Shown here: piece after piece, positions 1 through 64,000 of the stretch
Layout of the letters: every line of letters starts with the position of its first letter
Numbering within the stretch: position 1 is the first letter of the stretch
Assembly (NCBI RefSeq): GCF_000026985.1
Contig: NC_017390.1
Coordinates: forward strand, 3,335,244 to 3,399,243
Direction: 5' to 3'
DNA length: 64,000 nucleotides
From: Erwinia pyrifoliae DSM 12163
Lineage (GTDB): Bacteria; Pseudomonadota; Gammaproteobacteria; Enterobacterales; Enterobacteriaceae
Notes under the pieces: generated by a model
What the model saw: the letters and a program-made list of their open reading frames with translations, nothing else
Told to the model about the DNA's origin: nothing
Databases searched by the model: none
Program-made: the position numbers and the translations under genes

Positions 1-266
1 TCATCCGCAATCCCGTCGAGACGCTCCTGTACCTTGCGAAAATTACCCACGATGGTGCGCAGCGTGTCCTGAGGCGTATCTCCCTCAATGCCCAGCGCTT
101 TCAGGTCTTCCGGCGTCAGATCCTTTAGCGCCACGTTGCTGGTTTTCTGCCCGCCGGCTGTCTGGCTGCTGCTTTCAGCACAGGATTTGACGCCGAGCAC
201 GATAGCGCCGGTCAGCACCAGCGGAACGGCTACTTTCACCAACAGATTCGAAGATGGCGCTTTCAT
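1..266 (-). CDS. ICE conjugative T4SS protein, TIGR03752 family (partial)
   Basis: This is the N-terminal ~88 residues of a gene that runs off the left edge of the window. It starts MKAPSSNLLVKVAVPLVL, has one N-terminal membrane segment, and continues with LKDLTPEDLKALGIEGDTP. That stretch is typical of the TIGR03752 proteins encoded in the T4SS block of SPI-7/PFGI-1-type integrative conjugative elements. The family is thought to be a VirB10-like envelope component, which is family knowledge and not visible here. Its ATG overlaps the stop of the upstream TIGR03749 gene by one base (TAATG), which indicates translational coupling. Confidence 0.8.
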   Translation of the reverse strand, partial: MKAPSSNLLVKVAVPLVLTGAIVLGVKSCAESSSQTAGGQKTSNVALKDLTPEDLKALGIEGDTPQDTLRTIVGNFRKVQERLDGIAD

Positions 267-1129
267 TATTTCGCTCTCCTGCTGCTTTTAACCGCCGGTT
301 CGGCAATAAACGCGCTTTCCGCACGGCCCGCCGTCACCAGATACAGCACCGTGGTGTCCTCCGGCGTGCCAGAGCTGCCCAGCCAGCGGTGCTGAAAGGT
401 GGCGGTGACAAACTGCCCTTCCAGCACGCGCGGGTCGAGAATAACCTTGTCAGCGGCGCGGTTACGCACCTGCAGCGCAATAACGCTACTGCCCTGCAGG
501 CTCCAGGCCGCCATCGGCGTCACGCTCACCGCTTCGGACGGCATCAGCGTGGTGATGGCAGACGGCAGCTTCAGGGAGACGGGGCTGATACCCGGCACCG
601 CTTCCACCGTGCGCAGCGGGCCGTACATGTTCTGCGCCGCATAACGGGTCAGCACCACGGGCAGCGGGGCGTTAAGCTTTGCCGGCTTACGGCTGGCCTG
701 CGCATCATCCGAAGGTGGCTGGCGTGCGCTGCCGTCGCCGCTGACCGTCTGTTTATCACTGGCGCTGGCGTTAGCCACCTCACCGTCACAGACGATCTTT
801 ACCGGCTCGCGCGTGGCTTTGCCGGGTTCAGCGCTGACGTCGAGCAGAATGATTTCACCGTTTTCCTTGTTCTGTAGCTCAAGGCGCGTCACCGCAAACG
901 CCTCGCTGGCGGCGAGATAGACCACGCCACCGCTGCTTTGAATACGCAGCTTATTATTCAGGACGGACGGGAAGCCCACGCGCACATTTTTGTTCACAAA
1001 GACGATGCGCTCCTGACCGACCGTTAACGGGATCTGTAGTGGAATACGTTCCCACTTCATCAGCTCTACCGCCCGTGCTGCGCCTGACGTCAGCAGCAGG
1101 GCCAGCAGTATCAGTGTGATTTTTTTCAA
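266..1129 (-). CDS. ICE protein, TIGR03749 family
   Basis: This 287-aa protein has a cleavable-looking signal peptide (MKKITLILLALLLTSGAARA) followed by a periplasmic beta-rich region starting VELMKWERIPLQIPLTVGQ. The sequence and its position match the TIGR03749 proteins of GI-type conjugation systems. These resemble VirB9/TraK-like periplasmic components of the T4SS core; that role is inferred from family and context. It overlaps the upstream TIGR03746 gene by 4 bases and the downstream TIGR03752 gene by 1 base, so it is inside a tightly packed operon read toward the left edge. Confidence 0.82.
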   Translation of the reverse strand: MKKITLILLALLLTSGAARAVELMKWERIPLQIPLTVGQERIVFVNKNVRVGFPSVLNNKLRIQSSGGVVYLAASEAFAVTRLELQNKENGEIILLDVSAEPGKATREPVKIVCDGEVANASASDKQTVSGDGSARQPPSDDAQASRKPAKLNAPLPVVLTRYAAQNMYGPLRTVEAVPGISPVSLKLPSAITTLMPSEAVSVTPMAAWSLQGSSVIALQVRNRAADKVILDPRVLEGQFVTATFQHRWLGSSGTPEDTTVLYLVTAGRAESAFIAEPAVKSSRRAK

Positions 1130-1785
1130 TTGAATGCTCCCGACTTTTTCTCCGCTTCCGGCAGCGGCATGGCCTCCAGCCGTTGCGGCGTGGCGGCATA
1201 GCAGTCCAGCGCCAGGCCGAAAGGATTACGCTCCGCATCGCCCTCCCAGCGCACCACCTTCAGCGGATAGCGCACCAGCGCCCGTTTCACCGGTTCGGTG
1301 TGGTAATACTCGTCGGCCGCCAGATCCAGCCGGACGATCCAGTTGTCCTGGCCGATAATGGTGACGCTGCGGCTGCTGTAGCCGCGCCGTGGGATTTCAT
1401 ACACCACGCGCACGCGGTCGCGCAGCTCGTCGCTGTTCTTACGCATCTCCGCGTCTTTGTTGAGAAAGTCCTGGCAGGACGGCGTCAGGTAGGCGCTCAT
1501 CTGCGCAATCTTCGCCGGGTAGTCCATCTCGCCATTTTTCGGCCACGCGTTGAGCTGCTGGAAGATATAAAAGGCAAAGCTGTACACCGTTGACGGCGGC
1601 ACCTCCCACCATTTACGGGTACTGCCGGAGCGCAGATCGGGCGGGTTATGGATGGTCAGCTCAGACGGCGCGCGCATCCAGCCAAGACTGGTGAATAACA
1701 GGCCGCTAAACAGCAGCACGCAGGCGATGCGCAGCGAGAAAATAGGGTTGTCGCGCGCGGTCATCCCGTTGCGAAAACGGCTCAT
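1126..1785 (-). CDS. ICE protein, TIGR03746 family
   Basis: This is about 219 aa when started at MSRFRNGMTARDNPIF. That start makes an ATGA overlap with the upstream TIGR03750 gene, so I prefer it to a longer open frame reaching 1830. One N-terminal membrane segment (FSLRIACVLLFSGLLFTSLG) is followed by a periplasmic domain. This is the layout of VirB8-like subunits, and the family is TIGR03746 of SPI-7/PFGI-1-type elements. It probably forms part of the inner-membrane platform of the conjugation channel, which is inferred from family and topology. Confidence 0.8.
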   Translation of the reverse strand: MSRFRNGMTARDNPIFSLRIACVLLFSGLLFTSLGWMRAPSELTIHNPPDLRSGSTRKWWEVPPSTVYSFAFYIFQQLNAWPKNGEMDYPAKIAQMSAYLTPSCQDFLNKDAEMRKNSDELRDRVRVVYEIPRRGYSSRSVTIIGQDNWIVRLDLAADEYYHTEPVKRALVRYPLKVVRWEGDAERNPFGLALDCYAATPQRLEAMPLPEAEKKSGAFN

Positions 1786-2156
1786 ACCTGACCTCCGCGC
1801 TTCACCGGCGCGCCGCGTTTCATCTCCCACACGCGGCTGTCGAGGATCATCGAGCGCGACAGCCGGGCGCGGCAGCGCAGCTCCTCCATGCGCTGCCAGA
1901 TATAGTTCTCCGGCTTGCCGCGCTTGTAGCCGGCAATCCAGCCGCCGCCGAGAAACACCACAACCAGCGGCGTCAGCAGCATGCAGGTGGGGAATGCCAG
2001 CCAGCCGATAAACGGCACCAGCGACAGCGGCACGGCCAGCGGAAGGCCGGCCAGAATGCCGGTAACGGCCGCCAGCAAAAACTCACCGGAGGTGAACCCT
2101 TTCCACACCACAGGGGGGTTGTTCAGTCTGTCAGGAAGAAAGTCGATGACGGCCAT
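1782..2156 (-). CDS. ICE protein, TIGR03750 family
   Basis: This 124-aa protein begins MAVIDFLPDRLNNPPVVWKG and has two hydrophobic segments at about residues 27-65. A basic cytoplasmic tail contains YKRGKPENYIWQRMEE. The short two-helix inner-membrane layout resembles VirB3-type subunits. The sequence and position between TIGR03745 and TIGR03746 identify TIGR03750 of GI-type conjugative elements. Spacing to both neighbours is operon-like, with a 4-base overlap downstream and a 9-base gap upstream. Confidence 0.82.
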   Translation of the reverse strand: MAVIDFLPDRLNNPPVVWKGFTSGEFLLAAVTGILAGLPLAVPLSLVPFIGWLAFPTCMLLTPLVVVFLGGGWIAGYKRGKPENYIWQRMEELRCRARLSRSMILDSRVWEMKRGAPVKRGGQV

Positions 2157-2165
2157 GAAAACTCC

Positions 2166-2525
2166 TTAAATGATGTCGGCAGCTTTGGTGGCCAGATAGA
2201 TAACCAGCAGGATGAGGCCGATACCGACCACCAGATAGAGCAGAAACTCGGTCCAGGAGCCCTTGCCGCGACGGATATCATGGAAGGAAGTGATCACCGC
2301 GTGAGCCACGGCGAGAAAAGCAGCCACGCAGACCAGCAGGCCGAGCGCCAGACCGCCCATTTTGATGTAGCCCATCACGGTGTTATAGGTGCCGCCACCG
2401 CCGCCGGTGGTCGGCTGTTCAACAGAGGGCAGATCTGCCATGACCTGCCCGCCCCAGAGCAGCCCCGGCAGCAGCAGAAGCCTGGCACGTAGCAGCGCCG
2501 CACGGTATAGCGTAACGAATTTCAT
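2166..2525 (-). CDS. ICE protein, TIGR03745 family
   Basis: This 119-aa protein has an N-terminal hydrophobic segment after an RAALLRARLLLLPG start, probably a signal or membrane anchor. Two further membrane segments at about 60-80 and 97-115 follow a glycine-rich linker. It is TIGR03745 by sequence and position. Small membrane proteins at this place may be pilin-like (VirB2-type) subunits, but that is inference. It sits 12 bases after the TIGR03758 gene and 9 before TIGR03750. Confidence 0.78.
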   Translation of the reverse strand: MKFVTLYRAALLRARLLLLPGLLWGGQVMADLPSVEQPTTGGGGGTYNTVMGYIKMGGLALGLLVCVAAFLAVAHAVITSFHDIRRGKGSWTEFLLYLVVGIGLILLVIYLATKAADII

Positions 2526-2537
2526 AACGGTGTCCTT

Positions 2538-2783
2538 TCAGTGGAAGAAGAGAAACAAGGTCAGGAGGATAAGCACCACCAGACGTATCAGCAGCTCGTT
2601 GAACTGGCGGAACGTCACGGCTTTGCTGGCCAGCCCACGATAGGCCTGCACCATCGCCCAGGCGGCAAACAGCAACAGGACAATGGCCAGGGAGCCAAGA
2701 ATCAGCGTATTGAGCTGCGCGGGCGTCAGGCTGCTGCCGGTGCCGGCACTCCAGCCGGAGAGCTGGGCTGCGTTCATCGCCAT
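2538..2783 (-). CDS. ICE protein, TIGR03758 family
   Basis: This 81-aa membrane protein has a short N-terminal part (MAMNAAQLSGWSAGTGSS) and two hydrophobic helices at about 27-46 and 63-80. It matches the TIGR03758 family that follows the RAQPRD gene in PFGI-1/SPI-7-type islands. It overlaps the RAQPRD gene by 10 bases, consistent with co-translation. Its biochemical role is unknown; with TIGR03745 it may be pilin-like, which is inference. Confidence 0.75.
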   Translation of the reverse strand: MAMNAAQLSGWSAGTGSSLTPAQLNTLILGSLAIVLLLFAAWAMVQAYRGLASKAVTFRQFNELLIRLVVLILLTLFLFFH

Positions 2784-3094
2784 GACGGCTCCTCGCCACG
2801 GTACTGGCCGCTAACCGCAGCAGAACGAGATGAGGGCTGGGCGCGTGACGGTTCGAGGTAAGTGGAAATCCCCTGCCTGATGGTGGTGATATCGCGTGTC
2901 GCCTGCTGATAGTCGAAATAAAAGCGGGCGTCCTGATTCTGGTTGGCCACCACGCGGGCGCGGTCAAGGCTGGCCTGCACCTGGTCCAGCTGACGCATGA
3001 CCAGCGCCAGCTCGTCTTTCTCAGAGGCCTGGCACGGCATCACAGACATTGCTGACATCATCAGCAGCAAAAGAAGGGGTTTGGTGTATCGCAC
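2774..3094 (-). CDS. ICE RAQPRD family protein
   Basis: This 106-aa protein has a signal peptide (LLLLLMMSAMSVMPCQASE) and the family landmarks DARFYFDYQQATRDITTIRQ and YLEPSRAQPSSR. The latter is a variant of the RAQPRD motif that names the TIGR01690 family. It is the first gene of the minus-strand T4SS block visible here and probably periplasmic. The motif is degenerate (RAQPSS instead of RAQPRD). The next gene upstream (3306) points the other way, so the operon promoter or a junction with inserted cargo must lie in 3095-3305. Confidence 0.8.
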   Translation of the reverse strand: MRYTKPLLLLLMMSAMSVMPCQASEKDELALVMRQLDQVQASLDRARVVANQNQDARFYFDYQQATRDITTIRQGISTYLEPSRAQPSSRSAAVSGQYRGEEPSWR

Positions 3095-3305
3095 AGGCGG
3101 CTCTCCCGGGTAACTGATGGTCGGGAGAGTGACGTAAAGCCGCAGGGCTTACAGCAGTAAATTGTTTATGGGTCTGCAAAAATAAAAGCGGACGGTTGAT
3201 GGATTAGGGCAGCTTTCTGATCAACGACAAGGATGCGGTATTGCGTCAGGTTACGTCATTGCTGTTATTATGCGGGTTATTTCAACAATAAGGGAGTTCA
3301 CTTAA

Positions 3306-4139
3306 ATGGATGATGAATATGGAATAAAACTCGCCTTATCCCCGGTGCAAATGGCGGCGGTACTGTCAGACAAGAGCATCAGTGAGGGCGAAACGCTGAG
3401 TAACCGGCTGTTCGGCGGGCTGGGACTGGCAGGCGGAGTGGTGGAAATGTTCGGTGCCGGGGTGATGTGTGTCGTCCCTGAACCGAGCATGCTGACAAAA
3501 GCAGGTTGTGTGTTTGTCGGTACCCACAGTCTCGATACCATTCAGGCCTCCGTCCGGCAAATCTGGAGCGGGCGTCAGACCAATACCGATACCTATAACT
3601 CCGCCGTCGCCCTGGCAGAATCGTTGGGTGCCGATAAAAGCACCGCGATGAATGTCGGCATGACCGTGGATTTGGCTATCCCGATGGGCTTTGCTTCTGC
3701 GGTGGGCGCGGTACGCGTTGCAGCGATTCGCAGTGGACGAATTAGCCTGGCGAAGCATGAATCCCTTTCAGGACGAACGCCGGGGGGGCACACGCTGGAG
3801 AGACATATTGGCAAAACCCCGGATGACCTCAAAGCGAGACTGGCAAGTAACTCTGACATGAGAGCAGCGAGTAGCTTCAGAACAACCCGTGAAGCTGAAC
3901 AATTAATCTCTAAGGTTCTCCGTGATAACAAGAACCAGATTGAGATGTGGGTGAAGCACACTCATCCGGGAGTGCCAGCCAGAATGCGCCTGAATCGTGC
4001 TTTTTCACACCAGACCGGCATTATGATTAAAAGGGGTTCGCAGGAAGTGAAAGCCTGCTACGGCGTTCGGGTTGTTCTCGACTTCAAACAGTGGAATGGT
4101 AAACCCTACTTTATCCTCACCGCATTTCCGGATATCTGA
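3306..4139 (+). CDS. Polymorphic toxin with C-terminal RNase A-like domain
   Basis: This is a 277-aa protein. The C-terminal ~120 residues start at GGHTLERHIGKTPDDLKARL and end with YFILTAFPDI. They match the bacterial RNase A-like toxin fold first described in a CdiA C-terminal domain from Yersinia kristensenii. Visible conserved points are the GGHTxxRH histidine, an arginine-rich middle and the terminal ILTA(Y/F)P motif. From memory, the Yersinia enzyme has Tyr in that motif where this one has Phe. The N-terminal ~155 residues are glycine/alanine-rich with hydrophobic stretches and lack a signal peptide and CDI repeats, so this is a compact toxin whose export route is unknown. Predicted tRNA/RNA cleavage is inference. 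Immunity genes follow at once. Confidence 0.72.
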   Translation: MDDEYGIKLALSPVQMAAVLSDKSISEGETLSNRLFGGLGLAGGVVEMFGAGVMCVVPEPSMLTKAGCVFVGTHSLDTIQASVRQIWSGRQTNTDTYNSAVALAESLGADKSTAMNVGMTVDLAIPMGFASAVGAVRVAAIRSGRISLAKHESLSGRTPGGHTLERHIGKTPDDLKARLASNSDMRAASSFRTTREAEQLISKVLRDNKNQIEMWVKHTHPGVPARMRLNRAFSHQTGIMIKRGSQEVKACYGVRVVLDFKQWNGKPYFILTAFPDI

Positions 4140-4141
4140 AT

Positions 4142-4456
4142 ATGGAAAAGATTAACATCAGTGAACTGGATGATCTCGTCAAAATTTATTTTGGACAGGA
4201 TCATGATCTCATCGTAAATGGCATTGAAATTGAGCCAAAAATCGAGGCCTATATAGCAGCCTCGCATAAAGGTCAGAAACATGCCCTGATAGCCGATATT
4301 GACCTTTTCCTGGAAGAATGTGACGACCTCGAAAAAGACTTTGACGCACGTTATGAGTATGACTTTGGACCTGAACTATGGGGAACGACCGCCGATGCCT
4401 TTTTATCGCTGGTCAGAGAAAAAGTGAGTAAGGCGTTGCAGGATGCAGAATACTGA
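4142..4456 (+). CDS. Immunity protein to RNase A-like toxin (copy 1)
   Basis: This 104-aa acidic protein begins MEKINISELDDLVKIYFGQD and contains ALIADIDLFLEECDDLE and PELWGTTADAFLSLVREKV. It starts 2 bases after the toxin stop, so the two are surely co-transcribed. The sequence resembles the contact-dependent-inhibition immunity family (CdiI_2-like). Binding and neutralising the neighbouring RNase is inferred from position, size and acidity. Confidence 0.7.
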   Translation: MEKINISELDDLVKIYFGQDHDLIVNGIEIEPKIEAYIAASHKGQKHALIADIDLFLEECDDLEKDFDARYEYDFGPELWGTTADAFLSLVREKVSKALQDAEY

Positions 4457-4538
4457 CAGCCGTACAGTATCTATACATCTGACGATGCAGATAAAACCCG
4501 CCCCTCTCCGGGCATCGGGTAATCCCGAAGGTTTGAAT

Positions 4539-4853
4539 ATGAACAAAATAAACATCAATGAGCTTAACTGTTTTATCACTGTTTACTTTGGGCAGGATTG
4601 TGACCTTATCGATGACAGTCCTGAAATTGAACCAAAGATTGACGCCTATATTGCCGATACTCACTTTGCATTGCAGCATGGTTTGATTGCCGATATTGAC
4701 CTCTTCCTGGAAGAATCAGATAACCTGGAGGCAGATTTCAGAGAGCGCTATGATTCTGATTTTGCACCTGAACTATGGGGAACGACTGCAGGTGCCTTTT
4801 TATCTCTGGTCAGAGAAAAAGTGAGTAAGGCTCTGCAGGATAAAGGTCACTGA
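4539..4853 (+). CDS. Immunity protein paralogue (copy 2)
   Basis: This is a second 104-aa copy, beginning MNKININELNCFITVYFGQD. It is the same length as copy 1 and nearly identical in the PELWGTT-FLSLVREKVSKALQD block, but diverged in the first half. An upstream in-frame ATG at 4443 would add 32 residues unlike copy 1 and overlap it, so I take 4539, where the alignment with copy 1 begins. It may give protection against a different toxin allele, as is common in polymorphic-toxin immunity arrays (inference). Confidence 0.68.
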   Translation: MNKININELNCFITVYFGQDCDLIDDSPEIEPKIDAYIADTHFALQHGLIADIDLFLEESDNLEADFRERYDSDFAPELWGTTAGAFLSLVREKVSKALQDKGH

Positions 4854-4889
4854 GTACCTTTATGCTATGACATCAGCCTTTCCGGAGAT

Positions 4890-4979
4890 ATGACATTGGA
4901 CAAAATCAATATCAGTGAACTGGACTCAATGATTTACGTCTACTTCGGGCCAAATACCAGCTTCAGTCGAGCGGATTAA
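4890..4979 (+). pseudogene. Truncated third immunity paralogue
   Basis: A 29-codon open frame reads MTLDKINISELDSMIYVYFG and then stops. Its first ~20 residues match the starts of the two intact immunity genes just upstream. The rest of the gene is missing, so it looks like a recombination scar or remnant of a third immunity copy. Its 5' spacing copies that between copies 1 and 2. Confidence 0.6.
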
Positions 4980-5122
4980 GCAGATCTATGCTTATCGCGG
5001 CATGAGGGGTGCTGAGATCAGTAGGAAATTAGCGCAGAAAGTTAATGTCTTTATGCGCAGGAAGTGCCAAATGTGGCACCGCCAGGTTTGCCAGGCAGGT
5101 GAATATTGTCATCGCCTGCCAA

Positions 5123-5386
5123 CTACACTCTTTTTTTAATAACCCTAAACAAAATCGAAAGCACTATGGCTATAACCAATACAAAAACTATTAGCATAAT
5201 ATTACTTGCCGGATCCAAACCCCATTCGTAATCGCCTTTTATTAGCTGGCTGGACCTCAAAAAATCAAAAAGTTCAGAAGAGGACCAAAGATACAGGCGA
5301 TTAATTGGTTTGACCCATGCTGTAATGCAGAAGGCCAGTACCAGGAAGAATATCGAGGCAATAATTTTAGACATCACACTTCGCAT
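5123..5386 (-). CDS. Small two-helix membrane protein, unknown
   Basis: This 87-aa protein has an N-terminal hydrophobic helix (about residues 8-24), a ~35-residue polar loop, and a second helix near the C-terminus (IMLIVFVLVIAIVLSILF) ending in a basic RVIKKRV tail. I do not recognise it. A GGAAAG sequence lies about 9 bases before this ATG; an alternative start is MSKII, four codons in. It lies alone in AT-richer DNA beside the toxin/immunity array, so a cargo role (possibly immunity-like) is conceivable but unsupported. Confidence 0.45.
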   Translation of the reverse strand: MRSVMSKIIASIFFLVLAFCITAWVKPINRLYLWSSSELFDFLRSSQLIKGDYEWGLDPASNIMLIVFVLVIAIVLSILFRVIKKRV

Positions 5387-5550
5387 AATCCGGCTTTCCT
5401 TTCACTGACACTTTGCCATAGGCCATCATTCCAGCGCGAGATCCGGGTACTCTGACCTGCTGTGTGCGTATGAAACTATGTCTTGGGATTGAAGAAAAAA
5501 GGCGGTCAGGCGTACAGGGCATGCGTTGGAAAATTCACACCATTCAGGCG

Positions 5551-5578
5551 AAATAAAAGCGCCGATCATTCGGCGCTT
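5551..5578 (-). terminator. Rho-independent terminator after DUF2442 gene
   Basis: On the minus strand an 8-bp perfect stem (AAGCGCCG / CGGCGCTT) with a 6-base loop is followed by TTTATTT. It lies 22 bases past the DUF2442 stop. Confidence 0.7.
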
Positions 5579-5599
5579 AGTCAGAACAGTTTATCACCG

Positions 5600-5848
5600 T
5601 TAGGCAACGTGATGCGGAATATGGGTCACATCACCGCGCCCCGCCAACAGGCCGTCCACAGAGATATCCTCATCCAGCGCATCCCAGTGAATACCGCGTT
5701 GACTAAGTTCATAATCGCTGCGCTCCTTTACAGAAGCATTAAGTAGTCGCGGGAACCAGGCCAGAGGAACGCCCATCACCCGACCATCGCTCAATTCGAC
5801 CCACATGGTGGTTTGATCAAAGCGTACATTCTTAGCTGAAATAGTCAT
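5600..5848 (-). CDS. DUF2442 domain protein
   Basis: This 82-aa protein reads MTISAKNVRFDQTTMWVELS with GRVMGVPLAWFPRLLNAS, the core of DUF2442 (a small NAD-binding-like domain). The start at 5848 is chosen because GGAGG lies 7 bases upstream. A longer frame would reach 5884. It overlaps the DUF4160 gene by 17 bases. DUF4160/DUF2442 pairs are widespread and often listed as candidate toxin-antitoxin modules, with function unproven. Confidence 0.78.
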   Translation of the reverse strand: MTISAKNVRFDQTTMWVELSDGRVMGVPLAWFPRLLNASVKERSDYELSQRGIHWDALDEDISVDGLLAGRGDVTHIPHHVA

Positions 5849-6074
5849 TCCAGGCCTCCACAAACAGCGTTTGGTTCTGTTCAACCATTTTTGTTAACTC
5901 CCTGAGCGTACGGGCATTAAAGCCATCATTTCTGCCCAGCTTTACCCCATCGTCTGTCCAGAACTTTGCTTCACCTTCGGCGCTGCGGACATGAATATGG
6001 GCTGGTTCACGAGGGTTGCCCTCATTCGAGTAAAAGAAAAACTTAAATCCGTTAAGTCTGAGTATAACCGGCAT
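5832..6074 (-). CDS. DUF4160 domain protein
   Basis: This 80-aa protein has the full DUF4160 pattern: MPVILRLNGFKFFFYSNEG, then EPAHIHVRSAEGEAKFW and LRELTKMVEQNQTLFVEAWN. The EPxHxHV motif is the family hallmark. It is the upstream partner of the DUF2442 gene and overlaps it. A toxin-antitoxin-like role is suggested by pairing and size only. Confidence 0.8.
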   Translation of the reverse strand: MPVILRLNGFKFFFYSNEGNPREPAHIHVRSAEGEAKFWTDDGVKLGRNDGFNARTLRELTKMVEQNQTLFVEAWNDYFS

Positions 6075-6112
6075 TAATGAGGCACCTCGCTTCTGACACG
6101 ATTATCTTGCAT

Positions 6113-6137
6113 AAAAAAGCGCCAGTCAAACTGGCGC
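6113..6137 (-). terminator. Rho-independent terminator after ssb
   Basis: On the minus strand the stem GCGCCAGT / ACTGGCGC (8 bp, 3-base loop) is followed directly by TTTTTT. It is 28 bases beyond the ssb stop, and it separates the ICE replication genes from the DUF4160 pair. Confidence 0.85.
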
Positions 6138-6165
6138 ATTGGAGGGTATTTTTTAAAAGTAAATC

Positions 6166-6677
6166 CTAAAAAGGTATGTCATCGTCGAAGTCCATCGGTG
6201 GCTGATTCGCCGGATTCGCTGGCGCAGACTGGGGCTGCTGAGATGGTTGGGGTTGTTGAGACTGCCCCCGGCCACCCTGCTGAGCGTTGTTTCCGCCCGT
6301 GTCGCTGCCGTGGCGTCCGCCCAGCATCTGCATCGTGCCGTTAACGCCCACCACCGTTTCCGTCGTCCAGCGGTCAGTACCGTTGTTGTCCGTCCATTTG
6401 CGTGTGCGCATCTGACCTTCGATGTAGACCTGAGCCCCCTTGCGGAGGTATTCAGCGGCCACTTCTGCCAGCTTGCCAAACAGCACCACACGGTGCCATT
6501 CGGTTTTTTCACGAGTTTCACCGCTTTGTTTATCACGCCAGGTTTCTGAAGTAGCCAGGTTTCTGAAGTAGCTAGGTTTAACCCGGCCACCGCATTACCG
6601 TTCGGCATCGAACGTACTTCAGGATCCTGGCCCAGATGGCCAACGAGGGTAACTTTGTTAATTCCACGACTTGCCAT
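6166..6677 (-). pseudogene. ssb: Single-stranded DNA-binding protein, frameshifted by 17-bp tandem duplication
   Basis: The 5' part encodes the canonical SSB start [20 protein letters not shown] through NLATSETW. The 3' part, in another frame, encodes [20 protein letters not shown], the GTMQMLGGR block and the acidic tip MDFDDDIPF. The frames are split by two perfect adjacent copies of a 17-bp unit (6538-6554 and 6555-6571). Deleting one copy restores a continuous 164-aa SSB with [20 protein letters not shown] across the join. As written the product is a ~50-residue OB-fold fragment with an out-of-frame tail. This would be the ICE copy; a chromosomal ssb presumably exists outside the window. 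Confidence 0.88.
6538..6571. repeat. 17-bp perfect tandem duplication inside ssb
   Basis: The unit CCAGGTTTCTGAAGTAG occurs twice head-to-tail with no mismatch, at 6538-6554 and 6555-6571. Seventeen is not a multiple of 3, so the duplication shifts the ssb frame. It looks recent because the copies are identical. Confidence 0.95.
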
Positions 6678-6687
6678 AATGTTACCC

Positions 6688-6891
6688 CTATGCCCATTTA
6701 CGCTGCGTCCACTGCCTCTTTTCGAGAGCAATATCGGCCTGCCGACGGGTTTTGTAATACTCAGCTGACTCGCGGGACACAGGTCCCTGTTCGTTTGCGG
6801 TGCCAATATAAAAACCGCGACCGCTTGACAGCACCTCGACGGGTAACTGATATCCATTTTCTGCTGCTAAAAAACCGTTGATGTGTTCCAT
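6688..6891 (-). CDS. Small ICE-associated hypothetical protein
   Basis: This 67-aa protein starts [20 protein letters not shown] and ends in a basic WTQRKWA tail. The middle, [20 protein letters not shown], has no feature I can assign. The start at 6891 is preferred over a longer frame to 7050, which overlaps the STY4534 gene and has unusual composition. It lies between the STY4534-family gene and ssb (11-base gap to ssb), where SPI-7-type elements often have a small conserved gene. Confidence 0.6.
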
Positions 6892-6985
6892 TGCGCTATT
6901 CTCCGTAATTAAGCTGCAGTAAATCTCCTGCGAGAGAGATTTACCGACAGACAGAAGGTTGAATAATTGGTTGAAAAAAATCGGG

Positions 6986-7480
6986 TTAAAACGAGTTAGG
7001 GTCGTATTCAGCCTGAGAAGCTGAACCCTGTTCTGGTGTGTTGGACGCATTCGGCGCGGTGTAGACCACCTCCTGCCCTTTCTTGATAAAGTCCACCTTG
7101 ATAAGGCGGGCCTTCAGAGAAGGACGGGATTCCCCGGCATGTTCACCCGGCTGGAGGGTAAAAACATCGGCTTTAAGTCCACTGAGAACAAAGCCCAGCA
7201 GGACTTTCTCCTCTTCGTCGACCGCCTTTTGGCAGCGGTTGATAAGCTTGGTGGTATCAGCGCCAGCAATGGTGACGTCAAAACGGGTATAGGACGCGTT
7301 ATCTGTCGGACCGGTCAGGGCGTTGATAACGGCGCAGGTAAACTCACCGTTAGGTCCCTGAACGCGGCGGATCGAACTGAGATAGCCGATACCATTGACG
7401 TTAAGGTTGAAATACTCTTTTTTCTGAGAGCCAGAAGCAGAGCCATTTGAAGCAGGGGGAGTATTCGCGTTTGCAGTCAT
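6986..7480 (-). CDS. STY4534 family ICE replication protein (DUF3577)
   Basis: This 164-aa protein has the DUF3577 pattern: KKEYFNLNVNGIGYLSSIRR, CAVINALTGPTDNASYTRFD and VLLGFVLSGLKADVFTLQPG. The family is conserved next to ssb and topB in SPI-7/PFGI-1-type elements and is annotated as an ICE replication/maintenance protein (family knowledge). No topB follows here: after the ssb terminator come the DUF4160 pair and toxin cargo. This suggests rearrangement or a distant location for the rest of the replication module. Confidence 0.8.
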   Translation of the reverse strand: MTANANTPPASNGSASGSQKKEYFNLNVNGIGYLSSIRRVQGPNGEFTCAVINALTGPTDNASYTRFDVTIAGADTTKLINRCQKAVDEEEKVLLGFVLSGLKADVFTLQPGEHAGESRPSLKARLIKVDFIKKGQEVVYTAPNASNTPEQGSASQAEYDPNSF

Positions 7481-7997
7481 GGTGTTTTCTCCGGAGTAGC
7501 GATAAACAGGGTGCGGAGAAACATCTTTCCTGTGCGGGAGAGAGTTTCCCGCAGGGAGTCGGCAGTGAAATGCCGACAGGCTGTATAAGTGAAGTGAACC
7601 TTAACCTGGTCATCAGGTCGCTGTTTGCAAAGGTTAAGCTGCGCGGAATAGTGCTCCACTTTTGGTCATCCCTTGCGTAATAGGGGATTGGGGCGTTTTC
7701 GCTGCCATGTGGCGTTACATCAGGCTTGTCATGCTTAGTTCTAACGTGCCTGCCAGATGCCCATAAATGGCATGTGTAGTGGTATTAGGCGCAGCTATTT
7801 AAACTAAATCACAACCAGCATATTTCAACCCCATGATATTGCTGCGTTAGTTAGGATTTTATCACAATGTATTGATAGGTAACTCAGCTCTTAGATTATT
7901 AAAAATTCAGCATATAAGGGATAATCAAACACCTAACTAACCGAGATGAATATTTGAAAATTTAGTTACAAACTAATTTGGCTATTTTTAAGAAAAA
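7481..7997. other. Intergenic, ICE edge; no convincing gene
   Basis: About 500 bases upstream of the STY4534-family gene. A 60-codon minus frame (7659-7477, GTG start) overlaps the STY4534 ATG as ATGA but has no recognisable sequence, so I do not call it. A perfect 7-bp hairpin with a 6-base loop lies at 7558-7577. Base composition changes from about 50% GC to AT-rich near 7.75 kb, which may mark the edge of the ICE segment. Confidence 0.5.
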
Positions 7998-8444
7998 TTA
8001 CTCCCTCTTAATAAAAGTACTTTTTTTCGAAAGGACATAAGCATCATCGGTCAAAATACTCACTTCTCCATTTTTATTTTTCTTAACTTCCATTAACTTT
8101 TTCTTTTCAACACATCTGACTTCAGATTTCATTTGGTTGAAACACAGAAGATCTTCTTTGCCTGCCGGTTTATAGCCATCATCAAAATTCCAAAAACTGA
8201 CGTGGAACACTCCATTCTCTGAAGGCTCTGGCACATTAAAACGTTTTTTCATCATTGGAATATTTTTTTGCCACCATTTTATCTTAGAATTGTCTGTTAA
8301 TGGAAAGTTTTTAACGAGAACATCAGCATAACTTCCATCAGAATAAACCGCAATTATTTTCACTGGCAATAAAAAATTAAAAATAATAAAAGAAACCAAC
8401 AATAAAAATAATAAAAACAAACCCAAATCCTTATTCTTAAACAA
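7998..8444 (-). CDS. DUF943 family membrane protein
   Basis: This 148-aa protein has one N-terminal membrane helix (LGLFLLFLLLVSFIIFNFLL). A soluble domain follows with the DUF943 landmarks YADVLVKNFPLTDNSKIKWW and FHVSFWNFDDGYKPAGKEDL. It starts 2 bases after the DUF3289 gene stop, so the two form one unit. DUF943 genes frequently sit beside putative toxins in enterobacteria, and I infer an immunity role for the partner. The gene is much more AT-rich than the Hrp island, consistent with recent acquisition. Confidence 0.75.
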   Translation of the reverse strand: MFKNKDLGLFLLFLLLVSFIIFNFLLPVKIIAVYSDGSYADVLVKNFPLTDNSKIKWWQKNIPMMKKRFNVPEPSENGVFHVSFWNFDDGYKPAGKEDLLCFNQMKSEVRCVEKKKLMEVKKNKNGEVSILTDDAYVLSKKSTFIKRE

Positions 8445-8446
8445 GT

Positions 8447-9262
8447 TTATTTCCTCCCCTTCACTGTGACAACAGCATTGATATTAGTAAAAAATGGCTT
8501 AAAGCCAAATCCTTTCCAACGTTGGAGTACAAACCAGATACGAAAAGCCCTTAAGAAATGAAATTTATTATTCATAATATCACTTCGGTCGAGACCGAAA
8601 TGATCTTGCCCACTATATTTAATAGTAGCGGTGAAATCATGTTCATAAATATCAATACTTATGATCTGAATCTTGGTGGCATACACATCATGCACTGACA
8701 TGCCTAACCCATTGAAATAATCTATCCAACGACTGAATTTAGGTAGAACAGTACCACGAATATTCTTATTGAAGTTGTTGTCTGCTGACTCAGAGAATAT
8801 GCCACTATCCCAGTCTATACCATCACGTATAGTATTCTTGATCGCCAGCAAAGAACTACTTTTCTCAGATTTATCGTTTAGAATTTGTTCCCTGTAAGCC
8901 CTGTCGAGAAAGGGGCTGGAAAACGCATTTCCCCGGCCACTGTAAAAATGCTTAACCAAATCAGTAAACAACTGCCGCTGCCCGAAATAGTATGCTGGCA
9001 TGGACAGGCGCAGAAACTCCTCAAAGAGCAATTTGGCTGTTTCCGTTTTTGATTTAGGGCGAGAGTTAATGAAAGCACTGAACAGTGAAACCTCTTCACC
9101 TGTCCAAGGGTTCACAACATCTGACACGTCATCCAGTCCGAATTCTTGCCTGAGCTGCTTTTCTGTTAAATCGCCATAGCGCATGTCATCTGAGCTGTAA
9201 TCGTTAAAACCGTGCTGTGTCTGATAAATTGTGCAGGGAAACTGCAATGCTGACATAATCAA
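8447..9262 (-). CDS. DUF3289 family protein, possible antibacterial effector
   Basis: This 271-aa soluble protein starts MIMSALQFPCTIYQTQHGFN; the second methionine (9256) is an equally good start. The C-terminal block FHFLRAFRIWFVLQRWKGFG, then PFFTNINAVVTVKG, is typical of DUF3289 (YPO3983-like) proteins. Family members are often found near type VI secretion genes and with DUF943 neighbours, so an effector/immunity pair is the best inference. No signal peptide or membrane helix is evident and no catalytic motif is recognised. Confidence 0.7.
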   Translation of the reverse strand: MIMSALQFPCTIYQTQHGFNDYSSDDMRYGDLTEKQLRQEFGLDDVSDVVNPWTGEEVSLFSAFINSRPKSKTETAKLLFEEFLRLSMPAYYFGQRQLFTDLVKHFYSGRGNAFSSPFLDRAYREQILNDKSEKSSSLLAIKNTIRDGIDWDSGIFSESADNNFNKNIRGTVLPKFSRWIDYFNGLGMSVHDVYATKIQIISIDIYEHDFTATIKYSGQDHFGLDRSDIMNNKFHFLRAFRIWFVLQRWKGFGFKPFFTNINAVVTVKGRK

Positions 9263-9379
9263 TCCCTTGTAATGACAGTGCTGTTGATTGTTTGGTTAAG
9301 AAGACTGATGAATTTTAAACGACAGGAAAACGAAATGAAACATTGGCAGACAAAAATCACAATCCGCCTGGACTACAGC

Positions 9380-9608
9380 AGTATGGGTGATTTTCCCGCC
9401 CGCTCTTCTTTCAACTGACGGCCCCACTTATCCATCGTGGATTTACCGATATTCATTGTCAGGCAGCGGTGCAATGCTGATCGAGTACAAGCCGGGCAGC
9501 TTCAGGGCGAAACTCGGGGCTAAAATCGCATCTGTTACGTCCGGTCATAATGTCACCTGTTTTGACTGTGAGGCGATGATATCACCTCTGTTCAGGTGGC
9601 CAAATTCA
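9380..9608 (-). pseudogene. IS3-family transposase OrfA remnant with left IS end
   Basis: On the minus strand from 9548, ATG ACC GGA CGT encodes MTGRNRCDFSPEFRPEAARL and VLDQH, then breaks. In a second frame come pieces like NIGKSTMDKWGRQLKEERAG. Together they match the start of an IS3-type OrfA (usually ~MKRRNFSPEFR...STMxKWVRQLKEERxG). The upstream sequence to about 9608 resembles the IS left end. The rest of orfA and all of orfB are missing. Confidence 0.72.
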
Positions 9609-9750
9609 GTGTGCTACTACAGATGATGGAATTAGCATGAGAGTTACCTCATGTTTTGTATAAGGGTTCGACAACCATATCAAACCAGTAACTCTCAACC
9701 TTTCAATATTTAGTGTCAGATCAAGTCGCGACTAATACATTTTACCGACT

Positions 9751-9789
9751 AAAAAGCTTGCCACACATTAAAAAAATGCCGCAAGCTTT
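9751..9789 (-). terminator. Rho-independent terminator after aldo/keto reductase
   Basis: On the minus strand a 9-bp stem AAAGCTTGC / GCAAGCTTT with a 19-base loop is followed by a short T-run. It lies 8 bases after the stop at 9797. Confidence 0.65.
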
Positions 9790-9796
9790 ATCAATA

Positions 9797-10789
<993 letters not shown>

Positions 10790-10817
10790 TCACTCCTTCA
10801 GGTTTCATACTGCGTGA

Positions 10818-11705
<888 letters not shown>

Positions 11706-11741
11706 TCAGAAGATTGATTTGCTCAGACCCTGGCGGCCAGG

Positions 11742-12778
11742 CTATTGCAGATTCTTCTCTTTTAAAAACTGGCTCACCCGATCGGCGATTTGCACATTAT
11801 TCAGATCGGAGAACGGGAAGTGGGTATTTCCTGTAATGCCAATTTCAGGCAAGTGGATCACTTTCACATCGCCGCCGTGTTGATTGACCACGTCTCGCCA
11901 CTGGCGCGCCATCGCCAGCCGCACCCGCCAGCTGTCCTGTGCCGGCATGGCGCTGGGTTTATCCGGAATGTTGTCGCCATAGAAGATCAGGATCGGAATT
12001 TTGGTTAATGCCATAAATTTACCCAGCGCAACCGGCTCGCCTTTCAGAGTATCGAACGCGCTGGGCATCGGCGGCGGTAATTCATTTTCCGGGAAGACAA
12101 AGCCGCTGCCGGGTTCAAAGGCAACAATCGCTTTGACCTGGCTATTTTTCATGGCGGTGTACCAGCCAGGCCCGCCGCCTTGCGAATGGGTAAACAGGAT
12201 GGCGGGGCCGCTTTTGTCGATAACTGCTGACATGGCATCGGAAATCACATTTACGTCAAAGGGGCCGGTATTCGGTGTCATTTGGCGGAAGTATTGGTTC
12301 AGCGCCTCTTTGTCATCAGAGAACTGCACGCCCTTGAAAAAGGTTGGCCATACGCCAAGGCGAAATTGATTAAACCATAACTGCTCATCCGGTTTCGGCG
12401 TCAGCGTACTTTTCACCATGCTGCGGCCGGCGTTACCACGGCGCGGTTGGTCAACCAGATAGGTGGCAAATCCACGACGGAGAAAAATATTTTGAAACCC
12501 TTCGCGTCCATCCGGTGTGCTTTCCCAGGTACGTGAAAACTGCCCGGCACCGTGCAGCATAACAATCGGATATTGATGTGGATGTGGCGGAATTTGATAG
12601 AACACCGTGGCGTGGTCGCCATGATATGTCTGGCCCGCCGGATCCAGCGGTTTTTTTGCATCAAATTGTCCAGCGGCTGTCGCCACTGTGCCTCAATCAC
12701 TAAAGGTTGCGCAGGCAACGGGGCGATAAAGCTACCGGTCAGAAAACATAAACCCCAGATTTTTAGTCTTCTTTTCAC
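11742..12778 (-). pseudogene. Alpha/beta hydrolase, signal peptide out of frame
   Basis: The body (from about 12686 to 11742) encodes an alpha/beta hydrolase. It has YPIVMLHGAGQFSRTWEST (oxyanion region), ILFTHSQGGGPGWYTAM (nucleophile Ser in HSQGG) and C-terminal GNTHFPFSD with the catalytic His. A perfect signal peptide, MKRRLKIWGLCFLTGSF...PLPAQ, lies just upstream in another frame (12778 onward) and reads into VIEAQ. There the frame is lost, apparently by a small deletion of ~20-25 bases that removed the first mature residues. As read, only a GTG start at 12686 gives the domain, without a secretion signal. I infer a recent pseudogene or a sequencing deletion. Confidence 0.7.
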
Positions 12779-12798
12779 GTCCCTTCCCTCTTTCTTTA

Positions 12799-13395
12799 TC
12801 AGACCTGGTGGCGAATCGCCGCTAACCAGTTAGTCACTATTTCCGTGGTTTTCCTTTCTTGATCACATTCGATAACCAGCGGGTTTTCTCTTTTCGCCGC
12901 TGCTGCCAGCCCGGCGAGAATCTCTTCACTGTTGCCAATACCGTAACCACCGTGAGTGATAAACGGGATGACGAGCTTACTGCTGAAATCATGGCTGCTC
13001 AGAAAAGTTTGCACCACCGGTGGCACCGAGGTGCCCCAAATCGGAAAGCCCAGATAAATTGTATGATAGCGTTCGAAATTCGTAACGTTATGTTTTAAAG
13101 CCGGTTTTACTCCCTGATCGTGTTGATTTTTCGCCTGTTGTACCGTCTGGAAATAATCGTCGGGGTATGCCGTCGCCGGTTCAATTTCAAAAAGATCGGC
13201 ATTGAGATGGCGATGAATAACGCCCGCGATCACGCGCGTGTTACCGCTTCTGGAAAAATAAACCACCAGCGTGCGGCTATTATTTTGCCTGTTGGGAGTA
13301 TTGGCTACGGCGGGCGTTAATACGGCACCGGAAAGTGTCAGTCCCGCCAGCGCGGTAAGCAGCATTCTTCGGTTAGCATCGTGTAGTTCTGACAT
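12799..13395 (-). CDS. Exported flavodoxin-family protein
   Basis: This 198-aa protein has a twin-arginine-like N-terminus (ANRRMLLTALAGLTLSGAVL), then a flavodoxin fold. TLVVYFSRSGNTRVIAGVI forms the FMN phosphate loop, and YLGFPIWGTSVPPVVQTFL and PFITHGGYGIGNSEE form the isoalloxazine loops. Exported flavodoxins of this type occur with alpha/beta hydrolase and AKR genes in enterobacteria. It probably acts in periplasmic redox chemistry (inferred). The RR motif without a perfect consensus makes Tat export likely but unproven. Confidence 0.8.
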   Translation of the reverse strand: MSELHDANRRMLLTALAGLTLSGAVLTPAVANTPNRQNNSRTLVVYFSRSGNTRVIAGVIHRHLNADLFEIEPATAYPDDYFQTVQQAKNQHDQGVKPALKHNVTNFERYHTIYLGFPIWGTSVPPVVQTFLSSHDFSSKLVIPFITHGGYGIGNSEEILAGLAAAAKRENPLVIECDQERKTTEIVTNWLAAIRHQV

Positions 13396-13539
13396 AACTT
13401 ACCTCCTGTCGCGTGGGATCTCATGGCTGCCCTGCGTCGCACGCAGCGCGGTTTTGTCCGTCGGGATCGAAACTTACCGGGTGCCGCATCAGGCGGTTCG
13501 GGCGATAAGCCAACGCGATGCGTTCTTCAACCAGAACAT

Positions 13540-14730
13540 TTAGCCGTTGGATTTTATCGTGTCGGCAGCGATCGCCATTACCGCACTCGCCACGGTAAAG
13601 AGCACGATAATCCAGCACATGGTCCAGGGCGTGCCATCACTCAGTAACGCCAGCAGCAAAGACGAGATAATGCCGCTACCATATTGCAGCGATCCAATTA
13701 GCGCCGAGGCTGAACCAGCCATATTTGGCACCGCATCCATCGCGGCCGCCGTTGAGGTTGCCGCAATAACGCCGTTCATCGAGAAGAAAACCAGCACCGG
13801 TAGGATAATCATTACGATGCCACCAAGCTCAATTTTGGCGCACAGCGCGAGAACCAGCGCCGCCACGGTGGCAATCATCACCGCACACTTCAGCAGTAAC
13901 TCAAGCGGATAGCGATGAACTAACCGCCGGTTCAGTATGCTCACCAGCATTAAACCCACCACATTCACCGCAAATAGCCAGCCATAATGCTGCGCATCAA
14001 TGCCGAAATAAGAGATATAGACAAAAGGCGAGCCGGTAATAAAGCCATAAGCCGCGACGTAATAGAACGCCACGCACAGGGTAAAGCGCATGAAATGGCG
14101 GTTTCTCAGCAAGGCCAAATAGTTGCTAAACGCTCCCGACAAAGAAGCTTTAACTCTTTTTTCTTGCGGTAAGGTTTCTGGCAACCAGCATATCAAGATC
14201 AGCATGACGCTGCCGATACCCGCCAGCAGCCAAAAAATCGAGTGCCACGATGTCACTCTGATCATCTGGCCGCCCAGTAGTGGCCCGGCAATCGGGGCAA
14301 TCGCCATGACGACCATCAGCGTGGAGAGCATCTGCGCGGCACGAGTTCGACCAAACAGATCGCGGATCATGGCGCGCGCCAGCATTGGTCCGGTACAGCC
14401 GCCCAGCGCCTGGAACACGCGCCAGAACACCATCTGCGTCATCTCCGTGGAGAGCGCACAGCCGACGGAACCGATCACAAACAGCATCAGCCCGACATAT
14501 AGCGGCGCTTTACGGCCAAAATGGTCGCTTAGCGGCCCCCAGATCAGCTGAGCGATGCAAAAGCCGATTAAAAAGCCGGTGATGGTCAGTTCAGCATCAC
14601 CGTGTAGCTCTTTCGCCATGACCGGCATGGCGGGCAGATAAATATCCGTGGAGAGCGACGAGAACGCCATCAACGCGCTAAGAATAAGAATAAAAGTAAG
14701 TCCGGTCGATTTTACGGTGAAGGACTTCAT
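13540..14730 (-). CDS. MFS multidrug exporter, Bcr/CflA type
   Basis: This is 396 aa from MKSFTVKSTGLTFILIL, the start giving a normal N-terminus. A longer frame to 14814 adds 28 unlikely residues. Twelve hydrophobic segments are apparent. The first loop has DIYLPAMPVMAKELHGDAEL and the A-motif LSDHFGRKAPLYVGLMLF, both typical of the Bcr/CflA drug-H+ antiporter subfamily. It is an inner-membrane exporter of unknown substrate. It sits between the cupin and flavodoxin genes in the minus-strand cluster. Confidence 0.85.
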   Translation of the reverse strand: MKSFTVKSTGLTFILILSALMAFSSLSTDIYLPAMPVMAKELHGDAELTITGFLIGFCIAQLIWGPLSDHFGRKAPLYVGLMLFVIGSVGCALSTEMTQMVFWRVFQALGGCTGPMLARAMIRDLFGRTRAAQMLSTLMVVMAIAPIAGPLLGGQMIRVTSWHSIFWLLAGIGSVMLILICWLPETLPQEKRVKASLSGAFSNYLALLRNRHFMRFTLCVAFYYVAAYGFITGSPFVYISYFGIDAQHYGWLFAVNVVGLMLVSILNRRLVHRYPLELLLKCAVMIATVAALVLALCAKIELGGIVMIILPVLVFFSMNGVIAATSTAAAMDAVPNMAGSASALIGSLQYGSGIISSLLLALLSDGTPWTMCWIIVLFTVASAVMAIAADTIKSNG

Positions 14731-15101
14731 ACGCTGATATACGCCACCCACATTAATTTCAGGCACAATGCATAAGCTCATGTTATTTGCTGCAGTCTGC
14801 AAGATAATGGCCACAAACCGTGCTTAAAAAGACACTTTTCATCTATCCCTCCCAGAAAGAGACCTGCCCTCGCCAGCAAAAAATGCAGTCGGGAAGCGAT
14901 CATCAGCGAAATGACTATTTCTGTGAGCCTTATGAATCATAACGGAATAAAGCTGCCATAAAGGTCACTGAAATATCACCACTCTGGCAGAATATGAATA
15001 TTTTACACGCCGTGTTGATTGATATTTAATAAGGGTGCCTTGCTGATTTTATTCTTTATCAGCAACTACCTTTATATGCATTTTTTCATCTTGCTTAACT
15101 G
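14731..15101. other. Intergenic region upstream of MFS gene
   Basis: About 370 bases, AT-rich, containing the probable promoter of the MFS-flavodoxin part of the cluster. I see no ORF with recognisable sequence, no tRNA and no strong hairpin. Confidence 0.4.
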
Positions 15102-15500
15102 TTATTTTTTATATTGTGCGTCAGTCACTTTTTCCATCCAGTCTACCGGGCTACCGTTCAGGGATTCGGCGATAGCAATGTGCGTCATAGCGTTATCGGG
15201 TGTGGCTCCATGCCAGTGCTTAATGCCCTCCGGAATGAAAATAATGTCACCCTGGTTCATTACAACAATTTCTTCACCTTCACACTGGATCCAGCCCTGA
15301 CCTTGAGTCACGATCAGCGTTTGCCCGAGAGGATGTGTATGCCAGGCCGTGCGTGCACCCGGTTCAAAAGTCACCGTTGCGCCGCCAACGCGAGCGGATT
15401 CCGTACCACTAAAAGGCGCATCAATTCTGACCGTACCGGTAAAATATTGTTCCGGGCCTTGGTTAGAGGGCACCGAGCCGTTAGTGATAATTTTCAACAT
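15102..15500 (-). CDS. Cupin domain protein
   Basis: This 132-aa single-domain cupin has cupin motif 1, TAWHTHPLGQTLIVTQGQGW (metal-binding His-x-His and Glu/Gln positions). Motif 2 is GDIIFIPEGIKHWHGATPDN. It resembles the (R)-mandelonitrile lyase-like / carboxymuconolactone-associated cupins found beside AKR and MFS genes. It probably binds a divalent metal; the substrate is unknown. It is the first gene of the minus cluster, and the region up to the divergent LysR gene contains an RND-pump relic. Confidence 0.8.
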   Translation of the reverse strand: MLKIITNGSVPSNQGPEQYFTGTVRIDAPFSGTESARVGGATVTFEPGARTAWHTHPLGQTLIVTQGQGWIQCEGEEIVVMNQGDIIFIPEGIKHWHGATPDNAMTHIAIAESLNGSPVDWMEKVTDAQYKK

Positions 15501-15701
15501 TCATTGTTCTTCATTCAGTGCTTTCAAACAGTGTTATGACTTTAGCAAACTAACAATCCGAGCATTAGATGCCATAATCAGAATGAACCTATGAGAAAAA
15601 TTCATTAAATTAACATGTCAACTGACTGAAATAATGGCCTGCCTGCTAATCTGGCTGGCCATTAATCTTTTTTTCACCAAGGCATCTGATTCATTAGTCC
15701 G

Positions 15702-16115
15702 TTATTTAGCAGACTTTTCATCTTCGTCCTCATCATCTTCATCATGCTTTTTTACACCAAGCGGTTGCGCACCACGACAAAGAACACGTCATTATTCAAA
15801 CCTCGCAGCGTCTTTGCCACCAGTGCGCCAAACACAACCAGCATGACCAAAAAGGGTATGGCCCAGCTTTCATACAATGCTGCCAGACACAGGAATACCA
15901 CAATCAGCGACATCGTATATAAAGCCGATGCCTGTTCGCCCGGTCATACGTTCTTGACAGGCCCCTACCTGATGGCAGCTGGCTTACCAGTTACTGCATT
16001 AACGTCATGGCTTCACCCGAGCTTTTACCCGGTACAGTTTGCCCCCGCGCTCGATACGCGACACGTCATGCAGCCGAATCAGCGACACGCGCCACCTGAT
16101 ATGCCCATCCTCAAG
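15702..16115 (-). pseudogene. Relic of an RND (AcrB-type) efflux pump gene
   Basis: Minus-strand translation gives [20 protein letters not shown] and [17 protein letters not shown], a near-exact AcrB segment. It then jumps to [15 protein letters not shown] and directly to FFVVVRNR, which is the far C-terminus of such pumps. An acidic tail KKHDEDDEDEDEKSAK follows after one further frameshift and ends at 15702. Upstream pieces (IRLHDVSRIERGGKLY and LVSQLPSG) match earlier AcrB regions. At least two large internal deletions and several frameshifts are present. It sits between the cupin gene and the LysR gene. Confidence 0.75.
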
Positions 16116-16213
16116 ATGGATCTCAATGTCTCAGTTTTTGCTGGTATATTGGTGAAAAATAAACATATATTCAGTGTATGTAAAGGTAACACCGCCCGGC
16201 TGGCACTGACTAA

Positions 16214-17119
<906 letters not shown>

Positions 17120-17172
17120 AATAAATAGCAGCGGGATGCTCCAGACATTTATCAAAAATAAAATCAGGCTGC

Positions 17173-17335
17173 CTAAGACGTGATATTCTTCAAGAAGCGA
17201 TTTTTAACGTCGCTTTTCAGCATACGTTTCCATGCTTCATTGACATCCGGCATGTTAATTATTTCCATATCGGAAGCGATCAATGTTCACCACAGAAATC
17301 CATCACATCCTGCGTTTCAGCAATATAGCTCTCTT
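17173..17335 (-). pseudogene. C-terminal relic of a zinc alcohol dehydrogenase
   Basis: On the minus strand IAETQDVMDFCGEH, then after a 2-base frameshift IASDMEIINMPDVNEAWKRM and LKSDVKNRFLKNITS with stop at 17173, match the C-terminus of YahK/cinnamyl-type NAD(P)-dependent alcohol dehydrogenases. The catalytic and nucleotide-binding parts are absent. The rest of 17120-17583 is AT-rich and holds only the probable promoter of the SDR gene. Confidence 0.7.
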
Positions 17336-17583
17336 AATTTATCATCATGAGCAAAATTCATAAGCTCTTGCAAACTCAACGTAAAGTCAGTTTCTTGCTA
17401 AACAGCTATATTTACCTTCAACAAAAAATTTACGATTTGGGTAGCTATTTATTGTTTCTTGATAAAAAACCCACTTGCTTTCCGCCTTTAAGTTAATTTT
17501 TTATAGAGTTTGTCATTAACTGTTAAATTTATCGGCTGTTAATCCAATGATACAAGGTGTGTGAATAGCTCACAGGAGTTGAT

Positions 17584-18414
17584 ATGAAAGACGTTTATGT
17601 CGTTATTGGTGCGGGTTCAATTGGTCAGGCTATCGTACGCCGGGTGAGTCAGAGGAAGACGGTCTTATTAGCCGATCTCCGCCCCGAAAACACGGAGAGT
17701 GCTGCCAGGGTTCTCCGTGACGCGGGTTTCGTTATTTCAACGACCGCCGTTGATGTGTCTTCTCGAGAATCCATCCAGCAGTTGGTGAAAACGGCGACAA
17801 CTACAGGCTCCGTTAAAGGTGTTATCCATGCCGCTGGGGTTTCCCCGTCTCAGGCATCACCTGAAACCATTTTGAAAGTGGATCTATATGGCACTGCCGT
17901 GGTGCTGGAGGAATTTGGGCAGGTGATTGCAGAAGGTGGTTCAGGCATTGTTGTCGCTTCTCAATCAGGCCACCGACTACCGCCACTCTCAGTAGAGCAG
18001 AATGAAGCACTGGCAGTTACCCCTTCCGAAGAGCTGTTGACCTTAGCGTTCCTCAAAGAAACCGCCTATACAGATTCGCTTCTGGCCTATCAGTACTCGA
18101 AACGTGGCAACGCGTTGCGCGTGATGGCAGAAGCGGTTAAATGGGGCAAGCGCGGTGCCAGAGTCAATACGATTAGTCCCGGTATTATCTATACACCTCT
18201 GGCAAATGATGAGCTTTCCGGGCCGCGCGGCGCGGGTTATCGTAACATGCTGGAACTTTCTCCGGCGGGGCGAGGTGGTACGCCAGATGAAGTGGCTGCT
18301 TTAGCGGCTTTATTAATGGGACCTGAAGGCGGCTTTATTACCGGTAGCGATTTCCTGATGGATGGTGGCGTGACGGCATCATACTGGTATGGCGATTTGA
18401 AACCAGCAAGGTAA
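17584..18414 (+). CDS. Short-chain dehydrogenase/reductase
   Basis: This 276-aa SDR has an N-terminal coenzyme loop VVIGAGSIGQAIVRRVSQ (a shortened GxxxGxG-type motif), HAAG in place of NNAG, active-site YQYSK (Tyr-x-x-x-Lys), and RVNTISPGIIYTP followed by FITGSDFLMDGG. All landmarks of a cytosolic NAD(P)-dependent oxidoreductase are present; the substrate is unknown. It lies ~460 bases after the LysR gene and is followed by a decayed paralogue, which implies an old tandem duplication. Confidence 0.85.
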   Translation: MKDVYVVIGAGSIGQAIVRRVSQRKTVLLADLRPENTESAARVLRDAGFVISTTAVDVSSRESIQQLVKTATTTGSVKGVIHAAGVSPSQASPETILKVDLYGTAVVLEEFGQVIAEGGSGIVVASQSGHRLPPLSVEQNEALAVTPSEELLTLAFLKETAYTDSLLAYQYSKRGNALRVMAEAVKWGKRGARVNTISPGIIYTPLANDELSGPRGAGYRNMLELSPAGRGGTPDEVAALAALLMGPEGGFITGSDFLMDGGVTASYWYGDLKPAR

Positions 18415-18478
18415 ATATGGCGAACCATTCCTGATTAGGATGGTGAGACATCGTATTAGCCGGTTTTCCCTGTGGCAA

Positions 18479-18804
18479 TGAGAATAATGCATTGCGCTCT
18501 TGATTACGCACTGAGCCAGGGGGAGAAAGGCACCCGAGCAAATTTAATGAGTCCGGGTATTGTTGTCACCCCATGAGTACAGCATGAACTTAATGCTGAA
18601 ATTGGTGATATCTACCGCGCCATGGTAAACGCCTCACCAGCAAAGCGCATGGCTCCCCCGGAAGAAATGGCTATCGCTTCAGCATTCTTACCTGGCTCAG
18701 ATGCAGGCGCTATTACAGGCAGTGACCTGCTGGTTGATGGCGGTGTCATTGCTGCGATACGTGCATCAGTGAAACTGCATCAACGCGGAGAAGCCCCTGC
18801 CTGA
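18479..18804 (+). pseudogene. C-terminal fragment of a second SDR
   Basis: The frame reads MRIMHCALDYALSQGEKGTR, ANLMSPGIVVTP, an in-frame TGA, then VQHELNAEIGDIYRAMVNAS and AGAITGSDLLVDGGVIAAIR. This matches the last ~100 residues of the intact SDR just upstream (ISPGIIYTP and GSDFLMDGG). The N-terminal two thirds, including the nucleotide loop, are missing. The rest of 18415-18913 shows nothing else. Confidence 0.75.
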
Positions 18805-18913
18805 ATCCGGCCGGGGCGTTTCACGCTAACCCCTTTTCCGGCTGTCGAAACCCTTCATGGCATCCGGTTCAGATGCCTTCATTCTGCACCTTCTGACGAC
18901 TGCCAGCGTCCTT

Positions 18914-19999
18914 TTAGCTGAAGAAGCGTGCAGACGATTCGGTGATCTGGTCGATAAGCCGGTGCTGATTCACCGCATCCTCAAAGGTTGTGGCCTCATC
19001 TGAACCCGTGGCTTTGTCACGGGCATATGCTGTATAGAGGTAGGCCACATCCTGGGAGCTGGCATCAAGATGGGAGACCGGTAAAAATGCGTATTCAGCG
19101 GGCACGGGCAGTGCTGCAAAAGCCTCGACGCCGTTGCGCATTATCGCAAGCGAATTATCGTCTTTGTTCTCAAAGCCATGCGCATTGGTAATACGCAATA
19201 CGCCCTCCGTACCAGTAATATCGATCTGCAGACCGGTACGATGTTTTTGTCCGCCTTCAAGCTGAATCGAGAATAACCCGCCGTCAGAGAGCGTTCCGAT
19301 AACCATCACCTCATTCGGGCTGGTATAGGGTACTTTCTCGCCCGTTTCGGCAATGGTCGTAAGCGGAAACTGGTTTTTAACGACGGCGGTCAGCTTTTGT
19401 GGGAAACCCACACCATGGAACAGCATATCGTGGAAGTGACCACCGTAAATCGACAGCAGTTCGGTGAAATTGGCCGCATCCAGCGCCCACCGGGCGAACT
19501 CTGGCATCACCTCACCAAAGGCGTCAATGCCTACCGACATGCGTACCGCCCTGATTTTGCCAACGCAGCCCTGCTTAATCAGGTCGTGCCAGTAACGAGA
19601 GCTGGGCGAGAAGCGACGCTGAAGGCCGACGATATGCTTCACGCCTTTCGCGCGCGCCAGCGCCAGAATCTGTTGTGATTCCGCAGTGGAGGTGGAAAGT
19701 GGCCATTCGCTGTAAACGTCCTTACCGGCTTCGATCACCGCCTTTGCCAGCCGCCCGTGCTCGGGCGTGGGCGCCAGCACCACGACCAAGTCGATGTCCG
19801 GACTGGCCAGCAGTTCATCCGGGCTGGCGTAAGCCCGAGCGATCCCGAACTGAGCAGCATATTTCTCAACTTTTTCCTTATTGCGGCCCGCAAGCGCGAC
19901 GATGTCAAAATTGTCCAGCGCCAGCAGTGTGGGAATATGGCCGTAACGCGCCCATCCCCCGGTGCCAGTGATACCCACGCGAATTTTACTGATACTCAT
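18914..19999 (-). CDS. Gfo/Idh/MocA family oxidoreductase
   Basis: This is 361 aa from MSISKIRVGITGTGGWARYG, preceded by AGGATG spacing that supports this start. A longer frame to 20083 has no RBS. The Rossmann domain shows GITGTGGWARYGHIPTLLAL, VVVLAPTPEHGRLAKAVIEA and the EAGKDVYSEWPLS motif; the latter usually reads EKP, so the lysine is replaced. The C-terminal alpha/beta domain has LLSIYGGHFHDMLFHGVGF. It is probably an NAD(P)-dependent sugar or polyol dehydrogenase in the cytoplasm, substrate unknown. It is divergent from the broken LysR gene at 20378. Confidence 0.82.
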   Translation of the reverse strand: MSISKIRVGITGTGGWARYGHIPTLLALDNFDIVALAGRNKEKVEKYAAQFGIARAYASPDELLASPDIDLVVVLAPTPEHGRLAKAVIEAGKDVYSEWPLSTSTAESQQILALARAKGVKHIVGLQRRFSPSSRYWHDLIKQGCVGKIRAVRMSVGIDAFGEVMPEFARWALDAANFTELLSIYGGHFHDMLFHGVGFPQKLTAVVKNQFPLTTIAETGEKVPYTSPNEVMVIGTLSDGGLFSIQLEGGQKHRTGLQIDITGTEGVLRITNAHGFENKDDNSLAIMRNGVEAFAALPVPAEYAFLPVSHLDASSQDVAYLYTAYARDKATGSDEATTFEDAVNQHRLIDQITESSARFFS

Positions 20000-20377
20000 C
20001 CTATTCTCTCTTGTTGTCAGGTGAACGTAATGTGGAAAACCGGCACGAATCAACCCTGTGCGGCAGCGGAGGCATCCCGCCATGCTTCTCTTATGGTCAT
20101 TTATTCTGGCTGGTTGCCATCATGTCCGGCACGGCGGTTTCGGCCACCGGAGTAGCTGAAAGTAACGATCCAAGGGCGTATTTCTTCATGATGACTGCTC
20201 ATTCGCACGATGTATCTCCGGCTTTAACGCCGTTATCGGGTTAATGACAGTCAGCCCAATGTGCTTCCGGCAGCACAATAATATGATCATAAAGACTGGT
20301 AATTAATGGGGTCTGAGGGCATAAGATAAATGACAAAAATATCACTAATAGCCGGGCAAAAAAGAATGATAGAAAAA
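20000..20377. other. Divergent promoter region between oxidoreductase and LysR
   Basis: About 380 bases without a supported gene. It must hold the two divergent promoters. No clear hairpin or LysR T-N11-A dyad stands out by eye. Confidence 0.35.
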
Positions 20378-21285
20378 ATGAACGGGATGGAAGTGTTTGT
20401 CCATGTCGCACAGACCAGAAGCTTCGTGGCAACCGGAAGGGTAAAAGGCATTTCGTCATCGGCGGTGAGTAAAAGCATTTCCCGGCTGGAAGAGCGTATT
20501 GGCGTCCGTCTGTTTCAACGTAGTACGCGTTCGGTACGCCTGACGTCTGAAGGAGAAGTTTTCCTGGAACGGTGCCAGCGAATTTTTGGTGAAATTCAGG
20601 CGGCGGAGGATGAGTTGTCTGCCATGACACAACGGCCGCGCGGAAGACTTCGCGTTGGCTTGCCACTCGCCGGCGGGCTGATGCTGCCGATAATTTCTGA
20701 ATTTATGCAACGCTACCCGGAGATAGAACCAGACCTGGATTTTTCAGACAGGCTGACTGATGTTATCGAAGAGGGAATGGATGTCGTCATTCGTGGTGGC
20801 GACCTGAGTGACTCACGACTGATATCCCGCAAGCTCGGCTCTTTTCGCCTCTGCATTGTTGGCTCTGAAGAGTACTTCACGCGTTATGGAACGCCCACCC
20901 GCCCGGATGAGCTGACGACCCATGCCTGCCTTCATTATCGTTTTCCGAACTCAGGAAAACTTGCCATCTGGCCGTTTAAACAGCAGGTCGAATTAGCTAA
21001 AGGTCAGCCCATTCCGTCTACGCTGATTTGCAACAGCCTGGAAGCCCTGCTGTTTATGGTAAAAAAAGGTCGTGGTATTGCCTGCCAGATTTTTCAGTCA
21101 AAGAGGCACTCAACACCGGAGAGCTGAGAACCATATTTAATAAAGACATCGAACACACCACCACCTTCCACATCCTCTGGCCAGGCTCGCGTCAGATGAC
21201 GCCCAAAGTAAGGGTTTTTGTTGATTATATGACAGAGACTTTCGATAGTTTTATGATGAGAAAGCCCAGACAGACAAAAGCATAA
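20378..21285 (+). pseudogene. LysR-family regulator with C-terminal frameshift
   Basis: From MNGMEVFVHVAQTRSFVATG the gene encodes a normal LysR HTH (SSSAVSKSISRLEERIGVRL, RSTRSVRLTSEG) and most of the effector domain up to LLFMVKKGRGIAC near 21085. The frame then runs to an early stop at 21127, while the expected continuation LPDFSVKEALNTGELRTIF...ILWPGSRQMTPKVRVFVDYM is in the next frame to 21285. The expected GIACLPDF would need GCC TGC CTG CCA; the sequence has GCC TGC CA, so a 4-base CCTG unit seems lost. Loss of ~45 terminal residues probably impairs the effector domain. It is divergent from the Gfo/Idh gene it may once have controlled. Confidence 0.72.
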
Positions 21286-21447
21286 AGTTGAAAGTCATTA
21301 AGTTCGCGTAGCGTTGAAGGATTTTAAAACTCAAATAGCAATCTCTCTTTCTAAATTTAACCGGAAATATTTTGCCATTAAAATTCCTGATTTTTCTGTA
21401 AAATAAAGGGTAAAACATGGTGTACCCTTAGACTTTACCTGCGCTCT

Positions 21448-21500
21448 ACATACAGGGCAGATATGTCTATGGGCATGAGGTATGACACATACAGGGCAGA
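21448..21500. repeat. Two 14-bp direct repeats
   Basis: ACATACAGGGCAGA occurs at 21448-21461 and 21487-21500. Each is followed after 3 bases by TCTATGG, so the repeat is effectively 24 bp with 3-4 mismatches. It lies just downstream of the membrane-protein gene at 21520-21786. Origin unknown. Confidence 0.6.
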
Positions 21501-21519
21501 CTCTTCTATGGAAGCGGGG

Positions 21520-21786
21520 TCAATCCATCAGATGCACCTGCTCAGGTTGTTTCTCCAATTGCGGTTGGACGGGATTTTTCTCGCTCAGGGTTGTTGATAA
21601 CTGAACGGCCTGAAATTTAAGTTGCAACAGCCGGGTTTGAAGCTTCTCACCCTGTTGCGCTAATTGCGCATTTTGATGGCGCAGCATACCCATCTGACGT
21701 CGCTGATAACGTAACCACATTATATTGCCGATCGCCACAACGATCAGAATTAATATGGCCAGAACATTGAAGATCATGTGTGGCAT
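21520..21786 (-). CDS. Small membrane protein with coiled coil, unknown
   Basis: This 88-aa protein has one N-terminal membrane helix (IFNVLAILILIVVAIGNIMW). A basic juxtamembrane RYQRRQMG and a predicted coiled coil (residues ~35-72, MLRHQNAQLAQQGEKLQTRL) follow. I do not recognise a family; the layout resembles PspB-like or cell-envelope accessory proteins but no specific motif supports that. It lies isolated between the LysR pseudogene and the dspF-side flank of the Hrp island. Confidence 0.5.
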   Translation of the reverse strand: MPHMIFNVLAILILIVVAIGNIMWLRYQRRQMGMLRHQNAQLAQQGEKLQTRLLQLKFQAVQLSTTLSEKNPVQPQLEKQPEQVHLMD

Positions 21787-21913
21787 AAATATTTCTCCCG
21801 AAGAAACTACCGTAAGTATCGTGTTTCTCTTAGCGGGTAAGAGGCTGTTGCGGTATCACGCTTACCCGGGCTGCTGAAGATTAACAGTAAGCTGGATTGA
21901 TGCGATATTCCTG

Positions 21914-22294
21914 TTATTCATTTCCTGTTTTATATGTAAAAAATGTCGCCAGAGCCAACGCAGCAGAGTACCGACCAGCGTACTGCGGAGGCGGGTAATC
22001 ACCAGCGTCATAAGATGGACTGTTTTGCTGTTCATAGCTGTAAAATCCGCCGAGGAAGCCAGTAAAACTGGAAATTACTGGATGACTTGTAGCCGCCATC
22101 CAACACCATTTAGCTCCCGCGACGTATTTTCGCAACAGCTGGAAGCACTCACTGTCGCTAATCTTATTTAACACCACAGCGCAACCAATAAATAATATAA
22201 ATATAGCCCCTGACCAGGGAATATAAATATTTATTTTTATTGCAAAGTCAATATTTCCTGAGTAAAAAATAAGCAACGAGAAAACGGCAATCAA
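21914..22294 (-). CDS. Hypothetical membrane protein, unknown
   Basis: This 126-aa open frame has two hydrophobic segments in its first 45 residues (MIAVFSLLIFYSGN; WSGAIFILFIGCAVVL). A further weak one lies near the C-terminus, separated by a Pro/Tyr-rich DYPPPQYAGRYS stretch. It is in AT-rich DNA and I recognise no family. It could be a real small envelope gene or a degraded one. Confidence rests only on length and composition. Confidence 0.35.
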   Translation of the reverse strand: MIAVFSLLIFYSGNIDFAIKINIYIPWSGAIFILFIGCAVVLNKISDSECFQLLRKYVAGAKWCWMAATSHPVISSFTGFLGGFYSYEQQNSPSYDAGDYPPPQYAGRYSAALALATFFTYKTGNE

Positions 22295-22424
22295 TCATTT
22301 CTGCATCAGACCACAACGGCCCTGATTTCATTTCTTAATCTGAACAGTAATAGTATAAGTCAACTTATTTACCTGATAAATAAAGGAGGTATTAATTCAT
22401 ATTCGAAGCTTCTATAAAATGCAA

Positions 22425-23225
22425 TCATGGCAATAACTCCTTAAGTTTAGCGGTAAAACAATTATGCCTTTTATCTTTTTTTAAGGTGTTAACATAAATA
22501 AAAAGGGGGCAGTGTGAAATGACAGGAAGAGACTGGTAATCTTTTACCATCGTATTCTTAGGGGGAAGGCGAAACAGCAGCCCTTCGCCGCTTTTAAATG
22601 TGGACTGAAGATGTGATGGATTATCAACCTGCCTCAGCACACCGCTTCCTCCTCGTGCATGAAGTTCAGCGAGCGATCGCTGGAAGTATTTTAGCTTCTT
22701 GGTCTCACTTTCAGCTAAAATTGGCATATGTAACCACTTATCCCCCACATTTTTAGAACAGCAAAGCTCCAGAACCAGGTCCATTCTTATCGGTTCAAAA
22801 TGCATCGGAAATTCTACAGGCTGTAGGCTGATATATATATCGTCATCAGGATGGATGCACTCTGCATATTTTATCGATGAGCACTTTGGCAGTGCACTCT
22901 CACTGATAGTCAGCAGATCCGATAATATTGATGTTGATATATAAGGCGAGGCAATCAAGAACTCTTGCTGCTCCGGATGTCTTCTTGTCATATTTTTCAG
23001 CGCCATGTAAAGCGGTAAAAGCTGCTGATAGATACAATCCGCTGCCGGGGTCGGGGTGATATTATTTCGTTCAATAATGAAGAGTTGTTCACCCACCCAA
23101 CCTTCAGTGAGTTTTAACATACGTGAAACAGGTGGTACCGTCAGACATAGCTTATCAGCTGCAGTTTTCAGACTTTTTTCCTGATACAGAGTGATAAAAA
23201 CCTGCATCGATTTAGATATAAACAT
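22425..23225 (-). CDS. LysR-type HTH protein flanking dspF
   Basis: This 266-aa protein has an N-terminal LysR-type HTH: MFISKSMQVFITLYQEKSLK, TAADKLCLTVPPVSRMLKLT, VGEQLFIIERNNITPTPA. The rest is shorter and less conserved than a standard LysR effector domain (usual total ~295-310 aa). It contains EFLIASPYISTSILSDLL and ends near RHNCFTAKLKELLP. It is low in GC compared with dsp genes. It lies 720 bases beyond dspF, same strand, with its own promoter region. Target unknown. Confidence 0.65.
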   Translation of the reverse strand: MFISKSMQVFITLYQEKSLKTAADKLCLTVPPVSRMLKLTEGWVGEQLFIIERNNITPTPAADCIYQQLLPLYMALKNMTRRHPEQQEFLIASPYISTSILSDLLTISESALPKCSSIKYAECIHPDDDIYISLQPVEFPMHFEPIRMDLVLELCCSKNVGDKWLHMPILAESETKKLKYFQRSLAELHARGGSGVLRQVDNPSHLQSTFKSGEGLLFRLPPKNTMVKDYQSLPVISHCPLFIYVNTLKKDKRHNCFTAKLKELLP

Positions 23226-23944
23226 ACAAACATCCCTTTACTGTAAATACAGGTAGTTATACATATCATTAGGAATAATCCCATAACCTTTTTTATTATG
23301 AATAATAAAAAAAAAGGTTTTACCCTAAAATCAGAAGAAAGAGATGAAAAGTGACTTAAAAATAGGCGAAAAAGGCAGGGGAAACCAACAAATGTACGCG
23401 ATCTGTCTTGCGTTTTTCCAAAATATGGATTTTTCTAATGAACATATTAATTAATTTTCTTCACTTCCCTATAGAAGAATCATTTTTTGATAGTATTTTA
23501 TCAGGAAATAATATTGTGACGGGAGCCTCCCCCAACCTTGACATTCTGTAACGGCTGTCTGAGTCGTCTACGGCAGAGGGTCTGTGGTATTTTTATCACC
23601 GCACGGTGCGCTTAACCCTATTTCCCCAGCCATACACATCAGATATTTATCTGCACCTTTGCATCGCGCACCAGTTCGAACGACAGAGTCAGGGTTATTA
23701 AGGTCAACATGACTTAAGAGGGTTATCCATATTTTATAAAGTTATTCAACACAAGCCTATAACGGCAACATAAATATAAATCCCTCAGTAATAAAACCTT
23801 TATATTTTTGCGAATAGAGAAGCCTGGCAAAGCGGAAGCAATGACGCATAAAAGAGCAGGCCTTTTAGATATTCAGAATTCTTGCTATTGATTGTCACCT
23901 AAGTAAAATGACCGCTGGCACCTCAATGCCAGCCCGCCCATATA
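23226..23944. other. Long intergenic region between dspF and LysR-type gene
   Basis: About 720 bases of AT-rich sequence without a supported ORF. It holds the promoter of the LysR-type gene and, at 23914-23933, the terminator hairpin after dspF. I found no hrp box and no IS end by eye; decayed coding sequence cannot be excluded. Confidence 0.4.
23914..23933 (-). terminator. Probable terminator after dspF
   Basis: The stem GCTGGCA / TGCCAGC (7 bp, 6-base loop) is followed on the minus strand by GGTCATTTTACTT. It is 11 bases past the dspF stop. The T-run is imperfect. Confidence 0.5.
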
Positions 23945-24364
23945 TTATGCCGCGCTACTATCGTCTGATTGTGCTATATACTCACGTACTTCTGCCGCCT
24001 GTTCGATAAAGCCGCTAATGATATCGCTAAAACTCGCTTCATCCAGATGCTCCAGCGGCTGCTGAAAACATAAACGCACATTGTGCAGTTCGTCCAGCGC
24101 CAGCCAACAGCCACGCATGGCCGCCATCTCAAAATTCAGCTGCAATAACATCGAATAAAGCGTTATTGATGTCTGTGGGTCGGTCTCAATGATTCGGCAG
24201 TGAAGCAACAGGCTGTCGCTGTGTTCCGGTATTTCCAGCACCGCCGCCTCCTCATTTTGTTCATTATACAGGGCGCATACCCCGTCTTTCAGATGAATAG
24301 GCGTTTTACACCCGGCGGAAAAATACTGTAAAAACCGTTCAACCTGCTGCTGTGACGCTGTCAT
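23945..24364 (-). CDS. dspF: DspF (DspB), type III chaperone for DspE
   Basis: This 139-aa acidic protein is the size known for E. amylovora DspF. It belongs to the small class I T3SS chaperones: N-terminal helix (SQQQVERFLQYFSAGCKTPI), beta region with LLLHCRIIETDPQTSITLYS, and C-terminal helix FSDIISGFIEQAAEVREYIA. It binds the N-terminal part of DspE in the cytoplasm and keeps it secretion-competent (established for the family). It lies 61 bases downstream of dspE in the same operon, so expression depends on the dspE hrp box. Confidence 0.93.
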   Translation of the reverse strand: MTASQQQVERFLQYFSAGCKTPIHLKDGVCALYNEQNEEAAVLEIPEHSDSLLLHCRIIETDPQTSITLYSMLLQLNFEMAAMRGCWLALDELHNVRLCFQQPLEHLDEASFSDIISGFIEQAAEVREYIAQSDDSSAA

Positions 24365-24425
24365 GAATGTCGCTCCTTATTGCGTGATTTTCTCGTCGGT
24401 TCTGTTAATGGCAACAACATGCTCA

Positions 24426-27400
24426 TCAGCTCTTCATTTCCAGCCCTTCCTTCTTCAAATCAGAAAGCGCAGATGCGACCTGCGGATTAGCCTTAGCAAT
24501 TCCTCCCTCCAGGGCAAATCGCCGAGGGATGTTCTGATCCTGGCCGTATTTGAAATTGATGCTACCGATGTTGCGTTCCATGCTCATGGCGGCGCTGTTG
24601 CTCGCCCCCAGTAACAGCGTTGGGGTATTGAAGCCTTCGCTTTTGCTGACGGCCTGACTGACGCTGACCGATTTAATACGCAAGTTGTTGCGATCCTGGA
24701 AAAGTATTCCTACTTCTTCACGACCGACTTTACCGTCCAGTATTGCCTTTTCCGTCTGCTCACGCAGACCATCTTTCAACTCCATCTCCACGCTGGCGCT
24801 GGTGAACGGCGTGCTTTGCAGCTGCTTAATTAAACCCTTCAGTGCCGGATCGTTATTCATCATGTCACTGAGACGTTTGGCACTGCTCGGTGGTAATGCT
24901 GCATCGAAATGTTTGTGTAGCAGCTCGACAATGCCGTCATTATTTATTTTCGACAGATTCTTGTAACTCGTGCTGTGACTGGCAGAGCCTAATTCCATGC
25001 TGTTGCTGTCCGCAGCCTGTTGACGTAATGCCAGCTTTTGCAGGCTGTGCACCGCTTCATAACGTTCATCACCGACGACATCTTTTGCACTAAAATGCTG
25101 TTGTAAGATATGCAACTGTTCAGCGGGTTTAGCGTCATCTAACTCTTTGAGAGCGGCAAGCATCTTCGTCGTGGAGGTATCCTTGAAGTGTTTACCCAGC
25201 GTGGAGGTCAGTTCGCTGATATCATTGCTGGTCACCGGCTCCGCACGCTTCATTTCCAGGCTGATACTCTGCGAGGTTCGGTTATCCAGCGCCAGCGCTG
25301 CCGAAACGTTAGTCGAGGTAAACGCCGGGAAGGTTCCGACCGGTTTCCCTTCATGCGTGGACGAATGGGCAACACCTAAAGCAGCCGTCAGGTTGGCGCC
25401 GACGTTGCCCCCATTAAGAAAGGTTGGGCGGTTATTGCTGGCCGCAGTCGTGCTGCCAAACTCGCCAGAGGTGAAACTGCGTTCACGCGAGCCGGCAACC
25501 AGGTTTGCCGATGCACTTACCCCGGCAGAAACACGGGCAGTGACGCCATTCGGTTTACTGCCGTCTTCGGTCAGATCGATACCGGCGCGCAGATCCAGAG
25601 TTGCCGAGGTATCGACGCTAAACGTCAGATTACTGCCCTGCTTCATCTGATGTTCGATCCCCTTTTGCAGCAGCTCTGCCGGGGTCAACGTGCCATGCGT
25701 CAAGCCATGAATAAAGTCAGGCAGCTCATCTTCGGTCAGCTTAAACTTCAGGCTGTTTTTTAGCGTACCCTGCACGGTGGCACTCACACCGGCACCAATA
25801 CGAAAGTCCGGGCTGATTTTGTGTTTTTTGCTCAACCAGTCACTGGCGTTACCGGCACTGGTTTTCTTATCGGTCATATAGGGCATCACATCATGCCCGG
25901 TAGCGACTGATATGGTACCGCTCACCCCGCCGTCACGGCCAAAACTGACGCTCAACCCGCCGCTGGTACGGCTGAAGCTCAGGTTATAGGCGCGATCCAG
26001 CGTGATGCCGGCTCCGGGAACCACTGGGACGGGCACCTTCTTGCTAAGTTTAGGCACAAAGACCGTGCTGATGCCCCCGCCATAGGCCCGGCTAAAGCTC
26101 ATACTTTCGCCACTGTCCAGCGATAACAGCGTATTCTTGAGCTTCTTCGCCATCTCCGCACTGCCCTGTGATTCCAGTACGGTGCGCGTGGTTAAATTGA
26201 CGCCGTGGTGCTCTTTTTTAAAGGCATTGATGAAAGATTTGACCGCATCATAATTTGCTTCCAGCGCCTTAGGATGGGTAAAGCCCATGTCGGTGTACTG
26301 CTTCACCGGATTGCCTTCATACCGCTTTTCACGCAGCGTATCGAACTGCTGGCGCAGCTGTTTTATCTGTTCAGCATCGGGTGTATGGTCAGATACCAAT
26401 TTCGCCTTATCGGCCAGCTGATGCAGTTCACCGATGGTCACGGTATCTAAAATCAAACGCGACTTGGTCAGCGCGGTTTTATCATTAGGATCGCGCTGGC
26501 GGCCCAGTGGGATCTCACCCTTCTGATGGCTCATATCCACCCCGGCGCTGACAAAGTGCCCCAACATGGACTGCAGTTTACTCTGTGCGGATGGCGGCGT
26601 GGCATGCACTGCCTGCTGCAGTGACTGGCTGAGATCCCGACCGGAGCGATTGACGTTAAAGCTCTGTACCAACGCCTTACTGCGCGATGGCTGAAAATCG
26701 CTATTGATTTCACCGCTGCTTTTTAGCACTCCCTGATGTTGACCCAGAACGGTCGCCGATCGGGTCGCACTCTGCTCCAGTTCGTCACGAAAGCGCTTCA
26801 TATCGTTAAGCAATTCTGCGCCTTGTTCGCCTAAATTCATTTTTTCCAGTTTGCTATGCAAATCTTCCTGTGGCGCGTTATGACGAACGTTATGCGCATC
26901 CAGTTGTTTAATCAGCGCCCCCTGCATCTCGTACAGCGGCTTCAGCCCCTCCCGCCCCTGCCAGCTGTGCTGTGTGGCATAAGCGGCATTTTTTATCGGT
27001 CGCGGCGTTGCCATCGTCGGGTTAAACGCATACGCGCGGATCCTGTCAGAAAATTTACTGCTGACCTTGCGCCCTTCGGCACCGGTTACTCCCCCGGCCT
27101 GCGCCGAGAGCTTGACCGTCAACCCGGTTCCCGGGATCACCTTACCTTTCACCCCCTGCATTAACCGGTTAAAGACGGTTTGTGAACCGCTGGTACCCAC
27201 TGCCAACGGCCCGCGTTCAGGTGCCGCATAGGCGTGCCAGCCACCCGCCTTCAACTGATGCTGGCTACCGTCTTCAAAGGTGGCAACCGGTTTGTGCTCA
27301 GGGTTCATGTCCAGACGTTGCAGCTTACTTTCGCTCTGTGGCAGCGCCAGTTTATGCCAGTTGCTGCCCCCGGCACCGTTCTGCCAGGCCTCGCGCGGCT

Positions 27401-29942
27401 GATGGAACACTTCTCCCTCGTGGGTCAATGCGTACAGGTTCTGCTTGTGGTCGACATGAATGTCTTTCAGTTCCCCACTAAGACCTTCGCGGCTGAGAGT
27501 TTGTGGCGGCCGCTCCAGCTGCTGGGTGCCAGGTTTGATCTGGAAGGAGCGAATGTCCCCTTTTTCCGTCAGCGCCAGGTATTTATTTACCCCAATGACC
27601 GCCATGGCCTGGGCCTTATCGGTTTTATTCAGCCCTTGCAGGGCGTCGCCCGGCTCCGGCTTATTGCGCACATGCGGCAGGGAAAAGACATTATCCGTTC
27701 CGTGCTTGATAGAGGAGGTGCTCTGGTTAATATCCAGGCGTTTCACTTCACCGTCTTTCAGAATGTAGGCCGCTCCGTCCAGGCCTTTTTTCAGCTGCTT
27801 ACAGTCTGATTCCGCGCTGGTCCAGCCTTTGGTCAGCTGGTCAAAATAGTGAAGCTTACCTTCCTGTAGCGCCAGGCTGCCTAAATGCCCCATATCCAGA
27901 ACCTCATGCGGTTCAGGATTGACATGATGCAGCCCCAGCTGGTTGTCGATAACCAGCGCATCGCTCAGGTTCCAGCCGGGGTGGAACTGATGATCGTTGC
28001 CCAACGGGCAGGCATGCTGCTGCTTGAAGTTATCTTTTACCAGCGCGTTGAGCTGGCCGTGGTCGTCATGGAAAAATCCGGAAATCTGGTGGTCATGACC
28101 AAAATGCTCATCGAGCGCATGCTGAGGCATGGCTTTCATATTCAGCTCGTTTTCATCCCCCGACTTTGGCATGGCGGCGCTAAACAGCTTGCCTTCGCTA
28201 TCGGCGACAATCAGCCGCCCATGACTGATTGCGACAGATTGCGCCTCCAGCTCCGGCTTACCGTGCAGTAACCCCTGGTGGGCATCGGCATAATGCAGGC
28301 TGACGTGAATATGGCTCTCCGGGGAGGCATCCAGCGCGGGCATAATACTCATCTTATTGCGGCTGGGGGTATCCGTCAGGATCGCCACCTGCCCACGCTG
28401 ATCAACGGAAAACGATTTGATTTTATCGACCAGCTTTTCCGAGGATTTATTAGCGGAGAGATTATGCAGGGTGCGGTCGTCTTTCAGCGCATAGAGCTTA
28501 CCGTCTGCCTGGCGTGACAGCTGGCTGTGGGTGTCTTTATCCGCAGACTGCCATACGCCCAGCTCCGGATGCAGAATATGAATTTTGTCGTCATGCAGGC
28601 GGATTGACTCCCCCTGCGGCCGTGCTGCGCCAGCCGGATGCTGCCAGATGCCGGTCAGTAAGGAACGGTGCGCTTCCCCCGGTTGATTTAGCATGGTTTT
28701 ATTGTGGCTTTCATTACCGCTACCCAGCGAGATCTTGCCGCTTTTACCGTCTACGTTGACGGAGCCAGTACCGGCCTGCGCCAGCCTGGTCTTTATGTCG
28801 CCCGGGTGGCTGTTATGCAGCACGCTATAGCTGGTGGCGGTACTTTTGATATCAAACAGGCGGCCTTTATTGTCCAGCAGCAGATGCTGGCTGCCGTCGC
28901 TGCTGGCATGGTGCGCCAGATAGTGCTGAGCGTCTTTACCCAATGTCTGCTTTAACAGCGTATTAAGCGCGGGTGGATTAGTTGATGCCAGCTGCAACTT
29001 GCCTTTATCCAGCGCTACCGCCAGCGGCGTCACCCCGGCTCCACTTCCTTTCAGCATCGACTGCGGCTTAAGGGGTGACTGCGTCGAATCTGTCCCCTCA
29101 AGGACGCTTTCCGCAATCGCAGTCAGTTTGGGCTGATACCTGGCGGCTGTCGGTGTGGTAACGCCGAGTTTGGGCGGCTGCGGTGGATTTTCCCGCTCGC
29201 GCGCCAGCCGCTGTTGATGCAGTTGCTGGAACTCGCTGTCGTCATCTTCATGAGCGATCTCCCCCTTACCGGTATGGGCCGTTGCCGCCTTGCTGGTGGA
29301 GCCAACCGGCAGTTCTTCAATTTCGTGGTGGCTACCCGGGATGCGCGGCGGCGAGTGGTGCAGGCGTTCGCCCGCGTCGGCTGAAGCCGGATGAGTCATT
29401 TTGCTCAGCATGGTTTGGCGCATCTGGCTAAAATTGTTCAGCTGATGCTGTTTTTGCTGCGTTGATACCTTATCCTCGCCGCTGCCACCTTTCACCATTG
29501 GCCGCCCGGCCATGTCGTCCAGATTGTGGCGTTTAACGCCACCCGAACGGGTTAAACGCGCGGCATCTGGCGCGGCCGCCTCATGCTGCGTTTCGCCATC
29601 GTCCTGGGCCAGCAGATCGCGTAATGTTGTCCCTTTGCTGTGGGTGGCGCCCGGCTGGGTCTGCGGTAGCGATTTAGACGATTTCTTCAACCCTAAAAAA
29701 CCCTTCAAACTGAAGGATTTCTTTTGCTGGTGAGCCGCACTGACGCCATCAGCCGCAGTAGATGACTGGTGAACTTTCGGCATTTTCCCGCGATTTTTGC
29801 CTTCTGACGCCAGCGATGCCGCCGCATTTTGCGGGCTGCTGCTGCTGCTGCCCTGTTGCAAGGCCACGCCCTGCCCCACAGGGTTATGCGCCGCTATTTG
29901 TACAGCCGTCTTGTGTTCAGTCCCCTGTAACTTTAATACCAT
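24426..29942 (-). CDS. dspE: DspE (DspA/E), AvrE-family type III effector
   Basis: This 1838-aa protein is identical in length to E. amylovora DspA/E. It is the essential pathogenicity effector injected into plant cells. AvrE-family effectors have a beta-propeller core and, in recent structural work, a pore-forming beta-barrel shape. The N-terminal ~300 residues are low-complexity, Ser/Gln/Pro-rich and disordered (secretion/chaperone-binding zone). A repeat-rich propeller region with repeated LYALxxxG-type strands covers about 350-900. A WxxxE motif (GWTSAESD) is near residue 707. The C-terminus ends [10 protein letters not shown]. The gene is intact and is preceded by a hrp box. dspF follows. 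Confidence 0.96.
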
Positions 29943-29984
29943 GACCCGTTGCCCCCACCCTCTGCCATAAACATTAGTTATATT

Positions 29985-30012
29985 TATGTTGCATTTCTCT
30001 GCAACCGGTTCC
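29985..30012 (-). promoter_or_regulatory. hrp box, dspE-dspF promoter
   Basis: On the minus strand GGAACC-N15-CAACATA lies 43 bases before the dspE start. The -35-like GGAACC is perfect; the -10-like element has CAAC for CCAC. It is recognised by HrpL. Confidence 0.88.
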
Positions 30013-30053
30013 CGTCACGGTTAAAAAAAAGTCTGTTTACTGTCACTGTACGC

Positions 30054-30081
30054 GGAACCCTGCCAACGCCACACCCACTTA
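30054..30081 (+). promoter_or_regulatory. hrp box, hrpW promoter
   Basis: GGAACC-N15-CCACTTA is a perfect consensus, 59 bases before the hrpW start. It is divergent from the dspE box with 41 bases between them. Confidence 0.92.
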
Positions 30082-30140
30082 ATTCATGCAGCACAGGCTG
30101 CACGCTTCCGGCTGGTTGACGTCGCAAAAGGGGAAAATCC

Positions 30141-31493
30141 ATGTCAGTTCTTACGCTTAACATCAGTATCCCGTCCTCGCAGGGGCTATTCAAGCCCGGC
30201 GAAGACAACGGACTTAGTGGTCAAAATACAAATTCAGCACAGGGGCAGCACCCCATCGATCGGCAAACCATTGAGCAAATGGCGCAATTATTGGGAGAAC
30301 TGTTAAAGCCGCTGCTATCGCCACAGGCAGATAATGCAGCAGCAGGTAGCAATGACCAGACCAACGGAGTGGGCAACGCTGGCGGCCTGACGGGGCAAAA
30401 TGGCGCAGCAGGGACTACCCCGCAGTCTGTCAACCAGACAATGCTGGGTGAGATGGGCAATAACGGGCTGGATCAGGCCATCACGCCCGATGGCCAGGGC
30501 GGCGGGCAGATCGGCGATAATCCTTTACTGAAAGCCATGCTAAAGCTTATCGCGCGCATGATGGACGGGCAAAGTGACACGTTCGGCCAGCCGGGATCCG
30601 GCAATAATGATGCGTCTTCCGGCCCTTCTTCGGCGGGGAATTATCCTGCCAGCAACGCGTCTTCTGGCTCTTCTCTCGGGGGAAGTTCTCTGTTAGGTAA
30701 AGCGTCTTCTGGCGGCACATCTCCCACCAATTCCTTCTCACCACCGTCCACGCCGACCTCCCCCACCTCACCGCTTGATTTCCCTTCTTCCCCCACCAGC
30801 GGTGCCGGGGGCAGCACGCCGGTCACCGATCATGCTGACCCTGTCGGCAGTACCGGCGTGGGGGCCGGAAATTCGGTGGGCTTTACCAGCGCCGGCGCTA
30901 ACCCGACTGTGCTGCATGACACCATCATCGTAAAGGCGGGTCAGGAGTTTGATGGCAAAGGGCAAACCTTCACCGCCGGTTCAGAATTAGGCGATGGCGG
31001 CCAGTCGGAAAGCCAGAAGCCGCTGTTTATGCTGGAAGACGGTGCCAGCCTGAAAAACGTCACCATCGGCGATGATGGGGCGGATGGCATTCATCTTTAC
31101 GGTGATGCCAAAATAGACAATCTGCACGTCACCAACGTGGGAGAGGACGCGATAACCGTTAAGCCAAACAGCGCTGGCAAAAAATCTCACGTTGACATCA
31201 CCAACAGCTCCTTTGAGCACGCCTCTGACAAGATCCTGCAGCTGAATGCTGATACCACCCTGAACGTTGACAACGTGAAGGCCAAAGACTTTGGTACTTT
31301 CGTACGCACTAACGGAGGTCAACAGGGTAACTGGGATCTGAATCTGAGCCATATCAGCGCAGAGAACGGTAAATTCTCGTTCGTTAAAAGCGATAGCGAG
31401 GGGCTAAACGTCAATACCAGTGATATCTCACTGGGCAACGTTGAAAACCACTATAAAGTGCCGATGTCGGCCAATCTGAAGGTGGCTAAATGA
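30141..31493 (+). CDS. hrpW: HrpW, harpin with pectate lyase-like domain
   Basis: This 450-aa secreted protein has two halves. Residues 1-~235 are harpin-like: Gly/Gln/Asn/Ser-rich, cysteine-free, with GLTGQNGAAGTTPQ and a Ser/Pro linker near residues 190-225. Residues ~245-450 resemble class III pectate lyases: TVLHDTIIVKAGQEFDGKGQ, KNVTIGDDGADGIHLYGDAK and HVTNVGEDAITVKPN. It is delivered through the T3SS to the apoplast and binds pectate. Family work finds little or no lyase activity. It is preceded by AAAAGGGGAAA and a perfect hrp box. Confidence 0.95.
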   Translation: MSVLTLNISIPSSQGLFKPGEDNGLSGQNTNSAQGQHPIDRQTIEQMAQLLGELLKPLLSPQADNAAAGSNDQTNGVGNAGGLTGQNGAAGTTPQSVNQTMLGEMGNNGLDQAITPDGQGGGQIGDNPLLKAMLKLIARMMDGQSDTFGQPGSGNNDASSGPSSAGNYPASNASSGSSLGGSSLLGKASSGGTSPTNSFSPPSTPTSPTSPLDFPSSPTSGAGGSTPVTDHADPVGSTGVGAGNSVGFTSAGANPTVLHDTIIVKAGQEFDGKGQTFTAGSELGDGGQSESQKPLFMLEDGASLKNVTIGDDGADGIHLYGDAKIDNLHVTNVGEDAITVKPNSAGKKSHVDITNSSFEHASDKILQLNADTTLNVDNVKAKDFGTFVRTNGGQQGNWDLNLSHISAENGKFSFVKSDSEGLNVNTSDISLGNVENHYKVPMSANLKVAK

Positions 31494-31822
31494 TGATAAC
31501 ACCCGATCGGGAACACCCTGTGGCAAGCTGGGTTGATGTGGTCAACAGCCAGCAGCGGCTGTCACCGGCACAGTACCAGGCTTTTCAACAGGCCATTTTA
31601 CAGGTTAAGCAGCGGCTGCATCAGGTACTGAGCCGCCCGATGCCACAACGCCAGGGTAAGTTTGAGCTGGATAGCTTTGTCGACAGCCTGCATGCCGACT
31701 TTCTTACCGGTGACAGCGACAGCCCGAACGGTAACGTCGGTCAAACGGCGTGGTGGATCACCCGTTATCTGGCGGATCGCCTGCTGGAGTTGCAGCAGTT
31801 AGAGCAGCATCGCGGATTATAG
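31490..31822 (+). CDS. Small protein downstream of hrpW (OrfC)
   Basis: This 110-aa protein begins MMITPDREHPVASWVDVVNS, then AQYQAFQQAILQVKQRLHQV. Its ATG overlaps the hrpW stop by 4 bases, so it is co-translated with hrpW. An equivalent small ORF is known next to hrpW in E. amylovora. Helical and Gln-rich, it could be a chaperone or assist secretion of HrpW, but no family motif proves this. A hairpin and a bidirectional terminator follow. Confidence 0.8.
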   Translation: MMITPDREHPVASWVDVVNSQQRLSPAQYQAFQQAILQVKQRLHQVLSRPMPQRQGKFELDSFVDSLHADFLTGDSDSPNGNVGQTAWWITRYLADRLLELQQLEQHRGL

Positions 31823-31832
31823 TTGCCCTCAT

Positions 31833-31861
31833 CAGCGTGGCTGCTCTTTGCAGCCACGCTG
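31833..31861. terminator. Strong 12-bp hairpin after orfC
   Basis: A perfect inverted repeat, CAGCGTGGCTGC / GCAGCCACGCTG with a 5-base loop, lies 11 bases past the orfC stop. It lacks an adjacent T-run. Confidence 0.55.
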
Positions 31862-31890
31862 TTCTGGCCGATCGTCAGCGTGGTGCCAAC

Positions 31891-31925
31891 AAAAAACGCA
31901 GCGGTCCTGCCGATGCGTTTTTTTT
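31891..31925. terminator. Bidirectional terminator between orfC and eop1
   Basis: AAAAAACGCA / TGCGTTTTTT is a 10-bp A/T-tailed stem with a 13-base loop. Read on either strand it ends in a T-run, so it can stop both the hrpW-orfC and the hrpN-eop1 transcripts. Confidence 0.8.
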
Positions 31926-31942
31926 ACTGCTTCTGTGCGGCG

Positions 31943-33148
31943 CTATCTTCTTTGTTTTCGCGCGGCCAAAAATTCACCTGCCCGCTGTATCTCCTGCAGG
32001 CGGAAACCTTCAATCGAGGTACTGTAAGAGTGGTTGATCCTGTCGGCACGATAGGCCAGGTTTCTGTGCAGCAGGGTTTCGGCATGCAGCCCGCCTTTAT
32101 CTTTGCTGACGATAGCGTCCTGATGCCGGTGCCCTTCAACCAGGGCTTTCGAATGCGCATGCTTTAAAAATTCGGCGGGAACGGGAACCTGTTTTTCACC
32201 GCTGTGCAGCCGCGCAGTGTATTCATCATGATGCTTAAAGGACTTCAGGGCATTATTCAAAGCAAACATTGAGCAGCCTCTTAGGGAGTTTTGAATCGTA
32301 TTTTCCACCACCTGCACTTTGGCTCCGCGCAAGGCGTGTTCAAGTTCGTGTTGCAAAAGCTCAGCCAAATTGCCCGGCGCGGACTCAAAACCCACAATCG
32401 AAGGACGATGGCCCGGCCGGAACTGGATGTCCAACGCCACGCGATGGTCACGCGCGCCCTTCAAGGGCGGATAGAGCACGCGCATAGACATCGGCTGCCT
32501 GGACTGCTGTACGCTTTTATTCTGATCCTTTATCGCCCGGTAGCACTCTTCGCTGCTCTTAAAAGTGCGCAGATTCAGCCCCGGGTTACGCGCGTTTTCC
32601 GCATCGGCCAGCAGCGGCAGTAGCTTTCTATCCATATCAGCGAGGTCGTTATCGGGTCCCGCTCCTTCCTTGACCAGTTCGGTCGCCAGTTTGGCATATT
32701 CGTACAGGCTTTTATCCAGTTTCTTTAACCCTGGCAAATCGATGGCGTCGGCCTTTTGCTGCAGGCGCTCGGGGATCTTCTCCGGCTTTTCCGGCACGGG
32801 GCTGGCGCGCAACATTTTAGGGGACTGCTGCATCGCATCATGAAAACGGGCAAACGTCGGGTTTTCACGGTTAGCGTGCTGACGAGATAGCGCCATAGAT
32901 GGGCCAGCGGGCCCGGCAGCAGGCGCCGCCGAAGAGCTGGCCCCCGATGCGTATCTGGCGGCTGCGCGCGCACGATCCGGCGTCGCGGGCGTCTGGCTGG
33001 CATGATAGCGGTTGTTAGCAGGCAGCGCGTCCTGCCGCTGCAACCGTCTGCCCGTCTGCGCCGGTGAGGCCTGTGTCGATGAAGAAGGAGCGTGATCCGC
33101 TTGCTGGGACGGGCTTCTTTGCCCAGCCCTCAAACCAGATACATTCAT
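31943..33148 (-). CDS. eop1: Eop1, YopJ-family type III effector
   Basis: This 401-aa effector has an N-terminal ~110 residues that are Ser/Ala/Arg/Gln-rich and disordered. A YopJ/AvrRxv catalytic core follows. The likely triad is His in ARDHRVALDIQFR, Glu in SIVGFESAPG, and Cys in SLRGCSMFALNNALK. YopJ enzymes are inositol-hexakisphosphate-activated acetyltransferases acting on host Ser/Thr/Lys (established). The length equals E. amylovora Eop1. It overlaps the upstream chaperone gene as ATGA and probably shares the hrpN transcript. Host target unknown. Confidence 0.9.
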   Translation of the reverse strand: MNVSGLRAGQRSPSQQADHAPSSSTQASPAQTGRRLQRQDALPANNRYHASQTPATPDRARAAARYASGASSSAAPAAGPAGPSMALSRQHANRENPTFARFHDAMQQSPKMLRASPVPEKPEKIPERLQQKADAIDLPGLKKLDKSLYEYAKLATELVKEGAGPDNDLADMDRKLLPLLADAENARNPGLNLRTFKSSEECYRAIKDQNKSVQQSRQPMSMRVLYPPLKGARDHRVALDIQFRPGHRPSIVGFESAPGNLAELLQHELEHALRGAKVQVVENTIQNSLRGCSMFALNNALKSFKHHDEYTARLHSGEKQVPVPAEFLKHAHSKALVEGHRHQDAIVSKDKGGLHAETLLHRNLAYRADRINHSYSTSIEGFRLQEIQRAGEFLAARKQRR

Positions 33149-33612
33149 GTGATTTTCCCGGCAAAATTTAACGTTAATCCCTGCTGCGTCAGCATGCGCG
33201 GGGCTGAAGCTGGCACAGCGTGGCTGTGCAATAACTTGCCCTGCCAGATTTTCGCCACTTCGATCATTTGCACACAGGCGCTCACGAAGCTGGCCTCATC
33301 CACTGATGACGGCTGGAAACGTTGAAACAATAACAGTTCGTTTTTCTCTTTATCCAGACCGAATGCCGCACCATCGCTCGAACCATAATGGAACAGATTG
33401 GCGGCGAGGATATCGGCTAATAGCGCGCCCTGCTGTGCGTCAGCGAGGGTGCCAATGCTCAGGTAAACAAACAGCCTGTTCTGCTGCTCCAGCCACTCCA
33501 GCGTCATCTCAAGCCCGTTAACCTGCAGGCAACAAAGTTGGCTGCCATCAAGCAACAGCGATCCGGCTTCCAGACGCCTGGCTAATGCACTCAGTAAATC
33601 TTGTATGACCAT
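33145..33612 (-). CDS. Type III chaperone for Eop1 (OrfA)
   Basis: This is about 155 aa from MVIQDLLSALARRLEAGSLL, with a GGGGA Shine-Dalgarno 5 bases before that ATG; longer in-frame starts reach 33717. It has the class I chaperone layout: amphipathic helix, SQLCCLQVNGLEMTLEWLEQ strands, and a C-terminal helix SFVSACVQMIEVAKIWQG. Translational coupling (ATGA) to eop1 makes it the dedicated chaperone by inference. It is located 113 bases after hrpN with an 8-bp hairpin (33644-33670) but no hrp box in that gap, so read-through from hrpN is likely. Confidence 0.8.
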   Translation of the reverse strand: MVIQDLLSALARRLEAGSLLLDGSQLCCLQVNGLEMTLEWLEQQNRLFVYLSIGTLADAQQGALLADILAANLFHYGSSDGAAFGLDKEKNELLLFQRFQPSSVDEASFVSACVQMIEVAKIWQGKLLHSHAVPASAPRMLTQQGLTLNFAGKIT

Positions 33613-33725
33613 CACAGTCCCCATGGGTAACCTTGATGTATGGCGTGGAAGCGGATGAGGATCTTCCACGAGTCGATCAGCCAACGACGAGGCGGACAAG
33701 ACACGCTTGCCCGCCATGCGACAGC

Positions 33726-35012
33726 TTAAGCCGCGCCCAGCTTGCCCAGTGCCATATTGTTAATGGTGTCACCGGCCATCATGGCATCAATACCCAGCGA
33801 AGAACCACCGGCACCGCGCGCCTGCAGGTTGCCGTTACCGGTATCACCCGCCATGGCGCTTTTGATCATGCCCTTGGCCTTGTTGAACTGCTCCATACTG
33901 GCGGGCGTCATTCCGTCGTCATCCGGCTTGCTCAGTGCTTTTGCCCAGGATTTATCATCCGTTTTCACTTCCTGGCCCGGCCCTTTCTGGTACTGCGGCT
34001 TGCCAAACACTTCAGGGTACTGGTCCATAAACTGGCCAATTTCCTTCGCCATCGCCCGGTCGCCTTTATTGACGAAAGAACGGGTGGAGCTGTCACTGTG
34101 CGTACCGATATCATTCAGCGCCTGGATGCCCGCTTTCATACCGATACCGGTACCCACGGCGTTACCCAACTGCTGGTAGTCAACCGGCCCGCTCAGGTTT
34201 TGCAAACCTTTGCCGCCCAGCCCAGAACCGTCAAGGCCAGTGCCAGCACTCCCCCCCTGACCGCCCCCCAGTCCGCCGTTGCCAAGGGTCTGGCTCAAAC
34301 CGTTACCCATCAGGGCAGACAGCGCATCGCTTACGCCTTTTTTATAGGCGCTTTGTTCGCCTTCGGTCGGCTGCTTGCCGGCAGAAGAACCGCTTTGTGT
34401 ACCGTCTTGCCCCTCGCCAAACAGGCTTTGCATTATCTCGCTGAACATCTTCATCAGCTGTTGCACCGGGTCGCTTGAGTCTGAGCTGGAATCTGTACCG
34501 GAGGTGGAGCTGTCGTTTTGGGACGTTGAGTTAATACCCAGCGCCTGGTCGAGCGCGGAACCCACTCCGGAAGCGGCGCTGCCCCCGATGCCCGACCCCA
34601 GAGAGGTCCCCACGGTTGCACCCAACGGGCCGCCTAACGCACCACCAATGCCGCCGCCAATGCCGCCGCCCAGCGTGCTACCCAGATCGCCGCCCAAACC
34701 GCCCAGGCCTCCACCTGAACCGCCCAGGCCTCCACCTGAACCGCCGCCCAGCAGACCGCCGCCAAAGCCGCCGCCCAGCAGCCCCGTTAAACCACCACCG
34801 CCCATCATGCTCATCATCATCATCATGCCGGTGAGCATGCCGGCCAGTTGATTGACCGTATCATTGTTATTGCCGCCGCCCAGACCCAGTGCAGAATGGT
34901 CACCCAGCCCTGCATTCTGGCGACTGGTACCCAGCAACCCGTTACCGCCACCCGCACCGCCGATGGAAATTTGCATCGTTGACGCTCCCAGCGCACTTGT
35001 ATTCAGACTCAT
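33726..35012 (-). CDS. hrpN: HrpN harpin, expanded glycine-rich form
   Basis: This is 428 aa from [20 protein letters not shown], the harpin N-terminus; a longer frame to 35060 is not used. The protein is cysteine-free, heat-stable-type and glycine-rich. The C-terminal half has [20 protein letters not shown] and [20 protein letters not shown]. The segment about residues 60-150 is Gly/Leu/Ser repeats (GGSGGGLGG units). It appears ~25 residues longer than the E. amylovora 403-aa harpin, accounting for the size. HrpN is secreted through the T3SS, elicits hypersensitive response and aids translocation of effectors. It has its own hrp box. Confidence 0.95.
34699..34740. repeat. 21-bp tandem repeat in hrpN
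   Basis: Two perfect copies of a 21-bp unit at 34699-34719 and 34720-34740 encode tandem SGGGLGG-type heptapeptides. They lie in the glycine-rich zone where this HrpN is longer than the E. amylovora protein. Confidence 0.9.
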
Positions 35013-35055
35013 ACCGTATTCCTCTATGAATAATTGAAACGTACCCTGCCGACCA

Positions 35056-35072
35056 GGCACGTCAAACGTGCC
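35056..35072. promoter_or_regulatory. Hairpin in hrpN 5' leader
   Basis: GGCACGT-caa-ACGTGCC is a perfect 7-bp stem with a 3-base loop between the hrp box and the hrpN RBS. It would be near the 5' end of the transcript, where it could stabilise mRNA or be a regulator site (inference). Confidence 0.55.
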
Positions 35073-35088
35073 ATGCCGAAGCCTTTAT

Positions 35089-35116
35089 TGAGTGCTGGTT
35101 ATCCCGCTCTGGTTCC
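35089..35116 (-). promoter_or_regulatory. hrp box, hrpN promoter
   Basis: On the minus strand GGAACC-N15-GCACTCA is 77 bases before the hrpN start. One mismatch from the CCACnnA element. It starts 54 bases past the hrpV stop. Confidence 0.87.
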
Positions 35117-35169
35117 GGAAAAGTGAGAAAAAAATCACCAGAGGGGTAAAGAAAAGGTGCTTGCCGGGA

Positions 35170-35520
35170 TCAATCGCTCAGGGGAATGCCCGCCAGACTG
35201 AACAACTGAGCAATATGCTGTTTATCGCTCATGGCGGATTCGGGCAGCTGACGCCAGCAGGATAATACCCGGTCGCGGTTAAGGCACAGGAAGCATCCGT
35301 CCCAGACCTCCAGCTGTTGCGCACGGCGGCTGAGCAACCGCTGGTAAAGCCCGGCAGGCTGGAATGCCGGTTGCAGGTTCAGCATCACCTCACGCCCGCG
35401 CTCGCCACACAGGGCCAGTAATTCCACCCCTTGTTGCACCGGCCAGCGACAGCTTTGGCGCAGTTGCAACAGGCTAAGTAATGCCGGCAGCGAGGTCACC
35501 TGTGGGCAAGGATTATTCAT
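35170..35520 (-). CDS. hrpV: HrpV, negative regulator of hrp genes
   Basis: This 116-aa protein has MNNPCPQVTSLPALLSLLQL and C-terminal MSDKQHIAQLFSLAGIPLSD. HrpV is the last gene of the hrpA/hrpC operon. In P. syringae it binds and inhibits HrpS and is relieved by HrpG (established). Four Cys residues are present. It overlaps hrpT by 8 bases. Confidence 0.87.
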   Translation of the reverse strand: MNNPCPQVTSLPALLSLLQLRQSCRWPVQQGVELLALCGERGREVMLNLQPAFQPAGLYQRLLSRRAQQLEVWDGCFLCLNRDRVLSCWRQLPESAMSDKQHIAQLFSLAGIPLSD

Positions 35521-35707
35521 TCACCGATACCCGGGTATAATCTGCCGGACCATTACGTAAACCGGGCTGCCACCAGATGACTAACTGACGAGCCTGAGAC
35601 TGCGGGCGGCAGTCAACCGAGGTACATTCCAGGCCGTTATCATGACGTCCGGCGCAGGCGGTGAGCAACAGCGTGGACGCCAGCAGTAAACAGGAAGCGC
35701 TTTTCAT
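35513..35707 (-). CDS. hrpT: HrpT outer-membrane lipoprotein
   Basis: This 64-aa lipoprotein has a signal peptide with lipobox LLLTAC (Cys at about residue 18) and a short mature part containing CTSVDCRPQSQARQLVIWW. HrpT is the small lipoprotein that assists secretin HrcC placement in the outer membrane (pilotin-like role in the family). It lies 13 bases after hrcC. Confidence 0.88.
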   Translation of the reverse strand: MKSASCLLLASTLLLTACAGRHDNGLECTSVDCRPQSQARQLVIWWQPGLRNGPADYTRVSVNE

Positions 35708-35720
35708 AGTTTCCCTTTTC

Positions 35721-37751
35721 TTAACGATTCAATAAGGATTCGCGTGACGCGCGCAGCACGCGGCTTGGATCCGTGGCCAGATACACCTCTGCCGACTCGC
35801 CGGGTGCCAGCGCGCTGTGCGGCCACACCGCCACTGCCAGCGTGCGTTTACTGGCACAGTTCGCCTCATCAAAACGCAGAGGTTTGCTGCTGATATTGCG
35901 CACCACCCCCACGCTGAGATGCACACCGTTAGTACTACTGCTGTACCACTGGCCGCGAGTACTTTCGAACAGCAGTGAGGGCGTACTGCGGCAGACTTCA
36001 CTCAAACGCGTACCGGACGTTTGCACCTGGAAACCGGCCGGCGACTGCCCTTCAGCCAGATCGCGCAGGGCGTTTTCCACCACGTCATGCTGATTCACAT
36101 TACTGTGCCGCCTCTCCACGCGCCCCATGGCGTCGCTCAGTTGCTGGCGGTTATCGGCGGTGACATAACGCGTCGGATCGGTTTGATCGCCGATCAGGCG
36201 CGGGGTGAGGATAAACAGGCGCTGACGCTGAGAAATTTCATGACGCCTCGAACTGAACAGTTGACCAATCCAGGGAATATCGCCCAGCAACGGGATGCGC
36301 CGATCGCGATCGGCACTCTCTTCAACGTGGAAGCCGCCCAGCACCAGCGCGCGGTTCTCACTGATGAGCGCCTGGGTGCTGACCGTGCCGCGTTTCACGC
36401 CGGTAGCCTGCCCGTCACCGTTGGTCTGTACGTGGCCGTCTTCAATATCAATCATTAGCTGAATGCTGGAGTGGCCTTGATTACCTACCGCGCGCGGCGT
36501 CACCTGCAGGCTGGTGCCTGCCGTCACCGGCTGGATGTCCGCCACGCGTTCGCCGGTGGCGGTAATGTAGGCCGTCTGGCTGAAGTCGATCACTGCCGGC
36601 TGATTTTCCAGCGTCAGAACCGAAGGATTGGCGACGATCGAGGCAGTACCCTCGCCTTCCAGCGCCTGAATATCGGCGAAGAAACGTTTAAAGTCGCTGA
36701 CAAACAGCGTACCGCTGCCGGACATCAGCGAGCTGCCGCCGGTCACACCGCCTAATGTGGCCTGCCAGTTGGCTTCCAGTCGGTTTAACGCCGTGCGGTC
36801 GATGTCCAGAATCACCGCGTCAATCTCAACCAGATTCTGCGGCACATCAATTTTGGCGATCAGCTGGCTGTATTCATCGCGCCGTTTATCGTCATCGCGG
36901 ATCAACAGCGCATTGTTGCGCACATCGGCAGAGATGCGGCCGCTTACATCGTCAATATCGCTATCCCTGCCGCCCGCCTTGTTGGCAGATTTATTACGGC
37001 TTGATAAACGCGACAGTAACGTCTGGGTATTCTGCATCATGCTGGTGGTATCCGGGCCTCCCGGCGCACTGTCACTGCCGCTGGCGCTGGCCGGCGCTGC
37101 GCGTTTACCGTTCATCAGCTCATTCAGCATGGTGGCAACGCCGGGGATCACCACCGTCTGGTCACGGTAATGAATGGTGCGGTCGGCCACCGACGCATAG
37201 CGTAGCGGGAAGGTCATGACTTTACGTCGGTCTTCTTTCTTTTCGCGTTGCTCACTGAAGCGCTTAACCAGCTCCAGGTATTGCGGCGGCCCGGTCACCA
37301 GCACCACGCCATCATCCGGCAGTTCTCCCCAGCCAAAACGCGGATCAAGCAGGCCAATACCGCTTAGCGCCTGCTTGATATCCGGTGCGGCGTCCGGGGA
37401 GATCTCCAGACGTTCCGAGCTTTGCTCGTCCTGTGGGCTGACGTACAGCGTATTGTTGTAAACAAACCACTGGAAATGGTGCTCCAGCGCCAGCCTGTCG
37501 AGGAAAGCGCTGGCGTTATCAGCGCGGATCTTGGCGGTTACCTCTGCGTCTTCCACATTGCCAAGCTGGAGATCGACACTGTGTCCGTCAGCAAAATCTT
37601 GCAGCACCGTGGATAACGGCGTGCGATCGGCAGAATAGGCATAGGACTGTTCTTTCCAGTCGGCCGGGGTCTGCGCCCCCGCCGGAAGTGTTGCGCACAG
37701 CATCAGTAGCGCGCCCAGCAACCGGCAGCGCAACGCTCGTTTCTCAACCAT
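35721..37751 (-). CDS. hrcC: HrcC, T3SS outer-membrane secretin
   Basis: This is 676 aa from MVEKRALRCRLLGALLMLCA. The start gives a proper signal peptide ending PAGAQ; a longer frame to 37850 runs into hrpG. The N0 domain has DRTPLSTVLQDFADGHSVDL, repeat modules NSA/NSB follow, and the secretin signature is VLGGFHVEESADRDRRIPLL then DIPWIGQLFSSRRHE. It forms the outer-membrane ring of the injectisome. It overlaps hrpG by 8 bases and is followed by hrpT. Confidence 0.94.
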   Translation of the reverse strand: MVEKRALRCRLLGALLMLCATLPAGAQTPADWKEQSYAYSADRTPLSTVLQDFADGHSVDLQLGNVEDAEVTAKIRADNASAFLDRLALEHHFQWFVYNNTLYVSPQDEQSSERLEISPDAAPDIKQALSGIGLLDPRFGWGELPDDGVVLVTGPPQYLELVKRFSEQREKKEDRRKVMTFPLRYASVADRTIHYRDQTVVIPGVATMLNELMNGKRAAPASASGSDSAPGGPDTTSMMQNTQTLLSRLSSRNKSANKAGGRDSDIDDVSGRISADVRNNALLIRDDDKRRDEYSQLIAKIDVPQNLVEIDAVILDIDRTALNRLEANWQATLGGVTGGSSLMSGSGTLFVSDFKRFFADIQALEGEGTASIVANPSVLTLENQPAVIDFSQTAYITATGERVADIQPVTAGTSLQVTPRAVGNQGHSSIQLMIDIEDGHVQTNGDGQATGVKRGTVSTQALISENRALVLGGFHVEESADRDRRIPLLGDIPWIGQLFSSRRHEISQRQRLFILTPRLIGDQTDPTRYVTADNRQQLSDAMGRVERRHSNVNQHDVVENALRDLAEGQSPAGFQVQTSGTRLSEVCRSTPSLLFESTRGQWYSSSTNGVHLSVGVVRNISSKPLRFDEANCASKRTLAVAVWPHSALAPGESAEVYLATDPSRVLRASRESLLNR

Positions 37752-38175
37752 GGTTTCCCCTTGGTAAAAATGCCAGGCTGTGCAAAGGCACCGCGCCATG
37801 GGTTGCCGCTTTTCTACGCGGTTGTTGTAGCATTGTCTGCCAGACATCACGTTGATTAAGCAGTGATTCCAGCTGTTGGCAGACGGCGTTAACCTCCAGC
37901 TGACGGATAGCTAACGCTAATATCAGGCTGTTGCCTTGCTGCGCCAGTGCGGCGGCATCGCGGCCAAAATAACGTAGGGTCGGAGCCGAAAGCTGCAACG
38001 CCCGCCCCAACAACTCATCGTCTAGCGACGCATTTACCGTCAGCTCTGCCAATGCAAAAAACTGTTCCGCCCGATGCTGCAACCAGACGACGCCGTCATC
38101 GACCGTTAGCTGTTGGTCTGTGCCAGGATTGTCGAGCCAGCGCTGCGCCCACTGTAGCAATTCAGTTGATCTCAT
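37744..38175 (-). CDS. hrpG: HrpG, hrp operon regulator/chaperone-like protein
   Basis: This is about 143 aa from MRSTELLQWAQRWLDNPGTD. This start overlaps hrpF by 14 bases; an ATG 6 codons upstream is an alternative. It has chaperone-like size and composition, with LQLSAPTLRYFGRDAAALAQ. In P. syringae HrpG binds HrpV and frees HrpS (established for the family). It sits in the canonical place between hrpF and hrcC. Confidence 0.85.
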   Translation of the reverse strand: MRSTELLQWAQRWLDNPGTDQQLTVDDGVVWLQHRAEQFFALAELTVNASLDDELLGRALQLSAPTLRYFGRDAAALAQQGNSLILALAIRQLEVNAVCQQLESLLNQRDVWQTMLQQPRRKAATHGAVPLHSLAFLPRGNHG

Positions 38176-38386
38176 TGATGATGGCTTTAGCAAGCCCGTG
38201 TTTAACCGTCAGCTCCTGGCTCGCCGCCCAGCTGGCGTTGGAAAGTCCCATACTGGCCTCAAAAAAGGCAAAACTGTCCTCCTGGCTGTAACCTTCACTG
38301 GCATTCAGGGTGGCATCGTCCAGTTGGGTTTGTGCTTTATCAAACTGACTGTCCAGGCGGCGCTGAAGCGGGCTGAGTGATGACAT
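38162..38386 (-). CDS. hrpF: HrpF, T3SS needle/pilus-associated small protein
   Basis: This 74-aa helical protein begins MSSLSPLQRRLDSQFDKAQT and ends ELTVKHGLAKAIINEIN. In P. syringae the same-size HrpF interacts with HrpE and HrpA and is needed for secretion. It is in the canonical place between hrpE and hrpG, with a 90-base gap to hrpE. Confidence 0.85.
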   Translation of the reverse strand: MSSLSPLQRRLDSQFDKAQTQLDDATLNASEGYSQEDSFAFFEASMGLSNASWAASQELTVKHGLAKAIINEIN

Positions 38387-38475
38387 AATTAAACTCTCTC
38401 ATTGAGTGGGTCCTGTCATTGAGTGGGATGGGGCGCGGCGGAGTTCCGTGGTGAAGTGAAGTTTTTTGTAGCGGC

Positions 38476-39066
38476 TTAGCACGCTGCCTGAGGAGGGAGT
38501 AAATGGCGCACCGCCTGCTGCCAGTCAAGGCACAATTCACCGTTAGCGGTGACCAGTTTCAGGCTATCTTGCGCCAGCGACTCATCCGGCTGTAGCTGCC
38601 AGGCCAGGTGGGCATGACTGCGTAACCAGTCGGCGATCTCAACCTGCTGTGCCGGATGACAATAAAGGCTGCCCTGTTCAGCCAGGGTTTTTGCCCGCAG
38701 CAGTTGACGTAATAGCGCCGCCAGCCGCTGTGTTTGCGGTACTTCAGTCAGCAACTGGCTAAGCGCCTGCGTCAGCACGCTGTCCATCACGTCAAGCACC
38801 TGTTCCTCCAGCTGCTGATATTGCTGCTGCCAGCTTTGCAGCAGCGTATCTGCCTGCTGCCAGAAGGCCTGCTCGGCGCGCTGTTGCGCACTCAACATCT
38901 CGGCTTCTTTCTGCCGCTCCGCTTCTTCCAGCATCGCCTGTGCCTGTTGCCGGGCCTGCTGCAGGATCTCCTGCCCCTGCTGCTGAATGCACAGCTGTGC
39001 CTGACCGATCACGGGTGCCAGATCGGCCTCCGCGTTCAGCAGGGTAATTCTTTTACGCGTCAACAT
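38476..39066 (-). CDS. hrpE: HrpE, ATPase stator (HrcL/YscL type)
   Basis: This is 196 aa from MLTRKRITLLNAEADLAPVI. A much longer frame reaches 39234 but overlaps hrpD, so the short start is preferred. The long Gln/Glu/Ala-rich coiled coil (GQEILQQARQQAQAMLEEAE) at about 30-110 is typical of the FliH/YscL stators that bind and regulate the HrcN ATPase. The C-terminal domain contains LAEQGSLYCHPAQQVEIADW. It overlaps hrpD by 7 bases. Confidence 0.88.
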   Translation of the reverse strand: MLTRKRITLLNAEADLAPVIGQAQLCIQQQGQEILQQARQQAQAMLEEAERQKEAEMLSAQQRAEQAFWQQADTLLQSWQQQYQQLEEQVLDVMDSVLTQALSQLLTEVPQTQRLAALLRQLLRAKTLAEQGSLYCHPAQQVEIADWLRSHAHLAWQLQPDESLAQDSLKLVTANGELCLDWQQAVRHLLPPQAAC

Positions 39067-39650
39067 AGTGGCTCCTGCGAGGCATACCAGAAAACCGCCT
39101 GCCACAGCGGTAGCAGACGGACAGGAAATTCGGCTATTGTCGGCAGCTGCTCCACCGCCTGTACCGCTTCTTGCGGGAAGGATAGCCGTAACCTTGGCCA
39201 GCACTGCGGCCCGGCGCGCATATTCAGCAGCCACAAACCCTTGATATCGCCCTCATCGCCGGGTAACCCGTCAAGCATGGGTAGCCACAGCCCGGGGCGC
39301 ATCCCTTGGGCAATACGCCGACACCAGCGCTGTTGTTCCGGCAGCAGCGTGGTTTGGGTACTGCCACGCCAGCACACTTCCGCCGCCAGCCTTAAAGCCA
39401 GCTGGCGTTGCGACAGCGTTAGATTGAGCCATGCCAACAGATCGCCATCGACGGGGGTAAGCGCCGTTGCCAGCTGAAGCTGCTGGCAAATCATCGCATG
39501 ATGGGTGCGGGCCAGCGCCGCCAGCCGGGTAGCCTCAAGCTGGTAAAAACTGGCCTGCCGCCACTGCGGATCGGCCGTCAGCCAGCAGTCAATGCACCAC
39601 CAGCGCAGCCAGCGTAGCCCTGCATCGTCAGCAGCGGGCATTTCACTCAT
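39060..39650 (-). CDS. hrpD: HrpD, cytoplasmic T3SS accessory protein
   Basis: This 196-aa Trp/Leu-rich protein begins MSEMPAADDAGLRWLRWWCI. It is the YscK-like cytoplasmic accessory of the Hrp sorting platform by position between hrcJ and hrpE, with little recognisable motif content. It overlaps hrcJ by 8 bases and hrpE by 7. Confidence 0.85.
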   Translation of the reverse strand: MSEMPAADDAGLRWLRWWCIDCWLTADPQWRQASFYQLEATRLAALARTHHAMICQQLQLATALTPVDGDLLAWLNLTLSQRQLALRLAAEVCWRGSTQTTLLPEQQRWCRRIAQGMRPGLWLPMLDGLPGDEGDIKGLWLLNMRAGPQCWPRLRLSFPQEAVQAVEQLPTIAEFPVRLLPLWQAVFWYASQEPLC

Positions 39651-40422
39651 CTTTCTGCCCCGGCGGCGGTTGCTGCCGTTGACGATAGCGTTGCCAGTGC
39701 GGCCAACCCAGCACGCCCGCTACCACCATCAGGATCAGCACGCCAATCATGCCGCTCAGCCAGCTTAACTGTGCCGATTGCTCTGGCGTGACCAAAAACG
39801 GACCAAAGGACACCTTCGGCGGTTTATCCTGATAACTCTCGGCGGGAACGAAGACAATCGCCAGATCTTTGTCTGACCGACCGGCCAGGCCCGGCAGGCT
39901 GCTGGCAACCATGCGCCGGATGCGCGGTTCGATAATGTCGGGGTCGAGATCGGGGCGATATTTGATAAACACCGCTGCGCTGGCGGGCTGCACCGGTTCA
40001 CCCGGCGCAATGCGCTCCGGTAGCACCACATGTACCCGGGCGACGATCACCCCGTCAATCTGACTCAGGGTCGATTCAACTTCCTGGGATAAGGCATAAA
40101 TGTAGCGCGCCCGTTCTTCCAGCGGCGTGGAGATCACGCCGTTCTTTTGGAACACCTCGCCAAGGTTGGTGCGCGCCGGTCGCGGCAAACCCGCCGCATC
40201 AAGAATATGTACCGCCCGATTTAACTCTGCGGCATCTACCATCACGGTAATACCGTCTTTATTGGCCAGTTTTTCCGCCTGGATATGATAACGACCCAGC
40301 TCCGCCGCCACTTCGTTGGCGTCGTTTTCTGTCAGACCATGATTGAGTTCGACCTGGTCATTGCAGCCGACCAGCAGCAGTACCGGCAGCAAAAGCAGTA
40401 TCTTGAAAGATAATTTAGCCAT
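39643..40422 (-). CDS. hrcJ: HrcJ, inner-membrane ring lipoprotein
   Basis: This 259-aa lipoprotein has lipobox LLVGCND (Cys about residue 20), ring-building motif 1 with LTENDANEVAAELGRYHIQA, and ring-building motif 2 with SALSQEVESTLSQIDGVIVA-like sequence (ARVHVVLPERIAPGE). A C-terminal membrane helix (SWLSGMIGVLILMVVAGVLG) and basic tail follow. It is homologous to YscJ/PrgK/FliF and forms the inner ring. It lies 6 bases after hrpB. Confidence 0.94.
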   Translation of the reverse strand: MAKLSFKILLLLPVLLLVGCNDQVELNHGLTENDANEVAAELGRYHIQAEKLANKDGITVMVDAAELNRAVHILDAAGLPRPARTNLGEVFQKNGVISTPLEERARYIYALSQEVESTLSQIDGVIVARVHVVLPERIAPGEPVQPASAAVFIKYRPDLDPDIIEPRIRRMVASSLPGLAGRSDKDLAIVFVPAESYQDKPPKVSFGPFLVTPEQSAQLSWLSGMIGVLILMVVAGVLGWPHWQRYRQRQQPPPGQKDE

Positions 40423-40428
40423 AGGGGG

Positions 40429-40791
40429 TTACTGCAAGTTGGTCAGTTTTTCCAGACTCTGTACGCCTTTGCCAACCAGTTTTGCGTTGAGCAGGCTCTC
40501 CAGATAATAGGAGGATAAGGTGCGGTTAGCGGCCATCACGCTTTGCGAATCAAGACTGCGCGAGACCTTCGCCAGCGCTCTGTCTGCCTGGTTGGCATGG
40601 CCACTGGCAGTCTCAGACAGGCTGGTGACTTTGTTTATCCAGGATTGATTGTCACTGCTTGCCGTTTTAGCGGGCGCCTGCAGCGCAGCGCTGAACCAGG
40701 AAGCATCCGCCGTGTGGCTGGCGGCAGAACTGACCTCACTATCCCCTGCGCTGACGGCGAGAGACTGGGCGTTACCGGCATTGATTTTCAT
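40429..40791 (-). CDS. hrpB: HrpB, inner rod-type T3SS protein
   Basis: This 120-aa protein has N-terminal MKINAGNAQSLAVSAGDSEV and a C-terminal helical region ending LLNAKLVGKGVQSLEKLTNL. Size and position between hrpA and hrcJ match HrpB (YscI/inner-rod type), which is secreted early and connects export apparatus and pilus (family knowledge). It is separated from hrpA by a terminator hairpin. Confidence 0.88.
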   Translation of the reverse strand: MKINAGNAQSLAVSAGDSEVSSAASHTADASWFSAALQAPAKTASSDNQSWINKVTSLSETASGHANQADRALAKVSRSLDSQSVMAANRTLSSYYLESLLNAKLVGKGVQSLEKLTNLQ

Positions 40792-40814
40792 AGCTCATCC
40801 TCATCGGCAGCGAC

Positions 40815-40852
40815 AAAAAAATCCGGGCGGAGGTTAAGCACCTGGCGCCCGG
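40815..40852 (-). terminator. Attenuator-type terminator between hrpA and hrpB
   Basis: On the minus strand, 8 bases after the hrpA stop, a stem CCGGGCG / CGCCCGG with an inner AGGT / ACCT helix is followed by TTTTTTT. It looks like a full intrinsic terminator inside the operon, which would give more hrpA than downstream mRNA. Confidence 0.85.
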
Positions 40853-40859
40853 CTAATCA

Positions 40860-41063
40860 TCAGAACTGAATAGCTTTAGCCGCGTTGTGGCCAGAGTTCA
40901 AGGACTTAGAAGCAGAGTCCATTTTGCCATCAAGGATGGAGTTCTGGGTATCCATCTTCATTTTAGACGCCTGCGCATTGGCAGACTCGGTCAGTGACTG
41001 ACCCATTGCTGATTCAAGAGTTTTAGATGCTGAACTGCTTGCGCTTGTAAGAAGACCGCTCAT
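40860..41063 (-). CDS. hrpA: HrpA, Hrp pilin
   Basis: This 67-aa pilus subunit starts MSGLLTSASSSASKTLESAM and is Ser/Ala/Lys/Met-rich and predicted helical, with the C-terminal end SKSLNSGHNAAKAIQF. The Hrp pilus is a long extracellular conduit that crosses the plant wall. It is first in its operon, directly behind a perfect hrp box, and is followed by a terminator. Confidence 0.93.
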   Translation of the reverse strand: MSGLLTSASSSASKTLESAMGQSLTESANAQASKMKMDTQNSILDGKMDSASKSLNSGHNAAKAIQF

Positions 41064-41121
41064 TTTAATCTCTCCAATTATTGAGGTTGCGTTTCAAGAA
41101 CATCACACAATGTTCGTTAAT

Positions 41122-41149
41122 TAAGTGGCGGACAGTTTCGATCGGTTCC
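41122..41149 (-). promoter_or_regulatory. hrp box, hrpA operon promoter
   Basis: On the minus strand GGAACC-N15-CCACTTA, a perfect consensus, 59 bases before hrpA. Confidence 0.95.
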
Positions 41150-41185
41150 CGTGAAACGCCATATTTTTATTTTTTTTCGCTGCGT

Positions 41186-42160
41186 TTACTGGCCGATAAC
41201 CCGGCTGGTAGCCACGTTCAATAATTTGATGCGGTGATATAGCGTGCGTAACGGAATGCCCAATTCCTGCGCCGCATCATCAATGCTGTGACCGTGACGC
41301 ACCAGGCAATCATGGATCACGTTCTTCTCAATGCGCCGCATCAGCTCTTTCAACTGCGGTCTTTCCTGCCCGCAATGACAGGAAAGACCCAGCGGCGGGA
41401 GTCCCAGCACGAAACGTTCAGCGGCGGCTTTCAGCTCGCGGATATTTCCCGGCCAGCTATAACTCAACAGGCATTCATAGTGTTCCTGAGTGATTTCGCG
41501 TGGCGCGCACTGCAGCGTGCTCGCCGCCTTTTGAATAAAAGAACGAAACAGCGGGATGATCACCTCAATGCGCGCCCGTAAAGGCTGCAATTGAATACTG
41601 ACGGTATTCAGTCGGAAATAGAGATCGCGTCGGAAACTGCCGCGCTCTACCAGGGTTAACAAAGGCGTTTGCGTGGCGACAATGACGCGCATATTGACCG
41701 GGGTAAACTGGGTTCCGCCAAGACGTTCAACGCCCCTGTTTTCCAGCACGCGGAGCATTTTTGCCTGTAGTGAAAGTGGCATGCTGTCAATCTCGTCCAA
41801 AAACAAAATACCGTTATCCGCTGCTTCCACATAGCCAGCGCGCGCCTGCCCGGCCCCGGTATAAGCACCGTTATTGATGCCAAACAGTTCGCTTTCTGCC
41901 AGCGTTTCGGGAATTGCCGCGCAGTTAACCGCAACCAATTTCCCCTTGCAGCCGGAGAGTTGATGAATTTTTCGTGCCAGCGTGTCTTTTCCGGTTCCGG
42001 TCTCCCCCTCCAGTACCAAATCAATCTTCAAAGGTGCAACTGTTTTGATCATCTCAGACAATGTGTCGTGGATATCGATGGGTTGTTCTTCTGTCAAAGA
42101 GATGTGCTCTCTCCGTCCCGGCCATGGCCGGGACGAGTGTTCACTATTCCTGATGTTCAT
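41186..42160 (-). CDS. hrpS: HrpS, sigma54-dependent activator of hrpL
   Basis: This 324-aa enhancer-binding protein lacks a receiver domain. The AAA+ core has Walker A GETGTGKDTLA and the sigma54 contact loop NNGAYTGAGQA (Phe to Tyr variant of GAFTGA). Walker B is ILFLDEIDSMPL, and LRRDLYFRLNTVSIQLQPLR also belongs to the core. The C-terminal Fis-type HTH is DDAAQELGIPLRTLYHRIKL. It activates the sigma54 promoter of hrpL and is controlled by HrpV/HrpG. The 361-base upstream region has dyads that may bind HrpY. Confidence 0.94.
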   Translation of the reverse strand: MNIRNSEHSSRPWPGRREHISLTEEQPIDIHDTLSEMIKTVAPLKIDLVLEGETGTGKDTLARKIHQLSGCKGKLVAVNCAAIPETLAESELFGINNGAYTGAGQARAGYVEAADNGILFLDEIDSMPLSLQAKMLRVLENRGVERLGGTQFTPVNMRVIVATQTPLLTLVERGSFRRDLYFRLNTVSIQLQPLRARIEVIIPLFRSFIQKAASTLQCAPREITQEHYECLLSYSWPGNIRELKAAAERFVLGLPPLGLSCHCGQERPQLKELMRRIEKNVIHDCLVRHGHSIDDAAQELGIPLRTLYHRIKLLNVATSRVIGQ

Positions 42161-42363
42161 AAAAAATTACCCCTGCCCCTATCCATTATTTTTTTTTACA
42201 TCGCTTCACTAACACAGCCCTGTTACAGCCCGAATACAAGACACAATTAATTACATTTATGCCTATAATATTTACTGTGAGTTTACGCTGCCATTAAGAA
42301 ATACCCATACTAACGTTAAGAAACCATCGTCATAGGCTGAACATTAAGTAAGGAACCTTCAGG

Positions 42364-42383
42364 GGGCAATGTAGGGATTGCCC
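42364..42383. promoter_or_regulatory. Inverted repeat upstream of hrpS (dyad A)
   Basis: GGGCAAT-gtaggg-ATTGCCC is a perfect 7-bp dyad with a 6-base spacer, ~200 bases before the hrpS start. Candidate regulator site (inference). Confidence 0.55.
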
Positions 42384-42396
42384 TACAAGCGGGTCA

Positions 42397-42431
42397 TAAA
42401 ATGGAAGCGGTTACACTCCGCGACCATTTTA
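42397..42431. promoter_or_regulatory. Long bipartite dyad upstream of hrpS (dyad B)
   Basis: TAAAATGG-aa-GCGG / CCGC-ga-CCATTTTA with a 7-base centre gives 12 paired positions and a symmetric 2+2 internal mismatch. No T-run follows on either strand, so an operator fits better than a terminator. Confidence 0.6.
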
Positions 42432-42521
42432 TACTGCTGTTTTAAATGGATTTTTTAAATATGGCGTGCTAAGAAAAATTTGCCAAAGGGGGAGGAGCCA
42501 GAGACGAATATAAGAGAATTC

Positions 42522-43163
42522 CTAAGTAATCAGACAATGACTAATGGCGTATTTCACGATGTCTGCATTGGTGGTAAACATCATTTTTTCCATTAAGCGT
42601 GCTTTATGTGTGCTGACGGTCTTATTGCTGATAGCCAGCGCTTCGGCAATGTGATTAACTCCCCTGCCGCGCGCTAACATCAGCATAATTTGCATTTCCC
42701 GCGCGGTCAGGCGTTCATGCATCGCTTCACTCGCGTGTGTGTATTCGGCAAAAACAATCTGTTCCGCCAGAACGTGGTCAATAAAGCGCTGGCCACGCGC
42801 CACGCGGTGAATAGCAGCCAGCAATGTCTCCGGGTCGTTGTCTTTAGTGATATAGCCCAGCGCACCACATTTCAGCACGCGCCGCGCAATCTGCGGCTCG
42901 CTGTACATAGTGAGTATCAGTATCGGCAGCTTTGGGTACTGTAAATGGATGCGGGTAACGAGGTCCTCGCCACAGACTCCCGGCATGCTCATATCCAGCA
43001 ACAATAAATCAACCGGCTCAACGCGCAGCCCTTCCATCACCTGAGTGCCATTCCCGGCTTCGGCTACCACCACCAAACGTTCATCCAGCGAAAATATCTG
43101 CTTCAGTCCCTCACGCATGATGACATGGTCGTCCGCTACCATCAGGCGAATATTTTTATCCAT
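42522..43163 (-). CDS. hrpY: HrpY, response regulator
   Basis: This 213-aa NarL/FixJ-type regulator has a receiver with acidic MVADDHVIMREGLKQIFSLD, phospho-acceptor Asp in VDLLLLDMSMPGVCGEDLVT and Lys in GYITKDNDPETL. The LuxR-type HTH has LTAREMQIMLMLARGRGVNH and ALAISNKTVSTHKARLMEKM. In E. amylovora and Pantoea stewartii HrpY activates hrpS (established). It is 3 bases after hrpX, in the hrpXY operon. Confidence 0.94.
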   Translation of the reverse strand: MDKNIRLMVADDHVIMREGLKQIFSLDERLVVVAEAGNGTQVMEGLRVEPVDLLLLDMSMPGVCGEDLVTRIHLQYPKLPILILTMYSEPQIARRVLKCGALGYITKDNDPETLLAAIHRVARGQRFIDHVLAEQIVFAEYTHASEAMHERLTAREMQIMLMLARGRGVNHIAEALAISNKTVSTHKARLMEKMMFTTNADIVKYAISHCLIT

Positions 43164-43166
43164 GTA

Positions 43167-44651
43167 TTATTCCATAACCTTATTATTATCATAAACTTGT
43201 ACAATAGGAATGGTTAACGATATGCGTGTACCAATGTTCACTTTACTTTCAATTTCTACACTCCCCCCCAGCATACGCCCGCGCTCTCTCATGCTCATCA
43301 GGCCAAAAGCGTTGTCTTTACTGCTCTGGCAGTCAAAACCTCTGCCGTTGTCGCGTACGGTAAGGACCACCGAGTTAGCGTGGCGAACAAGTAGAATAAT
43401 CACCTCAGAGGCGTGAGCATGGCGCGAGATATTGGTGAGAGATTCCTGTGCCACGCGAAAAGCCGCCGTAGCCTGTTCGTCATTCAGCCTGACTTCATGC
43501 TCAGGGGTAATTAAGCGACAGCAACAGCCAATATGACGGCTGATAAATTCATCCCGTAGCCATTCCAGTGCGGGCGTCAACCCCATATCTAATACGTTAG
43601 GACGCAGCCGGGTTGCCACATTACGCACCACCTGAATCGTTTTGTCCGTCAGGCCCATCAGATGCACAACGCGTTCATGCAGCAGCGGATTATCTTTGCT
43701 GAACTGGATACGCAGCATTGAGATGCCCATTCTTAGCGAGGTTAAATGTTGCCCCAGCTCATCGTGGATCTCCCGCGCGATCCGCTTACGCTCTTCTTCC
43801 CGCGAGACCTCACGCTGCCGCGCCAGCAGTCTCAGGCGCATATGTGAGTCTTCCAGCTTCCTTTCCGCATAATGGATCGCGGTAATATCGCGCCCAACCA
43901 ACATCACGGAAATCAGGGTGCCATGACGATCAAATTCAGGTACGCAACGAATATGGTTGATCACCGTCCCTGCTAACATCTTGTTGTCCGACTCCACCAG
44001 TTCTCCTTCGGCTTCCAGCTGGCTGTGCACCACCTCGCTCACCAGGCGATCGATATGCTTAACGCACGTCAGATCCCCCAGCAGTTCCCGGATCCGTCGC
44101 CCCCTCAGCTGTTCGGCCGATACGCACAGATGGCGTAATGCGGCGGGGTTGGCATACTGGCAATTCAGACTGGTATCAAAACGCACCACCATATCCGGTG
44201 AGTTCTCGACTAATACCTGGAATTCCTGTTCTCTCGCATAAGACATCTGTTCCAGATGCTTACGTTCTCGCATATCCCTTACCACGCACATACTGTATTT
44301 GCCCTCTTCATAGACAAAAGGATTTGAGCTGACTTCAACAGGTATCAGCAGGCCCTGTTTGGTTTTATGATGGGTTTCAAAGGTCAACACGCTATCGTTG
44401 CCGCCCTCGCCCATCCGCTCCCACATGGCATAAATATCTTCTTTGCTCCATGCAGGATCGATATCCGACACGGACATATTCAACAACTCATCATTGCGAT
44501 AGCCCAACATGTGGCACGACTCGTCATTGACGTAAAAGAAACGGGTTTGGCTGTCAATCAGATAGACGGCGTCTTTCACCGTATTCAATGCAAACTCGAG
44601 CAATTTGAGCGGCTCACTGCTTGCACTCACCTGTCGCTCGGAAAATTGCAT
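43167..44651 (-). CDS. hrpX: HrpX, PAS-domain sensor histidine kinase
   Basis: This 494-aa soluble kinase has PAS domain 1 at about 10-130 (LEFALNTVKDAVYLIDSQTR; HMLGYRNDELLNMSVSDIDP) and PAS domain 2 at ~140-260 (FQVLVENSPDMVVRFDTSLN). The HisKA_3 motif is KRIAREIHDELGQHLTSLRM with the phospho-His, and HATPase_c has N box NISRHAHASEVIILL and G box VRDNGRGFD. No membrane helix is visible, so the signal must be cytoplasmic. It phosphorylates HrpY. A perfect palindrome lies 15 bases upstream. Confidence 0.94.
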   Translation of the reverse strand: MQFSERQVSASSEPLKLLEFALNTVKDAVYLIDSQTRFFYVNDESCHMLGYRNDELLNMSVSDIDPAWSKEDIYAMWERMGEGGNDSVLTFETHHKTKQGLLIPVEVSSNPFVYEEGKYSMCVVRDMRERKHLEQMSYAREQEFQVLVENSPDMVVRFDTSLNCQYANPAALRHLCVSAEQLRGRRIRELLGDLTCVKHIDRLVSEVVHSQLEAEGELVESDNKMLAGTVINHIRCVPEFDRHGTLISVMLVGRDITAIHYAERKLEDSHMRLRLLARQREVSREEERKRIAREIHDELGQHLTSLRMGISMLRIQFSKDNPLLHERVVHLMGLTDKTIQVVRNVATRLRPNVLDMGLTPALEWLRDEFISRHIGCCCRLITPEHEVRLNDEQATAAFRVAQESLTNISRHAHASEVIILLVRHANSVVLTVRDNGRGFDCQSSKDNAFGLMSMRERGRMLGGSVEIESKVNIGTRISLTIPIVQVYDNNKVME

Positions 44652-44665
44652 CTCATCTCCTTTCT

Positions 44666-44680
44666 GTAAACATTGTTTAC
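44666..44680. promoter_or_regulatory. Palindrome in the hrpXY leader
   Basis: GTAAAC-att-GTTTAC is a perfect 6-bp dyad 15 bases upstream of the hrpX ATG. Candidate operator or RNA hairpin over the RBS (inference). Confidence 0.5.
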
Positions 44681-44724
44681 CCGATTAGGCTGCATATCTG
44701 CAATTTTGCAAAGTCGCATTAAGG

Positions 44725-44753
44725 CAGTGTCCAGACGGCAATACAGGACACTG
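44725..44753 (-). terminator. Hairpin between hrpL and hrpX
   Basis: CAGTGTCC / GGACACTG (8 bp, 13-base loop) lies 45 bases past the hrpL stop. It has no clear T-run, so it is a weak terminator candidate for hrpL. Confidence 0.4.
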
Positions 44754-44797
44754 TGCAATTCACTTTACGATTTAGCGAATTATCCGTCTATCCAACT

Positions 44798-45346
44798 TTA
44801 AGAAAATACTGACTGCTTCAGCGTGACGCGCGCGCGCGACAGACGTGAACGCACGGTGCCAATCGGGATATTTAAATGTGCTGCGATATCCTGATAGCTG
44901 CCGTCTTTCTCGACCAGCATGTTCATCAGACGGCGGGCATCTTCCGGCAATACGGCAATGGAATTAAGCGTCGAGTTCAGCAGGCGCTGATATTCGGTGA
45001 TATGGCTTGGATCGTCGCCCTGAGTCAGAATGATATCGTCGTCCAGCTCATCACAACGCGGCCGTCCGGACTGCAGGCGAAAATGGTTGCGTACTAAATT
45101 TAAGGCAATACCAAACACCCAGGTTTCTGGCCGTGACGCACCGGCGAATTTGTCACGGTTACGCAAAACTTCCAGCCAGGTCATTTGCTCCAGATCCTCG
45201 GCATCTTCGCGATGGGAAACGCGCTTGCGAATAAAATGATGCACGCGTCGCCCATGCTCACGAAAGATACCTTCCCAATCAATATTCAGCGGTAGCCCTT
45301 CGTTGACCGATGTGGGTTCTGTTGACTGCAGGTGAATTTCTGTCAT
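44798..45346 (-). CDS. hrpL: HrpL, ECF sigma factor of the T3SS regulon
   Basis: This 182-aa sigma factor has region 2 with DAEDLEQMTWLEVLRNRDKF and ETWVFGIALNLVRNHFRLQS. Region 4 has LPEDARRLMNMLVEKDGSYQ and IAAHLNIPIGTVRSRLSRAR. It recognises hrp boxes (GGAACC-N15/16-CCACnnA) and switches on all T3SS operons here. It is transcribed from a sigma54 promoter at 45398-45412 under HrpS. It is divergent from the hrpJ operon that it controls. Confidence 0.95.
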   Translation of the reverse strand: MTEIHLQSTEPTSVNEGLPLNIDWEGIFREHGRRVHHFIRKRVSHREDAEDLEQMTWLEVLRNRDKFAGASRPETWVFGIALNLVRNHFRLQSGRPRCDELDDDIILTQGDDPSHITEYQRLLNSTLNSIAVLPEDARRLMNMLVEKDGSYQDIAAHLNIPIGTVRSRLSRARVTLKQSVFS

Positions 45347-45397
45347 GGCTTGCTCCGTTACTCAATCAGGTGATGCCTCAGCGGCGTCATCTCTTTA

Positions 45398-45412
45398 GCA
45401 AGGCTTATGCCA
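45398..45412 (-). promoter_or_regulatory. sigma54 promoter of hrpL
   Basis: On the minus strand TGGCAT-N5-TTGC, a good -24/-12 element, lies ~52 bases before the hrpL start. It fits control by HrpS. Confidence 0.85.
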
Positions 45413-45473
45413 AACAAAAATAATCTCATAAGCTACTGATAGTAATCGTTTGCTTTTTTTAACCTTCGCCATT

Positions 45474-45493
45474 CCTGGCAACTTATTGCCAGG
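45474..45493. promoter_or_regulatory. Perfect hairpin between hrpL and hrpJ promoters
   Basis: CCTGGCAA-ctta-TTGCCAGG has 8 paired bases and a 4-base loop. It lies between the hrpL sigma54 promoter and the hrpJ hrp box, upstream of both. Possible insulator or protein site. Confidence 0.5.
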
Positions 45494-45562
45494 ATAAACG
45501 ACCAGGTTTTGCAATAAATTGCAGACGTCGTTGGCCACTTTTTTTAACAACGGCATGACCAG

Positions 45563-45590
45563 GGAACCGATGCGCTAATCGCACCACACA
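45563..45590 (+). promoter_or_regulatory. hrp box, hrpJ operon promoter
   Basis: GGAACC-N15-CCACACA matches the consensus fully. It is 35 bases before the hrpJ ATG. Confidence 0.93.
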
Positions 45591-45625
45591 GTAGCAACTG
45601 CTCTCATCATTAAAGGTTCGCCAGG

Positions 45626-46792
45626 ATGAAAATTGCTCCCGTTTTACCCGGCATTCAACCGCCACATCCCGTCGCGGTAAACGCGGTTGATGAAGCCCCT
45701 GCCCCGACCAGCGTGGTGCCTTCAGCGGCAGCCAGCGCGTCAGCACGCATGCCTGTTTCACCGCTGGAGGATTCAATGGAGGAAGTATCCATGACCTTTG
45801 CCGAACATGTGGAGCGAAAAAGCAAAGCGCTGAATCAGCGGCGGGTGGTTGCACAGCCGGGCAGCCGGGCGCAGCAACATATTGAGCGCATTGAAAAATT
45901 AGACGAATTGCTTAAGCTGCTGGAGCATCCGCAGCATGCGCGTTTAGAAACGCAAAACCAGAAAATGCAAACCCTGCTGCAACATGCTTCATCACCGGGA
46001 ATGGATGAGCTACTGCATGCGGCAGGCGGCGACCCGGCGCGCTGTGACTTGCTGCTGCGCCATACGCTGTTGCAGGCGCAACGCACGCAAAATAGCGACC
46101 TGGCCAATAAGGCGATGCAAAGTCTTGAGCTGCTGCACAAGGAAAAAGGGGCTGAAGTCAGTGCCGGACTGAATACCGCCAGCGCTATTGCCAGTTTCAG
46201 TACCGATCCCACGCAGAAACAGGCCATGCGCCAGCTTTATTACCAGACCATTGTTCACCTGCAATCGGGCAATGCCATGCTCGACGCCCTGTTGAACAGC
46301 TTCGGTGGTGCGCATTTCAATCAGGGGTTACGCACCTTACAGCGTGCGCTGGCGGATGATATTGCGTCACGCAGCTCTTCCATCCCCAGGCGTGCACTGC
46401 AAAAAATCCTCAGCAGCCTGCAGGATGCCAGTAATATCAGCCAGACGCTGACCGCCAGTAAAACCCTGCTGACGCGCCTGGCTGGCAAACTGCCCAGCGT
46501 GAGTTTCACCTCGTTAGAGCTGACCCGCCGTCTGCTTAACCTGAGCGGCAACGGGGCGTACCTGCGCGATCTGCAGAACCTCTCGCGCGACGTGGCCGGC
46601 CAGCATCCGCACCATCAGGTGCTGTTCCTCAGTGGATTAGTCCCGCTGGTTTATCACTTGCCGCTGGGATTATGGCGCGATGATAAAAGTAAAAACCGCC
46701 AAATGGCGCTGAATCTGCTGCGTAAGGTGATTAGCGATTACGCCGGGCAGGAGCCGCGTGCCAGCCTGACACAACCCAGGACGGCGTTATAA
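45626..46792 (+). CDS. hrpJ: HrpJ, YopN/SepL-type gatekeeper
   Basis: This 388-aa protein starts MKIAPVLPGIQPPHPVAVNA and has a disordered N-terminal ~50 residues. Helical YopN and TyeA-like regions (EEVSMTFAEHVERKSKALNQ; FLSGLVPLVYHLPLGLWRDD) follow. HrpJ is secreted and controls the switch from translocator/harpin to effector secretion (family knowledge). It is first in the hrpJ-hrcU operon, and its stop touches the hrcV ATG. Confidence 0.92.
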   Translation: MKIAPVLPGIQPPHPVAVNAVDEAPAPTSVVPSAAASASARMPVSPLEDSMEEVSMTFAEHVERKSKALNQRRVVAQPGSRAQQHIERIEKLDELLKLLEHPQHARLETQNQKMQTLLQHASSPGMDELLHAAGGDPARCDLLLRHTLLQAQRTQNSDLANKAMQSLELLHKEKGAEVSAGLNTASAIASFSTDPTQKQAMRQLYYQTIVHLQSGNAMLDALLNSFGGAHFNQGLRTLQRALADDIASRSSSIPRRALQKILSSLQDASNISQTLTASKTLLTRLAGKLPSVSFTSLELTRRLLNLSGNGAYLRDLQNLSRDVAGQHPHHQVLFLSGLVPLVYHLPLGLWRDDKSKNRQMALNLLRKVISDYAGQEPRASLTQPRTAL

Positions 46793-48940
46793 ATGAGTTC
46801 TCTGTTTGTCTGGCTAAACCGCCTCGCCATCAGTGCGATGCAGCGCTCGGAAGTGGTGGGCGCTGCGATTGTCATGTCGATCGTTTTCATGATGATCATT
46901 CCGCTGCCCACCGGCCTGATCGACGTGCTGATTGCGCTCAATATCTGCATTTCATCACTGCTGATCGTGCTGGCGATGTATTTGCCTAAACCGCTGGCTT
47001 TCTCAACGTTTCCCTCCGTCCTGCTGTTGACCACCATGTTCAGGCTGGCGCTGTCGATCTCAACCACCCGCCAGATCCTGCTGCAACAGGATGCCGGGCA
47101 TATCGTTGAAGCCTTTGGTAATTTCGTCGTCGGCGGTAATCTGGCGGTCGGTCTGGTGATCTTCCTGATCCTGACGGTGGTAAACTTTCTGGTGATCACC
47201 AAAGGCTCTGAACGCGTGGCGGAAGTCGCTGCACGCTTTACCCTCGACGCCATGCCGGGCAAGCAGATGTCGATAGACAGCGACCTGCGTGCGGGGCTGA
47301 TTGAAGCGCATCAGGCGCGCCAGCGCCGGGAAAACCTGGCGAAAGAGAGCCAGCTGTTCGGCGCAATGGATGGCGCAATGAAGTTTGTTAAAGGCGACGC
47401 GATTGCCGGACTGGTGATTGTCTTTATCAATATGATCGGCGGTTTTGCTATCGGCGTGCTGCAAAACGGCATGGAGGCCGGTGCCGCAATGCATATCTAT
47501 TCGGTACTGACCATCGGTGACGGCCTGATCGCCCAGATCCCCGCGCTGCTGATCTCTCTGACCGCCGGGATGATCATCACGCGCGTCTCCGCCGACGGTC
47601 AGCAGGTTGATGCGAATATCGGCCGCGAAATCGCCGAACAGCTTACCAGCCAGCCTAAGGCCTGGATCATGTCCGCAGCCGGGATGCTGGGTTTTGCGCT
47701 GCTGCCCGGCATGCCAACGACGGTATTTGTCATCATCAGCGCCATCGCGCTCGGCAGCGGGCTGTTCCAGCTGTGGCGCATCAAACAGCAGGATAACCAG
47801 CAGCAGGCCGACGAGCTGCAGGCACAGCAGCTGGCGCCAGAAGATAACGGCCATCAGGATCTGCGCCGTTTCAACCCGACGCGCGCCTATCTGCTGCAAT
47901 TCAGCCAGGCACATCTCAATAGCGAAGCCGCTGAATCACTGATTCAGCATATCCGCCGCCTGCGTAACCGGCTGGTTTATCACTTTGGTTTTACCCTGCC
48001 CAGTTTTGATATCGAGTTCTCACCGACGTTAGCCGCCGACGAATTCCGCTTCTGCGTGTATGAAATTCCGCTGGTGACCGCCACCTTCGACGTCGGGCAG
48101 CTGGCGGTCAGAACAAGCAGCATTGAAATGCATCTTGCCGATGGCGACAGTGACGGCCAGATCCAGCCCGGCCAGGCCGAACGCGATGAACATCACTGGT
48201 GCTGGCTTCCCCCGCAGCATCCGTTGCTGCAACAGGAAGATCGGCACTACTGGAATGCACAACAGCTGATCATGCTACGGATGGAGCAGGCCATCCACCA
48301 AAGCGGGTCGCAGTTTATCGGTTTGCAGGAGAGTAAATCGATTCTCAACTGGCTGGAAAGCGAGCAGCCAGAGCTGGCGCAGGAGCTGCAACGCATTATG
48401 CCGCTTTCCCGTTTTGCGGCGGTACTACAACGCCTGGCCTCGGAACGTATTCCGCTGCGTTCGGTACGTACCATTGCCGAAACGCTGATTGAGCACGGCC
48501 AGCATGAGCGCGACAGCGCTGCCCTGACCGACTTTGTGCGTATCGCGCTGAAAGAGCACATCTGCCACCAGTATCAGCAGCCCAACGGGCTGAATGTCTG
48601 GCTGCTGACGCCGGAAACCGAAGAACTGCTGCGCGATTCGCTGCGTCAGGCCCAGAGCGAAACCTTCTTCTCCCTGGCACAGGATTATGGCATCAACCTG
48701 CTGAATCAAATGCGCAGCGCTTTCCCGCCTTATGACAACAGCCCGGCGCTGATCCTCGTTGCCCAGGATTTACGCAGCCCGCTGCGCGCACTGTTGAAAG
48801 ACGAGTTTCATGCCGTGCCGGTGCTGTCCTTTGCTGAATTAACCAGTAACGTTGCCATCAATGTGCTGGGACGGCTCGATTTACAACAGTCACCGCCAGA
48901 CCTTCAGGAAAATGACCCATGCATGAATTACGCGTACTGA
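46793..48940 (+). CDS. hrcV: HrcV, major export gate
   Basis: This 715-aa protein is of the FlhA/YscV family. About eight N-terminal membrane helices (to ~residue 335) include the conserved FHIPEP-type loop, here AAPARFTLDAMPGKQMSIDS-like (RFTLDAMPGKQMSIDSDLRA). A cytoplasmic domain that forms the nonamer ring follows, with acidic linker QQADELQAQQLAPEDNG. The C-terminus extends past the hrpQ start by 22 bases. It is slightly longer than the ~697 aa I remember for HrcV, with the excess at the C-terminal end. Confidence 0.94.
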   Translation: MSSLFVWLNRLAISAMQRSEVVGAAIVMSIVFMMIIPLPTGLIDVLIALNICISSLLIVLAMYLPKPLAFSTFPSVLLLTTMFRLALSISTTRQILLQQDAGHIVEAFGNFVVGGNLAVGLVIFLILTVVNFLVITKGSERVAEVAARFTLDAMPGKQMSIDSDLRAGLIEAHQARQRRENLAKESQLFGAMDGAMKFVKGDAIAGLVIVFINMIGGFAIGVLQNGMEAGAAMHIYSVLTIGDGLIAQIPALLISLTAGMIITRVSADGQQVDANIGREIAEQLTSQPKAWIMSAAGMLGFALLPGMPTTVFVIISAIALGSGLFQLWRIKQQDNQQQADELQAQQLAPEDNGHQDLRRFNPTRAYLLQFSQAHLNSEAAESLIQHIRRLRNRLVYHFGFTLPSFDIEFSPTLAADEFRFCVYEIPLVTATFDVGQLAVRTSSIEMHLADGDSDGQIQPGQAERDEHHWCWLPPQHPLLQQEDRHYWNAQQLIMLRMEQAIHQSGSQFIGLQESKSILNWLESEQPELAQELQRIMPLSRFAAVLQRLASERIPLRSVRTIAETLIEHGQHERDSAALTDFVRIALKEHICHQYQQPNGLNVWLLTPETEELLRDSLRQAQSETFFSLAQDYGINLLNQMRSAFPPYDNSPALILVAQDLRSPLRALLKDEFHAVPVLSFAELTSNVAINVLGRLDLQQSPPDLQENDPCMNYAY

Positions 48941-49854
48941 CCGGGTTACATCGTGGCGCGGCGCTGCCGCTGAGTGGCCTGCAGTGGTGGATTGGAGCCG
49001 CACAGGATGCCGATCTGGCACTTTTCGATCCAGGAATCAAAGACCGCCACTGCCAGTTGAGCAAAACCGACCTCGGCTGGCAAGTCACGGCGCTGGAAGG
49101 ACCGCTGAACGACAACGAAGGGCAGCGCTGTGAGCAATTGACCGACCTGCAGCCCGGCACCGCATTTGCAATTGGCCATATCTGGCTGAGCATTGTCAGC
49201 GCCGCCACGCCCTGGCCGGAAGAAGCAGATGAACCGCTGCAGGAAGAAGAAGAGATGCCGCTTGCTGGCGCTGCGGCGGTCGCCGTCGCAGCGGATGACC
49301 GGCCGGCTGCGGTGGCAGCAACGCGGGAAAAACGCCCGCTGCCGCTTTGGGCAAAAGCGGTTTATCTGTTACTGAGCCTGCTGCTGGTGATGATGCTCGG
49401 CGGCTGGCTGTTGCAGGACAGCATTGCCTCTCCTTCTGCTCCGCCCGCGCCGGGTAAGCCGTTGTTGTCAAGCGTGGAGCGTACCCGTCAGGTGGTCACC
49501 AGCATGCTGCTCGACCGGGGGCTGGACAGAAACGTGACGCTGTCTTCCGACAGCAACAGCCTGACGCTTTCGGGCAGTATCAGCAGCGAGGACAATCAAC
49601 GGCTGGAGCGCATGCTGGCCAACCTCTATCAGCGATTTGACGTCAAGCTGCCGATTCATAACCGGGCGACCACGGTCAGTTCGCGCCTGCCGTTTAACAT
49701 TGTGCAAATCAGCAGCGGCCCACGCGCCAATATCGTCACCGCAGACGGTCAGCGCATATTTATCGGCGATGAAATTGATCAGCTGCGGCTGGTGGCGATT
49801 AACGCCGACAGCCTTGAGTTTGCCGGGCGGGAAAACATCAGGGTGAAATGGTGA
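48919..49854 (+). CDS. hrpQ: HrpQ, FHA-domain inner-membrane ring protein (HrcD/YscD type)
   Basis: This 311-aa protein has an N-terminal FHA-like domain (MHELRVLTGLHRGAALPLSG; DLALFDPGIKDRHCQLSKTD). An Ala/Glu linker and one membrane helix at ~150-170 (AVYLLLSLLLVMMLGGWLL) are followed by periplasmic ring domains with LDRNVTLSSDSNSLTLSGSI. With HrcJ it builds the inner-membrane ring. It overlaps hrcV and ends as TGATG with hrcN. Confidence 0.9.
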   Translation: MHELRVLTGLHRGAALPLSGLQWWIGAAQDADLALFDPGIKDRHCQLSKTDLGWQVTALEGPLNDNEGQRCEQLTDLQPGTAFAIGHIWLSIVSAATPWPEEADEPLQEEEEMPLAGAAAVAVAADDRPAAVAATREKRPLPLWAKAVYLLLSLLLVMMLGGWLLQDSIASPSAPPAPGKPLLSSVERTRQVVTSMLLDRGLDRNVTLSSDSNSLTLSGSISSEDNQRLERMLANLYQRFDVKLPIHNRATTVSSRLPFNIVQISSGPRANIVTADGQRIFIGDEIDQLRLVAINADSLEFAGRENIRVKW

Positions 49855-51212
49855 TGAGCGCGCTACAGCAGCGCCTGACGCAGTGGGCAGACCAGCAGCA
49901 GCGCCGCCTGGAGCGCTACTCGCCCGTTAGCCGCTACGGCCGTGTAACCGGTATCAGCGGCATTCTGATCGAGTGTATCCTGCCGGGCGCGCGCATCGGC
50001 GATTTATGCCGGATCCAACGCAGTGACGGCGGCAGCGTGCTGTCAGAGATCGTCGGCTTCAGCCCGGAGAAAATCCTGCTGTCGGCGCTGGGCGCGCTGG
50101 ACGGTATTTCCCAGGGTGCCACCATCGTCCCGCTTTATCTGCCGCACAGTATTTGCGTCAGTGAGCAACTGCTGGGCAGCGTGCTGGATGGTTTCGGCCG
50201 TGCGCTGGAGCCTGGCGGGCGCAGCGCTTTCGCCGAACCCGGATCCCAGGTACGCGCCGTACCGGTACTGAACGATGCGCCGCCCCCTACCGAGCGCCCG
50301 CGTATTGCTACCCCGCTGCCGACCGGGCTACGGGCGATTGACGGCCTGCTGACCATCGGTAACGGCCAGCGCGTGGGTATCTTTGCCGGAGCCGGCTGTG
50401 GCAAAACCACGCTGCTGGCGGAGCTGGCGCGCAACACCCCGTGCGATGCCATCGTCTTTGGCCTGATCGGCGAGCGTGGTCGTGAACTGCGCGAGTTTCT
50501 CGACCACGAGCTGGATGAAGAATTACGCAGCCGCACGGTACTGCTGTGCGCCACGTCGGATCGCAGCAGTATGGAGCGCGCCCGCGCCGCATTTACCGCC
50601 ACCGCCATCGCCGAGGCGTTTCGCGCCGAGGGCAAGAGCGTGCTGCTGATCGTCGATTCACTCACCCGCTTTGCCCGCGCACAGCGTGAGATTGGCCTGG
50701 CGCTGGGCGAACCGCCCGGTCGTGGCGGGCTGCCGCCATCGGTTTACACCCTGCTACCACGGCTGGTTGAACGCGCCGGGCAAACCCAACAGGGAGCGAT
50801 TACCGCCCTGTATTCGGTGCTGATCGAACAGGACTCAATGAACGACCCGGTGGCCGATGAAGTGCGTTCCCTGATCGACGGCCACATCGTGTTGAGCCGC
50901 CGTCTGGCCGAGCGCAACCACTATCCCGCCATCGATGTTTTAGCCAGCCTGAGCCGTACCATGAGCAACGTTGTTGAACCCCATCATATGATGCATGCCG
51001 GGCGGCTGCGCAGCCTGATGGCGGCGTATCAGCAGGTGGAAATGCTGATCCGCCTGGGTGAGTACCAGCCGGGGAATGACAGCCTGACCGATGCTGCCGT
51101 CAACGCCAATGACATCATCAACCAGTTCCTGCGCCAGTCGATGCGCGCCCCCGATCCGTTTGAACAAACCCAGTATCACCTTGCGGAGGTCAGCGCCCAT
51201 GCCCCTGATTGA
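49854..51212 (+). CDS. hrcN: HrcN, T3SS ATPase
   Basis: This is 452 aa from MSALQQRLTQWADQQQRRLE, with start in TGATG overlap with hrpQ; the ATG at 49848 two codons earlier is possible. Walker A is GIFAGAGCGKTTLLAELA. Walker B is VLLIVDSLTRFARAQREIGL, followed by GEPPGRGGLPPSVYTLLPRL, the signature of FliI/SctN ATPases. It unfolds substrates and releases chaperones at the export gate. Stator HrpE and stalk HrpO are its partners. Confidence 0.95.
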   Translation: MSALQQRLTQWADQQQRRLERYSPVSRYGRVTGISGILIECILPGARIGDLCRIQRSDGGSVLSEIVGFSPEKILLSALGALDGISQGATIVPLYLPHSICVSEQLLGSVLDGFGRALEPGGRSAFAEPGSQVRAVPVLNDAPPPTERPRIATPLPTGLRAIDGLLTIGNGQRVGIFAGAGCGKTTLLAELARNTPCDAIVFGLIGERGRELREFLDHELDEELRSRTVLLCATSDRSSMERARAAFTATAIAEAFRAEGKSVLLIVDSLTRFARAQREIGLALGEPPGRGGLPPSVYTLLPRLVERAGQTQQGAITALYSVLIEQDSMNDPVADEVRSLIDGHIVLSRRLAERNHYPAIDVLASLSRTMSNVVEPHHMMHAGRLRSLMAAYQQVEMLIRLGEYQPGNDSLTDAAVNANDIINQFLRQSMRAPDPFEQTQYHLAEVSAHAPD

Positions 51213-51645
51213 TCATGAATTTGACCAGCAGCCGGATATCCAGCGGCAGAACTTGCAGCAGGCGTTAAACATTCTGATGCCTATTCGCCGTCAGCGTATG
51301 AATCGCGCCCAGCGCCAGCTGCGTCAGCAGCAGATGCAGGTAGAGCAGGCGCGGCAGCATCAGCTGGCACAGCAGCAGCAGCTGACGCAGAATCAACAGG
51401 ACTATCAGCACCAGCGTGACCAATTCCAGCAGCGCCAGCCATCGCGGGAAAAACTGACGCAGCGCCTGGCCAGTGAACAGAAGGCGCTACAGGCGGTGGG
51501 GCAGCAGCAGCAGCAATGCCAGCAGGCGCAGCAGGCCTGCGAGGAAGCCGCGTTACAGCTGGAGCAGGCCGCGCAGCGCGCGCGCGAACAGCAAAAGGCG
51601 GTGGAAAAACTGGAATATTTGTCTGAACACCTGGAGGAGGCGTGA
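51199..51645 (+). CDS. hrpO: HrpO, ATPase stalk protein (FliJ/YscO type)
   Basis: This is 148 aa from MPLIDHEFDQQPDIQRQNLQ; an upstream frame to 51091 lies inside hrcN. It is almost entirely Gln/Arg/Glu-rich coiled coil (RQQQMQVEQARQHQLAQQQQ), as expected for the YscO/FliJ stalk that inserts in the ATPase hexamer. It overlaps hrcN by 14 bases and hrpP by 1 (TGATG). Confidence 0.9.
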   Translation: MPLIDHEFDQQPDIQRQNLQQALNILMPIRRQRMNRAQRQLRQQQMQVEQARQHQLAQQQQLTQNQQDYQHQRDQFQQRQPSREKLTQRLASEQKALQAVGQQQQQCQQAQQACEEAALQLEQAAQRAREQQKAVEKLEYLSEHLEEA

Positions 51646-52121
51646 TGAATACATCGGGATATCCTGACAGGCTGCCGCCCGCCCCGCGCCAAACCCAGGC
51701 GGATGAGCGCTGCCGCGAACGCCTGCCGCCGTCCAGACTGCGCCAGCATGATGGCAAAGAGGCCGGCCCGACGGCGCCAGGCTCGGTGTTTTTCGCCTGC
51801 GCCAGTGAATTCATGCCTGAAAACGCCCCTCCACAGGAAGAAGCGCCGTCGCCCGACTGGCAGATGCTGCACCACGAGCTGCGCGAGCGCATTGGCGGGA
51901 ACGCAGCCGCAGATTGTGCCTTTACCCTGCTGCTACCTGAAGCGGGTGAAGTCGATGTCACGCTTGCCCCGCGCCAGCCCGTCGGCTGGGAGATCGCCCT
52001 GCGTTTTCCCCCCCAGGTCTGGCGTCACTGGCAGCGCCGGGAAATCCAGTGCCGCCGCCTGTTGAGCCAGTCGCTTAACTGCCCGGTACGGCTGTTGATA
52101 GAGCAAGGAGAAGCGCCATGA
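51645..52121 (+). CDS. hrpP: HrpP, needle/pilus length and specificity regulator (YscP type)
   Basis: This is 158 aa from MNTSGYPDRLPPAPRQTQAD, in TGATG overlap with hrpO; a GTG one codon earlier is also open. The N-terminal half is Pro-rich and disordered. The C-terminal half, FTLLLPEAGEVDVTLAPRQP with EIQCRRLLSQSLNCPVRLLI, looks like the compact type III specificity-switch domain. It overlaps hrcQ as ATGA. Confidence 0.87.
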   Translation: MNTSGYPDRLPPAPRQTQADERCRERLPPSRLRQHDGKEAGPTAPGSVFFACASEFMPENAPPQEEAPSPDWQMLHHELRERIGGNAAADCAFTLLLPEAGEVDVTLAPRQPVGWEIALRFPPQVWRHWQRREIQCRRLLSQSLNCPVRLLIEQGEAP

Positions 52122-53143
52122 GCGAGGCAACCCCGCTGAATTTGCCGCACCTCAGCCGCGCCGGGGCGCGGTCGCAAAACCGCCTTGCCGGCGCTCACCA
52201 TTACCCTTTTACCCTGGGCGATGAGTCGGGCGCGCTTTATATACTGCATATACTGCCGGGCGCACAGCAGCCGTCGGTTGAACAGAGCCACTGGCGCTGC
52301 GCGCTGGGGGCTTTTTCTCTCGCCAATGCCGCGCCGTTGCTGAACCTGCTGTCACAGTGTCCAGTGCCGGCATCGGGCGCTAACCCGCCGGACGGCGACT
52401 GGCAATGGACGCTGTTCAACCAGTATTTAAGCCCGGAGCTGGCTCTGCTGCTTGGCGAGCTTCAGCCGGATGACCCACCGCAAGACGGCGAGGTCAACGC
52501 CAGACTGCACGTCAGGCTGGGCGATCGCCATGCTGAATGCCCGCTACGCCTCGGCCATGCGCAGCTGGCGCACTGGCTTAGCCAGCCGGGTTGGCAATCC
52601 AGCCGGACGGCGCTTGCGGACGCAATGACTTACACCCAGCCGCTGGTGTTGGGGCGCATCACGCTGTGCACGGAACAGCTGCAGGCGTTAACCGCCGGCG
52701 ACCTGCTAATCCCCCCCATTAGCTATTTTACCCCGGACGGCCAGGGCAGCCTGACCGTTGCCGGGCAGCGGTTATATGGTGAATTGCAGTTGCCCCACCA
52801 TTTTTTGCTTAACCATTTGGAGAGTACCGCCTTGAACAGCGCCGACGACGATGCACTAAACGAAGGTTCACAGCCTGAATTCCTCAGCGGCGAAGAGCGT
52901 CCGCAGCTGGCATCACTGCCGCTGTCGCTGGAAGTACGCTGTGGCCGCACCGCACTGACGCTGGGCGAGCTGCAACGGTTGCAGGCGGGCAGCGTGGTGA
53001 CGCTGGACAACGTCACGCCGGGCGAAGCCGGTTTGTACCACGGTGACACCCTGATTGCGCGCGGTGAACTGGTGGATGTGGAAGGCCATCTGGGATTACA
53101 GCTTACCCAGCTGCTGCTGACATCCCGGCAGGAGGTTGGATGA
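52118..53143 (+). CDS. hrcQ: HrcQ, cytoplasmic sorting-platform (C-ring) protein
   Basis: This 341-aa protein has a C-terminal SpoA/FliN domain ([40 protein letters not shown]). In P. syringae hrcQ is split into hrcQA and hrcQB; here it is one gene, as in Erwinia. It forms the C-ring and recruits substrates. It overlaps hrpP and hrcR by 4 bases each. Confidence 0.92.
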
Positions 53144-53793
53144 ACACCGAGCAATTCGATCCGATGACCTTCGCCCTGTTCCTTGGGGCGTTGTCATTGA
53201 TTCCGATGTTAATGATCGTCTGCACCTGTTTTTTGAAAATCTCGATGGTGCTGTTGATCACGCGCAATGCCATCGGGGTACAGCAGGTGCCGCCCAATAT
53301 GGCGCTGTACGGCATTGCCCTGGCGGCCACACTGTTTGTTATGGCCCCGGTTTTTAACCAGATGCAGCAGCAGTTTAGCCAGGTTCCCGCCGATTTATCC
53401 AGCATGGACAACCTGAAAACCAGCGTCAGCAATGGCGTTGCACCGTTACAAAAATTCATGACCCACAATACCGATCCCGACATCCTGATCCACCTGCAGG
53501 AAAACAGCGTACGTATGTGGCCAAAAGAGATGTCGGACAGCGTCAGTAAAGACAACCTGCTGCTGGTGATCCCCGCCTTTGTGCTGTCCGAACTGCAGGC
53601 CGGTTTTAAGATCGGTTTTTTGATTTATATCCCGTTTATCGTTATTGATTTAATTGTCTCGAACGTGCTGCTGGCGCTGGGCATGCAGATGGTGGCCCCG
53701 ATGACCCTGTCATTGCCGTTAAAAATGCTGCTGTTTGTGTTGATCAATGGCTGGACCCGCCTGCTCGACGGCCTGTTTTACAGTTACCTGTGA
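53140..53793 (+). CDS. hrcR: HrcR, export apparatus membrane protein
   Basis: This 217-aa FliP/YscR family protein has four membrane helices, family motifs [40 protein letters not shown] and [20 protein letters not shown]. It forms the core of the export gate with HrcS and HrcT. Confidence 0.95.
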
Positions 53794-53800
53794 GGTAAGA

Positions 53801-54061
53801 ATGGACATACTGAATCTGTTCAAGCAGGCGATGCTGCTGGTGGTCTTGCTGTCCGCACCGCCGCTGCTGGTCGCCGTGATCATCGGCGTACTGGTCTCGC
53901 TACTCCAGGCGGTTATGCAGTTGCAGGATCAAACCCTGCCGTTCGCCATTAAGCTGGTGGCGGTGGGCATTGCGCTGGCGCTTAGCGGCCGTTGGATCGG
54001 CGTGGAGCTGATCGAACTGGCGCAGCAGGCCTTTACCATGATCCCGCAGACCAGGGCATAA
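53801..54061 (+). CDS. hrcS: HrcS, export apparatus membrane protein
   Basis: This is 86 aa from MDILNLFKQAMLLVVLLSAP; an upstream frame overlaps hrcR and lacks family sequence. It is FliQ/YscS type with two membrane helices and VSLLQAVMQLQDQTLPFAIK. It is 7 bases after hrcR. Confidence 0.95.
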   Translation: MDILNLFKQAMLLVVLLSAPPLLVAVIIGVLVSLLQAVMQLQDQTLPFAIKLVAVGIALALSGRWIGVELIELAQQAFTMIPQTRA

Positions 54062-54062
54062 T

Positions 54063-54860
54063 ATGAGCAGCGATGCCATCCATACGGTGTATCAGTTTCT
54101 CTTCGCGCTGACGCTGGGAGCCGCACGCATTTACCCTTGCCTGATCCTGACGCCGGTCTTTTCCTTCAATATCCTTAAAGGCATGGTGCGTACCGGGGTG
54201 GTGCTGGCATTGTCGCTGATGCCGGCCATCGGCCTGCAGGCGCAGCTGGCGGTACAGATGCCCGACTGGCCGCAGCTGATTGGCCTGATGCTGAAAGAAG
54301 TGACCATTGGCATCCTGCTGGGATTGCTGCTCGGCATGCCGTTCTGGCTGTTTCAGTCAGTCGGCGCATTGTTTGATAACCAGCGCGGCGCGCTGATCGG
54401 CGGCCAGCTTAACCCGGCGCTGGGCAGTGATGTCACCCCGCTTGGCCTGTTGCTGCAACAGACGCTGATCCTGCTGCTGATACTCAGCATCGGTTTAAGC
54501 GGCATCACGCAGATTATCTGGGACAGTTACCGCATCTGGCCGGTGCTGCAATGGCTACCGCTACCGCATGAAGAGGGATTCCAGCAGTATCTTGCGCTAC
54601 TGGCGGATACCTTTACGCATATCATTATTTACGCCGGCCCGCTGGTGGCCCTGCTGCTGCTGCTGGATTTCAGTATTGCCATTCTCAGTCTTTACAGCCC
54701 GCAGCTACAGGTTTTCGTGCTATCCGTACCGGCTAAGTGTCTGGTCGGCCTGCTGTTTTTTGTGATTTATATCCCCACGCTGAATGCGCTGGGCGAAGAC
54801 CGCCTGCTGCAACTGCACGACCTCAGCAAACTCATGCCGTTAATCCTCGGAGGACGCTAG
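54063..54860 (+). CDS. hrcT: HrcT, export apparatus membrane protein
   Basis: This 265-aa FliR/YscT family protein has multiple membrane helices. RIYPCLILTPVFSFNILKGM and SVGALFDNQRGALIGGQLNP are the family landmarks. One base separates it from hrcS and one base from the hrcU GTG. Confidence 0.94.
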   Translation: MSSDAIHTVYQFLFALTLGAARIYPCLILTPVFSFNILKGMVRTGVVLALSLMPAIGLQAQLAVQMPDWPQLIGLMLKEVTIGILLGLLLGMPFWLFQSVGALFDNQRGALIGGQLNPALGSDVTPLGLLLQQTLILLLILSIGLSGITQIIWDSYRIWPVLQWLPLPHEEGFQQYLALLADTFTHIIIYAGPLVALLLLLDFSIAILSLYSPQLQVFVLSVPAKCLVGLLFFVIYIPTLNALGEDRLLQLHDLSKLMPLILGGR

Positions 54861-54861
54861 C

Positions 54862-55944
54862 GTGGCGGAAAAAACGGAAAAACCTACGGCTAAAAAGCTA
54901 CAGGATGCACGCCGTAAAGGTCAGGTTCCGCAAAGTCAGGACGTGCCCAAACTGCTGATTTGCGCCGGACTGGTGGAGACCGTGCTGGCGCTGGACGATG
55001 TGGGTATGCAAAAACTACAGGCGCTGATGAGGCTGCCGTTGGCGCGCATTGGTCAACCTTTTGAGCTGGCGTTAAGCGAAGTGGTGAGCAGCGCTTTGGT
55101 ACTGGTTGCCACCTTCTGTGGCTTAACGGTGGCGATAGCCGCGCTGCTGCGCATTATCGGCGGCTGGATCCAGTACGGCCCGCTGTTCGCGCCGGAAGCG
55201 CTGAAGCCGGACTTCAACCGCCTGAACCCGATTAATCAGTTTAAGCAGATGTTTTCCGTCAAAAAGCTCAGTGAAATGTTTAACAACATCGTGAAAGCCG
55301 CCGCTATCAGCACCATTTTTTATCTGGTACTGACGCCGGATCTCGAATCGCTGGCGCGGCTGGCTTATGGCGATCTCGACAGCTTCTGGCCCGCCGTTGA
55401 AGTGCTGCTCACCCGCGTTTCGCGCCAGACGCTACTGACGCTGCTGGTACTGACGCTGCTGGACTTTGGCCTGCAAAAATACTTTTTTATCAAGCAGCAG
55501 CGCATGAGCCATCAGGATATCCGCGATGAACACAAACAGTCGGAAGGCGATCCGCATATGAAAGGCCACCGCCATGCGCTGGCACATGAGTTACTCAATC
55601 AGCCAGCGGCAGCGGTCAAGAGCAAGCCGGTAGAAGAAGCCGACCTGCTGCTGGTTAATCCCACACACTATGCGGTAGCGCTCTATTATCGCCCTGAACT
55701 GACGCCGCTGCCGCGCATTATCTGTAAAGGGGAAGATGGGGAAGCGAAAGCGCTGATTGCCCGTGCGCAGCAGGCCAATATTCCGGTTATCCGCTTTATC
55801 TGGCTGGCGCGCACGCTTTACCGTTCGCAGGAGGGGCAGCTGATCCCGCGCCATACGTTACAGGCGGTAGCCCAGGTTTACCGCGTACTGCGTCAGCTGG
55901 AAGGCCAGATAAACGATGAGGTGATTGAACTGGAGGCCGAATAG
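54862..55944 (+). CDS. hrcU: HrcU, autoproteolytic substrate switch protein
   Basis: This 360-aa FlhB/YscU family protein uses a GTG start: MAEKTEKPTAKKLQDARRKG (Val to fMet). Four membrane helices fill the N-terminal ~210 residues, then the cytoplasmic domain carries the autocleavage motif NPTH in LLLVNPTHYAVALYYRP. Cleavage after Asn switches export specificity (established). It is the last gene of the hrpJ operon; the GNAT hrp box follows 3 bases after its stop. Confidence 0.95.
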   Translation: MAEKTEKPTAKKLQDARRKGQVPQSQDVPKLLICAGLVETVLALDDVGMQKLQALMRLPLARIGQPFELALSEVVSSALVLVATFCGLTVAIAALLRIIGGWIQYGPLFAPEALKPDFNRLNPINQFKQMFSVKKLSEMFNNIVKAAAISTIFYLVLTPDLESLARLAYGDLDSFWPAVEVLLTRVSRQTLLTLLVLTLLDFGLQKYFFIKQQRMSHQDIRDEHKQSEGDPHMKGHRHALAHELLNQPAAAVKSKPVEEADLLLVNPTHYAVALYYRPELTPLPRIICKGEDGEAKALIARAQQANIPVIRFIWLARTLYRSQEGQLIPRHTLQAVAQVYRVLRQLEGQINDEVIELEAE

Positions 55945-55946
55945 CA

Positions 55947-55974
55947 GGAACTTTTAGCTGCCGTTCGCCACCCA
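55947..55974 (+). promoter_or_regulatory. hrp box before GNAT-thioesterase pair
   Basis: GGAACT-N15-CCACCCA differs from the consensus only in GGAACT for GGAACC. It lies 3 bases after hrcU and 31 bases before the GNAT ATG, the same geometry as the hrpJ box (35 bases). Confidence 0.75.
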
Positions 55975-56005
55975 TCTCCTGAAAAATGCGCAAGGAACAT
56001 GGCCG

Positions 56006-56425
56006 ATGAGTATGAGAGTGACCGCCACACCGCATCCTGAAGATGTTAATCATATCCGTCAGAAACTGATGGCGTTCAATGCACAACATGTCGATGTTGA
56101 AGAAATAAAAGAGCTGGCCGTTTTCCTTGATGGCGATGACGGCAACAAAATAGCCGGACTGCTCGCCACCACCTGGGGAAACTGGATGCATATTCAGTTG
56201 TTATGGGTCGAAGAAAGGCTGCGCGGCAGCGGCCACGGTGCCAGGTTGCTACAGGCGGCAGAGCTTGAGGCCATCGTGCGCGGCTGTCGCCGCGTTTGCG
56301 TCGATACCTTCAGCTTTCAGGCGCGGGAGTTTTATGAAAAGCAGGGTTACCGGCTGCAAATGACGCTGGAACAGATGCCGCATCATCATCGACAACATTA
56401 TCTGATTAAACGACTGGATGATTAG
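56006..56425 (+). CDS. GNAT N-acetyltransferase
   Basis: This 139-aa GNAT protein starts MSMRVTATPHPEDVNHIRQK. The acetyl-CoA pyrophosphate loop is VEERLRGSGHGARLLQAAEL (R-x-x-G-x-G/A), and strand/helix VCVDTFSFQAREFYEKQGYR is the motif B end. Soluble, substrate unknown. Located after the hrcU stop behind a hrp box, it is probably HrpL-induced. It may modify a small molecule, for instance an hsv product or precursor (speculative), or act in the host if secreted; no secretion signal is obvious. Confidence 0.85.
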   Translation: MSMRVTATPHPEDVNHIRQKLMAFNAQHVDVEEIKELAVFLDGDDGNKIAGLLATTWGNWMHIQLLWVEERLRGSGHGARLLQAAELEAIVRGCRRVCVDTFSFQAREFYEKQGYRLQMTLEQMPHHHRQHYLIKRLDD

Positions 56426-56480
56426 ACCCGACGACTTACCCTTGTTAACCTGTTTTAAAATAAGCCATTAAGGAATAACC

Positions 56481-56864
56481 ATGTTTTGCAAACACTATGA
56501 CGTCGACCCGAACCATGTTGATTTCCAGGGTGTGGTGGATGGACTTTATTATCCGTTCTATTTGGAATGGGCGCGTCATGCTTATATGGCGGAAGCATTG
56601 GGGCTGGTTCTGGAGGAGGAGTTTAAGCAGGGCCGCATTCATATGCTGCTGGAATACACCCTCAAGTTTAAGAGGAGCCTGAAAGCCGGTGATAAGGTGG
56701 TGGTCACCTGTCAGCCGCAGAAAAATGAAAAGCGCAGCCGGGTGAATTTTGTCCAGCAGATTTTGGTTAACGACGTGGTTTATGCCGAAGCGGTATTTAC
56801 CGCCACCTGTTTAGTCAACGGCCGCCCCGGCGTGCCCGCCAGCCTGGCTGAGATCGTCGGATAA
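56481..56864 (+). CDS. Hotdog-fold acyl-CoA thioesterase
   Basis: This 127-aa single hotdog domain protein is of the 4-hydroxybenzoyl-CoA thioesterase/YbgC type. VDFQGVVDGLYYPFYLEWAR is the active-site helix (Asp/Gly-Val-Val and Glu), and the rest is strands such as AGDKVVVTCQPQKNEKRSRV. It lies 55 bases after the GNAT gene on the same strand without a terminator between, so probably co-transcribed. It converges with hsvC. Substrate unknown. Confidence 0.85.
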   Translation: MFCKHYDVDPNHVDFQGVVDGLYYPFYLEWARHAYMAEALGLVLEEEFKQGRIHMLLEYTLKFKRSLKAGDKVVVTCQPQKNEKRSRVNFVQQILVNDVVYAEAVFTATCLVNGRPGVPASLAEIVG

Positions 56865-56890
56865 GCCACGTCTGCACTGACTGACGGCAC

Positions 56891-56917
56891 CCCCGGCCGC
56901 TGCGTTGCGCGCCGGGG
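56891..56917. terminator. GC-rich hairpin between thioesterase and hsvC
   Basis: CCCCGGC / GCCGGGG (7 bp, 13-base loop) lies midway between two converging genes. No T-run, so a weak terminator candidate. Confidence 0.45.
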
Positions 56918-56939
56918 ACGGCAAACGACAAACCTGAGA

Positions 56940-58202
56940 TTATGATTGGCAATCCGCCTGGCGCGGCCCTGCGTAAACCCGATACTCCTCCACAATCCGT
57001 TTCAGATCTCGTGCCACGCCGCTACGGTCACCGCTGAAGACAAATACCCCCAGGCTGTCCTTGTGGCAGTAGAATTCACCGGAGGCGATATCGCCGCGAT
57101 GCCGGGTTTTGTGCATCTTCAGGGTGGGCACGCGGTCGATGCCCGGCAGCGCAACCTCGGTCACATAAAGTGTTTCTTCGGCGAGATGTCTTTTAGGGAA
57201 CATCATATAGCCGTAAGCCTCAGCCTGGCGACCAAAATGCACATCGCCGACCAGACCCAGCTGTGCCGCCAGGTGTACCAGGCCCAGGTCCGGATTGAGT
57301 CCCCAGGCAAATTGTATCATCTCAATGGTCGAGCCACTGCCAGGACGGAAAGCAATCTCAAGTAGCTCCGCGCCTTCGCCCGCATCGCCAAAAGCTTCAA
57401 TATGATAAACGCCATCAGGGCCATCGAAAGCCGACAAGATCTTCGCGGTGAAAGGACGCCAGAAGCGCTGGAGATGGTCATCGGTCACGGATAAATACCC
57501 CAGCGGGCATTCGTTAAGATAGTCGATGGGTTTACCGATATATTCTCCTACCGACAGGAACGCCAGGCGGCCTTGCAGCACGACAGCATCAATTTGATAG
57601 AGGGGCTGCGGATTGTAACTTTCAATAAAGTATTGCTGCTCGTCCATGTCGCGATATTCATCACTGCCCGCGATACTGACGGCGGCAAGCTGGCTGGCAT
57701 CGCTGATGATCCTGACCCCGACCGAGCCAGCCAGAGAACGCGGTTTCAGCACAAGCGGAAACGTCGCTTCTCCCTGGTGGATCGCATCCATGCTGATTTC
57801 TCGCGCCGTCGGAATGCCGGCCTGCTGAGCGATCTGCTTCATGCGTTTTTTGTCGCGAAAACGGGCCGCCACATCGAACGTCAGCCCCGGCAACTGCCAG
57901 CGGTCGTTGGCCCATGCGGCAATCCACACGGCAAATTCGTCATTCGGGATCGCCGCCGTGACGGCATACATGCTGGCTATCTGCTCAAACTTCGCTTCGA
58001 CCTCGGCGTGCACGGCAAAGTCCCGGATGATAAAGGTTCCCTCGCGCTTCTGCGCTTCTCCGGCCTGACCCAGCAGATCCTCCAGCAGGTAGATAAACTG
58101 CCAGTGCTGGATCGGGTAAAGCTTTCCAAGCCTGCTCACCGCCTGAGCGACATCCAGTTCGGAAGAGACGATCAGAATGGTGTGTGATTGTGTTGTGTCC
58201 AT
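56940..58202 (-). CDS. hsvC: HsvC, ATP-grasp ligase
   Basis: This 420-aa ATP-grasp enzyme is of the carboxylate-amine ligase type. The N-terminal pre-ATP domain is MDTTQSHTILIVSSELDVAQ. FRDKKRMKQIAQQAGIPTAR and FPLVLKPRSLAGSVGVRIIS form the ATP-binding part with Lys, and VYHIEAFGDAGEGAELLEIA and FRPGSGSTIEMIQFAWG contain the metal/phosphate residues. In P. syringae HsvA-C make phevamine A, a modified spermidine with Val and Phe; HsvB and HsvC would form the amide bonds. It lies 39 bases after hsvB, to which it is clearly paralogous. Confidence 0.9.
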   Translation of the reverse strand: MDTTQSHTILIVSSELDVAQAVSRLGKLYPIQHWQFIYLLEDLLGQAGEAQKREGTFIIRDFAVHAEVEAKFEQIASMYAVTAAIPNDEFAVWIAAWANDRWQLPGLTFDVAARFRDKKRMKQIAQQAGIPTAREISMDAIHQGEATFPLVLKPRSLAGSVGVRIISDASQLAAVSIAGSDEYRDMDEQQYFIESYNPQPLYQIDAVVLQGRLAFLSVGEYIGKPIDYLNECPLGYLSVTDDHLQRFWRPFTAKILSAFDGPDGVYHIEAFGDAGEGAELLEIAFRPGSGSTIEMIQFAWGLNPDLGLVHLAAQLGLVGDVHFGRQAEAYGYMMFPKRHLAEETLYVTEVALPGIDRVPTLKMHKTRHRGDIASGEFYCHKDSLGVFVFSGDRSGVARDLKRIVEEYRVYAGPRQADCQS

Positions 58203-58241
58203 GTCGGGTCACCGTTTTTGAGACAAATTGAATGAAAGCCC

Positions 58242-59594
58242 TTAACGGGCGATCGGTTTTTCCGCCGCCACCTGCACCGCATAATGGGCATTGATGTAAT
58301 CGACGTCCCGCGCCACCCGATCGCGGTCACCACAAAATACGAAGGATCCCAGCGAATCCTTGTAGCAGTGAAATTCACCTGATGCGACATCGCCAACGGC
58401 GGGTACCTGATGGATCCTCAGGGTGGGCATGTTGTCGAGCGGGGGCAGAGCAACCCCGGTAACATACAGCGCCTCAGTTGCCAGGTGCTTTTTAGGGAAG
58501 GTCATATAACCAAATGCCTCTTCCTTACGCTGGACAGCGATCGCGTCATTCAGCCCCAGCTGCGCAGCAAGATGGATAAACTTCAGATCCAGCCCATATA
58601 CCATGTCGATCATTTCGACAATGGCTGCACCTCCCGGACGCCAGGCGATTTCCAACAGCTCCGGATCTGCACCTGAATCAGCGAACGCTTCTATATGGTA
58701 AACCCCCTCGGGCGCATCAAAGGCGGTTAACACGGCTTCAGTAAAGGCCCGCCAGCTACCGTCAATGGCCCGATCGTCAACCGACAGTACGCCTACCGGC
58801 TTTTCATGCAGGAAGCCAAGCGGCGTGCCCAGATATTCGCCGACGGAAATAAACGCCAGCTCACCGTTAAGTACCACACAGTCAATATGGTGAATGGTGC
58901 CGGGGTTGTACTGTTCAATAAAGCACTGCTTTTCATCCATATCGCGGTATTCGGCCAGCCAATCAACGTCCATCGCATAAAGCTGCTCCGCGTCAGTGAT
59001 GATCTTGATCCCCACCGAGCCAGCCATAGAACGGGGTTTAACAATAACCGGGTATTGCACACGGCCATTTTCAATGTCATCTAACGTGATTTCCCGCGCC
59101 GTCTTAATACCGGCCTGTAGCGCAATCTCTTTCATGCGCTTTTTATCACGGAACTTGCGCGCCACCTCACGAGTCAGGCCAGGCAGCGCCCAGAGATCGT
59201 TGGCTAAGGCGGCGGGATAAACGGAGAATTCATCGCTGGGAATGACCCGCGCGACATGATGCTGACGGGCGATATTATCCAGCATCGCCTCAATATCCGA
59301 TGCAGCGGCAAAATCGCGCACGATGAAATTTTCGGGGCGTTTTAATTCATCACGGGCCACGCCGAGATAATCTTCTATCAGATAAATAACATGCCATCCC
59401 TCCAGCCCGTATCTTGCTTTCACGGCATCGACCGTGTTCGCGACATCCAGTTCGGAAGAGACGATCAGTAATGTTTGAGTTGGCTGCATTTCGAGGCCCT
59501 TGGTGCGTATCTGATTGAGATAAAAGCTTTCATCTGGCAGGGCAGCACGGCCCGGCTCGTTACCGTCAGCCAGCGGCTGACGGATATGTCGCAT
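58242..59594 (-). CDS. hsvB: HsvB, ATP-grasp ligase
   Basis: This is 450 aa from MRHIRQPLADGNEPGRAALP. This start has GAGGA 5 bases upstream and is 7 bases from the hsvA stop. The ATP-grasp homology proper begins at an internal Met, MQPTQTLLIVSSELDVANTV (59489), so the N-terminal ~35 residues are an extension or leader relative to HsvC. Core motifs: FRDKKRMKEIALQAGIKTAR, YPVIVKPRSMAGSVGIKIIT and VYHIEAFADSGADPELLEIA. It likely ligates an amino acid in phevamine-type synthesis (by analogy). It arose with hsvC by duplication. Confidence 0.88.
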   Translation of the reverse strand: MRHIRQPLADGNEPGRAALPDESFYLNQIRTKGLEMQPTQTLLIVSSELDVANTVDAVKARYGLEGWHVIYLIEDYLGVARDELKRPENFIVRDFAAASDIEAMLDNIARQHHVARVIPSDEFSVYPAALANDLWALPGLTREVARKFRDKKRMKEIALQAGIKTAREITLDDIENGRVQYPVIVKPRSMAGSVGIKIITDAEQLYAMDVDWLAEYRDMDEKQCFIEQYNPGTIHHIDCVVLNGELAFISVGEYLGTPLGFLHEKPVGVLSVDDRAIDGSWRAFTEAVLTAFDAPEGVYHIEAFADSGADPELLEIAWRPGGAAIVEMIDMVYGLDLKFIHLAAQLGLNDAIAVQRKEEAFGYMTFPKKHLATEALYVTGVALPPLDNMPTLRIHQVPAVGDVASGEFHCYKDSLGSFVFCGDRDRVARDVDYINAHYAVQVAAEKPIAR

Positions 59595-59601
59595 TAAGTC
59601 C

Positions 59602-60702
59602 TCAGATATAGCTTTTCAGGCTGCCGCTACGTTTGACATCCAGCGTGGCGCAGTGGAATGACCCGCCGAAGCTCTGGAAATGCTTGAACGGGCAGAGGAT
59701 GGTTTTGAAGCCCCACTGACGGAAAGCGGAGATCAGCGCTTCTTCGTCTTCTTCGACGATGACGGTCTTTTCATCCAGCATCAGGACATTGGTGTGGATC
59801 CAGTTGGACGACATGTATAAGGGGTGATCGTCCGGCAGATTAGAGGCCGGCGGAGTGAGGATCTCCCAGTCTTTGAAAATATCCGGGATCTGCGGCACCC
59901 AGCCTTTGTTGATTAATACGCGACCCGGTGCTAACGGCAGGATCGTTGTATCGATGTGCATCGGGGCCGGCTCTTCAAACTCGTAGATATGGACGCGATA
60001 ATCCGGCCCCAGGGCTCTGCGCAACCATTCAATCCCCTTCTTGTTGGTTGCATGACTGCGCTGGCCGATAATGTCCCGGCCCATCTTCATAAAGTCGGCC
60101 GCGTCGAAAAGCGGCTCAACTTCGGTGATGATCGAACGGAACGGGAATTCCTGTTCAAAGTCGAACTCCTTCTCCCACACATCGTCCGACAGCATCGGCT
60201 TGGGAGCAGCGATCCACTCGGCGCCACGCGTAAAATAGTCGTTCAGTATGTCGCGAAAGGCGAAGGTCTCGAAATAGCGGCTGCGCCATGACATCGGGAC
60301 TTCGATGATTTTCTTGCCGATGGCAAAAAGACAGTCTCTTGGCATGGCGGAATAAAACGTTCCCCCGGTGGTAAAATGCGGCGTCATAATCGGCTGGTGG
60401 TGATTCGACTCATTGGGCCTTTTTACCCTGATTCCCTCGGCTTGCAGGATTTGAGCCAAGGTATCAACTTCTTGTCTGGCTTTGGCCAGCAGCTCTTGCG
60501 GAAAACGTTTACCGGAGTAAGTCTGGAAAAAATCACTGTTCTCTTTCGGGATGATGGCTTTTAAGCTTTTGTCCCAGTCTGGTACGCGAATATCATCCAT
60601 GATCCCGACGATGACTTCTTCCAGCGGGTCCCATTCTGTATAGACTTCGACAGGGCTTTGACTCTCTGAAAAATAAGAGAATTCTTCTTTTTGATAATGC
60701 AT
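59602..60702 (-). CDS. hsvA: HsvA, amidinotransferase
   Basis: This 366-aa glycine-amidinotransferase family enzyme begins MHYQKEEFSYFSESQSPVEV. The fold contains SNHHQPIMTPHFTTGGTFYS, catalytic His/Asp at APMHIDTTILPLAPGRVLIN and the nucleophile Cys in FGGSFHCATLD near the C-terminus. HsvA transfers an amidino group, probably from arginine to a polyamine, as in the P. syringae phevamine pathway. It is the first gene of hsvABC; hrp-associated systemic virulence is the source of the name in E. amylovora. Confidence 0.92.
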   Translation of the reverse strand: MHYQKEEFSYFSESQSPVEVYTEWDPLEEVIVGIMDDIRVPDWDKSLKAIIPKENSDFFQTYSGKRFPQELLAKARQEVDTLAQILQAEGIRVKRPNESNHHQPIMTPHFTTGGTFYSAMPRDCLFAIGKKIIEVPMSWRSRYFETFAFRDILNDYFTRGAEWIAAPKPMLSDDVWEKEFDFEQEFPFRSIITEVEPLFDAADFMKMGRDIIGQRSHATNKKGIEWLRRALGPDYRVHIYEFEEPAPMHIDTTILPLAPGRVLINKGWVPQIPDIFKDWEILTPPASNLPDDHPLYMSSNWIHTNVLMLDEKTVIVEEDEEALISAFRQWGFKTILCPFKHFQSFGGSFHCATLDVKRSGSLKSYI

Positions 60703-60858
60703 ATTTTCCCTTGAATTTATTGAGTTTATTCGAATGTTTCACCGAATAACTCTGTAATCTGGCGTTGACGAACAGAAGAGCAAGCACCATTAAAGGCCCC
60801 AGGCGTGTAAAGCCAACGCGGGTCAGGGTGATTGCAGACAGGCTATTTCAGCCGCTTT

Positions 60859-60886
60859 TGTGTGTGCTTTAGCGGGGTAGAGTTCC
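60859..60886 (-). promoter_or_regulatory. Candidate hrp box for hsvABC
   Basis: On the minus strand GGAACT-N15-ACACACA is 157 bases before hsvA. It has GGAACT for GGAACC and one mismatch in the CCACnnA part. The distance is long compared with other boxes here. Confidence 0.5.
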
Positions 60887-60981
60887 TGAGTCAGTTTTTT
60901 TCAGGACAAATCCGACCAGCTGAGATAAACGCCTGCTTTCTGATACGCGCGCCAGATACCCTTCCCTGGGCTGTCGGCGCA

Positions 60982-63270
60982 TCAGTGCGCCCGGGGGATG
61001 CCGAACTGATCCAGTGTCGGATCGACATTATGGTCAAAACGCTTCTGCTCTTTATGCTTGTTCACCGCCCCGACGATGGAACTGATGCCGAAACCAATCG
61101 CCAGCACACCGTCAACAACCCAGCCCACCGGCCCTGCCGCCGCACCGATGGCGCTGGCCGCCGCCATGCCGCTGGCTTCTCCGGCCACCAGGCCGACCGC
61201 ACGCCCTACCGCCATACCGGCCATGCGCCCGAAGCTGGCAGAAACACTCCTTCCAGCGCTTTTCAATGCGGTATCCACGCCCAGTTTTGCCAGTTCGCCG
61301 CCGCCGCGCACGCCGTCATAGATGGCTTTAGCCGCACCGGCCTTATCGCCGCTCGCTAACATTCCCGCCACGGAGAACAGCCCGGCAACGCCCGCCGCGC
61401 TGCCCATTCCGGTTTTCATCAGCCCCTTCATCCCGGTGAGCGGCGTGTCGGTTTTATTCAGGGCATTGAGGATCGCTTTACCGCTCATTTTCTTCACGTC
61501 CCCGGAGAGCAGACCAGCATCCTTTAAGGTTTTCAGCATGCCCACCCCCTTCTTGCCGACCTTCAGCGCGTCCATTACCGCCTCGGTATAGCCGTCCTCC
61601 TTCAGAGAGGTGACCTGCTGTGGCAATACCGCCTCATAAGCGCTCTTTTTTATATCGGACTGCGCCAGCAGCTGCAGCGGATCGGCATGCTTGTCTTTAA
61701 TGTGATCCCTGACCCAACCGCCCTGGGCTATCTGTTGCTGCCAGGCATCGGTTAGCTGCTGACCCAGCGCGGGCTGTCTGGCGACAATCTCTTTTGCCGT
61801 AGGAACGCCATCCCCACGCAGCGCCTGCTGTAAGCTCAGTTCATCATCCAGCCGCAGCAGCGCATCACTGTAATCCGCCGGCGTCTTTTTGTCTTTCTGC
61901 CCGGCCTGCAAGCGCTGCATATCGTCGCTCAGCGTCTTGCCCGAGGCTATCTGACCATAACGCCTGTCGAGCGTCTGGCGCAGTCCAGGGTCGCCGTTTA
62001 CCAACGCACGGCTCTGCGCCGGTACGGCCTTTTCCAGCCAGTCGTTCACTGACGGATCGTTTTGCAATTGGGCTATTTTTTCGTTCAGAGCCTGTTCGGT
62101 TTTTTGCGTATTATGCAGCTTGCGCCCGACCTGCACCGTTGCCAGAGTCTGTTGCAACTTCACCATCACCGCCGCTTTTTGCGCACCGCTGTAGTTTTCC
62201 GCATGGGTGAAGACATCCTTATCCAGATGTTTGATATCGACCCCGGAGGTGGCATTGACCAGCGATGCCTGGTTGATCAGGCTGGCAAAGGCGGCACCAT
62301 CGGTCGGAGCCTGTTTCTTGATCCAGTTATCGATATTTTTCGTGTTGAAGCGGTTATCTGGCCCGTGCTGGGCGAGCTTCTTACCGCTGACGCCCCCCTG
62401 GTCAAGCTGCGCCAACAGACCCGGTGAGGCGAAACTGCGCGCCGCCTGACGCAGTGAACCGGCCAGCCCCGGATTTTGACCGACAAGGTTTTTCAGATCT
62501 TCCCCGGTCATATCCTTTCCCGCCTTGCCGTTTTCCAGCGCGGCGACCCGCACCAGCGGCTCGTTGGCACGCAGCGTTGCCGCCTCCATCACCATCTGCC
62601 GCGAGCCTTCATCGGCATCCGGGTGTTTTTTCAGAAAATCATTAATGTCGCGATCTGCCGCATCACGCGCCTTGCTCATCCGCTTGATAAAGCCCTGGTA
62701 ATCGGCGCGCGTCACTTTTCCGTCCGGATTATCGCCGTGCTTACCTGCATCAATGGCATTTTTCAGCGCCGGATTGGCGTCGATATAGGCCTGGGCGTGC
62801 TGAGCATCTGGCCCGCCGGCCAGCACCATCTGCGCCGCAGCCAGCGGGCGGTTAAGCTCTTTTTCCGCCTGCAGGCACTGTCCGGGCGCAAGGTGAGCCA
62901 CCATCGGCTGCCATTTTTCCAATTTGTCAGGTGATGACAGGGGCGAATTATCGAGAAAATCGGCTGAATTTTCTGCGCTGGACGACGAGCCGGATGCTGT
63001 TGCCACCGTCGGGCTGTTTGCCTGTGGCGGCGCCTTTACGCCAGCGGAGGGCTTCGCTGCCTCCCCGCGCTGTGCGCTGGCCGCTTGCAGGATGGCTTTG
63101 ATCAACCCGGTTAAGGTAGCAGCCACCACCGCATCCCGTGGTTGACCGGGCGCGGAACCGAACTGGATATCCTGCCCCGAAGGCGCTTTTGCCGCCGACT
63201 GCGGCGCTGCTGTCTCCGGCGATACAGGTGTGCTGTGGCTGTAAGAAGGCGGTGTAGACGAAATGCGCAT
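60982..63270 (-). CDS. hrpK: HrpK, putative type III translocator/effector
   Basis: This is 762 aa from MRISSTPPSYSHSTPVSPET; an upstream frame to 63306 is open, but GAGGG lies ~8 bases before this ATG. The N-terminal ~120 residues are Ser/Pro/Ala-rich, suited to type III secretion. A central helical region includes MAHLAPGQCLQAEKELNRPL and repeated helices. The C-terminal third has hydrophobic Gly/Ala-rich stretches (AVGRAVGLVAGEASGMAAAS, AAGPVGWVVDGVLAIGFGIS), consistent with membrane insertion. The P. syringae homologue is HrpL-dependent and translocator-like. A candidate hrp box precedes it. Confidence 0.88.
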   Translation of the reverse strand: MRISSTPPSYSHSTPVSPETAAPQSAAKAPSGQDIQFGSAPGQPRDAVVAATLTGLIKAILQAASAQRGEAAKPSAGVKAPPQANSPTVATASGSSSSAENSADFLDNSPLSSPDKLEKWQPMVAHLAPGQCLQAEKELNRPLAAAQMVLAGGPDAQHAQAYIDANPALKNAIDAGKHGDNPDGKVTRADYQGFIKRMSKARDAADRDINDFLKKHPDADEGSRQMVMEAATLRANEPLVRVAALENGKAGKDMTGEDLKNLVGQNPGLAGSLRQAARSFASPGLLAQLDQGGVSGKKLAQHGPDNRFNTKNIDNWIKKQAPTDGAAFASLINQASLVNATSGVDIKHLDKDVFTHAENYSGAQKAAVMVKLQQTLATVQVGRKLHNTQKTEQALNEKIAQLQNDPSVNDWLEKAVPAQSRALVNGDPGLRQTLDRRYGQIASGKTLSDDMQRLQAGQKDKKTPADYSDALLRLDDELSLQQALRGDGVPTAKEIVARQPALGQQLTDAWQQQIAQGGWVRDHIKDKHADPLQLLAQSDIKKSAYEAVLPQQVTSLKEDGYTEAVMDALKVGKKGVGMLKTLKDAGLLSGDVKKMSGKAILNALNKTDTPLTGMKGLMKTGMGSAAGVAGLFSVAGMLASGDKAGAAKAIYDGVRGGGELAKLGVDTALKSAGRSVSASFGRMAGMAVGRAVGLVAGEASGMAAASAIGAAAGPVGWVVDGVLAIGFGISSIVGAVNKHKEQKRFDHNVDPTLDQFGIPRAH

Positions 63271-63329
63271 CCTGAATTCCCTCAAAAAGGCCATATGGCC
63301 TGTCACGACGACCGTTTTTTACCGGATAT

Positions 63330-63357
63330 TGTGTCGTCTGGCGGAGTTTTGAGTTCC
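63330..63357 (-). promoter_or_regulatory. Candidate hrp box for hrpK
   Basis: On the minus strand GGAACT-N15-CGACACA is 59 bases before the hrpK start. It has GGAACT and one mismatch in CCACnnA. The spacing fits the other boxes. Confidence 0.68.
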
Positions 63358-63413
63358 AAAAGAAATCACGATGACAGCAAACAGAACCTATAAGCATTCG
63401 ACATGCACACTTA

Positions 63414-63440
63414 TGACTGCCAGCCCGATGCTGGCAGTCA
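63414..63440. terminator. Hairpin between virK-like gene and hrpK promoter
   Basis: TGACTGCCAGC / GCTGGCAGTCA is a perfect 11-bp stem with a 5-base loop, 11 bases past the virK-like stop. The A-run (minus-strand T-run) is on the wrong side for that gene, so termination efficiency is uncertain. Confidence 0.5.
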
Positions 63441-63451
63441 AAAAATGGGGT

Positions 63452-63922
63452 TTATGGCGCGGTGAAAAATTGCGCGCCGCTGCCAATTTTGCAATTCCAG
63501 CTGACGGGGGAAAAGACCTTTTCCTGCTGCTCGCCGGGGAATGAAGCCGTGGTGGGGTATCTTTTGGTTTCGATAAGCAGATGGTTATCCGGCATGATTT
63601 TATAACGGGTAAACTCCACCTGCGGCGCGCCTTCTTTATCGCTTAGCCGCTGATGATAGTCAGAAAAGACGATGTATTTATCATCGGGAATAAGGAAGCT
63701 GGCGATCTGCAGCCCGCCGATCATTTTAAGGCTGCGCGGTTTGCCATCGCGCTGGCCTTCACAACGGTCGAATGTCGTCACCATCGTGACCGGTTTGCCG
63801 ATGCTCAAGGCTGATTTGACCGCCTGATAATCATTAAGCGGGGTGGGTAATGCGGCAAGAGCAGTCACGGAGTAACTGCATGCACCCGCTAACAGAGCGG
63901 AAAGAAGTGTTTTTCTGATCAT
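63452..63922 (-). CDS. VirK family periplasmic protein
   Basis: This 156-aa protein has a signal peptide (MIRKTLLSALLAGACSYSVT ending ALAA). VirK-family sequence follows: LNDYQAVKSALSIGKPVTMV, CEGQRDGKPRSLKMIGGLQI and VFSDYHQRLSDKEGAPQVEF. Homologues (PF06903) are of unknown function, linked to virulence regulons in Agrobacterium and Ralstonia. Two Cys in the mature part may form a disulphide. No hrp box was seen in the 78 bases upstream available. Confidence 0.82.
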   Translation of the reverse strand: MIRKTLLSALLAGACSYSVTALAALPTPLNDYQAVKSALSIGKPVTMVTTFDRCEGQRDGKPRSLKMIGGLQIASFLIPDDKYIVFSDYHQRLSDKEGAPQVEFTRYKIMPDNHLLIETKRYPTTASFPGEQQEKVFSPVSWNCKIGSGAQFFTAP

Positions 63923-64000
63923 TAAATACAGGCTCCAGTAAAGGGAATAGCATTTTCAGTAACAAATACGATCATAAAATTAGCCTGAAAAAGGGAGCGA

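Follow-up and report, generated by a model that had tools for sequence, protein, structure and literature searches.

An acetyltransferase gene linked to hrcU behind a predicted HrpL promoter in the hrp islands of Erwinia and Pantoea

Gene order and a predicted HrpL promoter downstream of hrcU

The window analyzed here, a continuous stretch of 64,000 nucleotides from Erwinia pyrifoliae DSM 12163 (contig NC_017390.1, positions 3,335,244 to 3,399,243), carries a hrp/hrc island. Behind hrcU lie a predicted hrp box, a gene for a GNAT-family acetyltransferase, and a gene for a hotdog thioesterase-like protein (Table 1). The hsvCBA genes follow on the opposite strand, so that the pair and the hsv genes converge, as an earlier sequence-only reading of this DNA had described. 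A terminator-finding run reported no terminator between the thioesterase gene and hsvC, and only a weak hairpin was found in that gap by a separate folding test. The genome also encodes a second HsvA-like protein outside the window (G000:C3:131720-132817, 74% identity), in line with the report that E. pyrifoliae Ep1/96 has a second HAE-like cluster (PMC2897811).

Table 1. Features of the window around the hrcU-linked acetyltransferase gene
Feature	Position	Strand	Basis
hrcU (sctU), last conserved gene of the hrcQRSTU export-apparatus operon	54862..55944	+	ORF; plasmid-island orthologue annotated sctU
hrp box GGAACT-N15-CCACCCA, predicted HrpL promoter	55947..55974	+	Intact in 13/15 orthologous loci
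GNAT-family N-acetyltransferase, 139 aa	56006..56425	+	ORF, profiles, model pLDDT 89, PDB fold matches 1y9w and 2g3a
Hotdog (4HBT_2) acyl-CoA thioesterase-like protein, 127 aa, intact	56481..56864	+	ORF, profiles, model pLDDT 88, YbgC-like fold
GC-rich hairpin, possible terminator (weak)	56891..56917		Convergent gap between thioesterase gene and hsvC; z -1.79; no T run
hsvC, ATP-grasp-like ligase	56940..58202	-	PF13535 just under cut-off
hsvB, ATP-grasp-like ligase	58242..59594	-	ORF and profile search
hsvA, amidinotransferase by literature	59602..60702	-	No Pfam or NCBIfam match here
Probable hrp box of hsvA	60859..60886	-	One mismatch
Probable hrp box of hrpK	63330..63357	-	One mismatch
hrpL, ECF-type sigma factor expected to read the box	44798..45346	-	Pfam sigma-70 regions 2 and 4; name from cluster position

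HrpL promoters have the consensus GGAAC(C/T)-N15/16-CCACNNA, and the sequence ahead of the acetyltransferase gene conforms to it. The sequence-only reading had placed this box directly after hrcU and likened its position to that of the hrpJ box, and both points are borne out: two nucleotides separate the hrcU stop (55944) from the box, and 31 nt lie between the box and the ATG (56006), as against 35 nt for the ORF that the reading named hrpJ (box 45563-45590, ATG 45626). An AAGGA ribosome-binding site stands at about 55992-55996, and HrpL is encoded in the same genome. Across the window, GGAAC-N15..17-CCACNNA occurs 5 times against 0.25 expected, a count reached by none of 100 shuffled sequences, and by arithmetic from that expectation the chance of a right-strand match in one 61-nt gap is about 1 in 10,000. 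Over the whole 4.07 Mb genome, however, the motif with spacers N16..17 is hardly enriched (18 matches versus 13 for a backward control). A genome-wide count therefore does not serve as functional proof, and the evidence for the box is its location in the island and its conservation rather than the motif alone.

That conservation is extensive. The box stands intact 1 to 2 nt after the hrcU stop, with a varying spacer, in 13 of the 14 loci compared, a conserved promoter-like location ahead of a gene; across these 14 islands the box lies anywhere from 31 to 87 nt ahead of the start codon, while its place behind hrcU is fixed in 13. The exception, an Erwinia MAG (L053), has a box with two mismatches. 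In a fifteenth locus (L200, genome G111), the acetyltransferase gene follows hrcU after 30 nt with no box, the best site having three mismatches. Together, the boxless and the degraded locus argue that hrcU and the acetyltransferase gene can stay linked without the promoter. Since 13 of these 15 loci have an intact box, HrpL control of the acetyltransferase gene is very likely in this strain, in keeping with the earlier suggestion that the pair probably belongs to the HrpL regulon. A perfect hrp box also lies 49 and 54 nt behind hrcU in two loci (L146 and L151) of the 14 with the more distant type of Erwinia type III secretion system (T3SS; HrcU 55-56% in these two), which have no acetyltransferase gene within 1.5 kb of hrcU.

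HrpL dependence of this kind has already been stated for E. amylovora, where a 2026 review that cites McNally 2012 describes five enzyme ORFs of the hrp cluster, arranged in two operons, as HrpL-dependent (PMC13123061). The E. amylovora locus tags given as 0519 for hrpK, 0520-0522 for hsvA-C, and 0525 for hrcU leave two between hsvC and hrcU (PMC7106674), and from this numbering we infer that those two are the acetyltransferase-thioesterase pair. HrpL control of the enzyme pair is thus in essence published, and the sequence-only description of the pair as a candidate for an undescribed virulence module is not supported. The same reading held that neither gene has an assigned role, and the literature searched, outside whose scope many subscription papers fall, agrees: it showed no paper assigning a role to either protein, and the tags EAMY_0523 and EAMY_0524 gave no matches in it.

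A further earlier claim, that the pair is expressed independently of read-through from hrcU, is not sustained: no terminator-like site was found between hrcU and the acetyltransferase gene on that strand, and both routes of transcription are possible. No sigma-70-type promoter was found in 55500-57200.

Two enzyme-like proteins under purifying selection

The acetyltransferase scores above the cut-offs for PF00583 (43.8 bits versus 20.7), PF13508, and PF13673. Its alignment shows R73 and G78 to be invariant and G76 nearly so, residues of the acetyl-CoA-binding motif of the GNAT family, to which the protein belongs by this motif and by its predicted fold. The model is confident (pLDDT 89), also in the block of first residues (pLDDT 82). 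Its best sequence and fold matches are 1y9w from Bacillus cereus and 2g3a from Agrobacterium tumefaciens, whose titles name them as acetyltransferases only, with no substrate, and which had no link to secretion in anything examined; other fold neighbors include both small-molecule and protein acetyltransferases. A search of its own genome for a paralogue gave only a partial match at 27%.

The thioesterase-like protein lies above the cut-offs for PF13279 (37 versus 25.5 bits) and PF03061, and its model adopts a hotdog fold of the YbgC-like type (matches 1s5u, 5t06, and 5v10). Asp14 is invariant in 22 of 22 aligned sequences and aligns with the Asp of 1z54, so that profile, fold, and conserved residue all place the protein in the 4HBT_2 hotdog group. 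It shares fold and Asp with YbgC/FadM-type 4HBT thioesterases but falls far short of their NCBIfam models, scoring 31.5 bits against a cut-off of 141.35 for the YbgC equivalog (TIGR02799) and 21.4 against 68.7 for the YbgC/FadM subfamily; an assignment as MenI was also excluded by NCBIfam cut-offs.

Both genes are under purifying selection and are less constrained than hrcU. NG86 dN/dS relative to the window is 0.10-0.21 for the acetyltransferase (six comparisons) and 0.06-0.16 for the thioesterase (five comparisons with an intact copy), versus 0.004-0.07 for hrcU. The thioesterase of genome G218 (E. amylovora by product) was left out of this calculation, as its reading-frame stretch runs past a break in the frame.

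That copy is one of several damaged ones. It is frameshifted in its last third (G218:C1:604087-604465; L130 9488-9866), and a second E. amylovora protein (P0184, assembly of 208 contigs) is identical to its product, with the frame broken in the last third. P0085 agrees exactly with the first part of the window protein, and its break falls near the same residue, a discrepancy that may be genuine to the strain or may stem from assembly; in P0098, the C-terminal frame is broken elsewhere. Intact E. amylovora thioesterases also exist (P0074, 18 contigs; P0075, 1 contig).

Separate distributions of the acetyltransferase, the thioesterase, and hsvABC

We compared 15 loci with the acetyltransferase gene (the window, L050-L055, L130-L132, L175-L178, and L200/L201 from G111). 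The genomes searched, among them 37 of the genus Erwinia and a sample of 392 from the family, came from larger groups. An HrcU match at E 1e-60 is present in 22 of the 37 Erwinia genomes. All eight with HrcU of at least 89% identity, the window included, carry the acetyltransferase gene behind hrcU, at 71-92% identity to the window protein in the seven relatives, and none of the 14 with HrcU of 52-58% has it within 1.5 kb of hrcU. The gene also lies directly downstream in all eight plasmid records with HrcU of at least 80%, all from Pantoea (four loci opened, four judged by coordinates), as well as behind hrcU in Klebsiella indica and in a Pantoea stewartii contig. Among the other family genomes sampled, 18 have HrcU of 65-71%, and only G111 carries the gene within 1.5 kb.

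The age of this linkage was addressed with trees of 26, 45, and 43 hand-chosen rows. In the 45-row tree, from which the Enterobacter proteins P0015 and P0016 (48% and 47%) were left out, 14 island acetyltransferases form one clade (96/81) with the G111 protein as sister (95/94). P0015 and P0016 are not separated from the island proteins in the 26-row tree. With six proteins added, the 43-row tree groups the island proteins with P0010 and P0012 (84/96), and the G111 protein, which has a long branch, joins them, along with P0015 and P0016, in a group of 19 rows (98/93) that is not resolved internally. The island acetyltransferases therefore belong together; the sister position of G111 is not secure, since the return of P0015 and P0016 left it unresolved. 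That the linkage in G111 stems from the same event as in the other islands is likely. G111 has a hrp-type island in a 2.7 Mb family genome (L201; G111:C11:30000-49000) with a HrpL homologue at 64%. The weighting of explanations given below depends mainly on the close islands, so that the weaker argument from G111 leaves it unchanged.

Past the acetyltransferase gene, the islands diverge. The next ORFs encode a D-Tyr-tRNA deacylase and a yiiD-type protein in G111, a HipA-like protein in K. indica, and a GNA1162-like lipoprotein in the Erwinia MAG. A search for 32 window ORFs beyond the gene in these three loci gave no match save one stretch of 52 residues, to the LysR-type ORF at 22425, located 10 kb beyond the gene in K. 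indica and outside the hrp genes. With ordinary ORFs and no counterpart of the window's genes following, the acetyltransferase gene is most simply viewed as the one that closes the hrp export operon in islands of this kind. Two genes past the acetyltransferase gene, G111 also encodes a fused protein of GNAT and YiiD_C thioesterase domains, in which both folds share one chain. In the plasmid island of Pantoea sp. JZ29, a VirK-family gene occupies the slot of the window's thioesterase (L178 7475-7957).

The thioesterase gene is distributed differently, a result at odds with the earlier picture of a two-gene module. It follows the acetyltransferase gene in 9 of the 15 loci (the window, L050, L051, L052, L130, L131, L132, L176, and L177) and occurs in 9 of the 37 Erwinia genomes, two of which lack the island acetyltransferase. 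Its closest plasmid relative outside the islands is encoded on E. billingiae pEB170 (86.5%); the 10 kb examined of the E. billingiae thioesterase plasmids contain no T3SS gene, and E. billingiae is reported to have no T3SS at all (PMC2897811). Further copies (about 71% and 76%) lie on pEB102 and pGABEKP28_3 beside genes for an SPI-7-type helicase, ParB, and a TraI-domain protein. On pEB102 and on a Pantoea piersonii plasmid (L180 and L181, 5001-5387), the common order is SPI-7-type replicative helicase, two small ORFs, thioesterase, and TraI-domain gene, and 53 Klebsiella plasmid records also match the thioesterase family. In the close islands examined, the acetyltransferase is thus a fixture and the thioesterase is optional and in places broken. 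The former is probably a fixture, and an old part, of the Erwinia/Pantoea-type hrp island in general, and the latter is probably a later arrival.

The hsv genes follow yet another pattern. They adjoin the acetyltransferase gene in 4 of the 15 loci (the window, G218, P. stewartii L055, and JZ29), and both they and the thioesterase gene adjoin it in two, the window and G218. At E 1e-60, hsvA matches occur in 4 of the 37 Erwinia genomes, one copy being broken, and in only half of the eight genomes that carry the acetyltransferase gene. G250 has, outside its hrp island (G250:C1:484521-485605; L161, L163), an hsvA-like gene that a stop splits into two stretches and that is followed by an hsvB/C-like gene. 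A genome search found no hsvA in G247, which we take as the assembly of L053; the locus itself ends about 2.8 kb after the acetyltransferase gene. E. piriflorinigrans and G248, by inference E. tasmaniensis, have the pair and no hsvABC, and G248 keeps the box as well; E. tasmaniensis has been described as having no HAE region, a description keyed on hrpK and hsvABC (PMC2897811).

Possible roles of the pair

With moderate confidence, we favor the following account. Once HrpL is made, the promoter behind hrcU would transcribe the acetyltransferase gene and, where present, the thioesterase gene, perhaps aided by read-through. The acetyltransferase most likely stays in the bacterial cytosol, where, judging from family and fold, it would use acetyl-CoA to acetylate an amine of some small molecule that the bacterium encounters or produces in the course of infection; a host amine or an amino-acid-like compound is a candidate. 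The thioesterase would be an accessory that most likely hydrolyzes an acyl-CoA by means of the conserved acidic Asp14, and the pair would stand outside the hsvABC pathway.

An alternative is that both genes are passive hitchhikers behind a hrp box, with no role in infection and with the thioesterase being lost piecemeal. The frameshifted copies in G218 and P0184, the altered C termini of P0085 and P0098, the absence of the thioesterase gene from 6 of the 15 loci, and its presence on E. billingiae plasmids that have no island all fit this idea. The acetyltransferase gene, however, is missing from no close island examined, is under purifying selection, and keeps its box in most loci, so we consider the hitchhiker account rather unlikely.

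The fixed location of the acetyltransferase gene raises another alternative, in which the enzyme acts on the secretion system itself and acetylates a T3SS component, a chaperone, or a secreted protein inside the bacterium. The lock to hrcU, which holds in all close islands examined despite their differing flanks and also in the distant island of G111, would fit such a role, and some of the fold neighbors are protein N-terminal acetyltransferases. Yet a T3SS does not generally need the enzyme: no gene for it lies within 1.5 kb of hrcU in any of the 14 Erwinia T3SS with HrcU of 52-58% or in 17 of the 18 family genomes with HrcU of 65-71%. The enzyme also has relatives outside such islands, and linkage to hrcU may be mere co-inheritance; we regard this account as improbable. 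A bolder form, in which the enzyme is an integral, HrpL-timed part of the island that acetylates a T3SS component or cargo, or a small molecule that gates the T3SS, appears very unlikely.

The sequence-only reading had proposed that the pair could tailor the same metabolite as hsvABC, the product in question being phevamine A or a variant. In the window and in G218, the pair and hsvCBA are convergent neighbors; a near-consensus hrp box also precedes hsvA, and the acetyltransferase gene and hsvABC share one island in P. stewartii and JZ29. The distributions, however, point elsewhere: the pair mostly occurs without hsvABC, hsvABC also occurs without the thioesterase, and an intact thioesterase gene beside hsvABC is found in the window alone among the 15 loci. 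G218 keeps hsvABC alongside its frameshifted thioesterase gene; intact E. amylovora copies, which may have hsvABC beside them, temper this point. The review attributes phevamine A in P. syringae to hsvABC (PMC13123061). Tailoring of the hsv product is accordingly a highly improbable role, a two-gene module with hsvABC is rejected on the distribution across the loci examined, and on this evidence the two enzymes stand outside the phevamine pathway.

Effector genes carry upstream hrp boxes, as this pair does, but the proposal that either protein acts as a type III effector in plant cells is extremely unlikely, given that neither has an N-terminal region beyond the enzyme domain when set beside relatives from other genera, that the acetyltransferase model is confident from its first residues, and that thioesterase relatives reside on plasmids of ordinary make-up. 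The relatives compared include, for the thioesterase, the plasmid copies with no T3SS gene in the 10 kb examined, and one relative, P0142, has a longer annotated start. The matching N termini argue against the gain of a secretion signal for the hrp island.

Among the closest known systems is the HAE (Hrp-associated enzymes) region of E. amylovora, reportedly due to Oh et al. 2005. In G218 its order is that of the window: hrcU, acetyltransferase, and thioesterase, with hsvCBA and hrpK following on the opposite strand, the thioesterase being intact in the window and frameshifted in G218. P. syringae likewise has non-effector genes under hrp boxes, among them the hsv operon PSPTO_0873-0875. The P. 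syringae HrpL-regulon paper states a physical linkage of hsv genes and the T3SS for Erwinia and P. stewartii, and its main text does not contain the words acetyltransferase, thioesterase, or GNAT.

Overall, the tempting story that these enzymes form a side branch of the hsv pathway is corrected on the loci examined. If acetylation by the hrcU-linked enzyme did act on the T3SS, it would be a layer of post-translational control of which we found no mention in the literature examined. In a regulon that has been studied so much, a conserved acetyltransferase gene behind a hrp box, for whose product the searched literature gives no substrate, is a clear gap that can be tested, and the species that bear the pair and lack hsvABC allow it to be studied apart from phevamine.
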